A DNA stretch of 64,000 nucleotides. Source: Actinomycetota bacterium (GTDB lineage: Bacteria; Actinomycetota; Actinomycetes; Propionibacteriales; Propionibacteriaceae). Under the pieces are notes generated by a model. That model saw nothing but the letters and a program-made list of their open reading frames with translations. It made no database searches and had not been told where the DNA came from. A program made the translations under genes and the position numbers. The stretch spans positions 56,780 through 120,779 of the forward strand of contig JAIUOS010000010.1 of assembly GCA_020161755.1 (NCBI GenBank), written 5' to 3'. Position 1 is the stretch's first letter; each line of letters begins with the position of its first letter. Positions 1-64,000 of this stretch are shown one piece after another.

Positions 1-24
1 CGTCCCACGACGCACCACCCCGGC

Positions 25-49
25 CGGAAGGGGGACAGCCCCCTTTCCG
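25..49. repeat. Degenerate class A REP palindrome
   Basis: Imperfect palindrome with arms CGGAAGGGGG and CCCCCTTTCCG around ACAG. It resembles a decayed copy of the class A REP seen intact at seven other positions in the window. It lies 22 bp past the stop codon of pdxH, the same gene-end placement as several other copies. Confidence 0.55.
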
Positions 50-71
50 TTCAACCGGCCGCCCCCCGACG

Positions 72-704
72 CTAGGGAGCCAGTCGCTCCTTGACCCACT
101 TCCCGCCGTCGAGGCGGAAGCGGACGCGGTCGTGCAGGCGACTCCGGCGTCCCTGCCAGAACTCCCAGGTGTCGGGGACGACGCGGAAGCCGCCCCAGTG
201 GTCCGGGCGCGGCGGGTTGAGCCCGAACTGCGCGGACGCCTTCGCGGCGTTGGCCACCAGCACGCCACGGTTGGGGATCACCTCGCTCTGCGGGGACGCC
301 CAGGCGCCCAGGCGGGAGTCGAGCGGGCGGGTGACGAAGTAGGCGTCCGACTCCTCGGCGGAGGTGCGCTCCACGCGTCCCTCGATGCGGATCACGCGCT
401 CGAGCTCGGGCCAGTGGAACTGGAGCGCCGCCACCGGGTGCGCGGTGAGCTCGCGTCCCTTGCGGCTGTCGTAGTTGGTGAACAGCACCAGCCCGCGCTC
501 GTCGGCGGACTTCAGCAGCACCACCCGGGTGGACGGACGCCCGTCCGCGCCCACGGTGGCCAGGGTCATCGCGGTCGGCTCGGGCACCTTCGCGGCGGTC
601 GCGTCGGCGAGCCAACGCTGGAACAGGGCCAGCGGCGCGCCCCCGGCGTCCGCCTCGTCGAGGCTGCCGCGTTCGTAGCTCTTGCGCACGTCCGAGAGGT
701 CCAC
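72..704 (-). CDS. pdxH: Pyridoxamine 5'-phosphate oxidase
   Basis: FMN enzyme that oxidises pyridoxine or pyridoxamine 5'-phosphate to pyridoxal 5'-phosphate, the last step of vitamin B6 salvage; cytosolic dimer. The 210 residues match the usual family length. Visible family blocks are the N-terminal [13 protein letters not shown], the FMN-binding stretch around [19 protein letters not shown] (about residues 60-80), SRKGREL, and the C-terminal [14 protein letters not shown] followed by a short W-x-x-x-RLAP end that is diagnostic of PdxH rather than generic flavin reductases. It stands alone; the next gene on the same strand is separated from it by a class B repeat array. Its 3' end abuts a degenerate REP. 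Confidence 0.95.
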
Positions 705-741
705 GGACGCAGCTTAGGCGCGCCCGCCCCGGCCGGCGGAG

Positions 742-883
742 ATCCGTCCCCATCTCGGTCCGGGACCGAATCAGGAACCGTCCCCGATTCCGTCCGGGAC
801 CGGATTGGGGACGGTTCCGAACTCGGTCCGGGACCGGATTGGGGACGGTTCCGAACTCGGTCCGGGACCGGATTGGGGACGGA
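742..883. repeat. Class B REP tandem array (34 bp period)
   Basis: Between pdxH and the SDR gene. Copies of the core CGGTCCGGGACCG alternate with GGGGACGGTTCC or its complement. Two identical 34 bp units start at 807 and 841 and a third is cut off at 883; the first part (742-806) holds copies in the opposite orientation. The array fills most of the gap and ends 15 bp before the SDR stop. The core is itself palindromic, so each unit can fold. Confidence 0.85.
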
Positions 884-897
884 CCTTCAGAGCCAAC

Positions 898-1710
898 TCA
901 GCGCTGGAGCAGGCCCGCCATCTGGTCGGCGATCATCGTCATCGCGCGCTCGGGGAGCAGGCGGGTGAACAGATCCATCATCCGCGCGTCACGGCCGACG
1001 AGCACCCGGTAGGCGCCCTTCTCCATGCCCGCGATGATGATGTCCGCGGCCTCCTTCGGCGGCAGCACCTTCTGGTTGGCCGCGTTCTCGTTCGCCCCGG
1101 CCACGGCGGGCGCGTGGACGCCGCTGTTCTCGGTGATGCTCGTCGCCACCGCCCCCGGGAACACCACCGTCACCCGCACCGGGGTGCCGCGCAGCTCGGC
1201 GTGCAGCCCCTCGGTGAGCAGCTTCACCGCCGCCTTGGACGCGCCGTAGACCGTCTGGCCGGGCACCGGGATGAACTCCCCCATGCTCGACACGTTCACC
1301 AGCGCGGCCTGCGGACGCTTCATCAGCTCGGGCAGGAACGCCCGCACCATGTGCACCACGCCCCAGAAGTTCACCATCAGCACCCGCTCGATGTCGGCCG
1401 ACTCAAGCTCGGAGAAGTGCACGAACTTCTGGATGATCCCGGCCACGTTCAGCAGCCCGTCCACCGACCCGTGCGCAGCCACGACCGCCGCCGGGAGCGC
1501 CGCCACCGCCTCGGCGTCCGTCACGTTCACCACGTGGGTGCTGAGCCGGTCGGCGTTGCGTCCGGCGAGCTCGGCCGTGCCGGTCAGCCGCTCGGCGCTC
1601 AGGTCGACCGCGGCCACCCGGCCGCCGCGCTCCAGCAGCCCCAGGACCACCTCACGCCCGATGCCGCTGCCACCCCCGGTGACCACGAACACCTTTCCCG
1701 CAACCTGCAT
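898..1710 (-). CDS. Short-chain dehydrogenase/reductase (classical SDR)
   Basis: NAD(P)-dependent oxidoreductase of 270 residues. The Rossmann glycine motif TGGGSGIG lies at about residues 11-18, the NNAG-equivalent is NVAG, the catalytic Ser sits in NVSSMGE, and the catalytic pair is YGASK. The longer C-terminal part (about 190-270) with PGAVATSITENSG resembles actinobacterial lipid or steroid SDRs. It lies 39 bp downstream of the ketosteroid dehydrogenase-like gene on the same strand, so the two are probably one transcript under the divergent TetR regulator. The substrate cannot be read from sequence; steroid or acyl alcohol oxidation is an inference from the neighbour. Confidence 0.88.
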   Translation of the reverse strand: MQVAGKVFVVTGGGSGIGREVVLGLLERGGRVAAVDLSAERLTGTAELAGRNADRLSTHVVNVTDAEAVAALPAAVVAAHGSVDGLLNVAGIIQKFVHFSELESADIERVLMVNFWGVVHMVRAFLPELMKRPQAALVNVSSMGEFIPVPGQTVYGASKAAVKLLTEGLHAELRGTPVRVTVVFPGAVATSITENSGVHAPAVAGANENAANQKVLPPKEAADIIIAGMEKGAYRVLVGRDARMMDLFTRLLPERAMTMIADQMAGLLQR

Positions 1711-1749
1711 TGTCGTTCCTCTCGTTCTGTTCTGGTCGTGAAGGGACGG

Positions 1750-3408
1750 TCAGTGGGTGGCCGCGTGCCGGGCCGCGAGGTGCCCGAACACGGCCGCCGG
1801 CCCGAGCGTCGAGCCCGGTCCGGGGTAGGTGCGCCCCATCACCGAGGCCGAGTTGTTGCCGGCCGCGTACAGGCCGTCGATCACCGTCCCGTCGTCGCGC
1901 AGGACGCGTGCGCAGGCGTCGGTGACCAGCCCGCCTTTGGTGCCGAGGTCGCCGGGCACCACCTGGACCGCGGTGAACGGCCCCTTCTCCAACGGTCCGA
2001 GGTTCGGGTTCGGCCGCACCAGCGGATCGCCGTAGTAGCGGTCGTAGGCGGAGTTGCCGCGTCCGAAGTCGGCGTCCACCCCCGAACGGCAGAAGCCGTT
2101 GAAGCGCTCGACCGTCCGTGCGAGCCGGCGCGCGTCGACGCCGATGCGCACCGCCAAGTCGGCCAGCGTCGGCGCCTTCACCAGCACGCCGGCCTCGGTC
2201 ATCGCCTTCACGGCCCGGGGGTCCAGCGCGTAGGAGCGCAGGTAACGGCGCGCGTGCCGGGCGTCGGTGATCATCCAGCAGGTGCCGGGGACGGTCTCGG
2301 CGCGCGCCAGCATGTGGTGGCCCAGGTCGACGTAGGACTCCGACTCGTTCGCGAACCGTTCGCCGCCCGCGTCGACGATGAGCGAGAACGGCATCGACCG
2401 CTCGCTCACCATGAACGCGGCCGAACCGCCCGGCGACACCGCCGGCACCGACCCGCCCCACCAGGCGTCGTCCATCAGGTCGACCGCCGCGCCGATGCCC
2501 TGCGCGACCTCGATCGCGGTACCCAGGTTGCCCCGCGAGCCGGACGACGCCGTGCCGTCCACGCCCTGGTAGCGCTCGCGCCACTCGGCGTTGTGGTCGA
2601 AACCGCCGCCGCCGAGCACCACGCCGCGGGTCGCCCGGATGCGTCGGGTCAGGCCTCCCGTGGTGGTGCGGACGCCGGCCACGCGGCCGTCCTCGACGAT
2701 CAGCTCCTCGACCGGGGACGAGAGCCGCACCTGCACCCCCAGCCGCAGCGCGACGTCCAGCAGGGACGCGGTCACCGCGGCCCCCATGCCCACGCACTGC
2801 TGGCGACGGGCGAGGGTGCCGAGCACCCGGAACACCACCTGCGCGCCGCGGACCAGCCCGGACGGTGTCGACCACGCGCGGGACAGCAGCCAGAAGTCGT
2901 CGGTCTTCACCGGCGCCGGCACCCCGTCCTGCCCGCGCGAGGTCTGCCACCACTCGCCGATCCGGTGCACGTCGAACGGCTCGACCTCTACCGCGCGGCC
3001 GATCTTGCCGCCGGGGAGCTCGGGGTAGTAGTCGGGGTAGTCGGTCGCCCGCGCGAACCGGACGCCGTGGCGCTCGGCCAGGTCGACGAACCCGGCGACG
3101 CCGTCGACGAACGCCTCCTTGCGTTCGCGTGACGCCGCCGGGCCGGCCTCCCCCACGGTCGCTTCCAGGTAGTCCAGCGCCTCTTCGCGGGAGTCGCCCA
3201 CCCCGTCGCGCTGCATCAGGGCGTTGTTCGGCAGCCACAGGCCGCCGCCGGACATCGCGCTACTGCCGCCCCAACGGTCGGTGCTCTCCAGCACCAGGAC
3301 CGACAGCCCCGCGTCCGCCGCGGTGATGGCCGCCGAGAGCGCCGCCACGCCCGTGCCGGCGACCACCAGGTCGCGCTCCTCGTCCCAGTTCGCATTGGTG
3401 TCGTTCAT
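1750..3408 (-). CDS. FAD-dependent 3-ketosteroid delta-1-dehydrogenase-like flavoprotein
   Basis: 552-residue flavoprotein of the FAD_binding_2/KstD family, which introduces the C1-C2 double bond into 3-ketosteroids. The N-terminal dinucleotide fold VVAGTGVAALSAAITAADAG (from about residue 14) is followed by GGSSAMSGGGLWLPNN. The C-terminal block GLYAAGNNSASVMG plus YPGPGSTLGPA matches the KstD signature with its second flavin contact. The frame stays open far upstream, but the ATG at 3408 puts the Rossmann strand at the right distance and faces the TetR operator, so I chose it. It leads an apparent two-gene operon with the SDR. Related fumarate-reductase-like flavoproteins with other substrates remain possible. 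Confidence 0.82.
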   Translation of the reverse strand: MNDTNANWDEERDLVVAGTGVAALSAAITAADAGLSVLVLESTDRWGGSSAMSGGGLWLPNNALMQRDGVGDSREEALDYLEATVGEAGPAASRERKEAFVDGVAGFVDLAERHGVRFARATDYPDYYPELPGGKIGRAVEVEPFDVHRIGEWWQTSRGQDGVPAPVKTDDFWLLSRAWSTPSGLVRGAQVVFRVLGTLARRQQCVGMGAAVTASLLDVALRLGVQVRLSSPVEELIVEDGRVAGVRTTTGGLTRRIRATRGVVLGGGGFDHNAEWRERYQGVDGTASSGSRGNLGTAIEVAQGIGAAVDLMDDAWWGGSVPAVSPGGSAAFMVSERSMPFSLIVDAGGERFANESESYVDLGHHMLARAETVPGTCWMITDARHARRYLRSYALDPRAVKAMTEAGVLVKAPTLADLAVRIGVDARRLARTVERFNGFCRSGVDADFGRGNSAYDRYYGDPLVRPNPNLGPLEKGPFTAVQVVPGDLGTKGGLVTDACARVLRDDGTVIDGLYAAGNNSASVMGRTYPGPGSTLGPAAVFGHLAARHAATH

Positions 3409-3429
3409 GGTCGTCTCCGGTCCGTGAGC

Positions 3430-3451
3430 AACCGGACAACCCTGTCCGGTT
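3430..3451. promoter_or_regulatory. Palindromic TetR operator
   Basis: Perfect inverted repeat AACCGGACA-ACCC-TGTCCGGTT (9 bp arms, 4 bp spacer) in the 57 bp gap between the divergent KstD-like gene and the TetR gene. It overlaps where both promoters must lie, so a bound repressor would silence both directions. The link to the adjacent regulator is inferred from position. Confidence 0.8.
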
Positions 3452-3465
3452 CTAGACTTCCCAGC

Positions 3466-4029
3466 ATGCCGGGCACTGCCACACCACGCAATAGGGGGCC
3501 GGCCGCTGCCGCCGAGAACCGGGCGGCGATCCTCGTCGCGGCCCACGAGCTGTTCGCCAGGCAGGGCTACCAGGTACCGCTGAGCGCGATCGCGCGGGCG
3601 GCCGGAGTGGGCCAGGGCGTGCTGTACCGGCACTTCCCCGACCGGCTCGCGCTGGCCTGGGCGGTGTTCGCCGACAACTTCGCCGAGCTCGACCGCCTCG
3701 CCGCCACCACGCCCGGCCCGGAGTGCTTCGGGGTGCTGTGGCGCCGGCTGGTCGCGTACGTGGCCGCGTCCAACGCCTTCATCGAGGTCGTGGTCGAAAC
3801 CCGCAGCCGTCCGCCGGCCGACGTGGGCGAGGAGCGGCTCGAGCTCCTGATCGCCGAGCCGCTGGCCCGCGCGCAGGAGTCCGGGTTGGCGGACCCGGCG
3901 TGGACGCCGCGGGACGTGCTGCTGCTGCTCAACATGGTCTACGGGCTGGTGCTCGCCCACCCCGAGCCGGAGGAGGCGGCGGACGCGGTGCGCCGCGGCC
4001 TGGAGCTCATCGACCCCCGGCTGGTCTGA
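3466..4029 (+). CDS. TetR/AcrR family transcriptional regulator
   Basis: 187 residues from the ATG at 3466; a GTG at 3424 is in frame but would place the operator inside the gene, so the ATG is preferred. The N-terminal helix-turn-helix runs from ENRAAILVAAHELFARQGY through LSAIARAAGVGQGVLYRHFPDR (about residues 15-62). The C-terminal ligand domain is not family-specific. It is divergent from the KstD-like/SDR pair and carries a perfect palindrome in its upstream gap, so it probably represses that pair and itself. The inducer is unknown; a steroid or acyl-CoA is an inference. Its 3' end overlaps the convergent folP2-like gene by 23 bp. Confidence 0.9.
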   Translation: MPGTATPRNRGPAAAAENRAAILVAAHELFARQGYQVPLSAIARAAGVGQGVLYRHFPDRLALAWAVFADNFAELDRLAATTPGPECFGVLWRRLVAYVAASNAFIEVVVETRSRPPADVGEERLELLIAEPLARAQESGLADPAWTPRDVLLLLNMVYGLVLAHPEPEEAADAVRRGLELIDPRLV

Positions 4030-4960
4030 ACCGAGCGCGAGCACGCCCCGGCTCGCCACGGACGGACAGCACCGGCGGACGGTCCCCGCGGATGGACGCC
4101 ACCATGTCGGCGACCTGGCGGGTGGCGGCGACGTCGTGGGCGCGGAACACCGTCGTGCCCAGCCAGCCGGCGATCGCGGTCGCGGCGAGGGTGCCGAACA
4201 GCCGGTCGTCGACGGCCAGGTCGAGGGTCTCGCCCACGAAGTCCTTGCGGCTGAGCGCCTGGAGCACCGGGTACCCCAGCCCGGCCACCGCGCCGGTCGC
4301 GCGCAGCACTCGCAAGGAGTGCCGGGTGGTCTTGCCGAAGTCCAGGGTCGGGTCGACCAGGACGCGCTCGGCGGGCACCCCGGCCGCCACCGCCCGGGCG
4401 GCGCCGGCGGCCAGCGTCGCCAGCACGTCGCGGACCACGTCGTCGGCGTCGGTGCCGTAGCTGATGTCGACCGGATCGGTGCGCGGCGGCAGCCCACCGG
4501 TGTGGGAGACCACGTAGCCAGCCCCCAGTTCGGCAGCCACGAACACCAGTTCGGGGTCGGCGCCCGCCCAGGTGTCGTTGATCAGGTCGACCCGGGCGTC
4601 CGCGCAGGCCGAGGCCACCTCGGCCCGCCAGGTGTCGAGGCTGAGCAGCACGTCCGGGTGCCGCTCGCGGACGGCCAGCAGGAAGGGTCGGACGCGCTCG
4701 ATCTCAGCGGCCGCGTCCACCACCTCGCCCTGCTGCCCGGCGCGCACGCCGCCCACGTCGATCAGGTCGGCGCCCTCGGCGAGCAGCCGGTCGACCGCCT
4801 CCAGCCCCGGCCCCAGGTCGGTGTAGCGGGCGGCGGCGTAGAACGAGTCGGGCGTGCGGTTCACGATGCCCATCACCGCCGGGCGGGACGCGTCGAAGCG
4901 GCGTCCGCGCAGGACGAGTGCGGCGGCGGAGATCGGCGGGCTCGGCCAGGTGTCGGTCAT
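4007..4960 (-). CDS. Dihydropteroate synthase paralogue, FolP2 type
   Basis: TIM-barrel protein of 317 residues with the DHPS opening MGIVNRTPDSFY, LSLDTWRAEVA, LINDTWAG and VDPTLDFGKT. The pABA/pterin loop that normally reads DIGGESTRPG is here DVGGVRAGQQG, as in the mycobacterial FolP2 proteins, a group reported to lack dihydropteroate synthase activity. It is therefore better called a FolP2-like paralogue than FolP. A GTG at 4969 is a possible alternative start; the ATG at 4960 is preferred. It is a single gene, convergent with tetR (23 bp overlap), with no folate genes next to it. The true reaction is unknown. Confidence 0.85.
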   Translation of the reverse strand: MTDTWPSPPISAAALVLRGRRFDASRPAVMGIVNRTPDSFYAAARYTDLGPGLEAVDRLLAEGADLIDVGGVRAGQQGEVVDAAAEIERVRPFLLAVRERHPDVLLSLDTWRAEVASACADARVDLINDTWAGADPELVFVAAELGAGYVVSHTGGLPPRTDPVDISYGTDADDVVRDVLATLAAGAARAVAAGVPAERVLVDPTLDFGKTTRHSLRVLRATGAVAGLGYPVLQALSRKDFVGETLDLAVDDRLFGTLAATAIAGWLGTTVFRAHDVAATRQVADMVASIRGDRPPVLSVRGEPGRARARFRPAGGR

Positions 4961-5142
4961 GGCCCCCACTGTGCCTCACGGTGCGTCCCGACCGACGCAT
5001 CTGCAGCCGCAACGCCGCGCGGTGCGCGATTCCGGGCTGTCGGCGGCCGCTGGGTGCAGAATCGTCGGCCCGCCCTCGCAGCGCCCCTACCGCGACACGG
5101 CTCCGGCGGCCAGAATCGGGGTGGACGAGCGGAGGAGGACCG

Positions 5143-6570
5143 ATGAACCACGCGGTGGTGCCCACCGGCGGTGCCGGGTTCGGTTCGGTGCGTGACACAC
5201 CGCCGAGCCGTGCCGAACGGTTCGCGCTCGGCACGGCGCTCCGGGCGCAGGTCCCCTACGAGGAACTCGGCGAGTGGGCGGCGTCCCCGGCGCGCTTCGA
5301 CCCGATCGCGCTGATCGCGATGAGCCACGTCGGCCGGGTGCCCGACCTGGTCGCGATCCGCGTCGCCCGGATGGCGACCACCCCGTACGGCTTCCTGCGC
5401 GGGTCGGCGGTGGTGATGGCCGCCGACGTGGCGTCCCTGCCGTCCACCGGCATCCACCCGGTGATCTGCGGGGACGCGCACCTGGGCAACTTCGGCTTCT
5501 ACCGCTCGCCCGAGGGCGCCCAGGTGATCGACCTGAACGACTTCGACGAGGCCCATCCCGGCGCCTGGGAGTGGGACCTGCGGCGGCTGGTGGCCAGCGT
5601 CTGGGTGGCCGGACGCGAGAACGGCTACAGCGAGGACGCCTGCGCGGCGTCCGTCCACTCGTGCGTGGTGGAGTACGCGGCCGAGGTCGGCCAGTTGGCG
5701 TCCGAGCCGCTGATGGCGCGCTCGTACAACCGGCTGGAGGTGTCCCGGCTCAAGAAGTCGGTGGCCGACAAGACCCTGCGCCACGAGATCAAGCGGGCCG
5801 CCGATAGCGCCCGTAAACGCACCAGCGACCGGGTGCTGCCCAAGCTGACCGCGGAGGTCGACGGCCACCGCCACATCCTCGCCGAGCCGCCGATCACCAC
5901 GTCCGTGGACGCGGGGGAGGCCGCGGCCATCGGCGCCGGGCTGGACGACTACCTGGGCACGCTCGCGCCGCACTGGCGCCGGGTGGTGGCCGGCTACACC
6001 CTCGAGGACGTCGCACACCGGGTGGTCGGCGTCGGCTCGGTGGGGCTGCGGGCCTACGTGGTGCTGCTGGTCGGCTCCACCCCGGACGACGTGCTGTTCC
6101 TCCAGCTGAAGGAGGCCCGGCGTTCGGTGCTGGCCCGGTTCGTGCACGGCGAGGACGCCTGGCACGCCCACCAGGGCCAGCGGGTCGTGGAGTACCAGCA
6201 GGCGTTGCAGACGGTCAGCGACCCGCTGCTGGGCTGGACGACGATCGAGGGCCGCGAGTACTACGTGCGGCAGTTCCGGAACATGAAGGGGACGGTGCCG
6301 CTCAACGCCATCCGGGAGGAGGCACTGAGCGACTACGCGGGCATCGTCGGCCGGCTGCTGGCCAAAGGGCACGCACGGACGTCGGGGGCGTCCATGATCG
6401 CCGGCTACCTCGGCGACGGCGACGCGGCCGGGGACGCCTTCGCCCGGTTCGCGCGACTCTACGCCGACCAGACCGAGGCCGACTGGGCGGCCCTCGTCGC
6501 CGCGGCGAAGGCCGGACGGCTGCCGCTGGCGTCCGACCCGTACATGGCCTCGGCGTTCCGCCCGGGGTAG
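5143..6570 (+). CDS. DUF2252 family protein
   Basis: 475 residues from an ATG preceded by GGAGGAGGAC. The family blocks are clear: PYGFLRGSAVVMAADVA, CGDAHLGNFGFY, DLNDFDEAHPGAWEWDLRRL in the first half, and YYVRQFRNMKG later. The GDAHLGNFG / DFDE arrangement looks like the catalytic and metal-binding segments of kinase-fold aminoglycoside phosphotransferase-like proteins, so a small-molecule kinase role is plausible but unproven for the family. It is monocistronic, divergent from the folP2-like gene with a 182 bp gap. Confidence 0.85.
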   Translation: MNHAVVPTGGAGFGSVRDTPPSRAERFALGTALRAQVPYEELGEWAASPARFDPIALIAMSHVGRVPDLVAIRVARMATTPYGFLRGSAVVMAADVASLPSTGIHPVICGDAHLGNFGFYRSPEGAQVIDLNDFDEAHPGAWEWDLRRLVASVWVAGRENGYSEDACAASVHSCVVEYAAEVGQLASEPLMARSYNRLEVSRLKKSVADKTLRHEIKRAADSARKRTSDRVLPKLTAEVDGHRHILAEPPITTSVDAGEAAAIGAGLDDYLGTLAPHWRRVVAGYTLEDVAHRVVGVGSVGLRAYVVLLVGSTPDDVLFLQLKEARRSVLARFVHGEDAWHAHQGQRVVEYQQALQTVSDPLLGWTTIEGREYYVRQFRNMKGTVPLNAIREEALSDYAGIVGRLLAKGHARTSGASMIAGYLGDGDAAGDAFARFARLYADQTEADWAALVAAAKAGRLPLASDPYMASAFRPG

Positions 6571-6694
6571 ACGGCCGCGCCCCGCGTCCGGGATTCTCAG
6601 CGAACCTTCAGCCCGTAACCGCCCCCGGGGGCCGTTGCGGGCGGGTCGGCGTCGGTACCTTGTGTGCCGCTCAACCTGACTATTCCGAGGGGAA

Positions 6695-7075
6695 ATGATG
6701 AATACGGACAACTCTGCTGCGGCCGCTGCCGCATCGGTGCCGGGAACGATCTTCGGCCTGGTGATCGCGGTCCTGGCGATCGTGGCGCTGTGGAAGATCT
6801 TCCAGAAGGCCGGCGAGCCCGGCTGGGCGGCGGTCATCCCGCTCTACAACACCTACACCGCCTTCAAGATCGCCGGCCTCAACCCGTGGCTGTTCCTGCT
6901 GCTGCTGATCCCGGTGGTGAACATCGTGATGCTGATCATCTGGGCGCTCAAGCTCGGCGCCACGTTCGGCAAGAGCGGCGTCTGGTCGTTCTTCCTGCTG
7001 GTGGTCTTCTCGGTCATCGGCTACCTGATCCTCGGCTTCGGCAGCGCGACCTACCGCAAGCCCGCCGTGGCCTGA
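6695..7075 (+). CDS. Small integral membrane protein, DUF5684-like
   Basis: 126 residues with an Ala-rich N-terminus and three to four predicted membrane helices (about 18-35, 60-85, 90-115). The conserved loop KIFQKAGEPGWAAVIPLYNTY plus FKIAGLNPW is typical of the DUF5684 group of small bacterial membrane proteins. Start: tandem ATGs at 6695/6698 follow GAGGGGAA. Function unknown. A strong terminator lies 13 bp after the stop. Confidence 0.82.
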   Translation: MMNTDNSAAAAAASVPGTIFGLVIAVLAIVALWKIFQKAGEPGWAAVIPLYNTYTAFKIAGLNPWLFLLLLIPVVNIVMLIIWALKLGATFGKSGVWSFFLLVVFSVIGYLILGFGSATYRKPAVA

Positions 7076-7087
7076 TCCCCCCGACGC

Positions 7088-7121
7088 AGAAGCCGCCGTC
7101 CCGGAAGGGACGGCGGCTTCT
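7088..7121 (+). terminator. Rho-independent-type hairpin after the DUF5684-like gene
   Basis: Perfect 15 bp stem (AGAAGCCGCCGTCCC and its complement) with loop GGAA, just downstream of the membrane protein stop. It lacks a long T tract, as is common in actinobacteria. Confidence 0.85.
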
Positions 7122-7129
7122 GTGCACCT

Positions 7130-7238
7130 GGACCAAAAGGGGACTGTCCCCTTTTGGTCCGGTCAGGTGGACCGAAAGGGGACTGTCCCCTTTTGGTCCG
7201 GTCAGGTGGACCGAAAGGGGACTGTCCCCTTTTGGTCC
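7130..7238. repeat. Class A REP array, three units, 39 bp period
   Basis: Three 31 bp palindromes (7130-7160, 7169-7199, 7208-7238) separated by the octamer GGTCAGGT. Each has arms GGACCRAAAGGGGAC / GTCCCCTTTTGGTCC around a central T on this strand. All three point the same way. The array lies between convergent genes and its last linker contains the stop codon of pyc. Confidence 0.95.
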
Positions 7239-7240
7239 GG

Positions 7241-10200
7241 TCAGGAGATCTCGAGCAGCAGGTCGCCGCCCTCCACGGCCTGGGCGTGGCCGATGGCCAG
7301 GCGCTGGACGGTGCCCGCGACCGGCGTCGTGATCGCCGCCTCCATCTTCATCGCCTCGATCGTCGCCACCTGCTGGCCGGCGGTCACCTCGTCGCCGACC
7401 TCGACGGTCAGCGTGACCACACCGGCGAACGGCGCCGGCACCTGGCCGGGCACGGACGGGTTGGCGCGCTCGGCCACCGCGACGGTCGAGGACACCGACT
7501 CGTCGCGCACCGCCACCACGCGCATCTGGCCGTTCACCGTGCACACGACCTGGCGGACGCCGCGGTCGTCGGCGTCACCGATCGCCGAGATGCCCAGCAG
7601 CAGCGACTTGCCCCGCTCCAGCTCGACCTCGACTTCGTCGCCCTGGCGCAGGCCGTGGAGGAATTCGACGGTCGGCACCACGGACAGCTCGGAGTAGGCC
7701 TCCACCGCGTCCTCGTAGTCGCGCAGCGGCCCGGGGAACAGCAGCCGGTTCAGGGTGCGGCGCGGGGTCGTGCCCAGTTCGGCGGCGTCCGCCTCCGACA
7801 GCTCGGTGACCACCGGACGGGTCACCCGCCCGGCCAGCGCCTTGGTGCGGAACGGCTCGGGCCACCCGCCGGGCGGGTCACCCAGGTCACCGTTGAGGAA
7901 GCCGATCACCGAATCGGGGATGTCGTACTTCTCCGGGTGCGCCTCGAAGTCGGCCGGGTCGGCCTTGCGTCCGACCAGGGCCAGCGCCAGGTCGCCCACC
8001 ACCTTGGACGACGGCGTCACCTTCACGATGTTGCCGAGGATCCGGTTCGCCGCCGCGTACATGTCCTCGATAGCCTCGAACCGGTCGCCGAGCCCCAGCG
8101 CGATCGCCTGCTGGCGCAGGTTCGACAGCTGCCCTCCCGGGATCTCGTGCAGGTAGACGCGACCGGTCGGCCCGGGCAGGCCCGACTCGAACGGCGCGTA
8201 CAGCTTGCGGACGGCCTCGAAGTACGGCTCCAGCGCGGTCACCGCGGTCAGGCTGAGCCCGGTGTCGCGGTCGGTGTTCTCCAGCGCCGCGACCAGCGCC
8301 GACATCGACACCTGGGACGTGGTGCCCGCCATCGAGGCGGCCGCGACGTCCACCGCGTCCACCCCGGCGTCGATCGCGGCGAGCAGCGTGCCCAGCTGGC
8401 CGCCGGCGGTGTCGTGGGTGTGCAGGTGCACGGGCAGGTCGAAGTTCGACCGCAGCGCGGTCACCAGCTTCGCCGCCGCGGGCGCCCGCAACAGGCCGGC
8501 CATGTCCTTGATCGCCAGCACGTGCGCCCCGGCCTGCACCAGCTGGTCGGCCAGACGCAGGTAGTAGTCGAGGGTGTACAGCGTCTCGGACGGGGACGTC
8601 ATGTTGCCCGTGTAGCACAGCGCGGCCTCGGCGACGGCGTGGTCGGTCTCCAGAACCGCCTCGATCGCCGGCCGGATCTGGTCGATGTTGTTGAGCGCGT
8701 CGAAGATCCGGAAGATGTCCAGCCCCGAGCGCGCGGCCTCGTGGACGAACGCTTTGGTCACCGCCAGCGGGTACGGCGTGTAGCCCACGGTGTTGCGTCC
8801 GCGCAGCAGCATCTGGAGCGGCAGGTTCGGCATCGCCTTGTGCAGCGCGTCCAGCCGGTCCCACGGGTCCTCCTTGAGGAACCGCAGCGCCACGTCGTAG
8901 GTCGCACCGCCCCACGCCTCCACGCTGAGCAGCTGCGGCAACGTCCGTGCAATCACCGGGGCGACGTGAAGCAGGTCGCGGGTGCGGACGCGGGTCGCCA
9001 GCAGCGACTGGTGCGCGTCCCGGAACGTGGTGTCGGTGACCGCGACCGGGGTCTGCGCGCGCAGTTCGGCCGCCCACTGGGTGGGCCCGACGGCCAGGAG
9101 GCGCTGCCGGGAACCGTCCGGCGGCGGCGCGGACGCGACGCCCTTGGGCAGCGGTGGCAGCTTGGTCTGCGGACGCAGGTGCGTGCGGGCCTCACCGTTG
9201 GGCTTGTTGACGCTCACCTCGGCGAGGTAGGTCAGCAGTTTCGTGCCCCGGTCGGCGGGGATGTGGTAGTTCAGCAGGTGCGGACGTTCGTCGATGAAGG
9301 ACGTGGACGTGTGCCCGGCCAGGAAGTCGGGGTCGGAGATGACCGCCTCGAGGAACGGGATGTTCGTCGACACCCCGCGCACCCGGAACTCGGTGAGCGC
9401 CCGGTACGCGCGGCGGGCGGCGCTGCGCAGGTCCTGGCCCCGACAGGTGACCTTCACCAGCATCGAGTCGAAGTGCGCACCGACCGTCGAGCCGGCGAAC
9501 ACCACGCCACCGTCGAGGCGGACGCCGGCGCCGCCGGGCGTCCGGTACACCGAGATCGTGCCGGTGTCGGGACGGAAGCCGTTCGCCGGGTCCTCGGTGG
9601 TGATCCGGCACTGCAGCGCGAAACCGCGCACCTGAATGCTGTCCTGGCTGAGGCCGAGACCGGCGAGCGTCTCGCCGCTGGCGATCCGGATCTGCGAGCT
9701 GACCAGGTCGACGTTGGTGACCTCCTCGGTGACCGTGTGCTCGACCTGGATGCGCGGGTTCATCTCGATGAAGACGTACTGCCCGTCCTCGCCGAGCAGG
9801 AACTCGACCGTGCCGGCGTTCACGTAGCCGATGTGCCGGGCGAACTTCACGGCGTCGTCGCAGATGCGCGTACGCAGCTCCGGGTCGAGGTTCGGCGCGG
9901 GCGCGATCTCGACCACCTTCTGGTGGCGGCGCTGCACCGAGCAGTCGCGCTCGTAGAGGTGGATGACGTCACCGGTCGCGTCGGCAAGGATCTGCACCTC
10001 GATGTGCCGCGGACGGACGACCGCCTGCTCCAGGTACATCCGCGGGTCGCCGAACGCGGACGTGGCCTCGCGCATCGCCTCTGCCAGCGCGGCCGGCAGC
10101 GCCTCGGGCTCCTCGACCCGCCGCATGCCGCGTCCGCCACCGCCGCTGACCGCCTTCACGAACACCGGGAAGCCGATCTCGCCGGCGGCCGCGACCAGGG

Positions 10201-10627
10201 TGTCGACGTCGTCGCTGGGCTCGGAGCCGCGCAGCGTCGGCAGGCCGGCCTCGCGGGCGGCCGCGATCGCGCGCGCCTTGTTGCCGGTGAGCTCCAGTAC
10301 GCCCTGGCTGGGGCCGATGAACGTGATCCCGGCCCGGACGCAGGCCTGCGGCAGGTCGGGGTTCTCCGACAGGAAGCCGTAGCCGGGGTAGATCGCGTCC
10401 GCGCCCGCGTGCTTGGCGGCCTCGATGATGCCGTCGACGTCGAGGTAGGCGCGGACGGGGTGGCCCTGCTCGCCGATCTCGTACGACTCGTCGGCCTTCA
10501 GCCGGTACTCGGCATGCCGGTCCTCGTACGGGAAGACCGCAACCGTCCCGATGCCCAGCTCGGTGGCGGCACGGAACGCCCGGACGGCGATCTCGCCACG
10601 GTTGGCAACCAGGATCTTGCGGAACAT
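7241..10627 (-). CDS. pyc: Pyruvate carboxylase
   Basis: Biotin enzyme that carboxylates pyruvate to oxaloacetate with ATP and bicarbonate, an anaplerotic step. 1128 residues, the full single-chain length. The biotin carboxylase half starts MFRKILVANRGEIA and holds the ATP-grasp loop KAVSGGGGRGMR and EMNPRIQVEHTVTEE. The carboxyltransferase half starts near residue 525 (VTDTTFRDAHQSLLATR) and includes EAWGGATYDVALRFL. The C-terminal biotinyl domain has IEAMKMEAAI with the acceptor Lys near residue 1092. The frame is open upstream to 10708 but MFRKIL is the canonical start. The stop codon lies inside the linker of the REP array. Confidence 0.97.
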   Translation of the reverse strand: MFRKILVANRGEIAVRAFRAATELGIGTVAVFPYEDRHAEYRLKADESYEIGEQGHPVRAYLDVDGIIEAAKHAGADAIYPGYGFLSENPDLPQACVRAGITFIGPSQGVLELTGNKARAIAAAREAGLPTLRGSEPSDDVDTLVAAAGEIGFPVFVKAVSGGGGRGMRRVEEPEALPAALAEAMREATSAFGDPRMYLEQAVVRPRHIEVQILADATGDVIHLYERDCSVQRRHQKVVEIAPAPNLDPELRTRICDDAVKFARHIGYVNAGTVEFLLGEDGQYVFIEMNPRIQVEHTVTEEVTNVDLVSSQIRIASGETLAGLGLSQDSIQVRGFALQCRITTEDPANGFRPDTGTISVYRTPGGAGVRLDGGVVFAGSTVGAHFDSMLVKVTCRGQDLRSAARRAYRALTEFRVRGVSTNIPFLEAVISDPDFLAGHTSTSFIDERPHLLNYHIPADRGTKLLTYLAEVSVNKPNGEARTHLRPQTKLPPLPKGVASAPPPDGSRQRLLAVGPTQWAAELRAQTPVAVTDTTFRDAHQSLLATRVRTRDLLHVAPVIARTLPQLLSVEAWGGATYDVALRFLKEDPWDRLDALHKAMPNLPLQMLLRGRNTVGYTPYPLAVTKAFVHEAARSGLDIFRIFDALNNIDQIRPAIEAVLETDHAVAEAALCYTGNMTSPSETLYTLDYYLRLADQLVQAGAHVLAIKDMAGLLRAPAAAKLVTALRSNFDLPVHLHTHDTAGGQLGTLLAAIDAGVDAVDVAAASMAGTTSQVSMSALVAALENTDRDTGLSLTAVTALEPYFEAVRKLYAPFESGLPGPTGRVYLHEIPGGQLSNLRQQAIALGLGDRFEAIEDMYAAANRILGNIVKVTPSSKVVGDLALALVGRKADPADFEAHPEKYDIPDSVIGFLNGDLGDPPGGWPEPFRTKALAGRVTRPVVTELSEADAAELGTTPRRTLNRLLFPGPLRDYEDAVEAYSELSVVPTVEFLHGLRQGDEVEVELERGKSLLLGISAIGDADDRGVRQVVCTVNGQMRVVAVRDESVSSTVAVAERANPSVPGQVPAPFAGVVTLTVEVGDEVTAGQQVATIEAMKMEAAITTPVAGTVQRLAIGHAQAVEGGDLLLEIS

Positions 10628-10737
10628 CGGGTACTCCTCGCAGTCGGCGTCCGGAAACTCTATTGTCCCAGTCCCCTTACCCGGCAGGGCGGGTCTCGCC
10701 GTGGGCACACCAGCGCCGGCGGCGGAGCCGCGTCCCC

Positions 10738-10804
10738 GGACCGAAAGGGGACTGTCCCCTTTCGGTCCGGTGAACGGGAAGGGGACGGGTCCCCTCTCCG
10801 TTCC
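10738..10804. repeat. Class A REP plus a degenerate partner
   Basis: An intact 31 bp class A palindrome (10738-10768, central T) is followed 4 bp later by a degenerate palindrome with arms GAACGGGAAGGGGAC / GTCCCCTCTCCGTTC (10773-10804). The pair lies 43 bp past the stop of the large surface protein and upstream of pyc. A close REP pair could form one long hairpin. Confidence 0.85.
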
Positions 10805-10846
10805 GGACGCGGTGGCTCCGCCGCCGGCGTCTGTGTCGAGCAGTCC

Positions 10847-13800
10847 CTACGCCTGGCGCCTACTCCTCCGCGCGCCCACCAGGGCGGCGCCGAGCAGCAC
10901 CAGCAGCAGGCCCGAGCCGATCAGCCAGGGCAGGCCGACGGTGCCGGTGTAGGCGAGGCTGCCAGCGGCCGCGGTGATCTCCAGGGGTGCCTGGTCGTCA
11001 TTGTCGGTCGCCGTGTCAGCGGTGTCGGTATCGGTGTCCGGCAGGGTGCCGAGCGGGTTCGCCTCGACGGCGTCCACGGCAGAAGGCCCGACGTAGGCGA
11101 CGTTCCACAGCGTGCCCTTTGCGCCGGCTTTCACCTTCGCGGTCACGGTGATCACCGGACCGTCCGCGCCGGCGGCCAGCGGCTCGTCCGCGGTGCACGT
11201 GGTGCCCGAGCACGAGTAGCCCTCGCCCTCCATCGACACCAGCGTGAGCTGGCTGGGCAGCACATCGGTGACGGTCCAGGAGTCGAGCGACCAGGACGGG
11301 CCGTCGTTGTGCGGCACCAGCGTGTAGGTGACGGTGTCGCCGACACGCACCTTGCCGGACGTCTCCAACGTCTTGGTGAGCGACAGGTTGTACCGCACCA
11401 GGCCGACGTCGATGGTCGGGTCGTCCTCACCGCGCGGGGTCACGACGTTGTCGCCGCTCATCGGCGTGGTGAACAGCACGTCGCCGGCAAGGTCGGCGTC
11501 GGAGTCGGCGTCGTCGTCCACCAGGTCCGCGCCGGTGAAGCTGTAGCCGTCCGGCTGCACGAAGTGCATCCGGTACTGCTCGCCGGGCAACAGGTCGGCG
11601 AACCCGTAGTAGCCGTTGGCGTCGGTGACGTCGGTGGCGAGCAGGTTGCCGTCCATGTCGTACAGCCGCACGGTGATGCCCGGCTCCAACGGCTCGTCGG
11701 TGTCGAACGTGCCGTTGCGGTTGTTGTCCATCCAGACGAAGTCGCCCACGCTGACCAGCTTCAGCAGGCCGGCGTCGATCGTCGGGTCGTCCGGGGTGGT
11801 CGCCGAGTTGACGCCGCTCGCCGGCGCGGTGACGCTGACCCGACCGGTCGTGACGTCGGCGTTGGAATCGGCCGCAGCGTCCACACCGCTGTAGGTCTGG
11901 TAGGTGAAGGCGGTGTGGGCCGGCTTCACGAACTCGACCACGTACCCCTTGCCCGGCACCAGGTCGGTGAACGAGTAGAAGCCGTTGGCGTCGGTCGTGG
12001 TGGTCGCCACCAGCGTGGTGCCGTCAGCGGCGTACAGGTTCACCACCACATCGGGCACGACCTCCTCATCGTCGCCCTGGGCGCCATCGCGGTTGGTGTC
12101 CCACCACACGTAGTCGCCGATCGAGACCAGGGAGTCGACCTGGAGGTCGGCCTGGGCGTCGTTGTCGGTATCGGTGGTGTCGGTGGTCGTGCCGGTGTTG
12201 GGCACGACGAGCGGGTTGGTCTCGACCACGTCACCGGCGGCGGGCGACACGTAGGCCACGTTGTGGGCGCTGCCCACGAAGTCGCCGTTGATCGTCGCCA
12301 CCAGCGTGATCGGCGCCCCCGAAGCCCCGGCGGCCAGCGCCGCATCGGCGGTGCAGGTCGCGCCCGAGCAGGTGTAGCCCGTGCCGGTCATCGAGACCAG
12401 GGTGAGCCCGGTGGGCAGGACGTCGGTGACCGACCAGCCGGCCAGCGCGAAGGCCGGTCCGTCGTTGCTCGGCACCAGCTGATAGGTGACCGTGCCGCCC
12501 TCGTAGTACGGTCCGGAACTCGTCAGCGTCTTGGTGAGCTTCAGGTTGTACCTGACCACGCCGGCGTCGATCGTCGGGTTGTCGGCCTGGTTGTGGCCGG
12601 TCCGGTTGGCGCCGGTGGCCGGGGTGGTCACTGCGGCCCGTCCGGTGCCGGTGTCGGCGTCGCTGTCGTCGGCGTCGGTGGTCAGGTTGTTGTCGCTGAC
12701 CCCGGACACGTCCTGGGTGGTGAACGCCTCGCCCGCCTGCTTCACGAACTCCACCGCGTAGTCGGTGTTCGCTTCCAGATTGGCGAAGACGTAGTAGCCC
12801 GCGTCGTCGGTGGTGGTGGTCGCGACCAGGTCGCCGGACGCGTCGTACAGGTGGACGACCATGCCGGAGTAGACCGGCTCGCCGGCGCCCTGCAGCCCGT
12901 CGCGGTTGTTGTCGTACCAGACGAAGTCACCGATGCTCACCAGCGGCGAGATCAGCACCTGCGCCTGCGCGTCGTTGTCGGTGCCGGTCCCGGTCGTGTC
13001 GGTGGCCAGGGTGGGCACCGCCAGCGGGTTGGTCTCCTCGATGTCGGACGGCGCCTTCGAGATGTAGGCGACGTTCTTCAGGGTGCCGGTCGCGGTGTCG
13101 TCCACCGTCGCGTGGACGGTGATCGCCGGGCCGTCGGTGCCGCGCGACAGCGGGTTCGCCGCCACGCAGGTGCCGACCGTCGTGGTGCAGTCGTACGCCG
13201 CACCACCGTCCATGTCGACGAAGGTCAGCCCGGACTGCAGCGGCAGCACCTCGCTGACCGACCAGCCCGCGAGTGCGTCCACCGGGCCCGCGTTGTGCGG
13301 GGTGAGCACGAAGGTCACCGTCTGGCCGAGCCGCACGAGACCAGGGGTCTGGAGCACCTTGGACAGCTGCAGGTTGTAGGCGATGAAGCCGGCGTCGATG
13401 CCCGGGTTGTCGGCCTGGTCGTGGCCGCCGAGGTTCTTGCCGTTGCTGCCCGTGGTGAACGTCACCTTGCCCATGGAGGCGCCGGACGCCGGGGCGTCGG
13501 AATCGGTCAGGTCGGTGGTCGCGCTGTTGGACGTGTCGCCGGTCGAGTCGGCGACGGTGAAGATCGCACCGTCCGGACGGATGAACTCGATCGTGTACTG
13601 CGTGTCCTCGCCGAGATCGGTGAACGCGTAGTAGCCGTCCGCGTCGGTCGTGGTGGTGTCGAGCAGTTCACCGTCGGCGTCGTACAGGTTGACGGTGACG
13701 CCGGCCGCGACCGGCTCACCGGCGTCCTGGACGCCGTCGCGGTTGTTGTCGTACCAGGTGTAGTCACCCACCGACACCATCGGACGCGGCACGATCAGGC

Positions 13801-16800
13801 CCGCGTCCAGGGTCGGGTCGTCAGCGACATCGTGGCCGATCGCGTTGGTGGACGTGGCCGTCCAGGCCGGCGTGGTGAAGCTCAGGGTGCCGTCGGACGG
13901 GTTCACGTCCGAGTCGATCGCGTCGTTCTTGCCCTTGTTGCGACGCGTCCAGTCGTAGCCGGACGGCTTGTCGAAGGTGAGGGTGTAGGCGGTCTTCTCG
14001 GGCAGGTCCTTGAACCCGTAGTAGCCGTCCGCGTCGGTCGTCGTGGTCGCCACGACGTTTCCGGAGGCATCCTTCAGGGTCACCTTCACACCGGCGGCCG
14101 GCAGCTCGGTGCCGTCCTGCTTGCCGTTGTAGTTGGCGTCGTACCAGACGTAGTCACCGATGCTCACCAGCGGGGCGGCGATGATCACGCCGACCTTGCG
14201 CGGCTCGGTCGGCAGCAGCCGGGTGGTCGAACTGTCCGCGTTCACCTGGAAGACGCGCTGGGCGGCCGAGTTCCACGCGACCGACAGGTCGACGGTGGAG
14301 CCGTCGATGGTCGACTTCGGCGAATCGGCCGGAGCGGTCATCGGGACGTGGAACACCATCCGGGTGGCGGGCAGGAACACGCCACCGTTCTGGTAGGCCT
14401 TGATCCGGTACGACTTGACCGCCGACCAGTCAGTGATCTGGCTCTCGGTGAACCAGGTGCTGTCGCAGGCGCCGCCCTGCCAGTCCGCATCGCTGCCGCC
14501 CTCGGCCAGTTCCGGCCGGCACGGGTTGGTCGTGAGGTTGTACTCGACCACGGCGTTGTGACCGGCGGCCGTGGTCAGGGAGCCCTCCAGGGTGATCGGC
14601 CCGGCCAGCACCGGCGTCCACTCCGACTTGCGGGCCGACGTGCTCAGGTTGGCGCCGACGCCGGTGTCACCGACGTAGGGGAGGATGTCGTAGACGACCT
14701 CGTTGGTGAGGTTCACGTTGCCCTGGTTGGCGATCTTGACCCGGTAGTCGAAGGTGCCGCCGGGCGTGGTCTGCGCCACACACGGGTAGCGCGTGTAGCC
14801 GTTCCAGTCCGGGCAGCTCGCCGACGCCTTGCCGGTTGACTGGCTCACGTTCTCACGAGTGCCCATGTCCCACTTCTGGATGCCGACGGCCGCGATCCTG
14901 GCCACCGTCACCGCATCGCTCGCCTCACAGGTGCCGTCGGCGTCGAGCGTGTCGCCGTTGCCGCAGTAAACGGCGTCGGTGAAGTCGTCCGCCTTGACCG
15001 ACATGGTGTTGCTGTAGTCGCCGGGGGTGACCCCGTCCTTGACCTGCACCCGCAGGTGGATCTGGTAGGTCCAGTCGCCGTCGCCGGTGGCGGGAAGTGC
15101 CGGATCGGTGAAGGTGAGCTTCGTGGAGCCGTCGCCGAGGGTCTCGGTGGTGTAGGCCGGCTCGGTCGCGTCCGACGCGCAGCCGGACGTGGGCGAGCCC
15201 CAGTAGGACCGGTAGTCCAGGCAGGGCACCGAGGACGCCACCAATTCGAACTCCTTCGGGAGCACGTCGGTGATCGTCAGCTTGTCGACCGGCATGGACG
15301 CATCGGTGTTCACCCCGAGCACCCACTCCAGGGTGTCGCCGGGCGCGGCGGTGCTGCCGGAGACGACGTTGCCGTCCTCGTCGGTGAAGAAGTGGGTCTT
15401 CACCGGGCGGATGCGCACCGCGTCCGGTTCGACGGTGCTGTTCGCGCACGCATGGGTGGCGGGAGCGTCGCTGGTGGTGTCGATGCAGTTGTCCACCCGG
15501 TCCCCACCCTGGGCGTCGGTGTCGACGACAGCCTTCAGCGAGAAACCGGTGTAGCCGTCGATCGGCAGGTTCGCACTGGTCATCCGCACGTACTTCATGC
15601 CGACCGGAACCGTCTGCGGGTCGTTGGTCTTGCCGTTCTGCCAGGTGAAGCCGGGCACCCAGGTGGTGCCGTCGACGCTGTACTCGAAGGTCGCCTTCTC
15701 GCCGCTCGCCGAGGTGGGCTGCCACCAGTTGTCGCTGGAGAAGATCGTGAGGTCGTGGACGTGTGCGGGCAGTGTGTCGACGATCGAGTAGTCGTCGATC
15801 GTCACGTTGCCGGAGTTGTGGTTCCACACCGTCCACTTGATCGTGCCGCCCGGGGTCGGGTTCACGCTCGACCAGCGCGACTTGCTGCTGTCCAGCTTCG
15901 GAGTCGGATCGGCCAGCGTGACGCCGGCGGACGCCTCGAGCGTCCCGGTGGGGGAGGTGGTCTCGCCGGTGTTGTAGGTGACGTCCGCCGAGGCGGTGTT
16001 CACCGGCTTGTCGCCGGCGTCGTAGTCGGCGTCGGGGTACTGGACGGTGACGTAGGCGGCGTAGGAGTTGCCCTTCGGCGACAGGTCCGTGCTGGTCGGC
16101 AACGTGAAGGTGACCTTGCCGGCCGAGTAGGTGCCGGTGGTGGACGGGTTCTCCGTCCACGCCTTCACGAACTGCGCTCCCGCCGGCAGGGTGTCGGTGA
16201 TGGTGGCGTCACTGATCGGCACGCCGCCGGAGCTCTTCGTCCGGTAGAGGTCGAGCTTGTAGGTCACGTCGGTGCCGACGGCCGGCGAGACGCCGGACGG
16301 CGGCCACACCCTGGTCTTCTCGAACTGCCAGTCGATCACCGGCTTGTTGACCGTGATCGTGACGGTATCGGACGTGGCCGTCTCGTCCTGCGCCTTCACC
16401 GTCGCGGTGTTGGGCACGGTGAGACCAGCATTGCTGGGCACACCGGTGACGGTGGCGCTGATCACGATCTCGAGCGTCTCGCCGTCCATGAAGTAGTTGG
16501 ACTCGTCGTCGTCCTTGCCAATGGAGAAATCGAGGGTGTTGCCGTTGCGGTTCAGCGAGATGGGCGCGGTCGAGGTGTCCTCGCCGTTGGCGATCCGCGT
16601 GACCGAGTAGGTGTCGAACGTGAGGTTCGGGTCGAGCTGGTCGGTCAGGGTCGCGGTCTGGCAGGGCACGGTGAGGCTGTCGCACTTCACCCGGATGCGG
16701 TAGGTGACCGGGTCGCCGACGTCGTAGGAGGACTTCTTGTCGTCGATGCTCTTGTCGATGCCCAGCTTGAACTCCGCGGCGTGCGCGGGGGAGGCCGCCG

Positions 16801-16918
16801 TCCAGCCGGAGAACAGCAGGGTCAGCCCGAGCACCGCGGCGAGCGCGAGGCGAAGGCTGCGTGGCACCGTCAGGCCGCGTGGCAGCGACGGACGTGCGGA
16901 GGTGCGGTGAGCGCGCAA
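10847..16918 (-). CDS. Large secreted surface protein with DUF11 and SdrD-B-like repeats, LAYTG anchor
   Basis: 2023 residues. Sec signal peptide with hydrophobic core about 21-40 and probable cut after SPAHA (residue 47). The first 900 residues are DUF11-type beta-sandwich modules (VGDPVTYRI, PGDTLEWVL). Five SdrD-B/Cna-B-like modules follow at about 914, 1043, 1323, 1595 and 1719, each starting VSIGDYVWYDxNxDG with a calcium-loop look and then ATTTTDADGYY, interleaved with more DUF11 modules. The C-terminus is SLAYTG, a membrane helix, then RRSRRQA: a cell-wall sorting signal with the LAxTG motif used by actinobacterial class E sortases. The TTG start is supported by GAGGGAAG nine bases upstream. 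No sortase is in the window. Probable adhesin or structural surface protein. Confidence 0.9.
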   Translation of the reverse strand: MRAHRTSARPSLPRGLTVPRSLRLALAAVLGLTLLFSGWTAASPAHAAEFKLGIDKSIDDKKSSYDVGDPVTYRIRVKCDSLTVPCQTATLTDQLDPNLTFDTYSVTRIANGEDTSTAPISLNRNGNTLDFSIGKDDDESNYFMDGETLEIVISATVTGVPSNAGLTVPNTATVKAQDETATSDTVTITVNKPVIDWQFEKTRVWPPSGVSPAVGTDVTYKLDLYRTKSSGGVPISDATITDTLPAGAQFVKAWTENPSTTGTYSAGKVTFTLPTSTDLSPKGNSYAAYVTVQYPDADYDAGDKPVNTASADVTYNTGETTSPTGTLEASAGVTLADPTPKLDSSKSRWSSVNPTPGGTIKWTVWNHNSGNVTIDDYSIVDTLPAHVHDLTIFSSDNWWQPTSASGEKATFEYSVDGTTWVPGFTWQNGKTNDPQTVPVGMKYVRMTSANLPIDGYTGFSLKAVVDTDAQGGDRVDNCIDTTSDAPATHACANSTVEPDAVRIRPVKTHFFTDEDGNVVSGSTAAPGDTLEWVLGVNTDASMPVDKLTITDVLPKEFELVASSVPCLDYRSYWGSPTSGCASDATEPAYTTETLGDGSTKLTFTDPALPATGDGDWTYQIHLRVQVKDGVTPGDYSNTMSVKADDFTDAVYCGNGDTLDADGTCEASDAVTVARIAAVGIQKWDMGTRENVSQSTGKASASCPDWNGYTRYPCVAQTTPGGTFDYRVKIANQGNVNLTNEVVYDILPYVGDTGVGANLSTSARKSEWTPVLAGPITLEGSLTTAAGHNAVVEYNLTTNPCRPELAEGGSDADWQGGACDSTWFTESQITDWSAVKSYRIKAYQNGGVFLPATRMVFHVPMTAPADSPKSTIDGSTVDLSVAWNSAAQRVFQVNADSSTTRLLPTEPRKVGVIIAAPLVSIGDYVWYDANYNGKQDGTELPAAGVKVTLKDASGNVVATTTTDADGYYGFKDLPEKTAYTLTFDKPSGYDWTRRNKGKNDAIDSDVNPSDGTLSFTTPAWTATSTNAIGHDVADDPTLDAGLIVPRPMVSVGDYTWYDNNRDGVQDAGEPVAAGVTVNLYDADGELLDTTTTDADGYYAFTDLGEDTQYTIEFIRPDGAIFTVADSTGDTSNSATTDLTDSDAPASGASMGKVTFTTGSNGKNLGGHDQADNPGIDAGFIAYNLQLSKVLQTPGLVRLGQTVTFVLTPHNAGPVDALAGWSVSEVLPLQSGLTFVDMDGGAAYDCTTTVGTCVAANPLSRGTDGPAITVHATVDDTATGTLKNVAYISKAPSDIEETNPLAVPTLATDTTGTGTDNDAQAQVLISPLVSIGDFVWYDNNRDGLQGAGEPVYSGMVVHLYDASGDLVATTTTDDAGYYVFANLEANTDYAVEFVKQAGEAFTTQDVSGVSDNNLTTDADDSDADTGTGRAAVTTPATGANRTGHNQADNPTIDAGVVRYNLKLTKTLTSSGPYYEGGTVTYQLVPSNDGPAFALAGWSVTDVLPTGLTLVSMTGTGYTCSGATCTADAALAAGASGAPITLVATINGDFVGSAHNVAYVSPAAGDVVETNPLVVPNTGTTTDTTDTDNDAQADLQVDSLVSIGDYVWWDTNRDGAQGDDEEVVPDVVVNLYAADGTTLVATTTTDANGFYSFTDLVPGKGYVVEFVKPAHTAFTYQTYSGVDAAADSNADVTTGRVSVTAPASGVNSATTPDDPTIDAGLLKLVSVGDFVWMDNNRNGTFDTDEPLEPGITVRLYDMDGNLLATDVTDANGYYGFADLLPGEQYRMHFVQPDGYSFTGADLVDDDADSDADLAGDVLFTTPMSGDNVVTPRGEDDPTIDVGLVRYNLSLTKTLETSGKVRVGDTVTYTLVPHNDGPSWSLDSWTVTDVLPSQLTLVSMEGEGYSCSGTTCTADEPLAAGADGPVITVTAKVKAGAKGTLWNVAYVGPSAVDAVEANPLGTLPDTDTDTADTATDNDDQAPLEITAAAGSLAYTGTVGLPWLIGSGLLLVLLGAALVGARRSRRQA

Positions 16919-17097
16919 AGTGAACTACTTCCCTCGGAATCTCGCGCGCGGTCCTTGACCATGGCGGTGAATCACCTACCGCGCAGATGGAGCGGCCCTA
17001 ACGGGCATGCCGGAGGGGAGCCTAGGGCAAACTCAGCAGGATTGCGCATCCCTGTCAGGACCTGTACGGGGAATTGACCGCTCGGCTTAACGACGAT

Positions 17098-17976
17098 TCA
17101 TCCCCGGTCCCCCGAACGAGGACGGGGTCCGGGCCCGTCCCACACGTCCCACACGCGGCTCGCCTGGCGGGCTGCCTGCGCCGCGCCGTCCGCGGCGGCG
17201 CGGTGGGAACTGCGCGGGCTGAGGAAGTCCCGGCCGAGGGCCAGCCGGCTGCTCCGGGACGGCTCCAGCAGGACGGTCCGGGTGCCGGACGCGGCCAGCG
17301 CGGCGGCCTGGACGCGGGGCCGGCGGACCGCGCGGACCGAACCCGAGAACGGGGCCAGCGCAACCACGCTCCCGGCCCCGGAGGCGACGTCGAGGTTGGC
17401 CGGTGACCGCAGGCCGCCGTCGAAGAACAGCCGGCCCTCGATCCGGACGGCCGGCAGCACCCCGGGCACCGCGCAACTGGCCGCCACCGCCCCGGCCAGG
17501 TCGACCGGACGCTGCGCGCTGAAGTACGCCGGGCGCCCGGACGCGACGTCGGTCGCCACGATCACCAGGCTCGGCGGCCAGGGCAGGCCGGACAGCCCCG
17601 GCGCGACCAGCGACACCCATTCGTCCTGGGCGTCGGCACTCCAGGCGGCCGCGGCCCTGCGGCCCAGCCACGCCAGCGCGTGCCGGCGGCTGGGGGACAC
17701 CTGGGCGGCAAGCAGCCGGGCGACGGCCGTCGGCCGCAGACGGGCGGGCGGCTCGACCGGGGTTCGGGTGAGCGGGGCGAACCCCTCGGCGAACGCGTCG
17801 AGCGAGCCGGCGGCCAGCCAGGCCGCGGTCAGGGCGCCCGCCGAGGTGCCGACCACCAGGTCCGCCCGGCCCAGGTCGACGCCCGCGTCCGCCAGACCGC
17901 AAAGCACCCCCAGCTGCCATGCCACGCCCGACGCGCCGCCACTGCCCAGGACCAGCGCTCGACGGATGGGGCTCAC
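17098..17976 (-). CDS. Patatin-like phospholipase
   Basis: Serine hydrolase with the Ser-Asp dyad of patatins, 292 residues. Oxyanion loop LGSGGASGVAW at 10-20, nucleophile elbow GTSAG near residue 43, and catalytic DGG in FFDGGLRSPA near 188. The C-terminal 60 residues are Arg/Ala-rich and not conserved in the family. GTG start with GGGAG upstream. The substrate is unknown; lipid acyl esters are expected. A second, different patatin gene lies at 28.3 kb. Confidence 0.88.
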   Translation of the reverse strand: MSPIRRALVLGSGGASGVAWQLGVLCGLADAGVDLGRADLVVGTSAGALTAAWLAAGSLDAFAEGFAPLTRTPVEPPARLRPTAVARLLAAQVSPSRRHALAWLGRRAAAAWSADAQDEWVSLVAPGLSGLPWPPSLVIVATDVASGRPAYFSAQRPVDLAGAVAASCAVPGVLPAVRIEGRLFFDGGLRSPANLDVASGAGSVVALAPFSGSVRAVRRPRVQAAALAASGTRTVLLEPSRSSRLALGRDFLSPRSSHRAAADGAAQAARQASRVWDVWDGPGPRPRSGDRG

Positions 17977-18101
17977 GCCACGATTCTCCCGCGCCCGCCG
18001 CGTACGGGTCGGGTGATTCTTCTTGATCTCTCAGCCACGCTCAGCCGCCGCGGGGCAGACTGGCAGGATCAGCAGGCAGCTCACAGCAAGGGGTTCGGAC
18101 A

Positions 18102-18722
18102 ATGATGCGAGGCCCCGTCGTGTGGATTCTCGCTTCCTGCCTGCTCCTCATCGGGTGCGCGAGTTCGGCGCAGTGGACCCCCGGCCCGGTGGAGACCATC
18201 CCGCCGACTCCCGCCGTCGCCACCGCCACCGCGACCACGACCGGCACGTCCGCGCCCCTGACGGTTCCGGACGCGTCCGGCGCCATCAACGCCGACCGCT
18301 TCGCCAGCGCCCACTTCGCCAGCCCGAGCGGACGCATCTGGTGCGCGCTCTACGACGACTGGGCACTGTGCCACTTCCCGCGCGGCATGGACATGTCGCA
18401 GGTCGAGACCTCCGAGCAGGTCTGCCCCGGTGAGGACCTGGACGTGACCGGCGTCTCGATCCTGCAGAAGGCGCAGTACTTCTGCAGCGGGGACCCGCAG
18501 GCGCAGCCGCAGACCAACGGCTCTTCCGTGGCCTGGTGGAAGGGCGCCGGCCTGCCGTCGGTGAAGTACGACGGCCAGAAGCTCGCGGTCCTGCCGTACG
18601 GCAAGAAGCTCGCCCGGAAGGGCTACGTCTGCGCGAGCGAGAAGTCCGGGTTGACCTGCGGCAACACCGACACCGGTCAGGGCTTCCGGATCTCGCTGGC
18701 CGGCGTGACCTTCATCACCTGA
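18102..18722 (+). CDS. Secreted lipoprotein of the SPSGRIWC type (DUF6636-like)
   Basis: 206 residues. A short signal peptide ends in the lipobox LLIGC with the acylated Cys near residue 19, then a Thr/Pro/Ala-rich linker. The folded part has FASPSGRIWCALYDDWALC, QYFCSGD, GYVCASEKSGLTCGNTDTGQGF, i.e. paired cysteines spaced as in a common actinobacterial exported family (I believe DUF6636). Function unknown. RBS AAGGGG. A strong terminator follows directly, so it is monocistronic. Confidence 0.75.
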   Translation: MMRGPVVWILASCLLLIGCASSAQWTPGPVETIPPTPAVATATATTTGTSAPLTVPDASGAINADRFASAHFASPSGRIWCALYDDWALCHFPRGMDMSQVETSEQVCPGEDLDVTGVSILQKAQYFCSGDPQAQPQTNGSSVAWWKGAGLPSVKYDGQKLAVLPYGKKLARKGYVCASEKSGLTCGNTDTGQGFRISLAGVTFIT

Positions 18723-18726
18723 GCCC

Positions 18727-18760
18727 GGGGCCGGCGCCGAGGGGGGTGGGCGCCGGCCCC
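18727..18760 (+). terminator. Hairpin terminator after the lipoprotein gene
   Basis: 12 bp perfect stem GGGGCCGGCGCC / GGCGCCGGCCCC with a 10 nt G-rich loop, starting 4 bp after the stop. Confidence 0.8.
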
Positions 18761-18825
18761 GTCCACCACGGCGGGCGTGGACGCCCGCGGCCGGGCGCTC
18801 CCGGTGCGTCGGTATGGTTTCGCCC

Positions 18826-21303
18826 ATGTCCGCGCAGGCAGCCGAACCCGCCAGCGCACTGCTCGACGCCTACCGTCGCCACCCCGCCCGGGCCGGAGTG
18901 GACGAGCTGCTCGACGAGGCCGGCACCCGTCCGCACGCCGAAGCGCTGGCCGCGACGATCGCCGCCACCGGCCTGCCCGGACTGCTCGCCGCCCGCGCCG
19001 AGGCGGCGGCGCTGGTCGCAGACGAGGGCATCACCTACGGCGCGGCCGACTCCGGCGTCCGCGCGCCCTGGCTGATCGACCCGCTGCCGCTGCCGCTGGA
19101 CGCCGCCGACTGGGCCGGGCTCGAGCGCGGGCTCGCGCAGCGGGCCGTGCTGCTGGACGCCGTCCTGGCCGACCTCTACTCCACCCGGGCGCTGCTGCGC
19201 GGCCGGGTGCTGCCACCGGCCGCGGTGCTGTCGCACCCGGGCTTCACCCGTCCCGCCGACCAGGTGGACGACCCGAAGCGACGCCAGCTGGTGCTCACCG
19301 CGACCGACCTCGGCCGGGACGCCGCCGGCACCTGGCGGGTGATCTCCGACCGCACCCAGGCGCCCGCCGGCGCCGGCTACACGATGGCCACCCGGCGGAT
19401 CGTCAGCCGGGTGCTCGCCGGGCTGCACCGCACCAGCGACCTGGCCCGCCTGCGCGGGTTCTTCCACACCATGACCGGCGCCCTGCTGGACGCCTCCCAG
19501 GGAGGCTCGGAGACGCCGCGGGTGGTGCTGCTCTCGCCCGGGTCCTCCAGCGAGACGATCTTCGACCAGGGCCTGCTGGCCACCATGCTCGGCTTCCCGC
19601 TGGCCGAGGCCGACGACCTGGTGGCGAGCCAGGGACGGGTGTGGCTGCGGGCGGGCGACGCGCTCGAACCGGTGGACGTGGTGCTGCGCCGGGTGGACGC
19701 CCCGCTGTGCGACCCGCTGGAGTTCCGCGGCAACTCCGAGGTCGGACTGCCCGGCATGATCGAGGCCGCGCGCCGCCGCGCGGTCACGGTGGTCAACCCG
19801 GTCGGCGCCGGCGTGCTGGACAACCCCGCCCTGATCGCGCACCTGCAACCGGTCGCGCAGGCGCTGCTCGGCGAGGACCTGCTGCTGGACTCCCCCGCCA
19901 CCTGGTGGTGCGGCGACGACGCGTCCCGCAGCCACGTGCTGGCCCGGCTGGAGCGACTGGTGATCAAGCCGGTCGCGCGCAGCGGCCCGTCCGCGGTGCG
20001 CTACGGGTGGCTGCTCAGCGCGGCCGAACGGGCCGAGTTGGCCGCGCGGATCGGCGACGAGCCGTGGGCCTGGTGCGGCCAGGAGCCGGTCGAGCTCTCG
20101 ACCGCGCCGGTGGTGACGTCCGGCGGCCTCGAACCGCGTCGGTTCGTGCTGCGCGCGTTCGGGGTGGCGGCCGGCGACTCCTACGACTTCCTGCCCGGCG
20201 GCCTGGGGCGGGTGGCGGCCGGTGTCGGCGAGCGGACGGTGTCCAGCGCGTCCGGCACGCTGGCGAAGGACGTGTGGGTGCCGGCGTCGGCCACCGAGCG
20301 GGTGGAGCCGGAGCGGGTCCGCCCTCGCCTGGTGGTGGCGCCGCGCGAGTCGGCCGTCCCGCCACGGGTGGCCCGCACGCTGATGACCATCGGCGCGCTC
20401 GCCGAGCGGGCGGAGGGCACCGCGCGGCTGGTGAAGGTGGCCGACGACCTGGCCGAGGACTTCAGCGCACGTCCGGGCACACCGGGCGCGGCGGCGTCCG
20501 CTCACCTGCTGGAGGCGGTGAGCCGCATCACCGGGGTCGAGCACTGGTACGCCGAATCGGCGCTGGGCTACCTGACCCGGGTGGCGCTCGACGCGTCCGC
20601 GACCGGCGGGGTGCACTCCAGCGCACGGCTGATGACGGCCGAGGCGCAGGAGGTCCGCGACCTGATGAGCGTGGACATCTGGAGCGTGTTCAGCCGGCTC
20701 GAACGCACGCTGGCCGCCCGGCCGGCGCTCGATGAGGCGCTCCAGCCGCTGCTGGCCGACGTGCTGGAGTCGCTGCTGGCCTACGCGGGGATCGTGGCGC
20801 AGAGCATGGTCCGGGACTCGTCCTGGGCCTTCCTGGACGCCGGTGGCCGGCTCGAACGCGCGCGGCACACGGTCTCGCTGCTGCGCCACACGCTGGTCGC
20901 GGACGGCGACCCGTCCGCCGAGCTCGTGGCCGACACCGTGCTGCGAGCGGGCGAGAGCATCATCACCCACCGCCGACGGGCGGCCGCGGGCACCGGACCG
21001 GCGCGGGCCGCGGAGTCGGTGCGGCCACTGCTCGTGCACGACCTGAGCAACCCGCGCTCGGTCGCCCACCAGCTCGCCGCGCTGGCCGCCGACCTGCGGC
21101 TGGTCGGCGACGAACGGCTGGCCGCGCAGGCCGAGTCGCTGCTGCCTTCGGTGGACGCCGCGGACGACGCCGGCGAGCGGCTCGACCGGCTGGCGGAGGC
21201 CCTGAACGCCCTCGGTGCGCGGATCGCGTCCCGGCACTTCGTCCGGCAGGCCACCCGGCGTACCGCCGAGCCCACGTGGTCGACGCCCAGGCAGGTGGTC
21301 TGA
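18826..21303 (+). CDS. Fused circularly permuted ATP-grasp (COG2308) and alpha-E (COG2307) protein
   Basis: 825 residues. The first ~500 form a circularly permuted ATP-grasp domain: YTMATRRIVSRVLAG, RVVLLSPGSSSETIFDQ, EFRGNSEVGLPGM, VTVVNPVGAGVLDNPALIAHL and VIKPVARSG. From about residue 515 an all-helical alpha-E domain follows with ERAEGTARLVK, EHWYAESALGYL and RHTLVADGDPSAE. In many bacteria these are two separate neighbouring genes; here they are one chain. The stop overlaps the start of the transglutaminase gene (TGATG), so the two are translationally coupled. ATP-grasp folds usually form amide or ester bonds, so a ligase role is expected, but the substrate is unknown. An ATG at 18814 is an alternative start. 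Confidence 0.87.
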   Translation: MSAQAAEPASALLDAYRRHPARAGVDELLDEAGTRPHAEALAATIAATGLPGLLAARAEAAALVADEGITYGAADSGVRAPWLIDPLPLPLDAADWAGLERGLAQRAVLLDAVLADLYSTRALLRGRVLPPAAVLSHPGFTRPADQVDDPKRRQLVLTATDLGRDAAGTWRVISDRTQAPAGAGYTMATRRIVSRVLAGLHRTSDLARLRGFFHTMTGALLDASQGGSETPRVVLLSPGSSSETIFDQGLLATMLGFPLAEADDLVASQGRVWLRAGDALEPVDVVLRRVDAPLCDPLEFRGNSEVGLPGMIEAARRRAVTVVNPVGAGVLDNPALIAHLQPVAQALLGEDLLLDSPATWWCGDDASRSHVLARLERLVIKPVARSGPSAVRYGWLLSAAERAELAARIGDEPWAWCGQEPVELSTAPVVTSGGLEPRRFVLRAFGVAAGDSYDFLPGGLGRVAAGVGERTVSSASGTLAKDVWVPASATERVEPERVRPRLVVAPRESAVPPRVARTLMTIGALAERAEGTARLVKVADDLAEDFSARPGTPGAAASAHLLEAVSRITGVEHWYAESALGYLTRVALDASATGGVHSSARLMTAEAQEVRDLMSVDIWSVFSRLERTLAARPALDEALQPLLADVLESLLAYAGIVAQSMVRDSSWAFLDAGGRLERARHTVSLLRHTLVADGDPSAELVADTVLRAGESIITHRRRAAAGTGPARAAESVRPLLVHDLSNPRSVAHQLAALAADLRLVGDERLAAQAESLLPSVDAADDAGERLDRLAEALNALGARIASRHFVRQATRRTAEPTWSTPRQVV

Positions 21304-22202
21304 TGATCCACGGACCGCGCCGGTACCTGGTTCGCCACGTCACCCGCTACACCTACGACGACGTGCTGGAGGCCTGCTACAACCGCGGGCTGCTCCAGCC
21401 GCGAGAGCTCCCGTTCCAGCGGGTGCTCAGCTCGGAGGTGGTGGCGACGCCGCCGTCGGAGCTGGTGACCACGCACCGGGACTACTTCGGGAACGCGTCG
21501 GTGTACCTGGAGTGCCGGACGCCCACGACCGAGCTGGAGGTCGCCGCGACGAGCGTGGTGCAGGTCGACCGGCAGCCGCCGGACCTGGCGGCACTGGACG
21601 CCTGGACGGTGGCCGGGGCCGCCGCGGCGGTGGCCGCGGGCGCCGACCCGGTGGATGTGGCGGAGTTCACGCTGCCCTCACCCCTGGTGGTGTCGGGTCC
21701 GGCGGTGCGCGCCTACGCGGCGTCCGTGCTCGCGCCGGAGCGTCCGTTCGGGGAGGCAGTGGCGGCGCTCACCCACCGGATCTTCGAGGACTTCCGCTAC
21801 CGGCAGGGCACCACCTCGGTGCGGACGACGCTGGCCGAGCTGCTCGAGCAGCGGCAGGGTGTCTGCCAGGACTTCGCGCACCTCGCCGTCGGGTGCCTGC
21901 GTTCGGTGGGCCTGCCCGCGCGGTACGTCAGCGGCTACCTGGAGACCGCGCCCCCGCCGGGGCGGGAGAAGCTGCAGGGCGCGGACGCCACCCACGCCTG
22001 GGCGTCGGTGCTGACCCCGTCCGGGGAGTGGCTGGACCTGGACCCGACCAACGACCACTTCACCGACTCCCGCTACATCGTGACCGCCTGGGGACGGGAC
22101 TTCTCCGACGTCTCCCCCCTGCGCGGCGTGGTCTTCACCGAGGCCGGCACCTCCACCCTGACCGTCGAGGTGGACGTCGACCCGCTCCCGCTCGCCGACT
22201 GA
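21303..22202 (+). CDS. Transglutaminase-like cysteine protease-fold protein (COG1305)
   Basis: 299 residues. N-terminal bacterial transglutaminase-like region starting YLVRHVTRYTYDD, then the catalytic core: Cys in GVCQDFAHL (near 188), His in ATHAWASV (near 229) and Asp in LDPTND (near 246). The start ATG shares a base with the TGA of the ATP-grasp/alpha-E gene. The conserved partnership of COG2308, COG2307 and COG1305 suggests a system that makes and breaks amide bonds, possibly peptide tagging or peptide storage; this is inference. A long hairpin ends the operon. Confidence 0.9.
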   Translation: MIHGPRRYLVRHVTRYTYDDVLEACYNRGLLQPRELPFQRVLSSEVVATPPSELVTTHRDYFGNASVYLECRTPTTELEVAATSVVQVDRQPPDLAALDAWTVAGAAAAVAAGADPVDVAEFTLPSPLVVSGPAVRAYAASVLAPERPFGEAVAALTHRIFEDFRYRQGTTSVRTTLAELLEQRQGVCQDFAHLAVGCLRSVGLPARYVSGYLETAPPPGREKLQGADATHAWASVLTPSGEWLDLDPTNDHFTDSRYIVTAWGRDFSDVSPLRGVVFTEAGTSTLTVEVDVDPLPLAD

Positions 22203-22218
22203 CGGCCCCAGCCCCTCG

Positions 22219-22289
22219 CCGAACGCCACCGTTTCGGTCAAAACGCCCCCGCCCAGGTGCAGGCGTTTGACCCGAACGGTGGCGTTCGG
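22219..22289. terminator. Long near-perfect hairpin after the transglutaminase operon
   Basis: Arms of about 28 nt: 22219-22247 begins CCGAACGCCACCGTTTCGG and pairs with 22262-22289 ending GGTGGCGTTCGG, with two small mismatches and a C-rich loop. It is much longer than an ordinary terminator. Similar long hairpins of unrelated sequence occur at 31839 and 51324. Confidence 0.75.
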
Positions 22290-22430
22290 CAGAGATCCCG
22301 GGAAACCCGGCGCGGTATCGACAGTCCGGCGCGCCGCCGACACACTGTTCGCCAACGCTGCTTCCATCGGAGACAGACGTTGACAGTCGCTCCGCCTCCA
22401 AGCCCTCGGGCCCAACCCCTGGAGAACAGC

Positions 22431-24641
22431 GTGACCGCAGACCACAGCGATGCCGGGCGCGGTGACGTCCGGCGCGGACCGGACGCCGGCGACGGCTGGC
22501 TGGTGACCGCCGACGGCCCGGACACCAACCCGGGCCACCGCGAGACCGTGTTCACGATCGGGAACGGCAACCTCAGCCTCCGCGGGACGCTGGAGGAGGG
22601 CCATCCGAAGGAGACCGCCGGCTCGTTCATGCACCGGGTGTGGGACGACATGCCCGTCCATGGCACCGAACTGGCCTGCCTGCCGCGCTGGTGGGGGCTG
22701 GACCTGTGGCTGAACGACCAGCGCGTCCGCAACGAGGCCGACCCTCCCGGACGCCAGGTGCTCGACCTGCGCAACGGGCTGCTGACCCGCGAGTTCGACT
22801 GGCCGGTGGACGCCGGCGTCGACCTGCACGTGCGGCACGAGCGGTTCCTCAGCCTGGTGGAGCCGTACGGGGCGATGCTGCGCACCACCGTGACGCTCTC
22901 GAAGGGCGAGGCCGACCTGCGGGTCCGGGTCGGCGCGAGCATGCACGTCGAGAACACCGGCCTGCTGCACTGGCGGCTGGTCGGCCAGTCGGCCAGTGAG
23001 GACGGGATCGCGCTGGTCACGGTCACGCGCTCCACCGGCATCCCGGTTGCCGTGCTGGTGCGGACGGCGCTGTCGGCGTCCGCCACCTTCACCCCCGGGG
23101 ACGCGGACGGCGCCCCGTCCGGCGACTACCGGCTGCGGCTGCGCGCCGGACAGCCGGTCGAGATCGTGCGCTCGGTCGGCGTCGTGCCCGGGCTGGACTC
23201 CGACATGCCGATGGCCGTGGCCCGCGAGGTCTCCGATCGGCTGGACGGCCAGGGCTGGGCCGCCGCGCTGGCCGCGTCCACGCAGGCGTGGTCCCAGGTG
23301 TGGGCGGACTGCGACGTGGAGATCGACGGCGACCCCGAGGCCCAGCTGGCGCTGCGGTTCAACCTGTTCCAGCTGATCAGCGCCGCGCCGCGGTTCACCG
23401 AGGACGCGAGCATCGGCGCCAAGACCCTGTCCGGCTACGGGTACCGGCACCACGTGTTCTGGGACACCGAGTCGTTCATGCTGCCGCTGTTCTCGTTCAC
23501 CCAGCCCGACGTCGCCCGCAACATGCTCGCCTACCGGAGCCGCCGGCTGGCCGGCGCCCGTGCCAAGGCGGCAGCGGGTGGGTTCGCGGGCGCGCAGTTC
23601 CCGTGGGAGAGCGCCGGCACCGGCGCGGAGGTGACGCCGACCTGGCTGGAGGACCCGGCGAACCCGGGCGAGCGGGTGCGGATCTGGACCGGCGACACCG
23701 AGCTGCACATCACCGCCGACATCGCCCGGGCGGTCCTGCAGTACTGGCAGGTGTCCGGCGACGACGAGTTCCTGCGGGACGAGGGCGCCGAGCTGGTGCT
23801 GGAAGGCGCGCGGTTCTGGGCGTCACGCGCCGAGCCGGACGCCGAGGGGCGGTTCCACTTCCGTGACGTGATCGGCCCGGACGAGTACCACGAGCACGTC
23901 GACGACAACGCCTACACCAACGAGCTCGCCGCCTGGCACCTCGGGGCGGCCGAACGGGTGCTCGGCTGGCTGGAACGGACCGCGCCCGCCCGCGCCGCGC
24001 AGGTACTGGCGTCGCTCGAGGTGGACGCCGGGGAGCGGGCGCACTGGGCGGAAGTGGCCGAGGGCATCGTCCGTCCGCGCGTCGAGGAGGGCGTGCTCGA
24101 GCAGTTCGCCGGCTACTTCGACCTCGAGGACGTGGACTACGCGCGGCTGCGGAACCCGTCGCGGCAGGTCTCGATGCAGGAGCTGTACGGCGTCGAGGGC
24201 GTCCAGCGGACCCGCAACATCAAGCAGCCGGACGTGCTGATGCTGGCCTTCCAGTTGCCGCAGCTGTTCGACGACGAGCAGCTCGCGGCCAACTACCACT
24301 ACTACGACGCGCGCACCGACCACGAACTGGGCTCGAGCCTGGGGCCGGCGGTGAGCGCCGTGATCGCCGCCCGGAGCGGCGACCCGATCACCGCGTACAG
24401 CCACTTCCTGCGCGCGGCCCGGGCCGACCTGCGGGACGTGCGGGGCAACGCGGCGGACGGGATCCACGGCGCATCCGCCGGGGGCCTGTGGCAGGCGGTG
24501 GTGTTCGGCTTCGCCGGCCTCACCATCTCCGGCGCCACCTGGCAGGTGCACCCGGTGCTCCCCGAGTCCTGGACCCGGCTCCGCTTCACCTTCCGCCACC
24601 GCGGCGCCCGCCAGGTCGTCGAGCTCACCCCGCCCACCTGA
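22431..24641 (+). CDS. Glycoside hydrolase family 65 disaccharide phosphorylase
   Basis: 736 residues from the GTG at 22431 (GGAG six bases upstream); the frame is open further up but that part has no family similarity. Family blocks: GNGNLSLRGTLEEG near the N-terminus, HHVFWDTESFMLP, and the (alpha/alpha)6 barrel motif DVIGPDEYHEHVDDNAYTN with the general acid Glu near residue 483, followed by KQPDVLMLAFQLP. It would phosphorolyse an alpha-glucosyl disaccharide to beta-glucose 1-phosphate; maltose, trehalose, kojibiose or nigerose specificity cannot be told apart here. No beta-phosphoglucomutase lies next to it, unlike many GH65 loci. Confidence 0.9.
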   Translation: MTADHSDAGRGDVRRGPDAGDGWLVTADGPDTNPGHRETVFTIGNGNLSLRGTLEEGHPKETAGSFMHRVWDDMPVHGTELACLPRWWGLDLWLNDQRVRNEADPPGRQVLDLRNGLLTREFDWPVDAGVDLHVRHERFLSLVEPYGAMLRTTVTLSKGEADLRVRVGASMHVENTGLLHWRLVGQSASEDGIALVTVTRSTGIPVAVLVRTALSASATFTPGDADGAPSGDYRLRLRAGQPVEIVRSVGVVPGLDSDMPMAVAREVSDRLDGQGWAAALAASTQAWSQVWADCDVEIDGDPEAQLALRFNLFQLISAAPRFTEDASIGAKTLSGYGYRHHVFWDTESFMLPLFSFTQPDVARNMLAYRSRRLAGARAKAAAGGFAGAQFPWESAGTGAEVTPTWLEDPANPGERVRIWTGDTELHITADIARAVLQYWQVSGDDEFLRDEGAELVLEGARFWASRAEPDAEGRFHFRDVIGPDEYHEHVDDNAYTNELAAWHLGAAERVLGWLERTAPARAAQVLASLEVDAGERAHWAEVAEGIVRPRVEEGVLEQFAGYFDLEDVDYARLRNPSRQVSMQELYGVEGVQRTRNIKQPDVLMLAFQLPQLFDDEQLAANYHYYDARTDHELGSSLGPAVSAVIAARSGDPITAYSHFLRAARADLRDVRGNAADGIHGASAGGLWQAVVFGFAGLTISGATWQVHPVLPESWTRLRFTFRHRGARQVVELTPPT

Positions 24642-24644
24642 CCG

Positions 24645-24671
24645 ATCGGGGACGGTTCCCAACTCGGTCCG
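24645..24671. repeat. Single class B REP between convergent genes
   Basis: One copy of GGGGACGGTTCCCAACTCGG fills the 30 bp between the stops of the GH65 and Hsp70 genes. Confidence 0.75.
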
Positions 24672-26177
24672 TCAGCCGCCGAGGCCGTAGAGCTGGCTGT
24701 AGCCGGTGTTGGTGTCGGTGATGCGGACGGTGACCAGGCCGTTCGGGTCGACGCGGTAGCACTCCTCGACGACCGGGCCGTGGCCCCAGCGCTCGACGGC
24801 GGCGTCCTCCAGCACGAAGCGGCCCTGCAACGACGGGTCGAACGGGAACCGCACCTCCGCGATCGGGGCCAGGTCGCCGAGCGGCTCCCCGTGGGCGTCC
24901 ACCCCCGCGTACTCGACGAACCGGTACCAACCGACGTTGTGGACGGCCTGGTAGCGCCGGGTGACGGTCAGCTCGCCACTGGCCGGCAGGGCGGTGTTGC
25001 GGTCGATCAGCTGGTCGAAACCGACCGCACGCCCGCGGTCGAGTTCCCGGAAGACGCCGACGCCGCGCCACAGCCGGTCGGCCAGCGCGTACCCCGACGT
25101 GGTGTCGGCGGCGATCGCCAGCCCGATCGCGGTCGAGGCCGCCGGGTAGGGCGAGCGGTGCACGCGCCGTCCGAACCGCTCGCGCAGCATGCGTGGCACG
25201 AGCGGCAGCCCGCTGCCGCCGCCGACGAGGTAGATGCCGGCCACCTGGCCGCCGAGCTGGTCGACCTCGTCCGCGAGCGCCGAGACCAGCGGCGCCATCG
25301 CCTCCAGGCTGGCGTCCACCAACGGTTCGGCGGCGGCGTAGAAGTCGTCCACCGCGACGGTCACCGGCCGGCCGGCCACCTCGACGGTGATCCGCTTCGA
25401 CTGCGGGCTGAGCCGCTCCTTGGCCTCGCGGCACTCCTCGAGCAGCCGCTCGGCGTCCCCCGCGTCGAGCGGCGGGTTCCCGGCGGCCTCCAGCACGACC
25501 TCGGCGAGGGCCAGGTCGAAGTCGTCGCCGCCGAGGCGGTTCACCCCGACCGAACCGATCACGTCGTGCCGGGTACCGGTCACCTCGACCAGGGACGCGT
25601 CGAACGTGCCGCCGCCGAGGTCGTAGACCAGCACCTGGTTGCGCCGCGCGGTCAGCGTCCGCGACTGGCGGTGGGTGTACTCGAACCCGGCCGCCGACGG
25701 CTCGTTGACCAGGCCGACCACGTCGAAGCCCGCCTGCCGGAAGGCCTCCAGGGTGAGGAATCGCTGCGCGCCGAGCGCGTGGGCAGGGACGGACGCGACC
25801 ACGCGGCACGTCGCCGCCGCCCGGAACTCGGGAGCGATGTTCGACCAGTGGCCCAGCGCCTTGCGCAGCGCCGTCAGGAAGCCGGTGAGCACCTCGAGCA
25901 GGCCGAAGCTCGCCCCACCGATGTCGACGGGGGTCTCGGCGGTGATGCCGGGGCGGCCGAGCAGCCGTTTGAACGAGCGCAGGTACGGCGCGCCGGCCCG
26001 CGCGGCCACGAGGGCCTCGAACCCGAACCTGAGCTGTCCGTCGGCCAGCGCGACCAGCGAGGGGAAGTGGTCGGCGATGTCGCCGTCCGGATCGACGAAG
26101 CCCACCACGGGGTAGTTCCCCCGGTCGGCGCGGGCGACGATCGTGCGAGTGGTTCCGAAGTCGACGCCGAGGTGCAT
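24672..26177 (-). CDS. Hsp70-family protein without a substrate-binding lid
   Basis: 501 residues, clearly shorter than DnaK (about 610). The actin-fold ATPase is intact: LGVDFGTTRTIVA at the N-terminus, VNEPSAAGFEY, the phosphate-2 loop VYDLGGGTFDASLVEV, RLGGDDFD, and the adenosine motif YLVGGGSGLPLVPRML near 330. After about residue 390 only a beta-rich segment follows (GELTVTRRYQAVHNVGWYRFVEY); the helical lid and the DnaK tail are absent. It therefore belongs to the solitary actinobacterial Hsp70-like group rather than the DnaK-DnaJ-GrpE machine. Client and partner are unknown. Confidence 0.87.
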   Translation of the reverse strand: MHLGVDFGTTRTIVARADRGNYPVVGFVDPDGDIADHFPSLVALADGQLRFGFEALVAARAGAPYLRSFKRLLGRPGITAETPVDIGGASFGLLEVLTGFLTALRKALGHWSNIAPEFRAAATCRVVASVPAHALGAQRFLTLEAFRQAGFDVVGLVNEPSAAGFEYTHRQSRTLTARRNQVLVYDLGGGTFDASLVEVTGTRHDVIGSVGVNRLGGDDFDLALAEVVLEAAGNPPLDAGDAERLLEECREAKERLSPQSKRITVEVAGRPVTVAVDDFYAAAEPLVDASLEAMAPLVSALADEVDQLGGQVAGIYLVGGGSGLPLVPRMLRERFGRRVHRSPYPAASTAIGLAIAADTTSGYALADRLWRGVGVFRELDRGRAVGFDQLIDRNTALPASGELTVTRRYQAVHNVGWYRFVEYAGVDAHGEPLGDLAPIAEVRFPFDPSLQGRFVLEDAAVERWGHGPVVEECYRVDPNGLVTVRITDTNTGYSQLYGLGG

Positions 26178-26365
26178 GGGTGCCAACCTAACCGTCCCGG
26201 ACGCCGTCCGGCGGTCGGCCCGAGCCCTGAACGCCCCCGCGCCGCGACGTCCGTCCGTGCCCACCGGAGTGCTGGCGCGAACCCGCGGGAAGCACACCCA
26301 GTCCCACTTGTAACAATTCACGACTTTCCCGACGCGGCCCGGGGGCAGAGGTGGAGAATCACCGC

Positions 26366-26893
26366 ATGGCCGGGGAAATCGGGGGTTCGAGCGCCCTCTG
26401 CGAGGTGTGCCAGCAGGTGCACCGCGGCCTCGCCCGCGTGCTCGGCTCGTCCGCCCCGGACGACTGGCTGGCGGTCACGCCCGGCGAGCGGCTGGAGGCA
26501 GAGCTCACCCCCGATATCTGCATCCTGCCCCACCAGGGCTCGACAAGGCATTTCATCCGCGGCCACATCCAGTTGCCGATCATCGCGCCCGAGCCGGACG
26601 TGTTCGTCTGGTCGGTGTGGGTGGAGGTGGACGAGAGCTCGATGTCGGCGATCGCGCAGACCTGGAGCGACCCGAACCGGGCGGCCAGCCCCCCGCTGAC
26701 GGGCCGGCTCGCCACCGAACTGCCCTACGAGCAGCCGACCCGCGGCCTCCAGATCACGATCTACACCCGCGATCCGGGCATGACGCCGCTGCTGATGATC
26801 TCGTCGCAGTCGCGGCACGCGCTGGCGCAGGAGCAGCGTGACGGCATCGAGCTGCACCGGGTGGCGGAGTTTGTGGCGCTCCTGCATCGTTGA
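26366..26893 (+). CDS. DUF2199 family protein
   Basis: 175 residues from the ATG at 26366 (GTG at 26351 is an alternative). Pattern of the family: CEVCQQVH at the start, LTPDICILPHQG, HFIRGHIQLPI, FVWSVWVEVDE, LPYEQPTRGLQITIY and HALAQEQRDGIELHRV near the end. Function unknown; the paired Cys near the N-terminus may bind zinc. The next gene starts 6 bp after its stop, so they are likely cotranscribed. Confidence 0.85.
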   Translation: MAGEIGGSSALCEVCQQVHRGLARVLGSSAPDDWLAVTPGERLEAELTPDICILPHQGSTRHFIRGHIQLPIIAPEPDVFVWSVWVEVDESSMSAIAQTWSDPNRAASPPLTGRLATELPYEQPTRGLQITIYTRDPGMTPLLMISSQSRHALAQEQRDGIELHRVAEFVALLHR

Positions 26894-26899
26894 GGAGGC

Positions 26900-27604
26900 A
26901 TGAGCAACTTCTTCGAGATCTTCAACCCCGGCCAGCGGTACACCCGCGAGCAGCTGGACGCCGAGAAGATGCTCATCGTCGAGGCCGACCAGGGCGGCAC
27001 CGGCCCCCAGCCGCTCGACCTGGAGTCGGGCAGCATCGTGCTGCGCATGCCGGGCCGCACCTATCCTGAGCAGATGCAGACCCCGCTCACGCCCGAACCC
27101 GACGACAAGGACTGGACGTTCGTCCTCGACGACCGTTGTGCCGAGTGCGGGTACAGCGCCGCCGACGTGGACGCCCACGACCTGCCCACCCTGGTCGCCG
27201 CGGCGACCGCGCCCTGGGCGGCGGTGTTGGCCCGTCCGGACGTCCGGGAGCGGCCGGAGCCGCGGGTCTGGTCGGCGCTGGAGTACGGGTGCCACGTCCG
27301 CGACGTGCTGGACGTGTTCACCGGACGCGTCGCGCTGATCCGCAGCGAGGACGACCCGACCTTCGCCAACTGGGACCAGGACGAGACGGCCCTGGCCGAA
27401 CGCTACTGGGAGCAGGACCCGGCCACGGTCGCCGCCGAGATCGCCGTTGCCGGCGACCGCAACGCCGCCGCCTGGGCCGACGTCACCGAGTCCGAGTGGA
27501 CGCGGACCGCGACCCGCAGCAACGGCTCGAAATTCACCATCGACACCCTCGGCCGCTATCTGCTCCACGACCTGCGCCACCACCTGCACGACGTCGGCGC
27601 CTGA
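26900..27604 (+). CDS. FNPG-type short domain fused to a DinB-superfamily protein
   Basis: 234 residues; the start follows GAGGAGGC. Residues 1-55 (MSNFFEIFNPGQRYTREQ) look like a complete short actinobacterial protein. From Met59 (ATG at 27074) a complete DinB-like four-helix protein begins: DKDWTFVLDDRCAECGYSA, WSALEYGCHVRDVLDVF, FANWDQDETA, and LLHDLRHHLHDV, with the His residues of the metal site. Family members usually begin at the equivalent of Met59. A TATCCT hexamer sits 6 bp before that ATG and could drive a leaderless DinB-only message. DinB relatives include mycothiol-dependent enzymes; the reaction here is unknown. Confidence 0.75.
   Translation: MSNFFEIFNPGQRYTREQLDAEKMLIVEADQGGTGPQPLDLESGSIVLRMPGRTYPEQMQTPLTPEPDDKDWTFVLDDRCAECGYSAADVDAHDLPTLVAAATAPWAAVLARPDVRERPEPRVWSALEYGCHVRDVLDVFTGRVALIRSEDDPTFANWDQDETALAERYWEQDPATVAAEIAVAGDRNAAAWADVTESEWTRTATRSNGSKFTIDTLGRYLLHDLRHHLHDVGA
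27062..27067 (+). promoter_or_regulatory. Possible internal -10 box for a leaderless DinB transcript
   Basis: TATCCT fits the actinobacterial TANNNT -10 and ends 6 bp before the internal ATG at 27074. No Shine-Dalgarno sequence precedes that ATG. Position and spacing only; weak evidence. Confidence 0.3.
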
Positions 27605-27659
27605 TTCCGCCGCGGCGCCTCACGGACCCTGCGTAGGTTTGTGAGCGCCAAGACAACGG

Positions 27660-27866
27660 CCCCTGAGGAGGTTCGTGAGCGTAGCGAGCGAACCGTCACG
27701 AAGGGCGCCGCACCCCCAGTCCCTGAGGAGCGAGCACCCAGACAACGTTCCCTGAGGAGCGAGCGCCAGCGAGCGTCACGAAGGGCCGCCGCCACGTCCC
27801 CCACCCACGGCCCCTGAGGAGCCTCCCGAGGAACGAGGGAAGCGTCACGAAGGGCCGCCGCCACGC
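27660..27866. repeat. Class D repeats, three tandem copies (CCCTGAGGAG...ACGAAGGG)
   Basis: Copies start near 27660, 27746 and 27809, each beginning CCCTGAGGAG and ending CGTCACGAAGGG, with a variable palindrome-like middle (for example GCGAGCGCCAGCGAGCG). An extra half copy starts at 27720. Two of the three are followed by the identical GCCGCCGCCAC. The last copy runs into the 3' end of the GIY-YIG gene. Nothing else codes in the 240 bp between the DinB and GIY-YIG genes. Confidence 0.85.
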
Positions 27867-28135
27867 CTGGACCGCATCCGGAGCAGCTCGAGGTCGCCCG
27901 CGATCAGCGCCTGCTTCTTGCGCCGGGACCAGCCATGAAGCCGCCGCTCGATCGCATAGGCGTCCGCGAGATCGAGTTCCGCGCACCAGACCAACTTCAC
28001 CGGGCGACGCCGATGCGTGAAGCCGACGTTCCCCGTGCTGTGCTGCTCGAGCCGGTGCTCGAGGTTTCGCGTGCTGCCCACGTAGTAGACGCCGTCCGCA
28101 CACTCCAGGAGATAGACCCAGGCCATGCCCGTCAT
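27845..28135 (-). CDS. GIY-YIG endonuclease-domain protein
   Basis: 96 residues, the whole of a minimal GIY-YIG fold (UPF0213/YhbQ-like). Strands with VYLL (7-10) and YYVGSTRNLEHRL (17-29) give the YIG-equivalent YVG and catalytic Arg23; the metal-binding Glu is E63 in AIERRLHGWSRRKKQALI. Starts at 28135 and 28126 are both possible; the longer frame to 28186 has no conserved residues. The last codons and the stop are encoded by a class D repeat, and an inverted copy lies upstream. Solo GIY-YIG proteins of this size have no settled role. The repeat context suggests a mobile or repeat-processing function, an inference. Confidence 0.87.
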   Translation of the reverse strand: MTGMAWVYLLECADGVYYVGSTRNLEHRLEQHSTGNVGFTHRRRPVKLVWCAELDLADAYAIERRLHGWSRRKKQALIAGDLELLRMRSRRGGGPS

Positions 28136-28203
28136 CTTCGGCGGACGGGGCCCTTTCGGGTCAGGCAATTGCGGGGCTGTGGACAACGGGTTCCTCGTCC
28201 ACA

Positions 28204-28248
28204 GGGACGGCCCTTCGTGACGCTCGCTGGCGCTCGCTCCTCAGGGAC
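28204..28248. repeat. Class D repeat, inverted copy upstream of the GIY-YIG gene
   Basis: GGCCCTTCGTGACGCTCGCT at its left end and GCTCGCTCCTCAGGGAC at its right: an exact reverse complement of the copy at 27746. Together with the downstream copies it brackets the nuclease gene in inverted orientation. Confidence 0.9.
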
Positions 28249-28285
28249 CGTGGGGGGCCCGTGCTGGTTCGCCCACGGAAGCTGC

Positions 28286-29326
28286 TCAGGGGGTGAGCTC
28301 TCCCGGGCCCTCAGCCTCGAGTTCGAGGGCGTGATCGGCGGCGGACGGCGCCGGCTCGGGCGGGAAGGCCTCGTCCAGGGCCTCCTCGGTGAGCACGCGG
28401 CCGATCCCGATCAGCTCGTTGGCGCGGTGGAAGTCCGTCGACCTGCCGGCCTCGGCAGGCAGGGTGACCACCACGTCCGGGGGCAGCGCCGCCAGCCGGA
28501 ACCGGGTGATCAGGGCCCCCATGGCGTCCAGCGACATCCCGGTCACGTCGGTGATCCCGAGGCCGGGCGGCGCCTGTCCGAACGCCGGCTCGACGGGCTC
28601 GGGGGTCGGCGCGTCGTCGTCGTGGCCTCGTCCGAACCGGCTCAGGATGGACGCGACGAAGTCGTTCTCCCACACCCCGGCCGCGCCCTTCAGGAAGCGA
28701 TCCAGCCACTCGTTGGGCGGACGCTCCGCCGAGCTCTCCCACGCCGGGCCACTCGACGCGCCGCGCGGACGCTCCCCGCTCAGGTTCACCGCCAGGGTGA
28801 AGTCGGCGTCCACACCGATCACCGGCTCCATCGGCACCGGGTTGAGGACGCCACCGTCCACCAGCAGCCGCCCGTTGACCATGATCGGCGTGATCACCCC
28901 CGGGATCGCCACGGACGCCCGGATCGCCACGTCCACCGGGCCCGAGGAGAACCACACCTCGCGGCGGGCGCCGATGTCGGTGGCCACCGCCGTGTACGGG
29001 ATCGGCAGCTCCTCGATCAGCGCGCCGTCCAGGATCTCGCTCATCCGGGCCAGCACCCGCTCGAGCCGGATCGCGCCGGGCCCCAGCAGGGCCGGGTCGA
29101 GCAGCCTGAGCACGTCCCGCTGCGACAGCGTGCTCACCCAATCGGTGTACTCGTCGAGCTTGCCCGCGCAGAGCAGGCCGCCGACCAGCGCGCCCATCGA
29201 GCTGCCCGCCACCGCCACCACCTCGTACCCGCGCTCGGCGAGTACCTGGATGGCCCCGATGTGGGCGTAGCCCCGGGCACCGCCGGAGCCGAGGACGAGC
29301 GCGACCCGTTTCCCTTGGCCTGTCAT
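28286..29326 (-). CDS. Patatin-like phospholipase, RssA type
   Basis: 346 residues. N-terminal oxyanion loop LGSGGARGYAHIG, nucleophile elbow GSSMG near residue 42, and catalytic DGG in LLVDGGVLNPVP near 157. The order and the GARGYAHIG motif match the RssA/YchK subgroup, which differs from the patatin at 17.1 kb. The last 100 residues are acidic and Pro/Ala-rich with low conservation. Cytosolic, substrate unknown. Confidence 0.9.
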   Translation of the reverse strand: MTGQGKRVALVLGSGGARGYAHIGAIQVLAERGYEVVAVAGSSMGALVGGLLCAGKLDEYTDWVSTLSQRDVLRLLDPALLGPGAIRLERVLARMSEILDGALIEELPIPYTAVATDIGARREVWFSSGPVDVAIRASVAIPGVITPIMVNGRLLVDGGVLNPVPMEPVIGVDADFTLAVNLSGERPRGASSGPAWESSAERPPNEWLDRFLKGAAGVWENDFVASILSRFGRGHDDDAPTPEPVEPAFGQAPPGLGITDVTGMSLDAMGALITRFRLAALPPDVVVTLPAEAGRSTDFHRANELIGIGRVLTEEALDEAFPPEPAPSAADHALELEAEGPGELTP

Positions 29327-29371
29327 GGCGCCATTATCCGTCCGTCGCGGACGCGGCCCGCGACGAGCGGG

Positions 29372-30796
29372 CTACCCGGCCGGCAGCAACCAGTCGATCG
29401 CCTCGGCGGCCGTCCAGCCGTCCGGGTGGGACACGGCCAGGCGTGTCGCGCCGACGAGGTCCTGGCCCAGCGTCACCGCGGCCTCCTCGACGTAGCCGCT
29501 GCGGCGCACCTGCCCCAGCCCGATGTTCGCGAACAGCGCGTTGCACAGGCACTTGCGGCCGTCCAGGTCCGCCTCGTCGCCGCCCTTCTTCAGGTACATG
29601 TGCGCCGGCTCGGACGCACACCGGTAGCTGATCGTCCCGTCCGGACGCTCTGCCGGCGAGCGCAGGTAGCCGAGGTCGCAGATCCGCTCCCGGGCCCGGT
29701 AACGCCCCTCGTCGGACAGGGTGTCGGCCAGTTCGGCCACCTTGAACGGGAAGCCGGTCGGCGAGGCCCGGGGGTCGTTGCGGACGACCAGCGTCCCGTC
29801 CGCCAGCCCGGCGCGCAGGTCGGCCTTCAGATCGGCCCGCAGCCCCGACTCGTCCGCCAGCGCGAACAGCGTGCCGATCTGGACGCCGGCCGCGCCGGCC
29901 GCGCGCGCCTCGGCCACCTTCTCCGGCGTCGCGTACGCACCGGCCAGCCAGAACGGCAGTCCCACCTCCGCGACCTTGGCCAGGTCGGCGTCGTCCTTCG
30001 GCCCGTAGACCGGCTCGCCGGCGTCGTCGAGCACCATCCGCCCGCGGGGCGGCGCGCTGTGACCGCCGGCGCGCGGACCCTCCACGATGAAGCCGTCCGG
30101 ACGGATCTCGGGGTCCTTGTTGAGGTAGGCCGCCAGCACGTGCAGCGACACGATCGCGAGGAACTTCGGGCGCTTCAGCACCGGCAGGTCGGCCCCGAGG
30201 TACGTGGACGGGTCGAGCGCGGCGCGGTGCACGCGGGTCGAGCCGGCGACGTCGATCGTGAGGTGCCCCACGCGGCCGGACGCGTACTCGGTGAGCAGCC
30301 GCGGGATCTCCCGCGGGACGCCCGCCCCCATGAGCACGTAGTCGACGCCGGCCAGCATCGCGCCGAGGATCGCGGACGCGTTCGCGGTCTGGATCTTCTC
30401 CAGCATGTTGATGCCGACGACGCCGTCGTGGCCCTCCTTGGCCAGCCACACCTCGGCGAAGTTGCCGACCAGGCTCAGCTCGATGGCGGTTCTGCTCGGT
30501 GCGATGGTGAGCGTCGGGTGCGGACGGTAGGGCGTCCCGTCCGGGCGTCCGCCCTCGACGAAGTAGGTGTCGAGGATGCGCTGCGCCATCGCCGGGGACG
30601 GGAAGTGCGCGAGCGCCCGGCGCACGTGGCCGCCCGGATCGCCGTCGGCGAGGGTGCGGGCCACGACGCCGTCGAGCGCGGTGCCGGAGACCACGCCGAG
30701 CTGTCCCCGCAGGGACACCTGTCGCGCCAGCTGCCACGAGGAGACGGCGATGCCCATGCCTCCCTGGATCACCACGGGATGGGTGGAAGGGGACAC
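29372..30796 (-). CDS. Nitronate monooxygenase family (2-nitropropane dioxygenase-like) protein
   Basis: FMN TIM-barrel enzyme of 474 residues. It opens PVVIQGGMGIAVSSWQLA and has LGVVSGTALD, GVVGINMLEKIQ, DYVLMGAGVP, FIVEGPRAGGHS and AGAAGVQIGTLFAL, the usual FMN phosphate contacts. It is about 120 residues longer than short nitronate monooxygenases; the C-terminal extension has a Cys cluster (CDLGYL, CASEPAH, CLCNALF) that could hold a metal or an iron-sulphur cluster. GTG start with AAGGAG. Its upstream gap carries a TTACG...CGTAA palindrome. Physiological substrate unknown. Confidence 0.85.
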   Translation of the reverse strand: MSPSTHPVVIQGGMGIAVSSWQLARQVSLRGQLGVVSGTALDGVVARTLADGDPGGHVRRALAHFPSPAMAQRILDTYFVEGGRPDGTPYRPHPTLTIAPSRTAIELSLVGNFAEVWLAKEGHDGVVGINMLEKIQTANASAILGAMLAGVDYVLMGAGVPREIPRLLTEYASGRVGHLTIDVAGSTRVHRAALDPSTYLGADLPVLKRPKFLAIVSLHVLAAYLNKDPEIRPDGFIVEGPRAGGHSAPPRGRMVLDDAGEPVYGPKDDADLAKVAEVGLPFWLAGAYATPEKVAEARAAGAAGVQIGTLFALADESGLRADLKADLRAGLADGTLVVRNDPRASPTGFPFKVAELADTLSDEGRYRARERICDLGYLRSPAERPDGTISYRCASEPAHMYLKKGGDEADLDGRKCLCNALFANIGLGQVRRSGYVEEAAVTLGQDLVGATRLAVSHPDGWTAAEAIDWLLPAG

Positions 30797-30826
30797 CGGA
30801 ACTCCTTCGGTCGGCCGGTCGGTACC

Positions 30827-30859
30827 TTACGGTAGCGTAAGTTACTCTTGCGTAGGTAA
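30827..30859. promoter_or_regulatory. Palindromic operator candidate upstream of the nitronate monooxygenase gene
   Basis: TTACGGTAGCGTAA (30827-30840; TTACG arms) followed by a second TTAC-N10-GTAA (30842-30859). It lies in the divergent gap between the oxygenase gene and the rhomboid gene. This resembles operators of actinobacterial TetR-type lipid regulators; the protein that binds is not encoded next to it. Confidence 0.55.
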
Positions 30860-30905
30860 TCACCGGCCGACGAAATCTTCAGTCGGAGCCGGTATCGTGC
30901 ACGCC

Positions 30906-31835
30906 ATGACCCAGCCGCAGGAGCCGATCGCCTACGGCTGCTACCGCCATCCGAACGTCCCGACGTACATCCGCTGCCAGCGCTGCGGGCGTCCGATCTG
31001 CGGCAACTGCATGATCAGCGCGGCGGTCGGTTTCCAGTGCCCCGACTGTGTGAGCGCAGGCGCGCGCCAGACCCGCCAGAACCAGGGGCCGTACGGCGGG
31101 GCGCGGTCGCGCGACCCGCGACTGACCTCGATCGTCCTGATCGGGCTGAACGCCGCCGTCTGGGTCGCGATCCTGCTGACCGGCGGCGCGAACAGTTGGC
31201 TGGCGAACCTGCTCTCGCTGGTGCCGGCCGGACGCTGCGACTCGGTCAGCCAGCCCAACTCCTACTACCCCGACCTGCCCGCCGCGGCATGCATCGCGTT
31301 CCGCGACGGCAACTGGCAGCCCGGCGTGGCCTCGGGGGCGTGGTGGCAGCTCATCACGAACGCGTTCACCCACATCGAGGTCTGGCACATCGGACTCAAC
31401 ATGCTCGCGCTGTGGTTCCTCGGCCCCGGGCTGGAGCAGGCGCTGGGACGCGTCCGCTTCCTCGCGGTGTACTTCGTCGGCGCCCTGGCCGGGTCGGCCT
31501 CCGTGATGTGGCTCTCGGACCCCTCCGACATGACGCTCGGTGCGTCCGGGGCGATCTTCGGCCTGCTCGGCGCCCTGCTGGTGATCGCGTACAAGGTGCG
31601 CGGGGACGTCCGCAATGTCCTGATCTGGCTGGGCATCAACGTCGCCTTCACGTTCATGGGCAACGGCATCTCGTGGCAGGGCCACCTCGGCGGCCTGATC
31701 GGCGGCGCGCTCGCGACCGCGATCATCGTCTACGCGCCCAAGCAGAACCGCTCCCGGCTCCAGCTCGCCGGGATCATCGGGACCTTCGTCCTGCTGGCGG
31801 TGCTGATCGGCGTCCGGGTCGCGCAGCTGGCCTGA
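30906..31835 (+). CDS. Rhomboid-family intramembrane serine protease with N-terminal zinc finger
   Basis: 309 residues from the ATG at 30906. Residues 10-50 form a B-box-like zinc finger (CYRHP, CQRCGRPICGNC, CPDC). Six or more membrane helices follow from about residue 76. Rhomboid catalytic features: WQLITNAFTHIEVWHIGLNML, Ser in LGASGAIFGLLG and His in WQGHLGGLIGG. A loop of about 55 residues with two Cys lies between helices 1 and 2. It would cleave membrane proteins within the bilayer; substrates unknown. Confidence 0.92.
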   Translation: MTQPQEPIAYGCYRHPNVPTYIRCQRCGRPICGNCMISAAVGFQCPDCVSAGARQTRQNQGPYGGARSRDPRLTSIVLIGLNAAVWVAILLTGGANSWLANLLSLVPAGRCDSVSQPNSYYPDLPAAACIAFRDGNWQPGVASGAWWQLITNAFTHIEVWHIGLNMLALWFLGPGLEQALGRVRFLAVYFVGALAGSASVMWLSDPSDMTLGASGAIFGLLGALLVIAYKVRGDVRNVLIWLGINVAFTFMGNGISWQGHLGGLIGGALATAIIVYAPKQNRSRLQLAGIIGTFVLLAVLIGVRVAQLA

Positions 31836-31838
31836 CCC

Positions 31839-31908
31839 CACCTCGCCACCGAATTGCCCCCTCGCCACCGGAATTCCGGGCGCGAGGGGACGTTTCGGTG
31901 GCGAGGTG
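31839..31908. terminator. Long hairpin with nested palindrome after the rhomboid gene
   Basis: Outer arms of 27 nt (31839-31865 and 31882-31908) starting CACCTCGCCACCGAA and ending TTCGGTGGCGAGGTG with few mismatches; inside lies the 12 bp palindrome CCGGAATTCCGG. Between two genes on the same strand. May act as terminator or cruciform. Confidence 0.65.
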
Positions 31909-31977
31909 AACGGGTGGGACGAGTGGGACGCAGTCACCCGCTGGCCTGAGCGGCCCCACCGGCGCAGGATGGACGGC

Positions 31978-32997
31978 ATGGAATACCGACTGCTCGGCCA
32001 CAGCGGCCTGCTCGTCTCCCGACTCTGCCTGGGCACCATGACCTTCGGGCACGAATCCGACCGCGAGGAGGCCTTCCGCCAGCTCGACGCGTTCGTCGAG
32101 GCCGGCGGCAACTTCATCGACACCGCGGACGTCTACACCCACGGCACCTCCGAGCAGATCATCGGCGGCTGGCTGGCCGAGCGTCCGGGCGTCCGCGACC
32201 AGCTGGTGATCGCGACCAAGGGACGGTTCGCCATGAGCCCGCACCCCAACGGCGTCGGGCTGTCGCGACGCCACCTCTCCGACGCGCTGGACGCCAGCCT
32301 GCGCCGCCTTCGCGTGGACACCATCGACCTCTACCAGCTGCACGCGTGGGATCCGCTGACCCCGATCGAGGAGTACCTGCGCTTCGTCGACGACGCGGTG
32401 AGCGCCGGCAAGATCAGCTACTTCGGGCTGTCGAACTTCACCGGCTGGCAGCTCACGGCCGTCGTCGAGCGGGCCCGCGCGCACGGCTGGACGGCGCCGA
32501 TCTCGCTCCAGCCGCAGTACAACCTGCTGACCCGCTCGATCGAGTTCGAGATCACGGACGCGGCCGCCGAGTACGGGCTCGGCCTGATCCCGTGGAGCCC
32601 GCTGGCCGGTGGCTGGCTGACCGGCAAGTACTCCCGCGACCACGTGCCCGAAGGGGCGAGCCGTCTCGGCGAGAACCCCGCCCGCGGCATGGAGGGCTAC
32701 GAGCGGCGCAACACCGACGACACCTGGCGGGTGCTGGCCGCGGTCGCGTCGGTCGCGGACGCGTCCGGGCTGACGATGGCCCAGGTGGCGCTGGCCTGGC
32801 TGGCCGACCGTCCGGGCGTCACCGCGCCGATCCTGGGCAACCGCACCACCGAGCAACTCGTCGGCTCGCTGGCGGTCGCCGACCTGCACCTGGACGCCGC
32901 GGCGACCGTGGAACTGGACGCGGCGAGCGCCCCGTCCCTGCCCGACTACCCCTACGGTCCGATGGGACGCGACCAGCGCAACCGCACGCTGCCCTGA
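31978..32997 (+). CDS. Aldo/keto reductase
   Basis: NADPH-dependent TIM-barrel oxidoreductase of 339 residues. Catalytic tetrad visible as Asp and Tyr in FIDTADVYTHG, Lys in IATKGRF and His in LYQLHAWDP; cofactor contacts in GLSNFTGWQL, PQYNLLTR and IPWSPLAGGWLTGKY. The ATG at 31978 is preferred over one at 31969 and over the longer open frame, because MEYRLLGHSGL is the standard family start. Substrate unknown. It stands alone and converges with terC, 3 bp apart. Confidence 0.93.
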   Translation: MEYRLLGHSGLLVSRLCLGTMTFGHESDREEAFRQLDAFVEAGGNFIDTADVYTHGTSEQIIGGWLAERPGVRDQLVIATKGRFAMSPHPNGVGLSRRHLSDALDASLRRLRVDTIDLYQLHAWDPLTPIEEYLRFVDDAVSAGKISYFGLSNFTGWQLTAVVERARAHGWTAPISLQPQYNLLTRSIEFEITDAAAEYGLGLIPWSPLAGGWLTGKYSRDHVPEGASRLGENPARGMEGYERRNTDDTWRVLAAVASVADASGLTMAQVALAWLADRPGVTAPILGNRTTEQLVGSLAVADLHLDAAATVELDAASAPSLPDYPYGPMGRDQRNRTLP

Positions 32998-33000
32998 CGC

Positions 33001-33993
33001 CTACTCCGCCACGCCGGACGCGGCCCGCGACCGCCGGTTGGAGATCAGGCTGGTGGTGATCACGATCGCCAGGATGGCCACGATGACCCCGAGGGAGAAC
33101 AGGGTGTCGACCTCCGGCACCCATGACCAGACGCCGTGCGCCCAGTGCATGACGAGCTTGGCGCCGATGAACGCGAGGATCGCCGCCAAGCCGTAGCCGA
33201 GGTGGACGAGCGCGCCCAGCGCGCCCTCGAGCACGAAGTAGAGCGCGCGCAGGCCGAGCAGGGCGAAGGCGTTGGTGACGAACACCAGGTACGGGTCGCC
33301 GGTGATGCCGTACACCGCCGGCACCGAGTCGACGGCGAACACCACGTCGGTGCCGAGGATGGCGAGGGTGGCCAGCGCCAGCGGCGTGAGCGCCCGGCGT
33401 CCGTCCTCCTGGACGCTCATCCGCGGGCCGCGGTAGCCGTCCGTGACCGGCCAGAAGCGGCGGACGATCTTCACGATCGGCAGGTCGTTGGGGTGGATCT
33501 CGTGCTCGGACGGGTTGAGCGTGTCCCGCAGCACCTTGACCGCGGTGACCAGCAGGATCAGCCCGAACAGCAGGAAGGTCCAGGCGAAGTTGGCCAGCAT
33601 CGCCGCGCCGAGCGCGATGAACACGCCGCGCAGCACGAGGGCGCCGGCGACGCCGATCAGCAGCACCCGCTGCTGGAGTTCCCGCGGGACGGCGAACGAC
33701 GACAGCAGCAGCATGAACACGAACAGGTTGTCGACGCTCAGCGACTTCTCGACCAGGTAGCCGGCGTAGAACTCGAGCCCGCGTTCGCTGCCGAACGCCT
33801 GCCAGATCCAGACGCCGAAGGAGAGCGGCAGCGCGATGTAGAACGCCGACCATCCCAGGGCCTCCTTCATGGAGACCTCGTGCGGCTTGCGGGTGATGAG
33901 GAAGTCCAGGCCGAACAGCACCAGGACGCCGGCGATGGAGATCGCCCACAGCTCCGGGGAGCCGATGGCGATCTCGAGGACAGGATTGGTCAT
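33001..33993 (-). CDS. TerC family membrane protein (Alx-like manganese exporter)
   Basis: 330 residues with about nine membrane helices. TerC signature residues are present: FYAGYLVEKSLSVDNLFVF near residues 75-95 and LGTDVVFAVDSVPAVYGI near 205-222, with the acidic residues that bind cations. Relatives export Mn2+ or take part in tellurite resistance and metallation of exported proteins. The open frame continues upstream, but the ATG at 33993 follows GAGAGG and the upstream 100 nt look like a manganese riboswitch, which fits the Mn role. Confidence 0.9.
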   Translation of the reverse strand: MTNPVLEIAIGSPELWAISIAGVLVLFGLDFLITRKPHEVSMKEALGWSAFYIALPLSFGVWIWQAFGSERGLEFYAGYLVEKSLSVDNLFVFMLLLSSFAVPRELQQRVLLIGVAGALVLRGVFIALGAAMLANFAWTFLLFGLILLVTAVKVLRDTLNPSEHEIHPNDLPIVKIVRRFWPVTDGYRGPRMSVQEDGRRALTPLALATLAILGTDVVFAVDSVPAVYGITGDPYLVFVTNAFALLGLRALYFVLEGALGALVHLGYGLAAILAFIGAKLVMHWAHGVWSWVPEVDTLFSLGVIVAILAIVITTSLISNRRSRAASGVAE

Positions 33994-34015
33994 GAATGGC
34001 CTCTCACAGCAGTGC

Positions 34016-34115
34016 GCGTGAGGTCTCCTTCGCCCCCGGCGGAGGCGCATCCGGGAGAGCACGATCGCGTGCCCGTATTGACCGCCGGACGGCTTGGGAA
34101 GTACTCCCCTCGCGG
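34016..34115 (-). promoter_or_regulatory. Probable yybP-ykoY manganese riboswitch in the terC leader
   Basis: Read on the minus strand, the leader holds in order GAGGGGAGTACTTCCC (34096-34111), CGGTCAATACGGGC (34071-34084) and GAAGGAGACCTCACGC (34016-34031), with paired arms between them. GGGGAGTA...GTCAATACG...GAGACCTCAC are the conserved blocks of yybP-ykoY RNAs, which sense Mn2+ and commonly precede terC/alx genes. The start codon lies about 25 nt downstream. Confidence 0.75.
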
Positions 34116-34159
34116 CAGAGCGTACCGGACGCCCGAGAATGTCGACAATTCCGGGGTCC

Positions 34160-34190
34160 GGACCGAAAGGGGACAGTCCCCTTTCGGTCC
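34160..34190. repeat. Class A REP, central A
   Basis: Perfect palindrome GGACCGAAAGGGGAC-A-GTCCCCTTTCGGTCC upstream of the terC leader. Orientation is opposite to the array at 7130. This is the one copy found in a divergent 5' region rather than at a gene end. Confidence 0.95.
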
Positions 34191-34290
34191 AGCCCGGCCT
34201 CGCGAGCCCGGCCGTCGGATTGGGGAATTTCCTGACCGGCCTGTAACAAAGCCCGCGACCACGCCGTTTACCAGTATGGAAAGGCGGTTC

Positions 34291-35109
34291 ATGGGCATCG
34301 ACGACGCAGCGGAGTCCCGCGTGATGGCGGGCGACGTGCCGAGCGACGACCCGGCATGGGGTCCGGTCGCCGCGTTCCTGGAACAGGTCGACGCGGCCTA
34401 CCCGGAGACGGGGACGGCGGCGCTCGAGGCTGACCAGGTGGCCGCCCTCGCCCGCGAGGCCCGCATCCTCAGGAACGCTCCGGGCGTCGCCACGCCGACC
34501 CCGAAGCCGGCCTTCACGTTCAAGCGCCACCGGCTGCTGGTCGGCTCGATCGCGGCCGCGGTGATGCTGAGCGCCGGCGTCGGTGTCGCGAGCGCGATGG
34601 GCATCGGCCCGCTGCCGCACCTGTTCCCCGGGCCGCTGGTCTCCGCCGAGCCCGAGCCCGAGCCGACGAACACCACGCAGCCGGCCAGCCCCGAGCCGTC
34701 CGAGCACGGGTCCGATGCCCCGTCCGGGCACGACTCCGACGATCCGACGACGACCCCGACGTCCGTCCCGACGCCCACGCCGACGTCCACCTCCAGCCCG
34801 GAGGCCAAGGACGACGACACGGACGCCGAGGAGGCGCGCGCCGCCGCGGACGACCAGGGCCAGGACGAGGCCGACGACGACTCCAGTGACGACTCCAGCT
34901 CGAACGACAAGGGCAAGGACAAGGGCAAGGACAAGGGCAAGGACAAGGGCGACAAGAACAAGGGCAACGGCGGCAAGAACAAGGACAACAAGGGCAAGGA
35001 CGACAAGAAGAAGGGCGACAAGGGCAACGGCAGGCGCGGCGGCAACAAGGGCGGCGACCGCGGAGACCACGGCGGACACCACGGCGGCAAGCACAACCGT
35101 GGACGCTGA
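34291..35109 (+). CDS. Single-pass membrane protein with long acidic then Lys/Gly-rich tail
   Basis: 272 residues from the ATG at 34291 (GGAAAGG seven bases upstream; ATG at 34276 is possible). N-terminal cytosolic part of about 75 residues (VAAFLEQVDAAYP, QVAALAREARILR), one membrane helix at about 80-100 (LLVGSIAAAVMLSAGVGVAS), a Pro/Thr/Ser/Asp linker, then a highly basic tail of repeated KGKD and GGNKGGD units with His at the end. The gene just downstream encodes a sigma factor, and the N-terminal half resembles the position and size of anti-sigma domains, but no ZAS motif (HxxxCxxC) is seen. Function unknown. Confidence 0.75.
   Translation: MGIDDAAESRVMAGDVPSDDPAWGPVAAFLEQVDAAYPETGTAALEADQVAALAREARILRNAPGVATPTPKPAFTFKRHRLLVGSIAAAVMLSAGVGVASAMGIGPLPHLFPGPLVSAEPEPEPTNTTQPASPEPSEHGSDAPSGHDSDDPTTTPTSVPTPTPTSTSSPEAKDDDTDAEEARAAADDQGQDEADDDSSDDSSSNDKGKDKGKDKGKDKGDKNKGNGGKNKDNKGKDDKKKGDKGNGRRGGNKGGDRGDHGGHHGGKHNRGR
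34909..34953 (+). repeat. 12 bp in-frame tandem repeat coding KGKD
   Basis: AAGGGCAAGGAC repeated about 3.5 times with no base changes, inside the Lys-rich tail. DNA-level identity points to recent slippage expansion. Confidence 0.8.
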
Positions 35110-35252
35110 CGACCCGGCCGACGCCTGAACCGGATCCCTTCACCGGACGCCCCCGCGTCCCTCACCACAGACATCGTGCGCCGACGCCCGTCCCCCGCAG
35201 TCCCCGTTAGGGTACTTACCGGCGTCCCCCTTCAGCCGGGAACCTTTTCGGC

Positions 35253-35855
35253 ATGGCGATCGGCGCACGATTCCCCCAGGTCCTCTCGGCAGCCGCCGAC
35301 GGGGCCGACTGGGCGTGGGCCGAGTTGTACCGCGACATCGCACCGGGACTGCTGCGCTTCCTGCGCGGCCAGGGTGCGGCCGACCCGGAGGACTGCCTCG
35401 GCGACTGCCTCCTGCAGGTGGTCCGCAGCCTGCACACCTTCTCCGGCGAGGAGGCCGACTTCCGCACCTGGGTGTTCCGGATCGCGCGCACCCGGCTGAT
35501 CGACGCCTGGCGCCGCGACCAGCGGCGTCCGGCCCGTGCCGGTGAGGACGTGACGATCGCCTCCGACCGCCACCATCACTCCAGCGCAGCCGACAGCGGC
35601 GCGGTCGAACGGGCCGGCGTGGAGGAGATCCTGTCGGTGCTGACCACCGACCAGCGGACGGTGCTCCTGCTGCGGTTCCTGCACCAGTTCACCCCCGCGG
35701 AGATCGCCGCGGTGCTCGACAAGGGCGAGGGCGCGGTCCGCGTCCTCCAGCACCGGGCGTTGCGGACGCTGCGGCGCACCCTGTCCGCGCAGGCCGCCGC
35801 CGACCTCCTCGACGCCGGGCCGAGCGGCGCGTCGTCACTCCTGCCGGTCAACTGA
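35253..35855 (+). CDS. ECF-type sigma-70 family RNA polymerase sigma factor
   Basis: 200 residues. Region 2 runs from WAWAELYRDIAPGLLRFLRG to TWVFRIARTRLIDAWRR (about 28-92), region 4 from LTTDQRTVLLLRFLHQFTPAEIAAVLDKGEGAVRVLQHRALRTLRR (about 128-175). Between them is a short linker with a His/Ser cluster. No region 3, as expected for group IV. The upstream membrane protein on the same strand may be its partner. The regulon is unknown and no matching ECF promoter pair is obvious before its own start. Confidence 0.9.
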   Translation: MAIGARFPQVLSAAADGADWAWAELYRDIAPGLLRFLRGQGAADPEDCLGDCLLQVVRSLHTFSGEEADFRTWVFRIARTRLIDAWRRDQRRPARAGEDVTIASDRHHHSSAADSGAVERAGVEEILSVLTTDQRTVLLLRFLHQFTPAEIAAVLDKGEGAVRVLQHRALRTLRRTLSAQAAADLLDAGPSGASSLLPVN

Positions 35856-35888
35856 GGTCTCGCTCGTCCCGGGCGAGCGGTCTGTCCC

Positions 35889-37079
<1,191 letters not shown>

Positions 37080-37097
37080 GACGGCAGCCTATTCGCG

Positions 37098-38135
37098 TCA
37101 GCTCCAGTCGAGGATCACCTTGCCGCACTCGCCGCTGCGGGCGGTGGCGAAGGCCTGCTGCCACTCCGAGGCGGGGAAGCGGTGCGTGATGACCGAGCGG
37201 ACGGCGTCCGCGAACGCCGGAGAGGTGGCCAGCATCGAACTCATCAGGTACCAGGTCTCGTACATCTCGCGCCCGTAGATGCCCTTGATGGTGATCATGT
37301 GGGTGATCACCCGGCCCCAGTCGATCGGGTAGGGGTCCTTGGGCAGGCCGAGCATCGCGACCTTGGCTCCGTGGTTGAGGTTGGCCAGCATCTCCGTCAC
37401 CGCGGACGGCGACCCCGACATCTCCAGGCCGATGTCGAAACCCTCGAGCATGCCGAGCGAGGACTGGGCGTCCGCGATGCGCTCGGTGGCGACATTGATG
37501 CACAGGTCGGCGCCGGCCGCGCGGGCCAGGCCGAGCCGGTAGTCGCTGACGTCGGTGACGACCACGTGCTTGGCGCCGGCGTGGCGGACGATGGCCGCCG
37601 CCAGCACCCCGATCGGACCCGCCCCGGTGACGAGCACGTCCTCGCCGACCACCGGCCATTGCAGCGCGGTGTGGGTGGCGTTGCCGAGGGGGTCGAAGAC
37701 GGCGCCCAGCTCGGGGTCGATGGCGTCCGGCTGGAGCCAGACGTTGGACGCCGGCAGCACCACGTAGTCGGCGAAGGCGCCGTCGGTGTTCACGCCGAGC
37801 CCGACGGTGTGGATGCAGACGTGCCGGCGTCCCGCCCGGCAGTTGCGACAGCGTCCGCACACGATGTGGCCCTCACCGGACGCCCGGTCGCCGGGTTTGA
37901 CGCCGGTGACCTCCGGGCCGACCTCGACCACCTCGCCGTAGAACTCGTGGCCGATGACCAGCGGGGCCTGCACGGTGGAGGCGGCCCAGTCGTCCCAGCT
38001 CTCGAGGTGCAGGTCGGTGCCGCACAGGCCTGCGCGCATGACCCGGATCTTGACCTGGTCGGCCCCACAGGCGGGCTCGGGGACCTCGATCAGCTCCAGC
38101 CCGGGCCCCGGAGCAGTCTTCACCAACGCGCGCAT
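37098..38135 (-). CDS. tdh: L-threonine 3-dehydrogenase
   Basis: Zinc medium-chain dehydrogenase of 345 residues that oxidises L-threonine to 2-amino-3-ketobutyrate with NAD. Catalytic zinc site GLCGTDLHLESWDDWA and GHEFYGEV, structural zinc cysteines CGRCRNCRAGRRHVC, and the Rossmann motif VTGAGPIGVLAAAI. The sequence pattern LHLESWDDWA is typical of threonine rather than alcohol dehydrogenases. First gene of the tdh-kbl operon. Confidence 0.95.
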   Translation of the reverse strand: MRALVKTAPGPGLELIEVPEPACGADQVKIRVMRAGLCGTDLHLESWDDWAASTVQAPLVIGHEFYGEVVEVGPEVTGVKPGDRASGEGHIVCGRCRNCRAGRRHVCIHTVGLGVNTDGAFADYVVLPASNVWLQPDAIDPELGAVFDPLGNATHTALQWPVVGEDVLVTGAGPIGVLAAAIVRHAGAKHVVVTDVSDYRLGLARAAGADLCINVATERIADAQSSLGMLEGFDIGLEMSGSPSAVTEMLANLNHGAKVAMLGLPKDPYPIDWGRVITHMITIKGIYGREMYETWYLMSSMLATSPAFADAVRSVITHRFPASEWQQAFATARSGECGKVILDWS

Positions 38136-38167
38136 GCCCTCACGCTATCGCCGCCCGCGCCCACCCC

Positions 38168-39010
38168 CTACCCCGCGCACGGATCAGGAGCAGCGGACCA
38201 AAAGGGGACAGTCCCCTTTTGGTCCGCTTGGGGCTCCTCATCGACCCGAAGCCCGGCCACCTGAACTCGCTTGAGACGAGTCGCACTCCAGCCGGTGATC
38301 CTCGCGAGCTGCGCATAGGGAACCGACCGGGTCCGTAGCTCGCGGATGGCCCGAAGCTGCGCTCCGGCATCAAGGATCCCGAAGTCGTCCGGGCCAGTCG
38401 CCCCGCAAGCGTTGCGGAGCAGATCGCCTGCGTCCATCTCGGAGTACAGGGCCGGACGTCCGGTCTTGGCACCGTCGAACCGTGCTGCTGGATCTGGGCC
38501 AGGCAGCGGACCGTCGAGCACCTCGGCCGGCACGAGTCGTTCGAGAGTCGCGCGGTCGAGCAGGCCCGCGTCCCGGCCCAGCGGTGAGCGGCTGCTCCAC
38601 GGATAGTCCTCCGCACGCGCCACCATGCCCGCTTTCACCGGGTTGTTCCACACATAGCGCAGGAGGGTGATGAGGTAGGCATCGTCCTCCACCGGCAGGC
38701 TGGCGAAACGGCTCTCGAACAGGTGCCCAACTCGCGAGTACTTGCGATTGAACCAGCCGACATAGCGGACGCCGAGCCGCTTCATCACGAGGCTGATCGG
38801 TTCGTCGGGCGTCTGGACGACGAGGTGGACATGGTTGGTCATGAGGCAGTACGCCAGCACCAGGCAGCCGGACGCCGTCTTCGCCTGAAGGAGAGCGTGG
38901 AGGAAGCGCTCGCGATCCTCGTCCTCGAGGAACACCGCGTCCCGATTAACTCCGCGCAACATGACGTGGTAGAGCTTGGTCTCGGCGAGTTGCCGTGCAC
39001 GTCGAGGCAT
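38168..39010 (-). mobile_element. REP-associated tyrosine transposase (RAYT, Y1_Tnp family)
   Basis: 280 residues from an ATG preceded by AGGAGG. HUH motif NHVHLVV near residues 58-64, candidate catalytic Tyr in YVGWFNRKY near 83-91, then GHLFESRFASLP and LRYVWNNPVKAG, which mark the RAYT/IS200-like group. A helix-turn-helix (YAQLARITGWSATRLKRVQ) follows near 235-255. The gene lies between two class A REPs in inverted orientation, and its last 20 residues (including DQKGTVPFWS) are encoded by the downstream REP itself. It probably nicks or moves class A REPs. Domains look intact, so the protein may be active. Confidence 0.93.
38193..38227. repeat. Class A REP flanking the RAYT gene (3' side), central A
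   Basis: Perfect 35 bp palindrome with arms GCGGACCAAAAGGGGAC around a single A. It lies inside the 3' end of the transposase reading frame. The arms are 2 bp longer than at the distant copies. Confidence 0.97.
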
Positions 39011-39115
39011 GCGTCCTCCTGTCGGGGTGGATCGAACGATCGTAGGAACAACGACAGCGGCGCAGGGAGACCTCTCCGACCAATCTGTGGATAACTTCTT
39101 CGCGCGCGGCGGAGC

Positions 39116-39146
39116 GGACCAAAAGGGGACTGTCCCCTTTTGGTCC
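39116..39146. repeat. Class A REP flanking the RAYT gene (5' side), central T
   Basis: 31 bp palindrome GGACCAAAAGGGGAC-T-GTCCCCTTTTGGTCC, 105 bp upstream of the RAYT start. The central base shows that it is inverted relative to the 3' copy, the layout of a REPIN-like unit around its transposase. Confidence 0.97.
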
Positions 39147-39151
39147 ACCAC

Positions 39152-39200
39152 CGCTAAGAACGCGTCAAAGTCGGACGCGGGGGCGCTAAGGAACCGTCAA
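39152..39200 (+). promoter_or_regulatory. Tandem response-regulator sites upstream of kimA
   Basis: Direct repeats CGCTAAGAACGCGTCAA (39152-39168) and CGCTAAGGAACCGTCAA (39184-39200), 32 bp apart or about three helical turns. OmpR/KdpE-type regulators bind such phased direct repeats, and a KdpE-like regulator is encoded two genes downstream. The first site begins 6 bp after the REP. Confidence 0.6.
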
Positions 39201-39241
39201 GGCGGACGGGTGGACGGCCGCCACAGGAGTTCGCTGGAGGG

Positions 39242-41323
39242 GTGACCACCTCGTTCCGGGTTCCCAAGCGACTCCTCGTCGGCAACCCGATGCGCTCGGC
39301 CCAGTTGGGCGAGACCCTCCTGCCCAAGCGGCTCGCGCTCCCCGTGTACTGCTCGGACGCGATCTCGTCCAACGCCTACGCTACCCAGGAGATCCTGCTC
39401 GTCCTGGCCCTCGGCGGCGCCTCCATGGTGCTGCTCACCCCGTGGATCGCCCTCGCCGTCGTCACCCTGCTCGCCCTGGTGACCCTGAGCTACCGGCAGA
39501 CCTGCTACGCCTACCCCGACGGCGGCGGCGCCTACGCGGTCTCCCGGGCGAACCTCGGACGCCACGCGTCCCTGGTCGCCGCGGCCGCCCTGATGGTCGA
39601 CTACGTGATGACCGTCGCGGTCTCGATCGCGTCCGGCGTGGAGAACTTCGTCTCCGCCTTCCCCGGCCTCGCGCCGTACAGCGTCGAGCTGTGCATCGGC
39701 TTCATCCTCGTCCTGACCGTGATGAACCTGCGCGGCGTCCGCGAGTCGGGGACGGCCTTCGCCATCCCCACCTACGGCTTCATCATCAGCGTCTACGTGA
39801 TGCTCGGCGCCGGCTTCTGGAACGCGCTCAACGGCCACACCCCGGTCGCGGAGTCGGCGAACCTCGGCTTCACCAACGTCAGCCCGGCCGGCGCGGCGCT
39901 GATCATCCTGATCCTGCGCGCGTTCGCGTCCGGCTGCACCTCGCTGACCGGCGTCGAAGCGGTCAGCAACGGCGTCCCCACCTTCCGCAAGCCCAAGACC
40001 CGCAACGCCTCGATCACCCTGCTGCTGATGGGCGCGATGAGCATCGTGATGATGGGCGGCATCGCCGTGCTCAGCACCATGACGAACCTGCACATCGCCG
40101 ACAGCATGGACGAGCTCACCAACGTCCCGGCCGGCTACGAACAGCGGACGGTGCTCGCCCAGCTCTCCGCCGCCGTGTTCGGCAACAACAGCCTCGGGTT
40201 CTTCGCCGTCCAGGGGTTCACCACCCTGATCCTGGCGCTGGCCGCCAACACCGCCTTCAACGGCTTCCCGATCCTCGCCTCGATCCTGGCCGAGGACAAG
40301 TACATGCCCAAACAGCTCGGACGCCGTGGCGACCGCCTGGTGTTCAGCAACGGCATCATCATCCTGGGCTCGGTCGCGGCCGGCCTGATCATCGCGTTCA
40401 ACGGCTCGGTCACCCGGCTGATCCAGCTGTACATCCTGGGGGTGTTCGTCTCCTTCACCCTCAGCCAGACCGGCATGGTCGTCTACTGGTGCCGCCACGC
40501 CCGCGAGAACGGCTGGACGCCGAAGCTGATCGGCTCGATGCTCGTCAACGGCGTCGGCGCCCTGGCCACCGCCGTCGTCCTCGGCATCGTCCTGCTCACC
40601 AAGTTCACCCACGGCGCCTACCTGGTCGTGATCGCGATCCCGGTGCTGTTCTTCGTCATGCTGCGGATCCACCGCCATTACCAGCGGGTCTCGCGTCAGC
40701 TGATGCCGAAGGCGGCCGGCATCACCCTGCCCAGCCGCATCCACGCGGTGGTGCTGATCAGCCAGCTCAACGAGCCGTCGCTGAAGGCCCTCGCCTTCGC
40801 CCGGGCGATCCGGCCGAGCACGATCACCGCCCTGCGCGTCGACACCAACCCGGTGCGCACCGCCAAGCTCGTGCAGGAGTGGTCGGCCCGCGACATCTCG
40901 GTGCCGCTGACGATCGTCACCTCCGCCTACCGCGACCTCACCGAGCCGGTGCTGGACTACCTCGCCAAGATCCACGTGGGCCCGCGCGACGTGGTGCAGG
41001 TGTTCATCCCCGAGTACGTGGTGGGCCACTGGTGGGAGCAGTTGCTGCACAACCAGAGCGCCCTGCGGCTGAAGACCCGGCTGCTCTACATGCCGGGCGT
41101 GATGGTCACCAGCGTGCCCTACCAGCTGCGCTCGGCCGAGCCCTACGTGCTCGAGCGTCCCGGTGCGGACGCGGACGTGGCCGTGCCGCCGCGGTCCGCC
41201 GTCCGTCCGTCCGCCGAGGCCGAGCCGGTCCCGGTGCCGGCCGTGCCGCCGACGCTGCCGGGGGCGCCCGAACCGGCCGCCGGCGACCGTCCGACGCGTC
41301 CCGGCGCCCTGATCGGACGCTGA
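39242..41323 (+). CDS. kimA: KimA-like high-affinity potassium transporter (APC superfamily)
   Basis: 693 residues, about 12 membrane helices to residue 480, then a cytosolic domain (RIHAVVLISQLNEPSLKALAFA, ITALRVDTNP) and a Pro/Ala-rich tail. The opening VPKRLLVGNPMRSAQLGETL, SDAISSNAYATQEILL and YRQTCYAYPDGGGAYAVS match KimA (YdaO) potassium-proton symporters better than amino acid permeases. A kdpD-like kinase and kdpE-like regulator follow on the same strand, which supports potassium as substrate. GTG start with AGGAG twelve bases upstream. No c-di-AMP riboswitch was seen in the short leader. Confidence 0.82.
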   Translation: MTTSFRVPKRLLVGNPMRSAQLGETLLPKRLALPVYCSDAISSNAYATQEILLVLALGGASMVLLTPWIALAVVTLLALVTLSYRQTCYAYPDGGGAYAVSRANLGRHASLVAAAALMVDYVMTVAVSIASGVENFVSAFPGLAPYSVELCIGFILVLTVMNLRGVRESGTAFAIPTYGFIISVYVMLGAGFWNALNGHTPVAESANLGFTNVSPAGAALIILILRAFASGCTSLTGVEAVSNGVPTFRKPKTRNASITLLLMGAMSIVMMGGIAVLSTMTNLHIADSMDELTNVPAGYEQRTVLAQLSAAVFGNNSLGFFAVQGFTTLILALAANTAFNGFPILASILAEDKYMPKQLGRRGDRLVFSNGIIILGSVAAGLIIAFNGSVTRLIQLYILGVFVSFTLSQTGMVVYWCRHARENGWTPKLIGSMLVNGVGALATAVVLGIVLLTKFTHGAYLVVIAIPVLFFVMLRIHRHYQRVSRQLMPKAAGITLPSRIHAVVLISQLNEPSLKALAFARAIRPSTITALRVDTNPVRTAKLVQEWSARDISVPLTIVTSAYRDLTEPVLDYLAKIHVGPRDVVQVFIPEYVVGHWWEQLLHNQSALRLKTRLLYMPGVMVTSVPYQLRSAEPYVLERPGADADVAVPPRSAVRPSAEAEPVPVPAVPPTLPGAPEPAAGDRPTRPGALIGR

Positions 41324-41357
41324 CGCCGGGCCGCCGGACTCTGGCAAGCTCACTCCC

Positions 41358-42764
41358 GTGAGCCAGCAGTTCACCGGCCGCGCCAGCGGCCTCGGCACTC
41401 GGCTGTCGCGTCGCCGCCAGCTCTACGGCCTGGCCGTGGCCGTGTTCGTCCCGCCGCTGTTCACGCTGCTCCTGCTCCCGGTGCGGGACGCCCTCGGGCT
41501 GGACACCGTCCTGCTGCTGTTCGTCCTGGTCTCGGTCATCGCCTCCGCCGCCGGCGGGGTGTGGCCGGCGCTGATCGCAGCCGCGATCAGCTTCGGGCTG
41601 GCGAACTTCTTCTTCACCCGGCCCTACGGCAGCCTGCTGGTGGCCAGCAACAACGAGCTGATCGACCTGGTGATCTTCCTCGCCGTCGCCGCGCTGGTCG
41701 GCATCGTCACCGAGGCCGGGGCCCGCGTCCGCGCCCGCTCCGAGCGCGCCCGGCTGGAGGCCGAATGGCTGGCCGAACTGGGCAACCGCGACCACGGCCC
41801 CGAGTCGGTGGAGCTGGCCCTGGCCGACGCCCGCGCGATCTACGGCATGCACGCGGTCACGCTCACCGAGGACGGACGCCTGCTCGCGTCCGCCGGCGAG
41901 CCGCAGCCCGACGACGTCCTGATGGTCGCAAGCGCGGGCGAGCACCTCCAGCTGGAACTGAGCGGGCCCGAACGTGTCGGTGAGGACCGCAGCCTGCTCG
42001 ACTCCCTCGCCCTGACCGCCGGACGCCTGTGGCGCACCCGGCAGCTCGCCGAACAGGCCCGCCGTGCCGAGGAACTCGGACGGATCGACGAGTTGCGGGC
42101 CAGCCTGCTGGCCGCCGTCGGCCACGACCTGCGCAACCCGCTGGCGGCGATCACCGCGGCGGCGTCCACGCTGCGCCAGACCGACATCGAGCTCGACCCC
42201 GACGACGAGGCCGAGCTGCTGGAGACCATCGAGGAGCACGCCGGACGCCTGAACGACATCATCGGCAACCTGCTCGACATGAGCCGGTTGCAGGCCGGCG
42301 CGCTGTCGGTGCACCCGCGGCCGACGGTGCTGCTGGAGGTGCTGGCCGGCGTGGTGCGCCTTGGCGAGGGACGGGTGGAGCTCGCCATCCCCGAGGACCT
42401 GCCGATGATCAACGCCGACGCCGGCCTGCTGGAGCGGGTGCTGGTGAACCTGGTGGCCAACGCCGACCGGCACCTGCCGCCCGGGGAGAAGGTGGTGATC
42501 GCCGCCGAGCGGACGGCCGGACGGGTCGCCGTCCGCGTGGTCGACCACGGGCCCGGGGTGGCGCCGGAGCGGTTCGAGGAGATCTTCGCGCCGTTCCAGC
42601 ACTTCGGCGACCGCTCCACGATCGGAGTGGGCCTGGGGCTGGCCATCGCCCGCGGGTTCACCGAGGCGATGGGCGGTACCCTCACTCCGTCCCGCACCCC
42701 TGGTGGCGGGCTGACGATGACCGTGACCCTGGAGGTGGCCGATGCCGCGGCTGCTGATCGTTGA
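41358..42764 (+). CDS. KdpD-like sensor histidine kinase lacking the KdpD/USP input domains
   Basis: 468 residues. Four membrane helices at about 20-115 form a DUF4118 unit (LIAAAISFGLANFFFTRPYGS), then a GAF-like region and HisKA with the phospho-acceptor His in AVGHDLRNPLAAITAAAS near 255, and HATPase_c motifs NLVANADRHLP, DHGPGVAPE and GVGLGLAIARGF. Full KdpD proteins carry about 370 extra N-terminal residues with a Walker motif and a USP domain; these are absent. It overlaps kdpE by 23 bp. It probably senses potassium or turgor. Confidence 0.9.
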   Translation: MSQQFTGRASGLGTRLSRRRQLYGLAVAVFVPPLFTLLLLPVRDALGLDTVLLLFVLVSVIASAAGGVWPALIAAAISFGLANFFFTRPYGSLLVASNNELIDLVIFLAVAALVGIVTEAGARVRARSERARLEAEWLAELGNRDHGPESVELALADARAIYGMHAVTLTEDGRLLASAGEPQPDDVLMVASAGEHLQLELSGPERVGEDRSLLDSLALTAGRLWRTRQLAEQARRAEELGRIDELRASLLAAVGHDLRNPLAAITAAASTLRQTDIELDPDDEAELLETIEEHAGRLNDIIGNLLDMSRLQAGALSVHPRPTVLLEVLAGVVRLGEGRVELAIPEDLPMINADAGLLERVLVNLVANADRHLPPGEKVVIAAERTAGRVAVRVVDHGPGVAPERFEEIFAPFQHFGDRSTIGVGLGLAIARGFTEAMGGTLTPSRTPGGGLTMTVTLEVADAAAADR

Positions 42765-43422
42765 GGACGAGCCGGCCCTGCGCCGGGCCCTCACCATCAA
42801 CCTGAAGGCGCGCCACTACGAGGTGGAGGCCGTCGGCACCGGCGGGGCGGCCCTGCGGACGGCCGCGTCCAGCCCGCCCGACCTGGTGATCGTCGACCTC
42901 GGACTGCCCGACCTGGACGGGGTGGACGTGATCGCCGGCCTGCGCGGCTGGTCCCGCGTCCCGATCATCGTGTTGTCGGCCCGCGACAGCCAGGCCCAGA
43001 AGGTGCGCGCACTCGACGCCGGCGCGGACGACTACGTGACCAAGCCGTTCGGCATGGACGAACTGGTGGCCCGGGTGCGGGCGGCGCTGCGGCGCGCGGA
43101 CGTGCCCGACCTCGCGTCCGGGGCGGTGGTGATGACCGCGGCGTTCACGCTCGACCTCGCCGCCAAGCGGGCCACCCGGGACGGCGCGGAGGTGCGGCTC
43201 ACCCCCACCGAGTGGCACCTGGTGGAGGCGCTGCTGCGGCACCCCGGCACGCTCGTCTCGGGCGCCCAGCTGCTGGCCGAGGTCTGGGGACCGGGGTATG
43301 AGAAGGAGACCAACTACCTGCGGGTCTACTTCGCCCAGCTGCGCCGCAAGCTCGAGGACGAGCCCAGCAACCCGCGCCACTTCATCACCGAACCCGGCCT
43401 CGGCTACCGCTTCGAGCCCTGA
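42742..43422 (+). CDS. kdpE: KdpE-like OmpR/PhoB response regulator
   Basis: 226 residues: receiver domain with acidic pocket EDE at the N-terminus, phospho-acceptor Asp in LVIVDLGLPDLDG near 53 and Lys in YVTKPFGMDEL; winged helix from about residue 125 (VRLTPTEWHLVEALLRHPG, YLRVYFAQLRRKLEDEPSNPRHFITEPGLGYRF). The ending matches KdpE closely. It overlaps the kinase gene, implying coupled translation. Likely target: the two direct repeats upstream of kimA. Confidence 0.92.
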   Translation: MPRLLIVEDEPALRRALTINLKARHYEVEAVGTGGAALRTAASSPPDLVIVDLGLPDLDGVDVIAGLRGWSRVPIIVLSARDSQAQKVRALDAGADDYVTKPFGMDELVARVRAALRRADVPDLASGAVVMTAAFTLDLAAKRATRDGAEVRLTPTEWHLVEALLRHPGTLVSGAQLLAEVWGPGYEKETNYLRVYFAQLRRKLEDEPSNPRHFITEPGLGYRFEP

Positions 43423-43425
43423 CCC

Positions 43426-43657
43426 GGGGACGGTTCTCTCATCCGCCAGAATCCGGCGGGAAACGGGGACGGTTCTCAGATCCGCCAGAATCCGGCGGGA
43501 AACGGGGACGGTTCTCAGATCCGCCAGATTCCGGCGGAAAACGGGGACGGTTCTTAACTCGGTCCGGGACCGGATCAGGAACCGTCCCCAACTCGGTCCG
43601 GGACCGGATCAGGAACCGTCCCCAACTCGGTCCCGGACCGAGATAGGAACCGTCCCC
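43426..43657. repeat. Hybrid array: three class C units then class B units
   Basis: Class C units of 39 bp start at 43426, 43465 and 43504, each GGGGACGGTTCT plus the core ATCCGCCAGAATCCGGCGG. From 43543 the same GGGGACGGTTCT head is joined to class B cores (CGGTCCGGGACCG) with a 34 bp period to 43657. The two families are fused at the shared head. The array fills the gap between kdpE and the convergent DUF6891 gene and ends 2 bp before that gene's stop. Confidence 0.92.
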
Positions 43658-43659
43658 AA

Positions 43660-44382
43660 TCAGGCGGGCAGGGGCTTGCGCCAGTCATCGATGACGATTT
43701 CCAGTCGCTGTTGGGGATCGCCGTCCCATTCGACCCTCAGACCGCGGTTCCGCAGCGCGGCGGCCACCCGCTCGCCGGCCTGCGCGTCCGTGCGTGCGAT
43801 GACCTGCGCCCGGGCGTCAGCATCACCCGCCCGGGCGGCGGCCAGCAGTTCCGGGTCCAGGTCGGACGCCGCCCGCCACGCGCTGTAGGTGAGGAACAGC
43901 CGGGTGGGCGATTCGGCCAGCCGGTCGGCGTCCTGCTGGTGGAAGAACGTGTACTGCGACTCCCGGAACCCGTAACCGTCCGCGTCCACGGGGGTGCGTT
44001 CGGCATCGATCTCGTCGGTGCCGCAGGTGTTGCAGCAGGCGAAGTTCATCCGCGCGACCACCCCGTCCGCCTGGAGGTCGTCGAATGCGGCCCGCAGCCG
44101 GTCGTAGTCGGACGTCCCGCTCCAGGACGTCTCCTCCAGCTTGCGTTGCCGCCACACCTCGTCGACCACAGCCGCCGGTCTCGGGTCGGCCGCCTCCAGC
44201 TCGAACGACTCGCGCACGCTCTCGACCGCCGCGTCCCTGCCCAGGAACCCGGGCAGGACCGCCTGCCGTGCCGCGTCGCGCAGTTCGTCGGCCGTCACCG
44301 CGTCGTCCGGCGTCGCGTCCACCACCGGCCGACCGTCGTCGGAACTGCGTCCGCGACGGGTGAAGCGTTCGAACAGGCCCAT
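43660..44382 (-). CDS. DUF6891 family protein
   Basis: 240 residues from the ATG at 44382; the frame continues upstream through a REP but that part is REP-encoded. The family region covers EVWRQRKLEETSWSGTSDYDRLRAAF, the Cys cluster FACCNTCGTDEI near 125, QYTFFHQQDADRL and the C-terminal LRVEWDGDPQQRLEIVIDDWRKP. The Cys cluster may bind metal. Function unknown; I recall the DUF number from the NF-CC-CG / HQQD pattern and did not check it. Confidence 0.75.
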   Translation of the reverse strand: MGLFERFTRRGRSSDDGRPVVDATPDDAVTADELRDAARQAVLPGFLGRDAAVESVRESFELEAADPRPAAVVDEVWRQRKLEETSWSGTSDYDRLRAAFDDLQADGVVARMNFACCNTCGTDEIDAERTPVDADGYGFRESQYTFFHQQDADRLAESPTRLFLTYSAWRAASDLDPELLAAARAGDADARAQVIARTDAQAGERVAAALRNRGLRVEWDGDPQQRLEIVIDDWRKPLPA

Positions 44383-44402
44383 GACGCGAGGATAGGGCGT
44401 GG

Positions 44403-44433
44403 GTGGACCAAAAGGGGACTGTCCCCTTTTGGT
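44403..44433. repeat. Class A REP, central T
   Basis: 31 bp palindrome GGACCAAAAGGGGAC-T-GTCCCCTTTTGGTCC, extended by GT/AC on each side. It lies between the DUF6891 start and the RDD gene's terminator. Confidence 0.95.
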
Positions 44434-44443
44434 CCACCGGACG

Positions 44444-44477
44444 CAGAACCGGCCGGAACCCAAAGGTCCCGGCCGGT
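44444..44477 (-). terminator. Hairpin terminator of the RDD gene
   Basis: 11 bp perfect stem GAACCGGCCGG / CCGGCCGGTTC with a partly paired inner loop, 20 bp past the RDD stop. Confidence 0.75.
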
Positions 44478-44497
44478 TCGGCGTGTTCAGCGAGCGA

Positions 44498-45382
44498 TCA
44501 GCCCCAGTTGTAGGTGCTGGCGTTCGGATCGGCGGAGTTGTCGACGACGACCGTCTTCATGATCTTGTCGGCAAGGGTCTGCTTCTGGGCGTCCCACAGC
44601 GGGAACAGCCAGCCGATGTAGCAGATGATCGAGTCGACGATGTGGGCGAGCTGGCGGATGATGCCGTTCGTCACACCGATCGGCTGGCCGGTCTCGGCGC
44701 TGACGAGCTTCGTCTTGTTGATGCTGCGGCCGAAGGTGATGCCGGTGGTGCCGCTCTTGTAGCCGAGGTAGCACATCCAGCCGATGCTCAGGACGATGTT
44801 GACCAGCGTCCCCAGCGTCGAGTTGACGTTGCTCAGCAGGCTGCCGACCACGCTGATCACAATGCCGGCGGCGACGTAGTCGATCAGGCCGCCGAGCGCA
44901 CGCTTGGGCCAGTCGGCCAGCGCAGCACCACCGACCGAGGGCACCGGGGTGCCCGGGTAGCCACCCGCGGCGGGGTAGGCGCCGGGATCGGTGAACCCAC
45001 CGGCGTACGGAGCGGCGGGCGGCGGCGGCGGGTAGGCGCCGGGGCCCGGGGGCTCAGGGAAGCCGGGCTGTGCGGGCGGCGGGGTGTAGCCACCGGCTGC
45101 CGGCTGGCTGTAGCCGCCGGCCGGGGGCTCGTACCCACCGGTGGCGGGCGCCGAGTACGACGGGGGCTCGGGCGCGGACGGGGCCGAGTACGACGGCGGC
45201 TCAGCGGCCGAGTACGACGGCGGCTCGGACGCCGCGGGCGGCGTGTAGGCCGGCGGCTCCGGGGCGGCCGGGGGTGTGTAGGCGGGCGGCTCAGCGGCGG
45301 CGGCCGGCTCGGACGTGCTCGGGGGCTCGTAGCCGGGGACGGCGTCGTTGGGGTCCGGCGTGGTTGAGTTCTGGTCGGACAT
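44498..45382 (-). CDS. RDD family membrane protein with Pro-rich N-terminal region
   Basis: 294 residues. Residues 1-155 are low-complexity Pro/Ala/Tyr/Glu repeats (PPAYTPPA, EPPSYSA), then an RDD domain: WPKRALGGLIDYVAAGIVISVVG, STLGTLVNIVLSIGWMCYLGYKSGTTGITFGRSINKTKLV, and the last helix near HIVDSIICYIGWLFPLW. Three to four membrane helices. Such Pro-rich RDD proteins are common in actinobacteria; transport or scaffold roles have been proposed. Function unknown. Confidence 0.88.
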   Translation of the reverse strand: MSDQNSTTPDPNDAVPGYEPPSTSEPAAAAEPPAYTPPAAPEPPAYTPPAASEPPSYSAAEPPSYSAPSAPEPPSYSAPATGGYEPPAGGYSQPAAGGYTPPPAQPGFPEPPGPGAYPPPPPAAPYAGGFTDPGAYPAAGGYPGTPVPSVGGAALADWPKRALGGLIDYVAAGIVISVVGSLLSNVNSTLGTLVNIVLSIGWMCYLGYKSGTTGITFGRSINKTKLVSAETGQPIGVTNGIIRQLAHIVDSIICYIGWLFPLWDAQKQTLADKIMKTVVVDNSADPNASTYNWG

Positions 45383-45439
45383 GCTCTCTCCCTAGGTCAA
45401 TGGTGTTACTGATCCTAGGGCCGGGAGGCCCCTTCGGGT

Positions 45440-45871
45440 ATGGGGGTCATAATGACGGGCGTGCCGCCCATCACCACTTCGGCCGCTCCCGGTGCCGCCG
45501 CGCGGCTGCGTGCGGCCGCGACCTTCGGTGCGGTCGGGCTCGCGGTGAGCGGCGTCCATGCCCTCACCGGGCTCGGAATCCCCTGCCCGTGGCGCGCCCT
45601 CACGCACACGCTGTGCCCCTTCTGCGGGGCCACCACGATGGGCTCGCACCTGCTCCAGGGTGACGTCGCCGCCGCCTGGGCGTCCAACCAGTTCGTCTTC
45701 GTGCTGCTGGTCGTGCTCGCCATCGCCTGCGTCGTCTGGACGGTGGAACTGCTCGGCGGCAGACCCCTCCGTCTCCCGGCGGTGCTGCGCGACCAGCGGG
45801 TCTGGTACGTCGTCGGCGGCGTTGCCGCGCTCGCCTTCGCCATCGTCCGCAACCTGGTCCCGCTCGGCTGA
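45440..45871 (+). CDS. DUF2752 membrane protein
   Basis: 143 residues (ATG at 45452 would give 139). Three membrane helices. The family motif is PCPWRALTHTLCPFCGATTMGSHLLQGDVAAAWASNQ near residues 50-85, with the CPFCG cysteine pair close to the membrane surface. Function unknown. Divergent from the RDD gene with a 57 bp gap; a perfect terminator follows. Confidence 0.87.
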   Translation: MGVIMTGVPPITTSAAPGAAARLRAAATFGAVGLAVSGVHALTGLGIPCPWRALTHTLCPFCGATTMGSHLLQGDVAAAWASNQFVFVLLVVLAIACVVWTVELLGGRPLRLPAVLRDQRVWYVVGGVAALAFAIVRNLVPLG

Positions 45872-45883
45872 GTCCCTGCAAAA

Positions 45884-45915
45884 AGCGGACGCCCGGACCG
45901 AAGTCCGGGCGTCCG
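45884..45915 (+). terminator. Hairpin terminator of the DUF2752 gene
   Basis: Perfect 14 bp stem GCGGACGCCCGGAC / GTCCGGGCGTCCGC with CGAA tetraloop, 12 bp past the stop and preceded by AAAAA. Confidence 0.9.
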
Positions 45916-46591
45916 CCCGCGAACCGGCTCAATTGGGGAGCCGAGCGCAGTTCGCTGCCCGGCTCCGCGTCATCAGCGACGGGCCGCCACCCGTCACTGC
46001 TCCACGAAACCGAGAGCTGTTGCCTGGTGGATCTGCGGGGTGCGTCGTCGCCGGTCCTCGGCGAAGAGCCCCCCTCGCAGGTCGTTCGAATCCATTATCC
46101 GCGCCCGCGATGCCGTTGCACGGCATTCGGGAGAACCTGCGCGGACACATCCCGCTCCGGCAGGCCGGAGCGAGCGCTTTCCTGGAACCGTCGCGGCGAG
46201 AACCCCTCAGAACTTCCGCGAACGCGAACTGCTTTTTTCACCACCTTGCGCGACACTCTTCGCGGCCGGGCCGGATCTCTCCGTGCTCACGGCGGCAACT
46301 TCCCGAACCGGATGGTGTCCCGCGGTGCGCCGTCGTGCGGCACGTCCTCGTTACCTCATCCCGGGTGCTCCCCGTGAGCTCTGCCGTCCGCCGGTTCGAC
46401 CCCTCGAACCCACGCACTGACAAGCCCAAACCCCTCCGGGTATCGCGGAAAACTTTGCAGAGCGCGCCCGATGGGGCCAGCAAACGGCTAACCTTTGTCA
46501 AGTCGAGGACCAGATCCCTTGACCTGGATCAATTGCGGTCGCGGCTGGGAATTGCGTAACCTCGCGGGCCCCGGACGCCCGAGGAGGTTGC
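45916..46591. other. Non-coding 676 bp gap upstream of the Crp/Fnr gene
   Basis: No open frame here shows family motifs or the strong third-position GC of neighbouring genes, and GC content falls toward 46250-46560. Two TAACCT hexamers (46489 and 46557) could be -10 boxes, the second just downstream of an FNR-type palindrome. A TTCGAATC string near 46088 looks tRNA-like but does not fold as one. The stretch may be a long leader, an unknown RNA or a decayed gene. Confidence 0.5.
46519..46532. promoter_or_regulatory. FNR/Crp-type box
   Basis: TTGACCTGGATCAA, one base from the FNR consensus TTGAT-N4-ATCAA. Its centre is about 43 bp upstream of the start point expected from the TAACCT at 46557-46562, the position of a class II activator site. 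The Crp/Fnr gene starts at 46592. Confidence 0.65.
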
Positions 46592-47350
46592 ATGAACATC
46601 GACGGCGCGGTCACCGGTCACGCGATGCGGAGCCTCCGGCTCCTGCTGGAGGCTTACGCCGGGTGCGAACTCCCGCAGTGGGACCTGTTCGCCACCAACG
46701 TCCGGGTGCAGCGCATCGAGGCCGGCCAGGTCCTGTTCAAGGTCGGCGACCACCACCCGTACATCTATTTCATCCAGCGCGGCCTGTTCAAGGCGCAGAT
46801 GCCGACCGAGGGCGACCGGATGACGACCGTGTTCTTTCCCGAGGAGGGCGACGTCCTCGCCTCGATGGCTGCGCTCGGGGTGGACGGCGTGCGCCGGGTC
46901 GCGTCCCGCGGCCTGCACCCGCGCGCCGAGACGTTGCGGGCGGCGGTCGAGGCCGAGTCCGTCCACACGGTCACCGCGATCGAGCCGAGCCTGCTGCTGC
47001 GGGTGAACTATCGGGTGATCGAGCACCTCAGCTCCCAGCACCTGCAGTGGGCGCGGCTGACCACCACCATCGCCCTGATGCACGCCACCACGCTCCAGTC
47101 GGACGCCGGGTGGCTGCGCAGCACCCCCGAGCAGCGGTACCGCAGCCTGCTCAGGGAGCACCCGGGACTCGTCCAGCGGGTCACCCAGCGCGACCTCGCG
47201 AGCTTCCTCAACATCACCGACGTGGCGCTCAGCCGCATCGCCAAGCGGGTCCGCGGGGACGCGATGGCCGGCCTGCGCGGGGACGCCGACGAGGCAGCCG
47301 ACGACGAGAGCGGCGTGTCCGGGGTCGGGGTCTCGACCGTCCGGGGCTGA
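46592..47350 (+). CDS. Crp/Fnr family transcriptional regulator
   Basis: 252 residues; start preceded by CGAGGAGG. Cyclic-nucleotide-binding beta roll at about 20-130 (GQVLFKVGDHHPYIYFIQRGLFK), dimer helix, then a Crp-type helix-turn-helix VTQRDLASFLNITDVALSRIAKRV near 200-225. The recognition helix keeps Ser-Arg of FNR but has Val where FNR has its specificity Glu. There is a single Cys, so no FNR-type iron-sulphur sensor; the cyclic nucleotide pocket motif is not convincing either. Signal unknown. It probably regulates itself through the box at 46519 and perhaps the apbE pair downstream. Confidence 0.88.
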   Translation: MNIDGAVTGHAMRSLRLLLEAYAGCELPQWDLFATNVRVQRIEAGQVLFKVGDHHPYIYFIQRGLFKAQMPTEGDRMTTVFFPEEGDVLASMAALGVDGVRRVASRGLHPRAETLRAAVEAESVHTVTAIEPSLLLRVNYRVIEHLSSQHLQWARLTTTIALMHATTLQSDAGWLRSTPEQRYRSLLREHPGLVQRVTQRDLASFLNITDVALSRIAKRVRGDAMAGLRGDADEAADDESGVSGVGVSTVRG

Positions 47351-47420
47351 CGCGCGCACACCCAGCGGGCCGCCAGCCGGCTCACAGGCTCTTCACACGC
47401 TCGAATCGCAGGGTGGGTTC

Positions 47421-47666
47421 ATGAACCAGCCGGGCGACGACGACCGCGACCGCGGACCCACGAGTCTCCGGGTGGCCGGGGTGGGCCTCGGACTGCTGGG
47501 CGCGACCTTCGGTGGTGTCGCCGGCTGGTTCACCCTCGCACCCACGGCCGCGGCGGTGAGCACACACCTGGTGGCCACCCGCACCGGCAGCAACACCGTA
47601 GGGACGGACGGGGCCACGCTCCGCCTCGGCAGCGGCCGCCCCCACACCCGCACCGGCGGTTCGTGA
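47421..47666 (+). CDS. 81-residue single-pass membrane protein ahead of apbE
   Basis: Charged N-terminus (NQPGDDDRDRG), one membrane helix at about 17-45 (VAGVGLGLLGATFGGVAGWF), and an exported tail of about 35 residues containing TVGTDGATLRLGSG. The stop overlaps the apbE start (TGATG), so the two are coupled. The tail has DGAT-L, similar to the S/D-G-A-T segment around the Thr that ApbE flavinylates in FMN-binding proteins, but no full FMN-bind domain is present. It may be a minimal flavinylation substrate; this is speculative. Confidence 0.65.
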   Translation: MNQPGDDDRDRGPTSLRVAGVGLGLLGATFGGVAGWFTLAPTAAAVSTHLVATRTGSNTVGTDGATLRLGSGRPHTRTGGS

Positions 47667-48484
47667 TGGTTGCCAGCGCGAGCTGGGACGCCATCGGCGG
47701 CTGGTGCGAGGTGCTCACCGTGCACGAGGAGGACCTGCCCGAGGTGGCCCGGCTGGCCCGCGAACGCGTGGACGCCGTCGACCAGGCCTGTTCACGCTTC
47801 CGTCCGGACTCCGAGTTGTCCACGCTGGCGACCGGTGTCCCGCAGCAGGTCAGCCCGCTGCTCGCACAGCTGATCGGGGCTGCGCTGCGGACGGCGGAGT
47901 TCACGTCCGGCCTGGTCGACCCCACCGTCGGCGCCGCGTTGCGTGCGCAGGGGTACGACGCCGACCTGGCCGACGTGCACCGGCGGGGCGCGGCCCGGCC
48001 CGGGCGCGCGGCCGTGCCGGGGTGGCGGACGGTCTCCTTCGACGCCGAGACGCGGACGGTCACGATCCCCGACGGCACCGAACTCGACCTCGGCGCGAGC
48101 GCGAAGGCGTGGGCGGCGGACTGGATCGCCGACACCTGCGCCGAGGAACTCGGCGCCGGCTGCCTGATCAACCTCGGTGGCGACATCGCCGCCCGCGGCG
48201 TGATGCCGGTCGACGGCTGGCAGGTGGAGATCGACGACGGTCACGCCGGCCCGCAGGGGCGTCCGGTGATCTCGGTGGTCTGGCCCGGCGGGCTGGCCAC
48301 GTCCTCGACCATCACGCGCACGTGGCACACCACGGACGGGGAGGCGCACCACATCATCGACCCGGCCACGGGCCGTCCGGCCGCCCGAACCTGGCGGACG
48401 GTGACCGTCGCGGCCCGCCGTTGCGAACGGGCCAACGCCGGCAGCCTGGCGGCGATCATCCTCGGTGACAGCGCCCCGCGCTGA
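47666..48484 (+). CDS. apbE: FAD:protein FMN transferase (ApbE) with in-frame stop near the C-terminus
   Basis: Transfers FMN from FAD to a Thr of exported flavoproteins. 272 residues to the TGA at 48482-48484. Motifs: CSRFRPDSELSTL, VDPTVGAALRAQGYD, LDLGASAKAWAADWIAD, CLINLGGDIAARG and EAHHIIDPATGRPA. After the TGA the same frame continues for 30 codons (LTQRELPARLVHTGG to GGWPEQRWIS-like end, stop at 48575-48577), which matches the normal ApbE C-terminal tail with TGA in place of a Trp codon. No signal peptide is evident in this chain. The catalytic core is complete, so the shortened protein may still work. Confidence 0.87.
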   Translation: MVASASWDAIGGWCEVLTVHEEDLPEVARLARERVDAVDQACSRFRPDSELSTLATGVPQQVSPLLAQLIGAALRTAEFTSGLVDPTVGAALRAQGYDADLADVHRRGAARPGRAAVPGWRTVSFDAETRTVTIPDGTELDLGASAKAWAADWIADTCAEELGAGCLINLGGDIAARGVMPVDGWQVEIDDGHAGPQGRPVISVVWPGGLATSSTITRTWHTTDGEAHHIIDPATGRPAARTWRTVTVAARRCERANAGSLAAIILGDSAPR

Positions 48485-48612
48485 CTCACCCAGCGCGAGT
48501 TGCCGGCCCGGCTCGTGCACACCGGCGGCGTCGTCGTGCAGACCACCGGCTGGCCCGAGCAGCGCTGGATCTCCTGAAGCAGCGTCGGGGCGTCGCCGTA
48601 ACATGGCCACCG

Positions 48613-49971
48613 ATGACCCGACCGACCGCCCTGCTCTGGCTGCGGCGCGACCTGCGACGCGCCGACCACCCCGCGCTCGCCGCGGCCGCTGCGCACGGCG
48701 CCGTCGTGCCGGTGTTCGTGCTGGATCCCGACTTCTTCGACGACGCCGGCCCGGTCCGTCGTGGCTGGCTGGCTGCGAACCTGCGCGCGCTCGCCGACGC
48801 CTACGACGGACGGCTCTGCCTGCGGGCGGGCCGGGCCGTGGACGTGATCCCGGCCCTGGCCGTCGAGGTCGGGGCCACCGAGGTGCACGTCTCCACCGAG
48901 ACCGAGCCGGCGGGCGCGGCCCGGGACGCGGCCGTCCGCACGGCGCTCGAAGCGGCCGGCGTCCACTGGGTCGAGACCGGGTCGCCGTACGCCGTGACCC
49001 CCGGCCGGGTGGTCAACCGCACCGGCGACGGCTACCGCGTGTTCACCCCGTTCCTGCGTGCCTGGCGCGACCACGGCTGGCGCGGTCCGGCCGTGGAACC
49101 GGACGGGGTGCGGTTCGCCGCGGCGGCCGGTGACGACCACGCCTGGGACACGGTCGACGCGGCACTGGCCGCCTGCCCGATCGCGCTGCCGCCGGCCGGG
49201 GAGGACGCCGCCCGCGAACGTTGGGCGAGGTTCCTGGAGTCGGGCCTGCGCGACTACGACGAGCACCGCGACCGTCCCGACCTCGCGGGCACCTCGCAGC
49301 TCTCCCCCGACCTGAAGTTCGGCGTCCTCCATCCCCGCACCCTGCTCGCCGACCTGCACGGCCACACCGGCCTGGGCGCCGAGCGCTACCTCGCCGAGCT
49401 GGCGTGGCGGGAGTTCTACGCCGACGTCCTGCACCGGTTCCCCGACTCCCTCGTCGCCGACCTGCACCCGCTCGGCCTCGACTACGACGAGCCGGACGCG
49501 GGCTTCACCGCCTGGCAGCGGGGTCGCACCGGTTTCCCGGTCGTCGACGCCGGCATGCGGCAGCTGCTGGCCACCGGCTGGATGCACAACCGGGTCCGGA
49601 TGATCACGGCCAGCTTCCTCACCAAGGACCTGCACGTGTGGTGGCCGCACGGCGCGAGGCACTTCCTCGACCACCTGATCGACGGCGACCTGGCATCCAA
49701 CGCCCACGGCTGGCAGTGGACGGCCGGCACCGGCACCGACGCCGCCCCCTACTTCCGGGTGTTCAACCCGATCAGCCAGGGCGAGAAGTTCGATCCCGCC
49801 GGCAACTACGTGCGCCGCTGGGTGCCCGAACTCGCGCATCTCGCCGGTGCTTCCGCGCACCGTCCGTGGGACGCCCCGGACGGGTACGCGCACGGCTACC
49901 CGCAGCGCATCGTCGACCATGCCACCGAACGCGTCGAGGCGCTGGAGCGGTACCGGCGTGCCCGCGGCTGA
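48613..49971 (+). CDS. phr: Deoxyribodipyrimidine photolyase
   Basis: Light-driven repair of cyclobutane pyrimidine dimers. 452 residues: N-terminal photolyase domain starting LLWLRRDLRRADHPALAAA, then the FAD domain with TSQLSPDLKFGVLHPR, ELAWREFYADVL, FPVVDAGMRQLLATGWMHNRVRMITASFLTKDLHVWW and GDLASNAHGWQWTAGTGTDAAPYFRVFNP. The Trp and Asn residues for electron transfer and FAD binding (WMHNR, NAHGWQW) are present, favouring photolyase over a cryptochrome. Monocistronic, 35 bp after the apbE tail. Confidence 0.95.
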   Translation: MTRPTALLWLRRDLRRADHPALAAAAAHGAVVPVFVLDPDFFDDAGPVRRGWLAANLRALADAYDGRLCLRAGRAVDVIPALAVEVGATEVHVSTETEPAGAARDAAVRTALEAAGVHWVETGSPYAVTPGRVVNRTGDGYRVFTPFLRAWRDHGWRGPAVEPDGVRFAAAAGDDHAWDTVDAALAACPIALPPAGEDAARERWARFLESGLRDYDEHRDRPDLAGTSQLSPDLKFGVLHPRTLLADLHGHTGLGAERYLAELAWREFYADVLHRFPDSLVADLHPLGLDYDEPDAGFTAWQRGRTGFPVVDAGMRQLLATGWMHNRVRMITASFLTKDLHVWWPHGARHFLDHLIDGDLASNAHGWQWTAGTGTDAAPYFRVFNPISQGEKFDPAGNYVRRWVPELAHLAGASAHRPWDAPDGYAHGYPQRIVDHATERVEALERYRRARG

Positions 49972-50010
49972 GCCTGCGTGGGCCGTTTCAGCCCGTGTGG
50001 GCAGCGACGT

Positions 50011-50820
50011 TCAGGCGCGCAGATAGACCCGTCCGGGCTTGAGCCGGTGGCCGAGCAGTTCGGGGACGGTGACCAGCGTGAAGCCCTTCGCCCGCAGCCC
50101 GTCGATGATGCGGGCGTAGGCGTGGCGGGTGCTCGGCCAGACGTCGTGGGACAGGATGATCGACCCGCGCCGGGCGTGCGTGATCACGCGCTTGGCAACG
50201 ACTTTCGCCGAGTGCTTCTTCCAGTCGAGCGGGTCCACGTCCCACAGGATCAGGGCGTCGCCCCGGCTGCGCGCGATCTTGCGAACCCGGGCGTTGATCT
50301 CGCCGAACGGCGTCCGCACCAGGGTGGGGCGGTGCCCCGTGATCGACGCCACGGCGTGGTCGGTGCGGGCCAGTTGCCGACGGATCGCCTTCGCGCTCAT
50401 CCCCCAGAACTCGGGGTGGTTCCAGGAGTGGTTGCCGATCACGTGGCCCTCGGCGACCATCCGCCGGATGATGGCCGGGTGCGCCGTCACTTGCTGCCCG
50501 AGCACGAAGAAGGTGGCGCGGACGTGCTTGCGCTTGAGCACCCTGAGCAGGTCGGCGGTGCCGCTCACCGGGCCGTCGTCGAAGGTGAGCGCCACGCACT
50601 TCAGCTTCGCGCAGTCGACCGGTTTCGGCTTCGGCTCGGTGGCGGGCGGCTCAGGGTCGGACGGCTCGGACGGGATCACCGGCGGTGGGGACACGGTCGC
50701 GGCGATCGTGGGCCTCGGGGCGTCCGCGCGCGGCGAGGACAGCGGGAGGCTCTCCGCGGGCTGGAGCAGCCCGGCCAGCACCGAGGCTGAGGCCAGGATC
50801 CCCATCACCCGCCACAACAT
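50011..50820 (-). CDS. Secreted NodB-type polysaccharide deacetylase
   Basis: 269 residues from the ATG at 50820 (a GTG at 50844 is possible). An N-terminal hydrophobic segment (residues 4-22) acts as signal peptide or anchor, then a Pro-rich linker, then NodB motifs: VALTFDDGPVSG (catalytic Asp pair), GNHSWNHPEFWG (His-x3-His metal ligands), RTPFGEINA, DVDPLDWKK and IILSHD. It likely removes N-acetyl groups from peptidoglycan or another wall polymer outside the membrane. Confidence 0.92.
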   Translation of the reverse strand: MLWRVMGILASASVLAGLLQPAESLPLSSPRADAPRPTIAATVSPPPVIPSEPSDPEPPATEPKPKPVDCAKLKCVALTFDDGPVSGTADLLRVLKRKHVRATFFVLGQQVTAHPAIIRRMVAEGHVIGNHSWNHPEFWGMSAKAIRRQLARTDHAVASITGHRPTLVRTPFGEINARVRKIARSRGDALILWDVDPLDWKKHSAKVVAKRVITHARRGSIILSHDVWPSTRHAYARIIDGLRAKGFTLVTVPELLGHRLKPGRVYLRA

Positions 50821-50909
50821 GGGTGAACCGTAACCCGAATTCACGAGCGGGGCGCCATCGCCGGGTATCGTCCGGTGGCGGTGCCGGCCCGGTGCGGAAG
50901 AATGGACGG

Positions 50910-51293
50910 ATGCAGCCCGATGCCCCGCTCTACGACCGCGTCGGCGGCCACGACACCTTCGTGCGGCTGGTCGCGGAGTTCTACCGCGGCGTCGAGTCCG
51001 ACCCACCGCTGCGGGCGCTCTACCCCGAGGAGGACCTCGGGCCGGCGGCCGAACGGCTCCAGCTGTTCCTCGAGCAGTACTGGGGCGGTCCGCACACCTA
51101 CTCCGAGACCCGCGGACACCCCCGGCTGCGGATCCGGCACGCGCCCTACGCGGTCACCCCGGACATGCGGGACCGGTGGCTGGCCCACATGAACGCCGCC
51201 CTGGACTCCCTCGGCCTGCCCGAGCCCGAACTCTCCGAGTTCCGTGAGTACGTCACCCGGGCCGCCGCCTTCATGATCAACTCGTTCGGCTGA
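50910..51293 (+). CDS. glbO: Group II truncated haemoglobin
   Basis: 127 residues, 2-over-2 globin fold. Start MQPDAPLYDRVGGHDTFVRLV, then FYRGVESDPPLRALYPEEDLGPAAERLQLFLEQYWGGPHTYSETRGHP and proximal His in LRIRHAPYAV. The Trp at G8 (RDRWLAHM) and YWGGP are group II hallmarks, as in mycobacterial GlbO. Binds oxygen or NO; often linked to redox defence. A perfect 27 bp hairpin follows. Confidence 0.95.
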   Translation: MQPDAPLYDRVGGHDTFVRLVAEFYRGVESDPPLRALYPEEDLGPAAERLQLFLEQYWGGPHTYSETRGHPRLRIRHAPYAVTPDMRDRWLAHMNAALDSLGLPEPELSEFREYVTRAAAFMINSFG

Positions 51294-51323
51294 GGCCCGT
51301 CCGGACGCCTCCGGGCTCCCCGC

Positions 51324-51381
51324 CCCCGAGTTGTCAGAATCTCAGATCGCTGGAGCGATCTGAGATTCTGACAACTCGGGG
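51324..51381. terminator. Perfect 27 bp hairpin between convergent genes
   Basis: Arms 51324-51350 and 51355-51381 pair without a mismatch; the left arm begins CCCCGAGTTGTCAGAATCTC and the loop is TGGA. It serves both glbO and the convergent membrane protein gene. Its AT-rich inner arm is unlike the surrounding DNA. Confidence 0.85.
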
Positions 51382-51395
51382 ATGGGGACGGGGGG

Positions 51396-52217
51396 TTACG
51401 AGGTGACGCCGGTGCCGGACGCGGCCGTCGTCTGCTCGGTGGCCGTCGCCGTCGCTGTGGCGGTCGCGGACGGCGTCGGAGTGCTCGACGTGGTGCCGGT
51501 GGCGGTCGCGGACGGCGTCGGAGTACTCGTCGCGGTCCCGGTGGCGGTCGCGGACGGCGTCGGGCTGGTCGTGGTGGCCTCGGCCGTCGGCGTCGCGGTG
51601 GGCTTGGCGCTCGCGGAGGCGGACGGGCGCACCGCCTGCGACACCGTGGTGCCGTCCCGGCCGTCGAGGGTGCGGCCGAGGCCGAGCTCGACGACGGTGA
51701 TCACCGACAGCGCCACCAGGAACATCGCGCCGACGCTGAGCGCCGCCACCTGCCAGAACCGCGTGCTGCGACCCTGCGAGGACGACGCGACGACCGGTGC
51801 CGGGACGGGCGCCGGCGCGATCCGGGTCGACTCGCCCGGCGTCCGGAAGATCGTGTCCATCACGTCGGTGTCGGTCTCGGCCTCGCCCAGGACGAGGGTG
51901 TTGCCGCCATCCGTGGCCAGCGTCCGGGTGGCGTCCGGGGCGTCCACCTCGTCGCCGCGGACGCGCTCGTAGCCGCGCTGGATCGCCTCGGTGACCTTGC
52001 GGTGGGTGCGGTCGATGCCCGCGCTGTAGAGGGTGCCGCCGACGCCGCCGACGATGCTGGCGACCGCCGCTCCGAGGATGGTGCCGGCCACCCCGAGCCT
52101 CGAGCCGATCAGGGCTGCGGTCGCTGCCGCGAGGGCACCTCCGGCGAGTTGGGGAACCGAGAAGCTGACCTTGATCGGCTCTTTCTCGGGGGCTTGCAGT
52201 TGCTTGTCGTCAGTCAC
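51396..52217 (-). CDS. Membrane protein with Thr/Pro/Ser-rich C-terminal tail
   Basis: 273 residues from a GTG at 52217 (weak RBS; a TTG at 52274 would add 19). A Gly/Ala-rich hydrophobic segment (about 18-60: LAGGALAAATAALIGSRLGVAGTILGAAVASIVGG) suggests two helices with glycine packing; an acidic cytosolic middle; a third helix at about 155-178 (VAALSVGAMFLVALSVITVVELG); and an exported tail of PTPSATAT repeats. Related proteins occur in actinobacteria next to wall genes, function unknown. The repeat tail may be O-mannosylated (inference). Confidence 0.72.
   Translation of the reverse strand: MTDDKQLQAPEKEPIKVSFSVPQLAGGALAAATAALIGSRLGVAGTILGAAVASIVGGVGGTLYSAGIDRTHRKVTEAIQRGYERVRGDEVDAPDATRTLATDGGNTLVLGEAETDTDVMDTIFRTPGESTRIAPAPVPAPVVASSSQGRSTRFWQVAALSVGAMFLVALSVITVVELGLGRTLDGRDGTTVSQAVRPSASASAKPTATPTAEATTTSPTPSATATGTATSTPTPSATATGTTSSTPTPSATATATATATEQTTAASGTGVTS
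51457..51565 (-). repeat. 42 bp minisatellite in the Thr/Pro-rich tail
   Basis: GTGGCGGTCGCGGACGGCGT recurs at 51457, 51499 and 51541, giving a 42 bp period (14 residues). Near-identical copies inside a coding region suggest variable tail length between strains. Confidence 0.75.
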
Positions 52218-52324
52218 GTACCAGGGTCTCAATCGTTCGACAGTCCGATCTACGAGGGTAGCGACCGAGTTCAAGCGCGGGCTGTGACCCCGCTGAGAAC
52301 CCGCTCAGGCAGAGCGGGACGGAC

Positions 52325-53479
52325 TCAGTCGGAGATGCCGAACTGGTCGGCGATCAGCCGGGCGATCCGGCGGGCGGCGTCCGGTTTGGCGGCGCGGCTG
52401 CTGGCCTCGGCGGCCTCCTGCCGGGCCACCGGGTTGTCGACCCAGCGGCGCAGCGCGTCCACCACCTCACGCGGACGCGGCGCCCACACCCCCGCCCTCA
52501 GCTGCTCGACGTAGGTGACGTTGCCGTCCTCCTGCCCGGGCAGGCGGGCGTACAGCACCAGCGGCAACCTGCTGATGAACGCCTCGCTGATCGTGCCCGG
52601 CCCGGCCTTCGTCACCAGCATGTCGGCGGCGGCCATGAACTGCGGCATCTCCGTGGTGAACCCGTACAGGTGCACCGGCAGGTGCCAGTCGACCTGCTCC
52701 AGCTCGGCCTTGAGTTCGGCGTTGCGGCCGCAGATCACCACCAGGGTCGCGTTCAGCCGGGCCTCGTTGATGGCCTTCGCCACCCGTTTCAGCGGGCCCA
52801 TGCCGTCCCCGCCGCCGACGAGCAGGATGACCGGCAGGTCGCGGCGCCAACCCATGCGGTCGCGCCACTCGTCGCGGTCGACCGGCGGATGGGTGAAGCG
52901 CTCGGCGACCGGCAGCCCGATCACCCGCAGGTTGCCCTCGGGGATGCCGTACTCGACGGCCTTGGCCTTCGCCTCGTCGGTCGCGACCACCACCAGGTCG
53001 GCTCTCCGGTCGTACCAGAACGCGTGGGTCGAGACCAGGTCGGTCACCACCGTGAGGTACGGACGCGGGGAGCGCCGCATCGCACGCATCAACGTGGTGT
53101 TGACCAGGGGGTGCACCGAGACGATCAGGTCGGCCGGGTTCTCCTTGACCAGCCGCTGTGCGGCGCGGCGCAGGTAGGGGTAGGCGAGCGCGTTCACCGC
53201 CCGGGTGCGGCCCTTTCCGTCCGAGACCTTGAAGGAGAAGCCCCACGCGTGCGGCACCTTCGAGATCGGCGGGTAGATCTCGGGCGCGTACTTCAGCGGG
53301 CTCGGGTAGTAGTCGCGGAAGAAGTCGACCATGCGGGCGTCGAAGCGTCCGGGAAACTCCAGCTCGAGCGCCTCGATCATCGCCTCGGTCGCCGAGCGGT
53401 GCCCGCCCCCGGTGTCCGAGAACAGGAACAGGACGCGTTTCCTGGGCTCGGGCCCCTCGGCTTCCGGCAGTTCGGTCAT
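52325..53479 (-). CDS. GT28 glycosyltransferase, MGDG synthase / MurG-like
   Basis: 384 residues, GT-B fold. N-terminal FLFSDTGGGHRSATEAMIEAL plus FRDYYPSPLKYAPEIYPPIS is typical of diacylglycerol glycosyltransferases; the C-terminal half has LLVGGGDGMGPLKRVAKAI, LYGFTTEMPQFMAAADMLVTKAGPGTISEAF and LPGQEDGNVTYV, the nucleotide-sugar site. It probably glycosylates diacylglycerol or a related membrane lipid on the cytosolic face. Acceptor and sugar cannot be read. An ABC exporter lies upstream on the same strand with an 88 bp gap. Confidence 0.87.
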   Translation of the reverse strand: MTELPEAEGPEPRKRVLFLFSDTGGGHRSATEAMIEALELEFPGRFDARMVDFFRDYYPSPLKYAPEIYPPISKVPHAWGFSFKVSDGKGRTRAVNALAYPYLRRAAQRLVKENPADLIVSVHPLVNTTLMRAMRRSPRPYLTVVTDLVSTHAFWYDRRADLVVVATDEAKAKAVEYGIPEGNLRVIGLPVAERFTHPPVDRDEWRDRMGWRRDLPVILLVGGGDGMGPLKRVAKAINEARLNATLVVICGRNAELKAELEQVDWHLPVHLYGFTTEMPQFMAAADMLVTKAGPGTISEAFISRLPLVLYARLPGQEDGNVTYVEQLRAGVWAPRPREVVDALRRWVDNPVARQEAAEASSRAAKPDAARRIARLIADQFGISD

Positions 53480-53567
53480 TCACAACTCCGTATCGGCGGG
53501 CGGCTCTCGCGGTACTGAAGTAGAGCATGGCACAGCGGACGCCGCCACGCCGCCGGCCCCTGGCAGC

Positions 53568-55367
53568 TCAGCCGAGGATCTCGTAGCGCTGGAGGCGCTT
53601 GCGTCCGGCCTTCGTCGCCGAGCCCTGCAGGGCGAGGAGCTCGGTGTAGATGCCGCCGCTGTCGGCCAGCTCGGCCGGGGTGCCGATCTCGTCGATCTCG
53701 CCGTCGCGCAGCGTGACGATGCGGTCGACCGAGCTGATGGTGCTCAGCCGGTGCGCGATGATCAGCGTCGTCCGGTCGGCCATCAGCTCCTCCAGACCCT
53801 CCTGGACGAGCCGCTCGGCCTTGGAGTCGAGCGAGCTGGTGGCCTCGTCCAGCACCAGGATCGGGGCGTCCTTCAGCAGCGCCCTGGCCACCGCGATCCG
53901 CTGCTTCTGGCCGCCGGACAGCTTCACCCCGCGCTCGCCGATCTCGGCGTCGTACCCGCCGGGCAGCGCGATGACGAACCCGTGCGCATGCGCGCGCCGG
54001 GCGGCGTCCACGATCTCGTCCTCGGACGCGTCCGGACGCCCGTAGGCGATGTTCTCCCGGATGGTGCCGGAGAACAGGGACGGGTCCTGGAACACCACCC
54101 CGACGTTGGCGCGCAGCTCGGGCAGCGGGATGTCGGCGACGTCGCGGCCGTCGACGCGCAGGCGTCCGCCGGTGAGCGGGTAGAGGCCGAGCAGCAGGCT
54201 CGCCAGGGTGGTCTTGCCCACCCCGGACTCGCCGACGAACGCCACCCGCTCGCCGCGGCGCACGTCGAAGCTGACGCCGCGGAGCACGTCCGGGCCCTCG
54301 CCGTAGCCGAAGCGCGCGTCCTCGAAGTCGACGATCGGCTCCCCGAGCGGCGTCCGTGGCTGGGTCGGACGCGGCGCGTCGGCCCCGACGGCCGCCGACT
54401 CGACCGGCTCGTCCATCACCAGGAAGTAGTCGCGGCAGCCGGTGATCGCGCGCTGGGAGGAGTCGACCAGGAAGCTCATGCCCTGCACGGGCTGGCGGGC
54501 CATGTTGACCAGCTGGATCAGCAGCACCATCACGCCGAGGGTGAACGCGCCCGAGATCGTGCTGGTGAAGATGATCGCGTAGATGGCGAAGAAGATCAGG
54601 TTCAGGCCGCCGCGACGGGCCACGTCCATGCGGTGCCAGAACCGTGACTGCTCCTGGGTCAGGGCGACGGTGGTGTCGTAGTGCCCGGTGAAGTGGTCGA
54701 GCTCGCGCGGCTCGGCGACGAAGCTCTTGACCACCCGGATCTGCCCGACGACCTCGGCGAAACGCCCGCCGGCGATGTCGAACTCGGAGTTCTTCGCCTG
54801 CTCGAGCCGCTGCCACCGCTTGGACGTGAGCGCGGTCAGCCAGGTGAACAGCGGGTAGACCGCCAGCAGCAGCAGCGCCAGCCAACACGAGTACCAGGCG
54901 ATGATCGCCAGCGCGGCCACCAGCGACAACAGCATCGGCAGGAAGTTGTTGGCGAACATGTTCAGGAACCCGGTGGTCTCGGTGATCGAGCGCTGGAGCC
55001 GGGAGATGATCGTGCCGGTGAGTTCGGAGTCGAAGTAGCGCTGCGGCAGCCGCAACAGCTTCTCGAAATAGTTGCGCGACAGCGTGGCCCGCAGCCGGAT
55101 GGCCATCACGTCGCCGAGGTAGCCGCCCCAGTTGGTGATCAGGGTGTTCGCGACGTCGACCAGCAGCAGTAGGAACGCGAGCCACAGCACGGCCGGGACG
55201 CCGCCGCCCCCGCCGGTGATGCCGGCCACGACCTCGTCGGTCGCGGCCTTGACGATGAACGGGACGGCGAGGCCGGTGGCCGCGGTGAGCACACCGCAGG
55301 CCACGATCAGGGCGTAGGCGGGCAGCAGGTCCCGCGCCACCCCGAGGATCCGGATCATCGGCCGCAT
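53568..55367 (-). CDS. ABC exporter half-transporter (fused permease and ATPase)
   Basis: 599 residues. Six-helix type I exporter domain to about residue 300, then the nucleotide-binding domain: Walker A GESGVGKTT near 379, Q-loop in VFQDPSLFSGT, signature LSGGQKQRIAVARALL near 478, Walker B ILVLDEATSSLDS near 500 and the switch His in IIAHRLST. Works as homodimer or with a partner not in the window. Lipid or multidrug export is typical for the family. It lies upstream of the lipid-type glycosyltransferase, so lipid export is a reasonable guess. Confidence 0.92.
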   Translation of the reverse strand: MRPMIRILGVARDLLPAYALIVACGVLTAATGLAVPFIVKAATDEVVAGITGGGGGVPAVLWLAFLLLLVDVANTLITNWGGYLGDVMAIRLRATLSRNYFEKLLRLPQRYFDSELTGTIISRLQRSITETTGFLNMFANNFLPMLLSLVAALAIIAWYSCWLALLLLAVYPLFTWLTALTSKRWQRLEQAKNSEFDIAGGRFAEVVGQIRVVKSFVAEPRELDHFTGHYDTTVALTQEQSRFWHRMDVARRGGLNLIFFAIYAIIFTSTISGAFTLGVMVLLIQLVNMARQPVQGMSFLVDSSQRAITGCRDYFLVMDEPVESAAVGADAPRPTQPRTPLGEPIVDFEDARFGYGEGPDVLRGVSFDVRRGERVAFVGESGVGKTTLASLLLGLYPLTGGRLRVDGRDVADIPLPELRANVGVVFQDPSLFSGTIRENIAYGRPDASEDEIVDAARRAHAHGFVIALPGGYDAEIGERGVKLSGGQKQRIAVARALLKDAPILVLDEATSSLDSKAERLVQEGLEELMADRTTLIIAHRLSTISSVDRIVTLRDGEIDEIGTPAELADSGGIYTELLALQGSATKAGRKRLQRYEILG

Positions 55368-55448
55368 CAGGCGATGCTCTCACGCGCCACCGACGAACGC
55401 CGCCGGTCGTTCGCCACGGGCGGACGGCCGCCCCTCAGGGCCGGCAAC

Positions 55449-55486
55449 GCAGAGGGTCCCCCACCGCGGACGGTGGAGGACCCTGC
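55449..55486 (-). terminator. Hairpin terminator of the DUF3048 gene
   Basis: Stem of about 17 bp with one mismatch (GCAGAGGGTCC...GGACCCTGC outer arm, CCACCG/CGGTGG inner arm) and loop CGGA, just beyond the stop. Confidence 0.8.
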
Positions 55487-55501
55487 GGCAGGCTTGCGGG
55501 C

Positions 55502-56668
55502 TCAGCCCTTGATGGTGATCTTCGACGTGGTGTTGGGCAGCTCGACCCAGGTCTTGCCCGGAGCCATCTTCAGCGGGCTGCCGTCGGCGAGGGTGAACTG
55601 GAAGACCTCGTTGACGTCGCCCTTCGTCCAGGTGCCGGTGACGTACTTGCCACCGTGCGCGTAGTAGAACGTCCCCTTGTTGTTGATGATGTCGTGGATG
55701 GGCTCGTCGTGGCCGCCGTAGTTGGGGACGACCTTGCCGCTGCGGTAGACCTTGCCGAACACCTGCTTGGCCTTGATCACCAGCACGTTGTCGGTGGAGA
55801 TCCGGACGCCGTCGGCCATCACGTGCTTGCCCCACGGCATCGAGCGGAGGTAGCGACCGGCCTTCTCGCTCCAGGTGTAGGTCATCGGGTAGGTGTTGCC
55901 CTTCATCCAGGGCACCACGATCGTCGAGGCTCCCTTGCCGGCCACCTCGGTGCTCACCTCGTCGTCGTTGGCCGCCCACGGGAAGTAGGCGACCTTGGGA
56001 CCGTCGGCGAACTTCTTGGTCTGCTTGGCCAGCACGGCCGGGTGGCAGGCCACCGCGCGGTCGTAGTAGGTGTTGCCCTGCCACTGGCGCACCCGGCTGG
56101 CCAGGATGCTGTACGCGCCGGTGCCCTTGGTGGTCATGTACTGCTTGCTCGAGACGATGTAGTCGCTGAACTCCTTGGCGTAGTCCAGCACCCACGGGAA
56201 CGCGCCGGTGCTGCCGATGATCGCGTTGATCGGGCTCAGCATCGGGATGTCGACCGGACGGATCGAGCGCACCGGGTTGACGGTGTCGGCGAACTCGGAG
56301 TGGAAGATCGGGACGAGGCGTGTGCTCGACTGGCCGACCGCAGCGGGGTAGCCGTCCAGCTCGACGTAGACGATGTCGGCCTTGTCGAGACCGATCTGCG
56401 GGTGCTCGTTCTTGTTGTCGGGCACCTTCACCGCGACCGCGATGTGCTTGGCGGCGTCCTCATGCTTCAGGATCTTGCCGGTCAGCGGCCAGCGGGGCGT
56501 GGCGTCCGCCGTCGCGGTGGCGGTCGGAGTGGCGGATACGGTTCCCGCCGGGGTGCCGGTCGCCGGGGGCTGGGTCTGCGCCTGCGACTCGGCCGAGCAC
56601 CCCACCAGAGCGGCGCCCGCGACGCCAACAGCGCCCAGCATGGCTGCGCGACGACTGACCGGTTCCAT
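55502..56668 (-). CDS. DUF3048 lipoprotein (YerB-like)
   Basis: 388 residues from the ATG after CGGAGG. Twin-arginine-like start (SRRAAMLGAVGVAGAALVGC) with a lipobox ending LVGC near residue 27, Thr/Pro-rich linker, then PLTGKIL, AVAVKVPDNKNEHPQIGLDKADIVYVE, FADTVNPVRSIRPVDIPML and a C-terminal DUF3048_C with GTFYYAHGGKYVTGTWTKGD. Anchored outside the membrane. Function unknown in the family. Alone between two terminator-like regions. Confidence 0.88.
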   Translation of the reverse strand: MEPVSRRAAMLGAVGVAGAALVGCSAESQAQTQPPATGTPAGTVSATPTATATADATPRWPLTGKILKHEDAAKHIAVAVKVPDNKNEHPQIGLDKADIVYVELDGYPAAVGQSSTRLVPIFHSEFADTVNPVRSIRPVDIPMLSPINAIIGSTGAFPWVLDYAKEFSDYIVSSKQYMTTKGTGAYSILASRVRQWQGNTYYDRAVACHPAVLAKQTKKFADGPKVAYFPWAANDDEVSTEVAGKGASTIVVPWMKGNTYPMTYTWSEKAGRYLRSMPWGKHVMADGVRISTDNVLVIKAKQVFGKVYRSGKVVPNYGGHDEPIHDIINNKGTFYYAHGGKYVTGTWTKGDVNEVFQFTLADGSPLKMAPGKTWVELPNTTSKITIKG

Positions 56669-56779
56669 CGATACCTCCGTTGTGCTGCGGCCCACGACGG
56701 GCCGGGAGGCTCTCGCTCCCCGGACAATGGTAGGGCCGCCGCAAGGCCGTTCCCGTCACCGGGCGCCCGGAGCCGACTC

Positions 56780-56962
56780 TCATGCCGGATTCACAGCTTG
56801 GCGGTGTCGCTGTGGGGCGGCCTGCGCGCGGACCCGCTGCGGCGCCTTCCCGGCGACCTGCGCGGCCCGGCCGTCCTGGACGCGCCGGCCCAGCCACGCG
56901 TCGCGCTGCTCGCCCTCGATGCGGAGCCAGCTGTTCATCGTTCCCCAGGGTGCGGTGCTCAT
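56780..56962 (-). CDS. 60-residue hypothetical protein divergent from TetR
   Basis: MSTAPWGTMNSWLRIEGEQRD at the start, then a basic Arg/Gln/Ala-rich stretch; no membrane helix. RBS GAGGAA seven bases before the ATG. Codons show strong third-position G/C for about 52 of 60 positions, which favours a real gene, decaying only at the end. It is divergent from the TetR gene with a palindrome between them, so it is the likely regulated target. No family recognised. Confidence 0.5.
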   Translation of the reverse strand: MSTAPWGTMNSWLRIEGEQRDAWLGRRVQDGRAAQVAGKAPQRVRAQAAPQRHRQAVNPA

Positions 56963-56981
56963 GGTCGTTCCTCTTCGTCCG

Positions 56982-57018
56982 TGTTAGTGATGTCTAACAT
57001 TGTAAGAGGGTATTTACA
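56982..57018. promoter_or_regulatory. TetR-type operator pair
   Basis: TGTTAG-TGATGT-CTAACA (56982-56999) followed by TGTAA-N8-TTACA (57001-57018). The stretch is markedly AT-rich for this genome and lies between the 60-residue gene and the TetR gene. Confidence 0.7.
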
Positions 57019-57080
57019 TCGAGCGCAAGGGGCAAAGTATGATCGGTCTCACATCGAGGCTGGTGAAGGAGGTGCGGACG

Positions 57081-57671
57081 GTGGGCTACCACCACGGTGA
57101 CCTGCGGACGGCGCTGATCGACGCCGGTACCGCTCTGGTTTCAGAAGGCGGGCTCCCCGCCCTGTCGGTCGCGGAGGCCGCCCGGCGCACGGGCGTCAGC
57201 GCGGCCGCCCCCTACCGGCACTTCCCCAGCCGCCAGGACTTCGTGGTCGCGGTCGCGGGCCGTGCCGCCCAGGACCTCGACGCCGCCATGCGCGCCGCCG
57301 CCGACGCGGCCGGGGATGACCCGGTCGAGGCGATCGCGGCCGCGGCGGCGGCGTACGTGCGGTTCGCGGCCACCCGGCGCGCGGGCTTCGACCTGATCTT
57401 CGCCCCCGAACTGCATGGCGTGCACGACGAGGAACTCCGGGACGCGGCGCGCTCGGTCAGCGACATCGTGCTGCTGCGGGCGATCGATGCCACCGGCGGC
57501 GACCCGCACGCGGCGATCGACGTGGTGCCCCAGTTCATGGTCGTCACCCAGGGCGCGGCGTCGATGCACGTGCTCGGGACGTTCGGCGACCTCGAGTGGG
57601 CGGCCGACCTGGCCGCGAAGACGATGCGCCGGTTGCTGCAGGCCCCGGACGGAGCCGCTCAGACCTCGTAG
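57081..57671 (+). CDS. TetR/AcrR family transcriptional regulator
   Basis: 196 residues from the GTG at 57081, which has AAGGAGG eight bases upstream and gives the common opening GYHHGDLRTALIDAG; an ATG at 57039 is in frame but lacks an RBS. Helix-turn-helix LSVAEAARRTGVSAAAPYRHFPSRQDF near 33-60. The ligand domain with FDLIFAPELHG is seen in the TetR_C_33-like group. It faces the 60-residue gene across a palindrome. Its end overlaps the convergent Dabb gene by 13 bp. Confidence 0.9.
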   Translation: MGYHHGDLRTALIDAGTALVSEGGLPALSVAEAARRTGVSAAAPYRHFPSRQDFVVAVAGRAAQDLDAAMRAAADAAGDDPVEAIAAAAAAYVRFAATRRAGFDLIFAPELHGVHDEELRDAARSVSDIVLLRAIDATGGDPHAAIDVVPQFMVVTQGAASMHVLGTFGDLEWAADLAAKTMRRLLQAPDGAAQTS

Positions 57672-57949
57672 TCGACGCAGACCCGCTCGGTGGCGGCGGC
57701 CTTGATCAGTCCGGCGACCGCGACGTGGTCAGGGTGCGTGGCGTACGCCCGGAGGGCGTCCGTGGACGCGAACTCGGAGTAGAGGACGAGGTCGTAGCTG
57801 TGCTCGAACCCGTCGACCGGGATCACCGGCTCGAGGGTGATGATGCCGGGCACGACCTGCCGCAGCCCGAGCAGTGCCTCGCGCACGGCCGCCAGGTTGG
57901 CGGCCTTGTCCTCGTCCGCGAAGTTCCACATCACGATGTGCTTGATCAC
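57659..57949 (-). CDS. Dabb (stress-responsive A/B barrel) domain protein
   Basis: 96 residues, one ferredoxin-like A/B barrel domain. Family features: IKHIVMWNFADE at the start, the loop LRQVVPGIITLEPVIPV, YDLVLYSEFASTDALRAYATHPDHVAV. Start is the GTG at 57949; the frame continues upstream only through repeat DNA. Usually a dimer, with small-molecule binding or unknown roles. Confidence 0.9.
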   Translation of the reverse strand: MIKHIVMWNFADEDKAANLAAVREALLGLRQVVPGIITLEPVIPVDGFEHSYDLVLYSEFASTDALRAYATHPDHVAVAGLIKAAATERVCVDYEV

Positions 57950-57985
57950 GTCCGCCAGCCTAGGGGACGCTCCCCTCCCGTCCCC

Positions 57986-58111
57986 GGCGGAAACCGGGGA
58001 CGGTTCTTCGATCCGCCAGATTCCGGCGGGTATCGGGGACGGTTCTTCGATCCGCCAGATTCCGGCGGAAACCGGGGACGGTTCTTCAAATCCGCCAAAA
58101 TCTGGCGGATA
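57986..58111. repeat. Class C REP array, 39 bp period
   Basis: Heads GGGGACGGTTCTTC at 57996, 58035 and 58074 separated by cores ATCCGCCAGATTCCGGCGG; the last core is degenerate (AATCTGGCGGAT). Same unit and period as at 43426. A further GAACCGTCCCC half-head sits at 58171, just before the fprA stop. Confidence 0.9.
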
Positions 58112-58187
58112 ATGGCCATCTCGCCCACCCGCCCCTGACAAGGCCTTTCGCCGCCGCGCTACGAATTTCGGAACCGTCCCCGGGGGG

Positions 58188-59495
58188 TCAGGGGCGGGAG
58201 ACGAGGGCGAGGAGGTCGTGCCAGGCCTCGACCTTGGTGCGTTCGCGCCCCCGGATGGTGCCGCGGTCGATCTCGGCCAGGTCGATGCGGCGCCAGTCCT
58301 CCAGGTTGCTCGGACGGACGCCGCGCGCGGCCAGCACCGCGTCCAGGTCCTCCAGCGGACGCGGAGGGAGCGCGGCCAGGTCCTCCAGGACGTGCGCGGC
58401 GGTCTCGGCCGCGTCCTTCTTGTTCGAACCGATCAGGCCCACCGGGCCACGCTTGATCCACCCCACGGCGTACTCGCCGGGACGCTCCGAACCGTCGGTC
58501 TCGACCACCCTCCCTTCCAGGTTCGGGATGCGTCCGTCCTCGTACGGGACGCCCGGCAGCCGCAGCCCGCGGTACCCGATCGACCGCAGCACCAGGTCGG
58601 CGGGCACGGTCACCGCCGAGCCGCCCTCGGCGGTCGGGGCGAACGTCACCGACTGCACCCGGCCCTCGCCCTCGAGCTCGGCCGGACGGTGCCAGAACAG
58701 CAGGTGCAGCCAACGCGCGGGCTCTGCCGGCGACGCGTCCACCGCACGCGCGATCGCGGCCAGGTTGGCGCGGGCGTGCCGCTCGAGCGCCTCCTCGTCG
58801 ATGTCGGCCAGGTCGCAGCCCAGCAGCTCGACCCCGATGCCGGGGGTCTCCAGCAACTCGCGCAGCTCCGGGGTGGTGAAGGATGCGTGCTCGGGCCCGC
58901 GCCGTCCCACCAGCCACGCGTGCTCGACCGCAGCGGTGCGGAGCTCGGCCAGCACCGCGTCCGGCATGTCGGTGGCACTGAGGTCGTCCCGGTCCTTCAA
59001 CAGGATCCGGGCCACGTCGACGGCCACGTTGCCGACCCCGACCACCACCGCGTCCCGCACCCCTGCCAGCGGTTGCGGATCGGCGTCCGGGTGCCCGGAG
59101 TACCAGGCGACGAACTGCCGCGCCGACCGGCTGCCGGGCAGGTCCTCGCCCGGGATCCCGAGGTGCCGGTCGTCGGCGGCGCCGACCGCGTAGATCACCG
59201 CGTCGTAGGCGGCGACCAGTTCGGCCGCGCTCACGTCGCGTCCCAGCTCGACCAGCCCGAGGAACCGCACCCGCGGCGCCTCGAACACCCGCGCCAGGGT
59301 GGTGGCGACCGCCTTGATGCTGGCGTGGTCGGGAGCGACGCCGTAGCGCAGCAGCCCGAACGGCGTGGGCAGCCGGTCGAAGATGTCGATGGCCAGGTCG
59401 TCACCGCCCTGCGCGAGCAGTGCTGCGGCCGTGAACAGCCCGGACGGCCCCGCGCCGATGATCGCGATCCGCCTCGGCTCCTCGCCCACGTCCAT
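58188..59495 (-). CDS. fprA: NADPH-ferredoxin reductase, FprA type
   Basis: 435 residues from an ATG preceded by CGAGGAGGA. Adrenodoxin-reductase-like flavoprotein: FAD motif IAIIGAGPSGLFTAAALL, IDIFDRLPTPFGLLRYGVAPDH, NADPH motif VVVGVGNVAVDVARIL, VLRSIGYRGLRLPGVPY and VGWIKRGPVGLIGSNKKDA. It passes electrons from NADPH to ferredoxin, for example for P450 or desaturase systems; no ferredoxin gene adjoins it. Confidence 0.94.
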   Translation of the reverse strand: MDVGEEPRRIAIIGAGPSGLFTAAALLAQGGDDLAIDIFDRLPTPFGLLRYGVAPDHASIKAVATTLARVFEAPRVRFLGLVELGRDVSAAELVAAYDAVIYAVGAADDRHLGIPGEDLPGSRSARQFVAWYSGHPDADPQPLAGVRDAVVVGVGNVAVDVARILLKDRDDLSATDMPDAVLAELRTAAVEHAWLVGRRGPEHASFTTPELRELLETPGIGVELLGCDLADIDEEALERHARANLAAIARAVDASPAEPARWLHLLFWHRPAELEGEGRVQSVTFAPTAEGGSAVTVPADLVLRSIGYRGLRLPGVPYEDGRIPNLEGRVVETDGSERPGEYAVGWIKRGPVGLIGSNKKDAAETAAHVLEDLAALPPRPLEDLDAVLAARGVRPSNLEDWRRIDLAEIDRGTIRGRERTKVEAWHDLLALVSRP

Positions 59496-59563
59496 TCCTC
59501 CTCGCCGACCCCGGCCACCCTCGCCCGGTGCGGAAGAGTCTGGCAAGCCGGACGCCCGCGTGG

Positions 59564-60313
59564 CTATGCCTGCGGCGCCGAAAGCCAGAGCGTGGTCAGG
59601 ATCGGCTGGCGCTGGCCGCCGACGTGCACCACCTCGTCGCCCTGCACGGTGAGCTGGCTGGCGTGGTGGCCCAGCGCGGCCCGGACGGCGGGCAGGTACT
59701 CGGCGAGCCGGTACTCCATCGCCCCCTCGACCGGCAGCAACGGCTCGGAGACCACTTCGAACAGCGGTACCCCGGTCGCGGCGGACGTGGCCACGGCGAT
59801 GTCGTGGCAGGCCACGTGGTCGGGGTGGCCGTAGCCGCCGTGGGAGTCGTAGGCGATCAACGCGTCCGCCCTGGCCTCGGCAAGGAACGCGGCGAGATCG
59901 GCGGCCGCCGTCCCCACCGGTGCGCTGGTGAGGGCGTCGGGGCCGGCCTCCCCGCCCGGTCCGGCGATCGTCTCGGCCGCGTCCAACCAGCGCATCCCCG
60001 AGTCGGTGTAGGTCCGCGGTGGGAGGCCGGGGACGCGGGCGGGCGGCGTCCCCAGGAAGTAGTGCCGACGCACCCCGAGCTCACGAAGGGCGCCGGCGAG
60101 CTCGTCCAGCCGGTGCCCGACCAGCTCCGGCGTCCCCTCCAGGTGGCTCAGCGGGCCGGGCACGACGGCCCCCAGCTCGCCGCGCGTGGCCGTCACCACC
60201 GACACGTCGTAGCCGTGGTCGACCATCGCGGCGATCAGGACGCCCGTGGCGAGGGTCTCGTCGTCGGGGTGGGCGTGCAGGAACACCACCCGCGAACCGG
60301 CCGGGGGCAGCAT
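59564..60313 (-). CDS. mshB: PIG-L family deacetylase, probable MshB
   Basis: 249 residues. Zinc ligands in FLHAHPDDETLATG and GYGHPDHVACHD; catalytic Asp in the HPDDE motif. Family members deacetylate N-acetylglucosaminyl groups. The start ATG shares its last base with the TGA of the MshA-like glycosyltransferase gene, so they are coupled, which points to GlcNAc-inositol deacetylation in mycothiol biosynthesis. At 249 residues it is shorter than typical MshB (about 290-300), so a different PIG-L specificity is possible. Confidence 0.78.
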   Translation of the reverse strand: MLPPAGSRVVFLHAHPDDETLATGVLIAAMVDHGYDVSVVTATRGELGAVVPGPLSHLEGTPELVGHRLDELAGALRELGVRRHYFLGTPPARVPGLPPRTYTDSGMRWLDAAETIAGPGGEAGPDALTSAPVGTAAADLAAFLAEARADALIAYDSHGGYGHPDHVACHDIAVATSAATGVPLFEVVSEPLLPVEGAMEYRLAEYLPAVRAALGHHASQLTVQGDEVVHVGGQRQPILTTLWLSAPQA

Positions 60314-61548
60314 CACGCCTCGTCGATCAGTTGGCGGTAGATGGCCACCAGCCGCTGCGCGGCCCAGCCCCAGTCGAACCGACGGGCGTGCACGCGCGAG
60401 ACCCGGCCCATCCGCTCCAGCAGTCCGGGCACCATCAGCAGCCGGGTGAGCGCGAGCGCCCAGTCCTCCGGGCGCCGCGAGTCCATCAGCTGGCCGGTCA
60501 CACCGTGGGCGACCGCCTCGCGCAGGCCACCGGCGGCCGCCGCGATCACCGGCGTCCCACTCGACGCGGCCTCCAGCGCCACCAGCCCGAACGTCTCGGA
60601 GTGGGACGGCACCAGCACCACCCGCGCACCGCGCAACAGCCGGGCCAGTTCGGCGCGCGGCTGCGCTCCGATGAACGTCACCTGGCTGGACAGCCCGAGG
60701 TCGGTGACCATCGCGTGCAGTTCCCGCTCGTACCCCGCGAACGCGCCGGACGCGTCCCCCGCCACCACCAGGTGCGGACGGATCTCCGGGTCGAGGTGCG
60801 CGAGCGCCTGGATCGCCAGGTCGGGACCCTTCAGCGGCTCGAGCCGGGCGGCCACCAGCACATAGCCGTGCGGCCAGTCCTGGGGGCTGGACGCCGGCCA
60901 CTGCCAGCGCTCCTCCCCCGGGGCCAGCGGACGGAACAGTTCCGGGCTCACGCCGGGGGAGACGATCGAGACCCGGTCGGCGTCCGCGCCGCACCGGTCG
61001 ATCACGGTCTGGGCCTCGGCCGCCGAGATCGCCACCACCTGCTGCGACTCCCGCGCCACCAGCGCCTCGCCGCCGACCCGCTGCGGCGACTCCGGCGGCT
61101 CGCCAGCGGACAGCGGCGAGCCGGGCATCGCGGCCACCGAGTGGAAGCTCTGCACGTGCGGGACGCCCCACAGCCGCGCCACCGGCAGCGCGGCCACGCC
61201 CGACATCCAGTGGTGGGAGTGGATCACGTCGGACGGCGCCAGCCGGGCCAGCCCGGCGGAGAACTCCTCGATGTGCGCGTCGATCGCGCTCTTGGCCAGC
61301 GGGGTGCGCGGGCCGGCGTCCACGTGCCGCAGCAGCACGTTCGGCATCAGCTCGACCACGTCCGGGTCGTCGGGGCTGGAACGCCGGGTGACCAGCTCGA
61401 TCTGGTGCCCCAGCGCGGCGAGCGCCTCGGCCTGGCTGCGCTCCACCACGTTCATGCCGCCGGCATCGCCGGTGCCGGGCATCGTCGCGGGCGAGGTGTG
61501 CATCGAGACGAAGCAGATCCGGGAGGGACGGGGCACGGACCGGAGCAT
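60313..61548 (-). CDS. mshA: GT4 glycosyltransferase, probable MshA
   Basis: 411 residues, GT-B fold. The opening VSMHTSPATMPGTGDAGGMNVVERSQAEALAALGH carries the GDAGGMNV signature of D-inositol-3-phosphate glycosyltransferase (MshA), the first step of mycothiol synthesis. Later LRHVDAGPRTPL, HSHHWMSGVAALP, IVSPGVSPELFRP, VAARLEPLKGPDLAIQAL and PSHSETFGLVALEAASSGTPVIA form the donor site. Some positions differ from classical MshA (VER for VYV), so a close paralogue cannot be excluded. Coupled to mshB. Confidence 0.8.
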   Translation of the reverse strand: MLRSVPRPSRICFVSMHTSPATMPGTGDAGGMNVVERSQAEALAALGHQIELVTRRSSPDDPDVVELMPNVLLRHVDAGPRTPLAKSAIDAHIEEFSAGLARLAPSDVIHSHHWMSGVAALPVARLWGVPHVQSFHSVAAMPGSPLSAGEPPESPQRVGGEALVARESQQVVAISAAEAQTVIDRCGADADRVSIVSPGVSPELFRPLAPGEERWQWPASSPQDWPHGYVLVAARLEPLKGPDLAIQALAHLDPEIRPHLVVAGDASGAFAGYERELHAMVTDLGLSSQVTFIGAQPRAELARLLRGARVVLVPSHSETFGLVALEAASSGTPVIAAAAGGLREAVAHGVTGQLMDSRRPEDWALALTRLLMVPGLLERMGRVSRVHARRFDWGWAAQRLVAIYRQLIDEA

Positions 61549-61576
61549 AGCCCGCCCCGCTTTGAGCGACGAGAGA

Positions 61577-61586
61577 GAGCGCTCTT
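61577..61586. promoter_or_regulatory. LacI-type palindrome AGAGCGCTCT
   Basis: AGAGCGCTCT in the 58 bp divergent gap between mshA and the MFS gene. The central CG-centred palindrome is the usual shape of LacI/GalR sites in actinobacteria. No LacI gene is nearby. Confidence 0.4.
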
Positions 61587-61606
61587 AGGCGTGGCAGGAT
61601 GCAGGG

Positions 61607-62893
61607 GTGACACCCACCGGACCCGCCGCCTCCCGGGCGTCCGCGCCGCTGGTCGACGTGGGCCCGCACTGGCTGTTCCTGGTGATCCTGGCCGGCCTGG
61701 GCATGGTGGGCCCGTTCTCCATCGACACGATGTTCCCCGCGTTCGCCCGGATGGGGCTGGAGTTCGGCGCGTCCGAACTGGCGATGCAGCAGGTGGTCAG
61801 CGTCTACCTGCTCTCGTTCGCGGTGATGAGCCTGGTGCACGGGCCGCTGTCGGACGCCCTGGGTCGCAAGCCGGTGATCCTGGCCGGCACCGCGGTGTAC
61901 ATCGCCGCGTCGATCGGCTGCGCGCTCGCTCCGAGCCTGCCGCTGCTGCTGGTGTTCCGGGCCGTCCAGGGCCTGAGCGCGGGCGCGGGCTCGATCATCA
62001 GCCGCGCGATGGTGCGGGACGTGTTCGCCGACGCCCAGGCGCAGCGCACCATGAGCCACATCGCGATGATCTTCGGCCTCGCGCCCGCGCTGGCGCCGGT
62101 GGCCGGTGGCCTGCTGCTCGGCTGGAGCGGCTGGCGCGGCATCTTCTGGGCGCTGGCCGGGCTCGGCCTGGTGATGTTGGTGCTGGTGCTGGCGTTCATG
62201 CCTGAGACCCACCCCGCCGAGCGCCGCAGCCCGCTCGACCTGCGCCGGCTGGGCGGCGGGCTGGCGGACGTCTGGCGCAACCCGCACGGACGCCGGCTGG
62301 CGTTCACCGCCATGCTCAACAACGGCGCCATGTTCCTGTTCATCTCCTCGGCAACCCTGTTCGTGGTGAACCTGCTGGGCCTCGGCGAGAACGACTTCTG
62401 GGTGCTCTTCCTGCCGCTGATCTCGGGCATGGTGATCGGCTCGTACGTGAGCGGACGGCTCGCCGGACGGATGAGCGGCAGCCGGCTGGCCACCCTCGGC
62501 TACCGGATCAGCGTGGTCGCGGCGGTGGTGAACCTGGTGCTGGCCCTGATCCCGGCCACCCGGGTGCTGCCGTGGGCGGTCGCCCCGCTGCCGGTACTCA
62601 CCTTCGGGATCGCGCTGGCGTTCCCGGTGCTCACCCTGGCCATGCTGGACCTGTTCCCGGACAGCCGCGGCGCGGCGTCCTCGGTGCAGAACTTCCTGGC
62701 GCTGTTCGGCAACACCCTCATCTCCGGGCTGGTCGCGCCGGTGCTCGGCTTCGCCGGCTGGGCGCTGGCCGCCGGCTCACTGACCCTGATCACCGGCGGG
62801 TGGCTGCTGTGGCGCCACCACCTGCGGGTCGTCCCCGGCGTCCCCACCGCGCCGGTGGACGCGGCCGCGTACGAACCGCTGGAGGACCTGTAG
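61607..62893 (+). CDS. MFS drug:proton antiporter, Bcr/CflA type
   Basis: 428 residues, 12 membrane helices. Start GTG after a short leader. Helix 1 region GPFSIDTMFPAFARMGLEFGAS and MQQVVSVYLLSFAVMSLVHGPLSDALGRKPVILAG carry the Bcr/CflA signature and the MFS motif A (GPLSDALGRKP); VFRAVQGLSAGAGSIISRAMVRDVF is the Bcr-type motif in helix 4. Export of drugs or small metabolites is expected; specificity unknown. Confidence 0.9.
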   Translation: MTPTGPAASRASAPLVDVGPHWLFLVILAGLGMVGPFSIDTMFPAFARMGLEFGASELAMQQVVSVYLLSFAVMSLVHGPLSDALGRKPVILAGTAVYIAASIGCALAPSLPLLLVFRAVQGLSAGAGSIISRAMVRDVFADAQAQRTMSHIAMIFGLAPALAPVAGGLLLGWSGWRGIFWALAGLGLVMLVLVLAFMPETHPAERRSPLDLRRLGGGLADVWRNPHGRRLAFTAMLNNGAMFLFISSATLFVVNLLGLGENDFWVLFLPLISGMVIGSYVSGRLAGRMSGSRLATLGYRISVVAAVVNLVLALIPATRVLPWAVAPLPVLTFGIALAFPVLTLAMLDLFPDSRGAASSVQNFLALFGNTLISGLVAPVLGFAGWALAAGSLTLITGGWLLWRHHLRVVPGVPTAPVDAAAYEPLEDL

Positions 62894-62928
62894 GCCGGTG
62901 CCGGCCGGCCACTGCTAGCGTCGGCGGC

Positions 62929-63921
62929 GTGACCGACACTGCACCTGTGCTCCTCGAGGACGAGGACGTCCGGATCGAACTCCTGCCGCTCGGGGCCACC
63001 GTCCGCCGTTTCGAGGTGCGGCTCGCGGACGGCACCTGGCGCAACATCGTGCTGGGCGCTCGTGACCTCGCCGACTACCGGGGCGCGTGCCGCTACCTCG
63101 GCGCCACCGTGGGCCGGTTCGCGAACCGCATCGCGGGGGGACGGTTCCGGCTCGACGAGGTCGTCTACATCGTCGACGTCAACGAGTCGCCGAACACGCT
63201 GCACGGCGGCGCGAAGGGCTTCGACTCGCTGGTGTGGGACGTGGCCGGACGGGGCGAGGGGTGGGTCGAGTTCAGCCTCGACAGCGCCGACGGCGATCAG
63301 GGCTTCCCCGGCGAGCTGATGGTCACCGCGCGCTACGAGCTGGTCGAGCACGGCGTCCAGGTGACGTACCGGGCCACCACGGACGCGCCGACGGTGGTCA
63401 ACCTGACCACCCACCCGTACTTCAACCTCGACGGAGAGGCCTCCGGCTCGGTGGACGAGCAGGTGCTGACCGTGCACGCGTCCCGGTACACGGTGAACCG
63501 CGCGGACGGGGTGCCGACCGGCGACTTCCGGGACGTGACCGGCTCGGCGGCGGACTTCCGGGGCGGACGCCGGCTCGGCGCAGCCCGCGACGCGGCGAAC
63601 GCCGAGGGCATCACCCGCGACGGGGGCTTCGACCACAACTTCGTGGTGGACGGCTCCGGCCTGCGCGAGCACTGCCGCCTGACCGGGACCGACGGGCTCA
63701 CCCTCACCGTGGTGAGCGATCAGCCCGCCGTCCAGGTGTACGGCGCCGAGCACTTCGACGGGTCGCAGATCGGGACGTCCGGGGTGCCGTACCTGCGCCA
63801 CGCCGGCGTGGCGATCGAGACCCAGGGCTACCCGGACGCGCCCAACCACGACAACTTCCCGAGCACCGAACTGTGGCCCGGCCAGGAGTACGTCGCCACC
63901 ACCCGCTGGCTCGTGGACTGA
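62929..63921 (+). CDS. galM: Aldose 1-epimerase (galactose mutarotase)
   Basis: 330 residues. Interconverts alpha and beta anomers of aldoses. Motifs: YLGATVGRFANRIAGGRF, NTLHGGAKGFDSLVW (catalytic His in LHGG), VNLTTHPYFNLDG (second His), GGFDHNFV and a Glu near the C-terminus in GVAIETQGYPDAPNHDNFPS. GTG start with TAGCGT eight bases upstream and no Shine-Dalgarno, so it may be leaderless. Its last codons and TGA are part of a class A REP. Confidence 0.94.
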   Translation: MTDTAPVLLEDEDVRIELLPLGATVRRFEVRLADGTWRNIVLGARDLADYRGACRYLGATVGRFANRIAGGRFRLDEVVYIVDVNESPNTLHGGAKGFDSLVWDVAGRGEGWVEFSLDSADGDQGFPGELMVTARYELVEHGVQVTYRATTDAPTVVNLTTHPYFNLDGEASGSVDEQVLTVHASRYTVNRADGVPTGDFRDVTGSAADFRGGRRLGAARDAANAEGITRDGGFDHNFVVDGSGLREHCRLTGTDGLTLTVVSDQPAVQVYGAEHFDGSQIGTSGVPYLRHAGVAIETQGYPDAPNHDNFPSTELWPGQEYVATTRWLVD

Positions 63922-63945
63922 AGGGGGACAGTCCCCTTTTGGTCC
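63915..63945. repeat. Class A REP overlapping the galM stop, central A
   Basis: Left arm GGACTGAAGGGGGAC is degenerate and contains the galM TGA (63919-63921); right arm GTCCCCTTTTGGTCC is intact. Confidence 0.88.
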
Positions 63946-63969
63946 GCCTCCTGCTCCGACTGCTGGGGT

Positions 63970-64000
63970 TGGGGACGGTTCCTGACTCGGTCCGGGTCCG
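63970..64000. repeat. Class B REP, cut by the window edge
   Basis: GGGGACGGTTCCTGACTCGG followed by TCCGGGTCCG at the end of the window, 24 bp after the class A copy. Confidence 0.8.

Follow-up and report, generated by a model that had tools for sequence, protein, structure and literature searches.

A Y1/HuH transposase gene in an actinobacterial draft genome is enclosed by two inverted palindromes built on a GGGGAC core, and the same core characterizes two dispersed repeat families that together reach 433 exact-core copies in that genome. Judging from sequence and predicted structure, the enzyme, which appears to be of the TIRYT type, probably recognizes its own palindromic ends and hundreds of GGGGAC-core repeats as hairpins of single-stranded DNA, and then copies or moves these sequences. 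Hairpin recognition and spread by the enzyme are likely because the repeat arms are largely self-complementary, vary among lineages, and match the ends of local genes in three of the seven genomes sampled. How transposases and repeats are matched, and how repeat identity changes, is an open question for REP-type elements.

The transposase gene and its palindromic ends

The gene lies in a 64,000-nucleotide stretch of DNA (the window) from a Propionibacteriaceae genome, G000, a 4.08-Mb draft in 61 contigs. Features of the window are as follows, with class A denoting the palindrome at the gene ends and sister a second family with the core GGGGACGGTTC.

38168–39010, minus strand: putative TIRYT-type Y1/HuH transposase gene, 280 aa, with NHVH and Y119-xxx-NP motifs and a helical C-terminal extension
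38195–38225, minus strand: 3' terminal class A palindrome, GGACCAAAA-GGGGACAGTCCCC-TTTTGGTCC on the plus strand, overlapping the 3' end of the ORF
39086–39094, minus strand: DnaA-box sequence TTATCCACA at −84, ahead of the start codon and after the 5' palindrome, named from the box table in PMC4285127
39116–39146, minus strand: 5' terminal class A palindrome, inverted to the 3' copy, with GGGGACAG reading toward the gene
7130–7238, plus strand: three class A copies (7130/7169/7208) in a tandem array with a 39-bp period
10738–10768, plus strand: dispersed class A copy
34160–34190, plus strand: dispersed class A copy
44405–44435, plus strand: dispersed class A copy
63915–63945, plus strand: degenerate class A copy with 3 mismatches
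775–851, no strand assigned: sister cores R-F-F, 34-bp unit
43426–43657, no strand assigned: sister cluster, GGGGACGGTTC cores FFFF-RRR, 39-bp and 34-bp units
57996–58181, no strand assigned: sister cores FFF-R, 39-bp unit

Read from its ATG (MPRRAR...), the minus-strand gene encodes a protein that matches Y1_Tnp (PF01797, E 1.4e-13). The domain is present in all 22 aligned relatives, among which N59, H60, H62, Y119, N123, and P124 are invariant. The Y1 fold aligns with single-strand hairpin transposases, and the best structural match is E. coli TnpA-REP (4er8), with which the HuH fold is shared. Helices occupy residues 191–252 of the C-terminal extension, and a search of this part against PDB sequences matched 8vd6 (E 2.6e-6). 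HTH_23 was detected weakly in the C-terminal part of 13 of the 22 relatives (best 4.8e-4), and the sole HTH match of the window protein itself was a weak one to HTH_31 (E 0.18); the Pfam DnaA-C family was absent among the matches listed for the 22 relatives.

The class A palindrome spans 31 bp, GGACCAAAA-GGGGAC-W-GTCCCC-TTTTGGTCC. The initial annotation, made from the letters alone, had described the ORF and two palindromes inverted to each other, and all of these were located as it said, with T versus A at the palindrome centres. The 5' palindrome stands 105 bp ahead of the start codon, and the 3' palindrome falls within the last codons, where it encodes a KGTVPF tail. GGGGACAG, which fits GGGGWSAS, is found inverted at both gene ends. 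At up to three mismatches the window contains nine class A copies, against none in 100 shuffles. The annotation's "seven other loci" is correct as a number of further copies, which occupy five loci (7130/7169/7208 as one array, 10738, 34160, 44405, and 63915). An Rfam search returned nothing at gathering thresholds. The ORF reads through its own 3' palindrome and thereby gains the KGTVPF peptide, which also occurs close to the C terminus of one relative, P0016. Elsewhere in the window, 11090–14171 holds long imperfect direct repeats, probably a repetitive coding region.

The gene had been annotated as a RAYT bracketed by REPs; the canonical RAYT/REP label is not supported. One canonical trait is present: an abundant palindrome brackets the gene in inverted orientation. 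In the portions of Nunvar 2010 (PMC2817692) drawn on here, RAYT/REPtrons likewise have two inverted, genome-dispersed palindromes around the gene, and enzyme and repeats co-vary between lineages. Unlike those elements, ours have no GT[AG]G directly at the foot; in all 38 of the GGACC-armed copies the base at −1 is C or T. In ours the constant motif lies in the upper half of the hairpin beside the loop, with a variable stem base. E. coli TnpA-REP depends on GTAG and a bulge according to the cited part of PMC8266576, whereas class A has neither. The NCBI RAYT model NF047646 scores the window protein at 69.8 bits, below its cut-off of 80. By description, TIRYT type or subclass 2.1 is the best fit for the sequence, our own tree comprising 27 family members only.

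TIRYTs were named with GGGGWSAS ends, their families being moderately abundant and sometimes self-complementary (Di Nocera 2013, PMC3733652, in the section consulted), and the table of Quentin 2018 (PMC6006769) equates subclass 2.1 with Bertels group 1. From these excerpts, the elements described here share with TIRYT/TIRtrons and subclass 2.1 a Y1 domain with C-terminal extension and a low gene copy number, and with TIRYT/TIRtrons the GGGGWSAS terminal inverted repeats, some repeated in the genome and some self-complementary. They differ from the accounts in those excerpts in their actinobacterial host and 433 exact-core copies, in arms that covary and match a resident gene in three genomes, in a DnaA box in the gene leader, and, relative to TIRYTs, in that the commoner core, GGGGACGGTTC, misfits GGGGWSAS at position 7. 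According to the cited parts of Quentin 2018 (PMC6006769), genes of subclass 2.1 have no REP-like sequence nearby, and subclass 1.1 is the only one in Actinobacteridae. The latter agrees with the initial remark that such a pair is little described in actinobacteria; our results revise both the picture of subclass 2.1 without REP-like hairpins and that of Actinobacteridae with IS-type Y1 enzymes only.

The kind of element is already known, namely TIRYTs with GGGGWSAS ends. What we add is the covarying grammar of the hairpins, its partial agreement with local genes, the host, the number of copies, and the DnaA box in the leader; none of these turned up in our searches of the open-licence literature. 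The strings GGGGACAGTCCCC, GGGGACTGTCCCC, two core 16-mers, and KGTVPF were absent from that literature, and GGGGACGGTTC appeared only under two unrelated titles. No paper on actinobacterial RAYTs was found there by title and abstract start, and the portion of PMC8049555 consulted gave nothing on RAYT groups.

Repeat families and their distribution

In G000, the inner 21-mer of class A has 148 sites at up to three mismatches and its exact 13-mer core 147 copies, with none in either reversed control; the 11-mer sister core occurs 286 times (reversed control 2). GGGGAC is the core of both families and also of the ends of the genome's two transposase genes. The second gene, L017, is 58% identical to the first and lies on the same contig, and no further relative was found in the genome. 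Its ends carry GGGGACGGTTCT, and it is flanked by the sister core.

Arrangement was read from a 462-kb sample, composed of the window and 20 stretches largely picked for holding repeats, which contains 57 class A and 103 sister cores. Opposite-strand neighbours in the sister family are F-R in 17 cases and R-F in one, the polarity seen at the genes. The corresponding counts for class A are five and one, its copies being mostly singletons or direct repeats. The description "REPIN-like", given initially to the class A unit, is therefore a better fit to the sister family. As in REPINs (Bertels and Rainey 2011, in the part cited), the sister family forms inverted pairs of fixed polarity; unlike them, most class A copies stand alone or as direct repeats, and the sister family often forms direct-repeat arrays of 34 or 39 bp. 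Spacing between direct sister neighbours is 39 bp in 32 cases, 34 bp in 20, and other in two. The 39-bp unit has GGCGG/CCGCC arms like the ends of L017. The 34-bp unit has GGACCGAGTT/AACTCGGTCC arms that match no gene in the G000 assembly and resemble the ends of L119 and L123, from G183 and G146. One window segment of ~1.02 kb (43423–44446) combines the sister cluster, a DUF6891 gene (43660–44382, minus strand), and a class A copy; it is absent in G162, where the aligned flanks lie 3–4 bp apart.

A search of 197 Propionibacteriaceae genomes gave a transposase match in 19, of which 18 were counted as carriers; the match in G061 (E 9e-4, residues 147–209 only) was spurious, and that genome was counted as gene-less. 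The expectation that a resident repeat family accompanies the enzyme was borne out, as repeat abundance follows the gene among these genomes. All 18 carriers have at least 25 copies of GGGGACGGTTC, with up to 374. A threshold of at least 20 copies is reached by 18/18 carriers and by 7/179 gene-less genomes (20 to 330 copies), the remaining 172 having at most 15 each. Class A cores number at least three in 8/18 carriers and 1/179 non-carriers. Neither family is thus equally common in relatives that lack the gene. Within the window's own genus, 14/14 carriers and 4/16 non-carriers are rich in GGGGACGGTTC (Fisher p 2e-5). The seven repeat-rich genomes without the gene all fall in two of the three carrier-containing genera; these exceptions may reflect incomplete assembly or loss of the gene.

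Beyond the family, 92 of 396 genomes in a phylum sample matched the transposase alignment; the 91 besides G000 carry the label of the same phylum, and none that of the same class or order. In 45 selected carrier genomes from other phyla, GGGGACGGTTCT was present in 41 and reached at least 10 copies in 24, with a maximum of 190 (no reversed control above 3); the 24/45 is a biased rate, since 45 of the 73 non-family loci were chosen partly by a recognizable inverted repeat. The same flanks surround L018, from a Propionibacteriaceae MAG, and L116, from G162 in the window genome's genus. A 100-kb stretch of G040 held one element.

Constant core, variable arms

The 34 matches in the family yielded 29 loci, G061 being excluded and four others lacking a locus. 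GGGGAC upstream with its inverse downstream was found at 27 of these 29; L114 and L122 (G136) have neither. Outside the family, GGGGAC was present at both ends in 30/73 loci and at one end or more in 53/73, and the best inverted repeat beat all 20 shuffles of its own flanks in 54/73. The motif had the expected polarity in 125 of 139 instances within the family and 110 of 140 outside it.

The arms differ from locus to locus, and both sides of the core change together. Arms pair better with their own partners than with swapped ones: the mean score was 6.2 for own and 4.6 for swapped arms at the 27 family loci, and 5.9 and 4.7 at the 53 loci outside, and in neither set did any of 20,000 permutations score as high. 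This test used one end per locus, picked by position rather than quality, and in a number of single loci the own score did not exceed the cross mean. A set of twelve hand-picked repeats sharing GGGGACAGTCCCC, one of them from a Lachnospiraceae genome, showed double changes in 11 of 16 pairs, with 85% of cells paired and 35 compensated cells against 13.1 +/- 2.9 after shuffling and at most 19 in slid alignments.

Repeats sampled in seven genomes carried the arms of a resident gene in three (G000, G008, and G122) and misfit in four; the 12 cores of G136 lay outside this sample. In G000, GGACC arms like those of the window gene stood on both sides in 36 of the 57 sampled class A copies, and GAAACG/GAAATG arms, for which no gene is known, on both sides in nine. 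All eight sampled copies in G008 (of 46) had the GCAG arms of L099, one of its two genes, and all 17 in G122 (of 48) the TGAAC arms of its gene L106. The core of L106 is mostly GGGGACAGGTAC, so that G122 copies share the arms and not the exact core of the gene ends. Among the misfits, the repeats of G169 have arms similar to the GCAC arms of the G162 gene (on both sides in 2/9 copies, on one side in four), and the G169 contig ends at the orthologous gene site. Copies in G166 (six) and G116 (two) match no TIRYT found in those genomes, and G017, with five class A cores of which one was sampled, has no gene found. Genes with an AGTCCCC core (L016, L098, and L099) form a single clade with 100/97 support in the tree of 27 family members. 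Related genes at one site in G000, G162, and G008 have three different arm sequences, each of which keeps its palindromy, making a change of specificity testable by arm swaps.

We hypothesize that the HuH enzyme would bind the repeat as a folded single strand, and that its NHVH- and Y119-containing domain would cut one strand at or beside the hairpin and then transfer the repeat. The E. coli and Stenotrophomonas enzymes are reported to act in this way on a folded single strand, cutting beside the repeat and transferring it (PMC8266576, in the part cited). The GGGGAC core would be read by a conserved enzyme surface. The arms may confer lineage specificity and hairpin stability, and the enzyme would therefore serve its own repeats; as arms drift, its ends and the repeat population could re-form around the new arms.

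Palindromy would also fit recognition of double strands, for example by a dimer, and the arm wobble test was inconsistent: G.T:A.C was 11:21 in the family and 25:9 elsewhere. With the two groups contradictory, the use of G.T versus A.C in the arms to read the strand of recognition was dropped. A fuller version, in which the palindromes are double-stranded, operator-like sites for dimers of the C-terminal HTH and passengers of a conventional terminal-inverted-repeat mechanism, accommodates the fixed polarity of the terminal inverted repeats, the weak HTH similarity, and the inconsistent wobble polarity. We consider it unlikely, as the Y1 fold aligns with single-strand hairpin transposases. The commonest core, GGGGACGGTTC, can by inspection pair through G.T on one strand only, and folding energy, calculated for 64 loci with the best end taken from each, favours the GGGGAC strand in 38 of 47 decided cases (38:9, with 17 ties).

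Insertion sites and the leader DnaA box

The window transposase sits between a zinc-type dehydrogenase gene (37098–38135, ADH_N 4e-28) and an amino-acid permease gene (39242–41323, AA_permease_2 4e-27). The junction lacks the transposase in G116 (85 bp) and G137 (212 bp), and the site holds a transposase also in G162, G008, and G146, in the orientation opposite to G000. Compared with L175, L181, and L173, 38136–39155 gives the impression of an inversion of the segment bounded by the two palindromes. Four class A copies in L155, a stretch of 20 kb, lie at three sites with no class A counterpart in the four, six, and four relatives aligned there; one of these sites carries GGGGAC repeats of other arm types in G146 and G181. 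Flanks were too diverged for target-site duplications or exact junctions to be read at orthologous sites. In G137, where no transposase gene was found, another palindromic repeat, GAGGGCCAGC, occupies two compared intergenic sites (L172).

Insertion into pre-existing palindromes was considered as a rule and rejected. One case in G166 fits it (L177, ~1417–1501, a class A copy amid a terminator-like hairpin after the upstream gene), and 38 G000 copies showed no extra flank complementarity outside the arms (equalled or exceeded in 1641 of 5000 permutations).

By a simple home-made gene finder, 56 of the 57 class A copies in the 462-kb sample extend at least partly beyond predicted genes, whereas 85% of random positions fall inside them. 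Class A copies occupy 25 convergent, 24 co-directional, and 6 divergent gaps against 47/125/70 available, with convergent gaps over-represented and divergent ones under-represented. This enrichment at gene 3' ends, the AAAA and TTTT flanking the core, and the G166 copy within a neighbouring gene's terminator-like hairpin would suit repeats that the host now retains as bidirectional transcription terminators or as structures at mRNA 3' ends, with the gene as a domesticated bystander. Such an account is improbable, since most gene-less relatives are nearly devoid of repeats and the arms follow the local gene in three of the seven sampled genomes. A conventional IS200/IS605 insertion sequence that had given rise to miniature derivatives would have the same catalytic fold and could yield F-R units with inverted ends, yet it is highly improbable and contradicted by the YxxxNP rather than YxxxQ motif and by the copy pattern (two gene copies at 58% identity, not many identical ones), with the IS200 model at 15.7 bits against a cut-off of 55.

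The proposed mobilization of hairpins by the TIRYT-type enzyme may be linked to replication through the gene leader. The stretch separating the 5' palindrome from the start codon contains T[TC]NTCCACA at −76 to −91 in 21 of 29 family genes; in 19 of 29 leaders it is exactly TTATCCACA or TTGTCCACA, ~85 bp upstream of the start. These are high-affinity DnaA boxes in E. coli and B. subtilis on the one hand, and in M. tuberculosis and S. coelicolor on the other, according to the cited portion of PMC4285127. TTRTCCACAG occurs on the gene's strand in 16/29 leaders and on the other strand in one (shuffles expect 0.02), and columns flanking the box are less conserved than the box itself. The box is a trait of this family because none was found on the gene's strand at the 73 loci outside it; it is possibly shared in part by descent. 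For subclass 2.1, the relevant part of Quentin 2018 (PMC6006769) describes domains resembling DnaA-C and sees no such box within the ends; here, by comparison, the box lies in the leader rather than in the ends.

We hypothesize that the leader box ties transposase expression, or binding, to chromosome replication, when single strands would be exposed, and it offers a concrete handle on this proposed link. More tentatively, TIRYTs might run a cross-phylum superfamily of mobile hairpins, in which a GGGGAC core common to Actinobacteria, Firmicutes, and Bacteroidetes would be combined with lineage-private, self-complementary arms re-tuned with each enzyme, and a DnaA-like C-terminal part, or DnaA at the leader box, would gate the actinobacterial family to replication. 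The oriC of G000 was not located, the two closest TTRTCCACA doublets lying without a DnaA protein by a simple motif check. TTRTCCACA occurs 37 times in that genome against 13 for the reversed control, and two of these occurrences are in the leaders of its two transposase genes.
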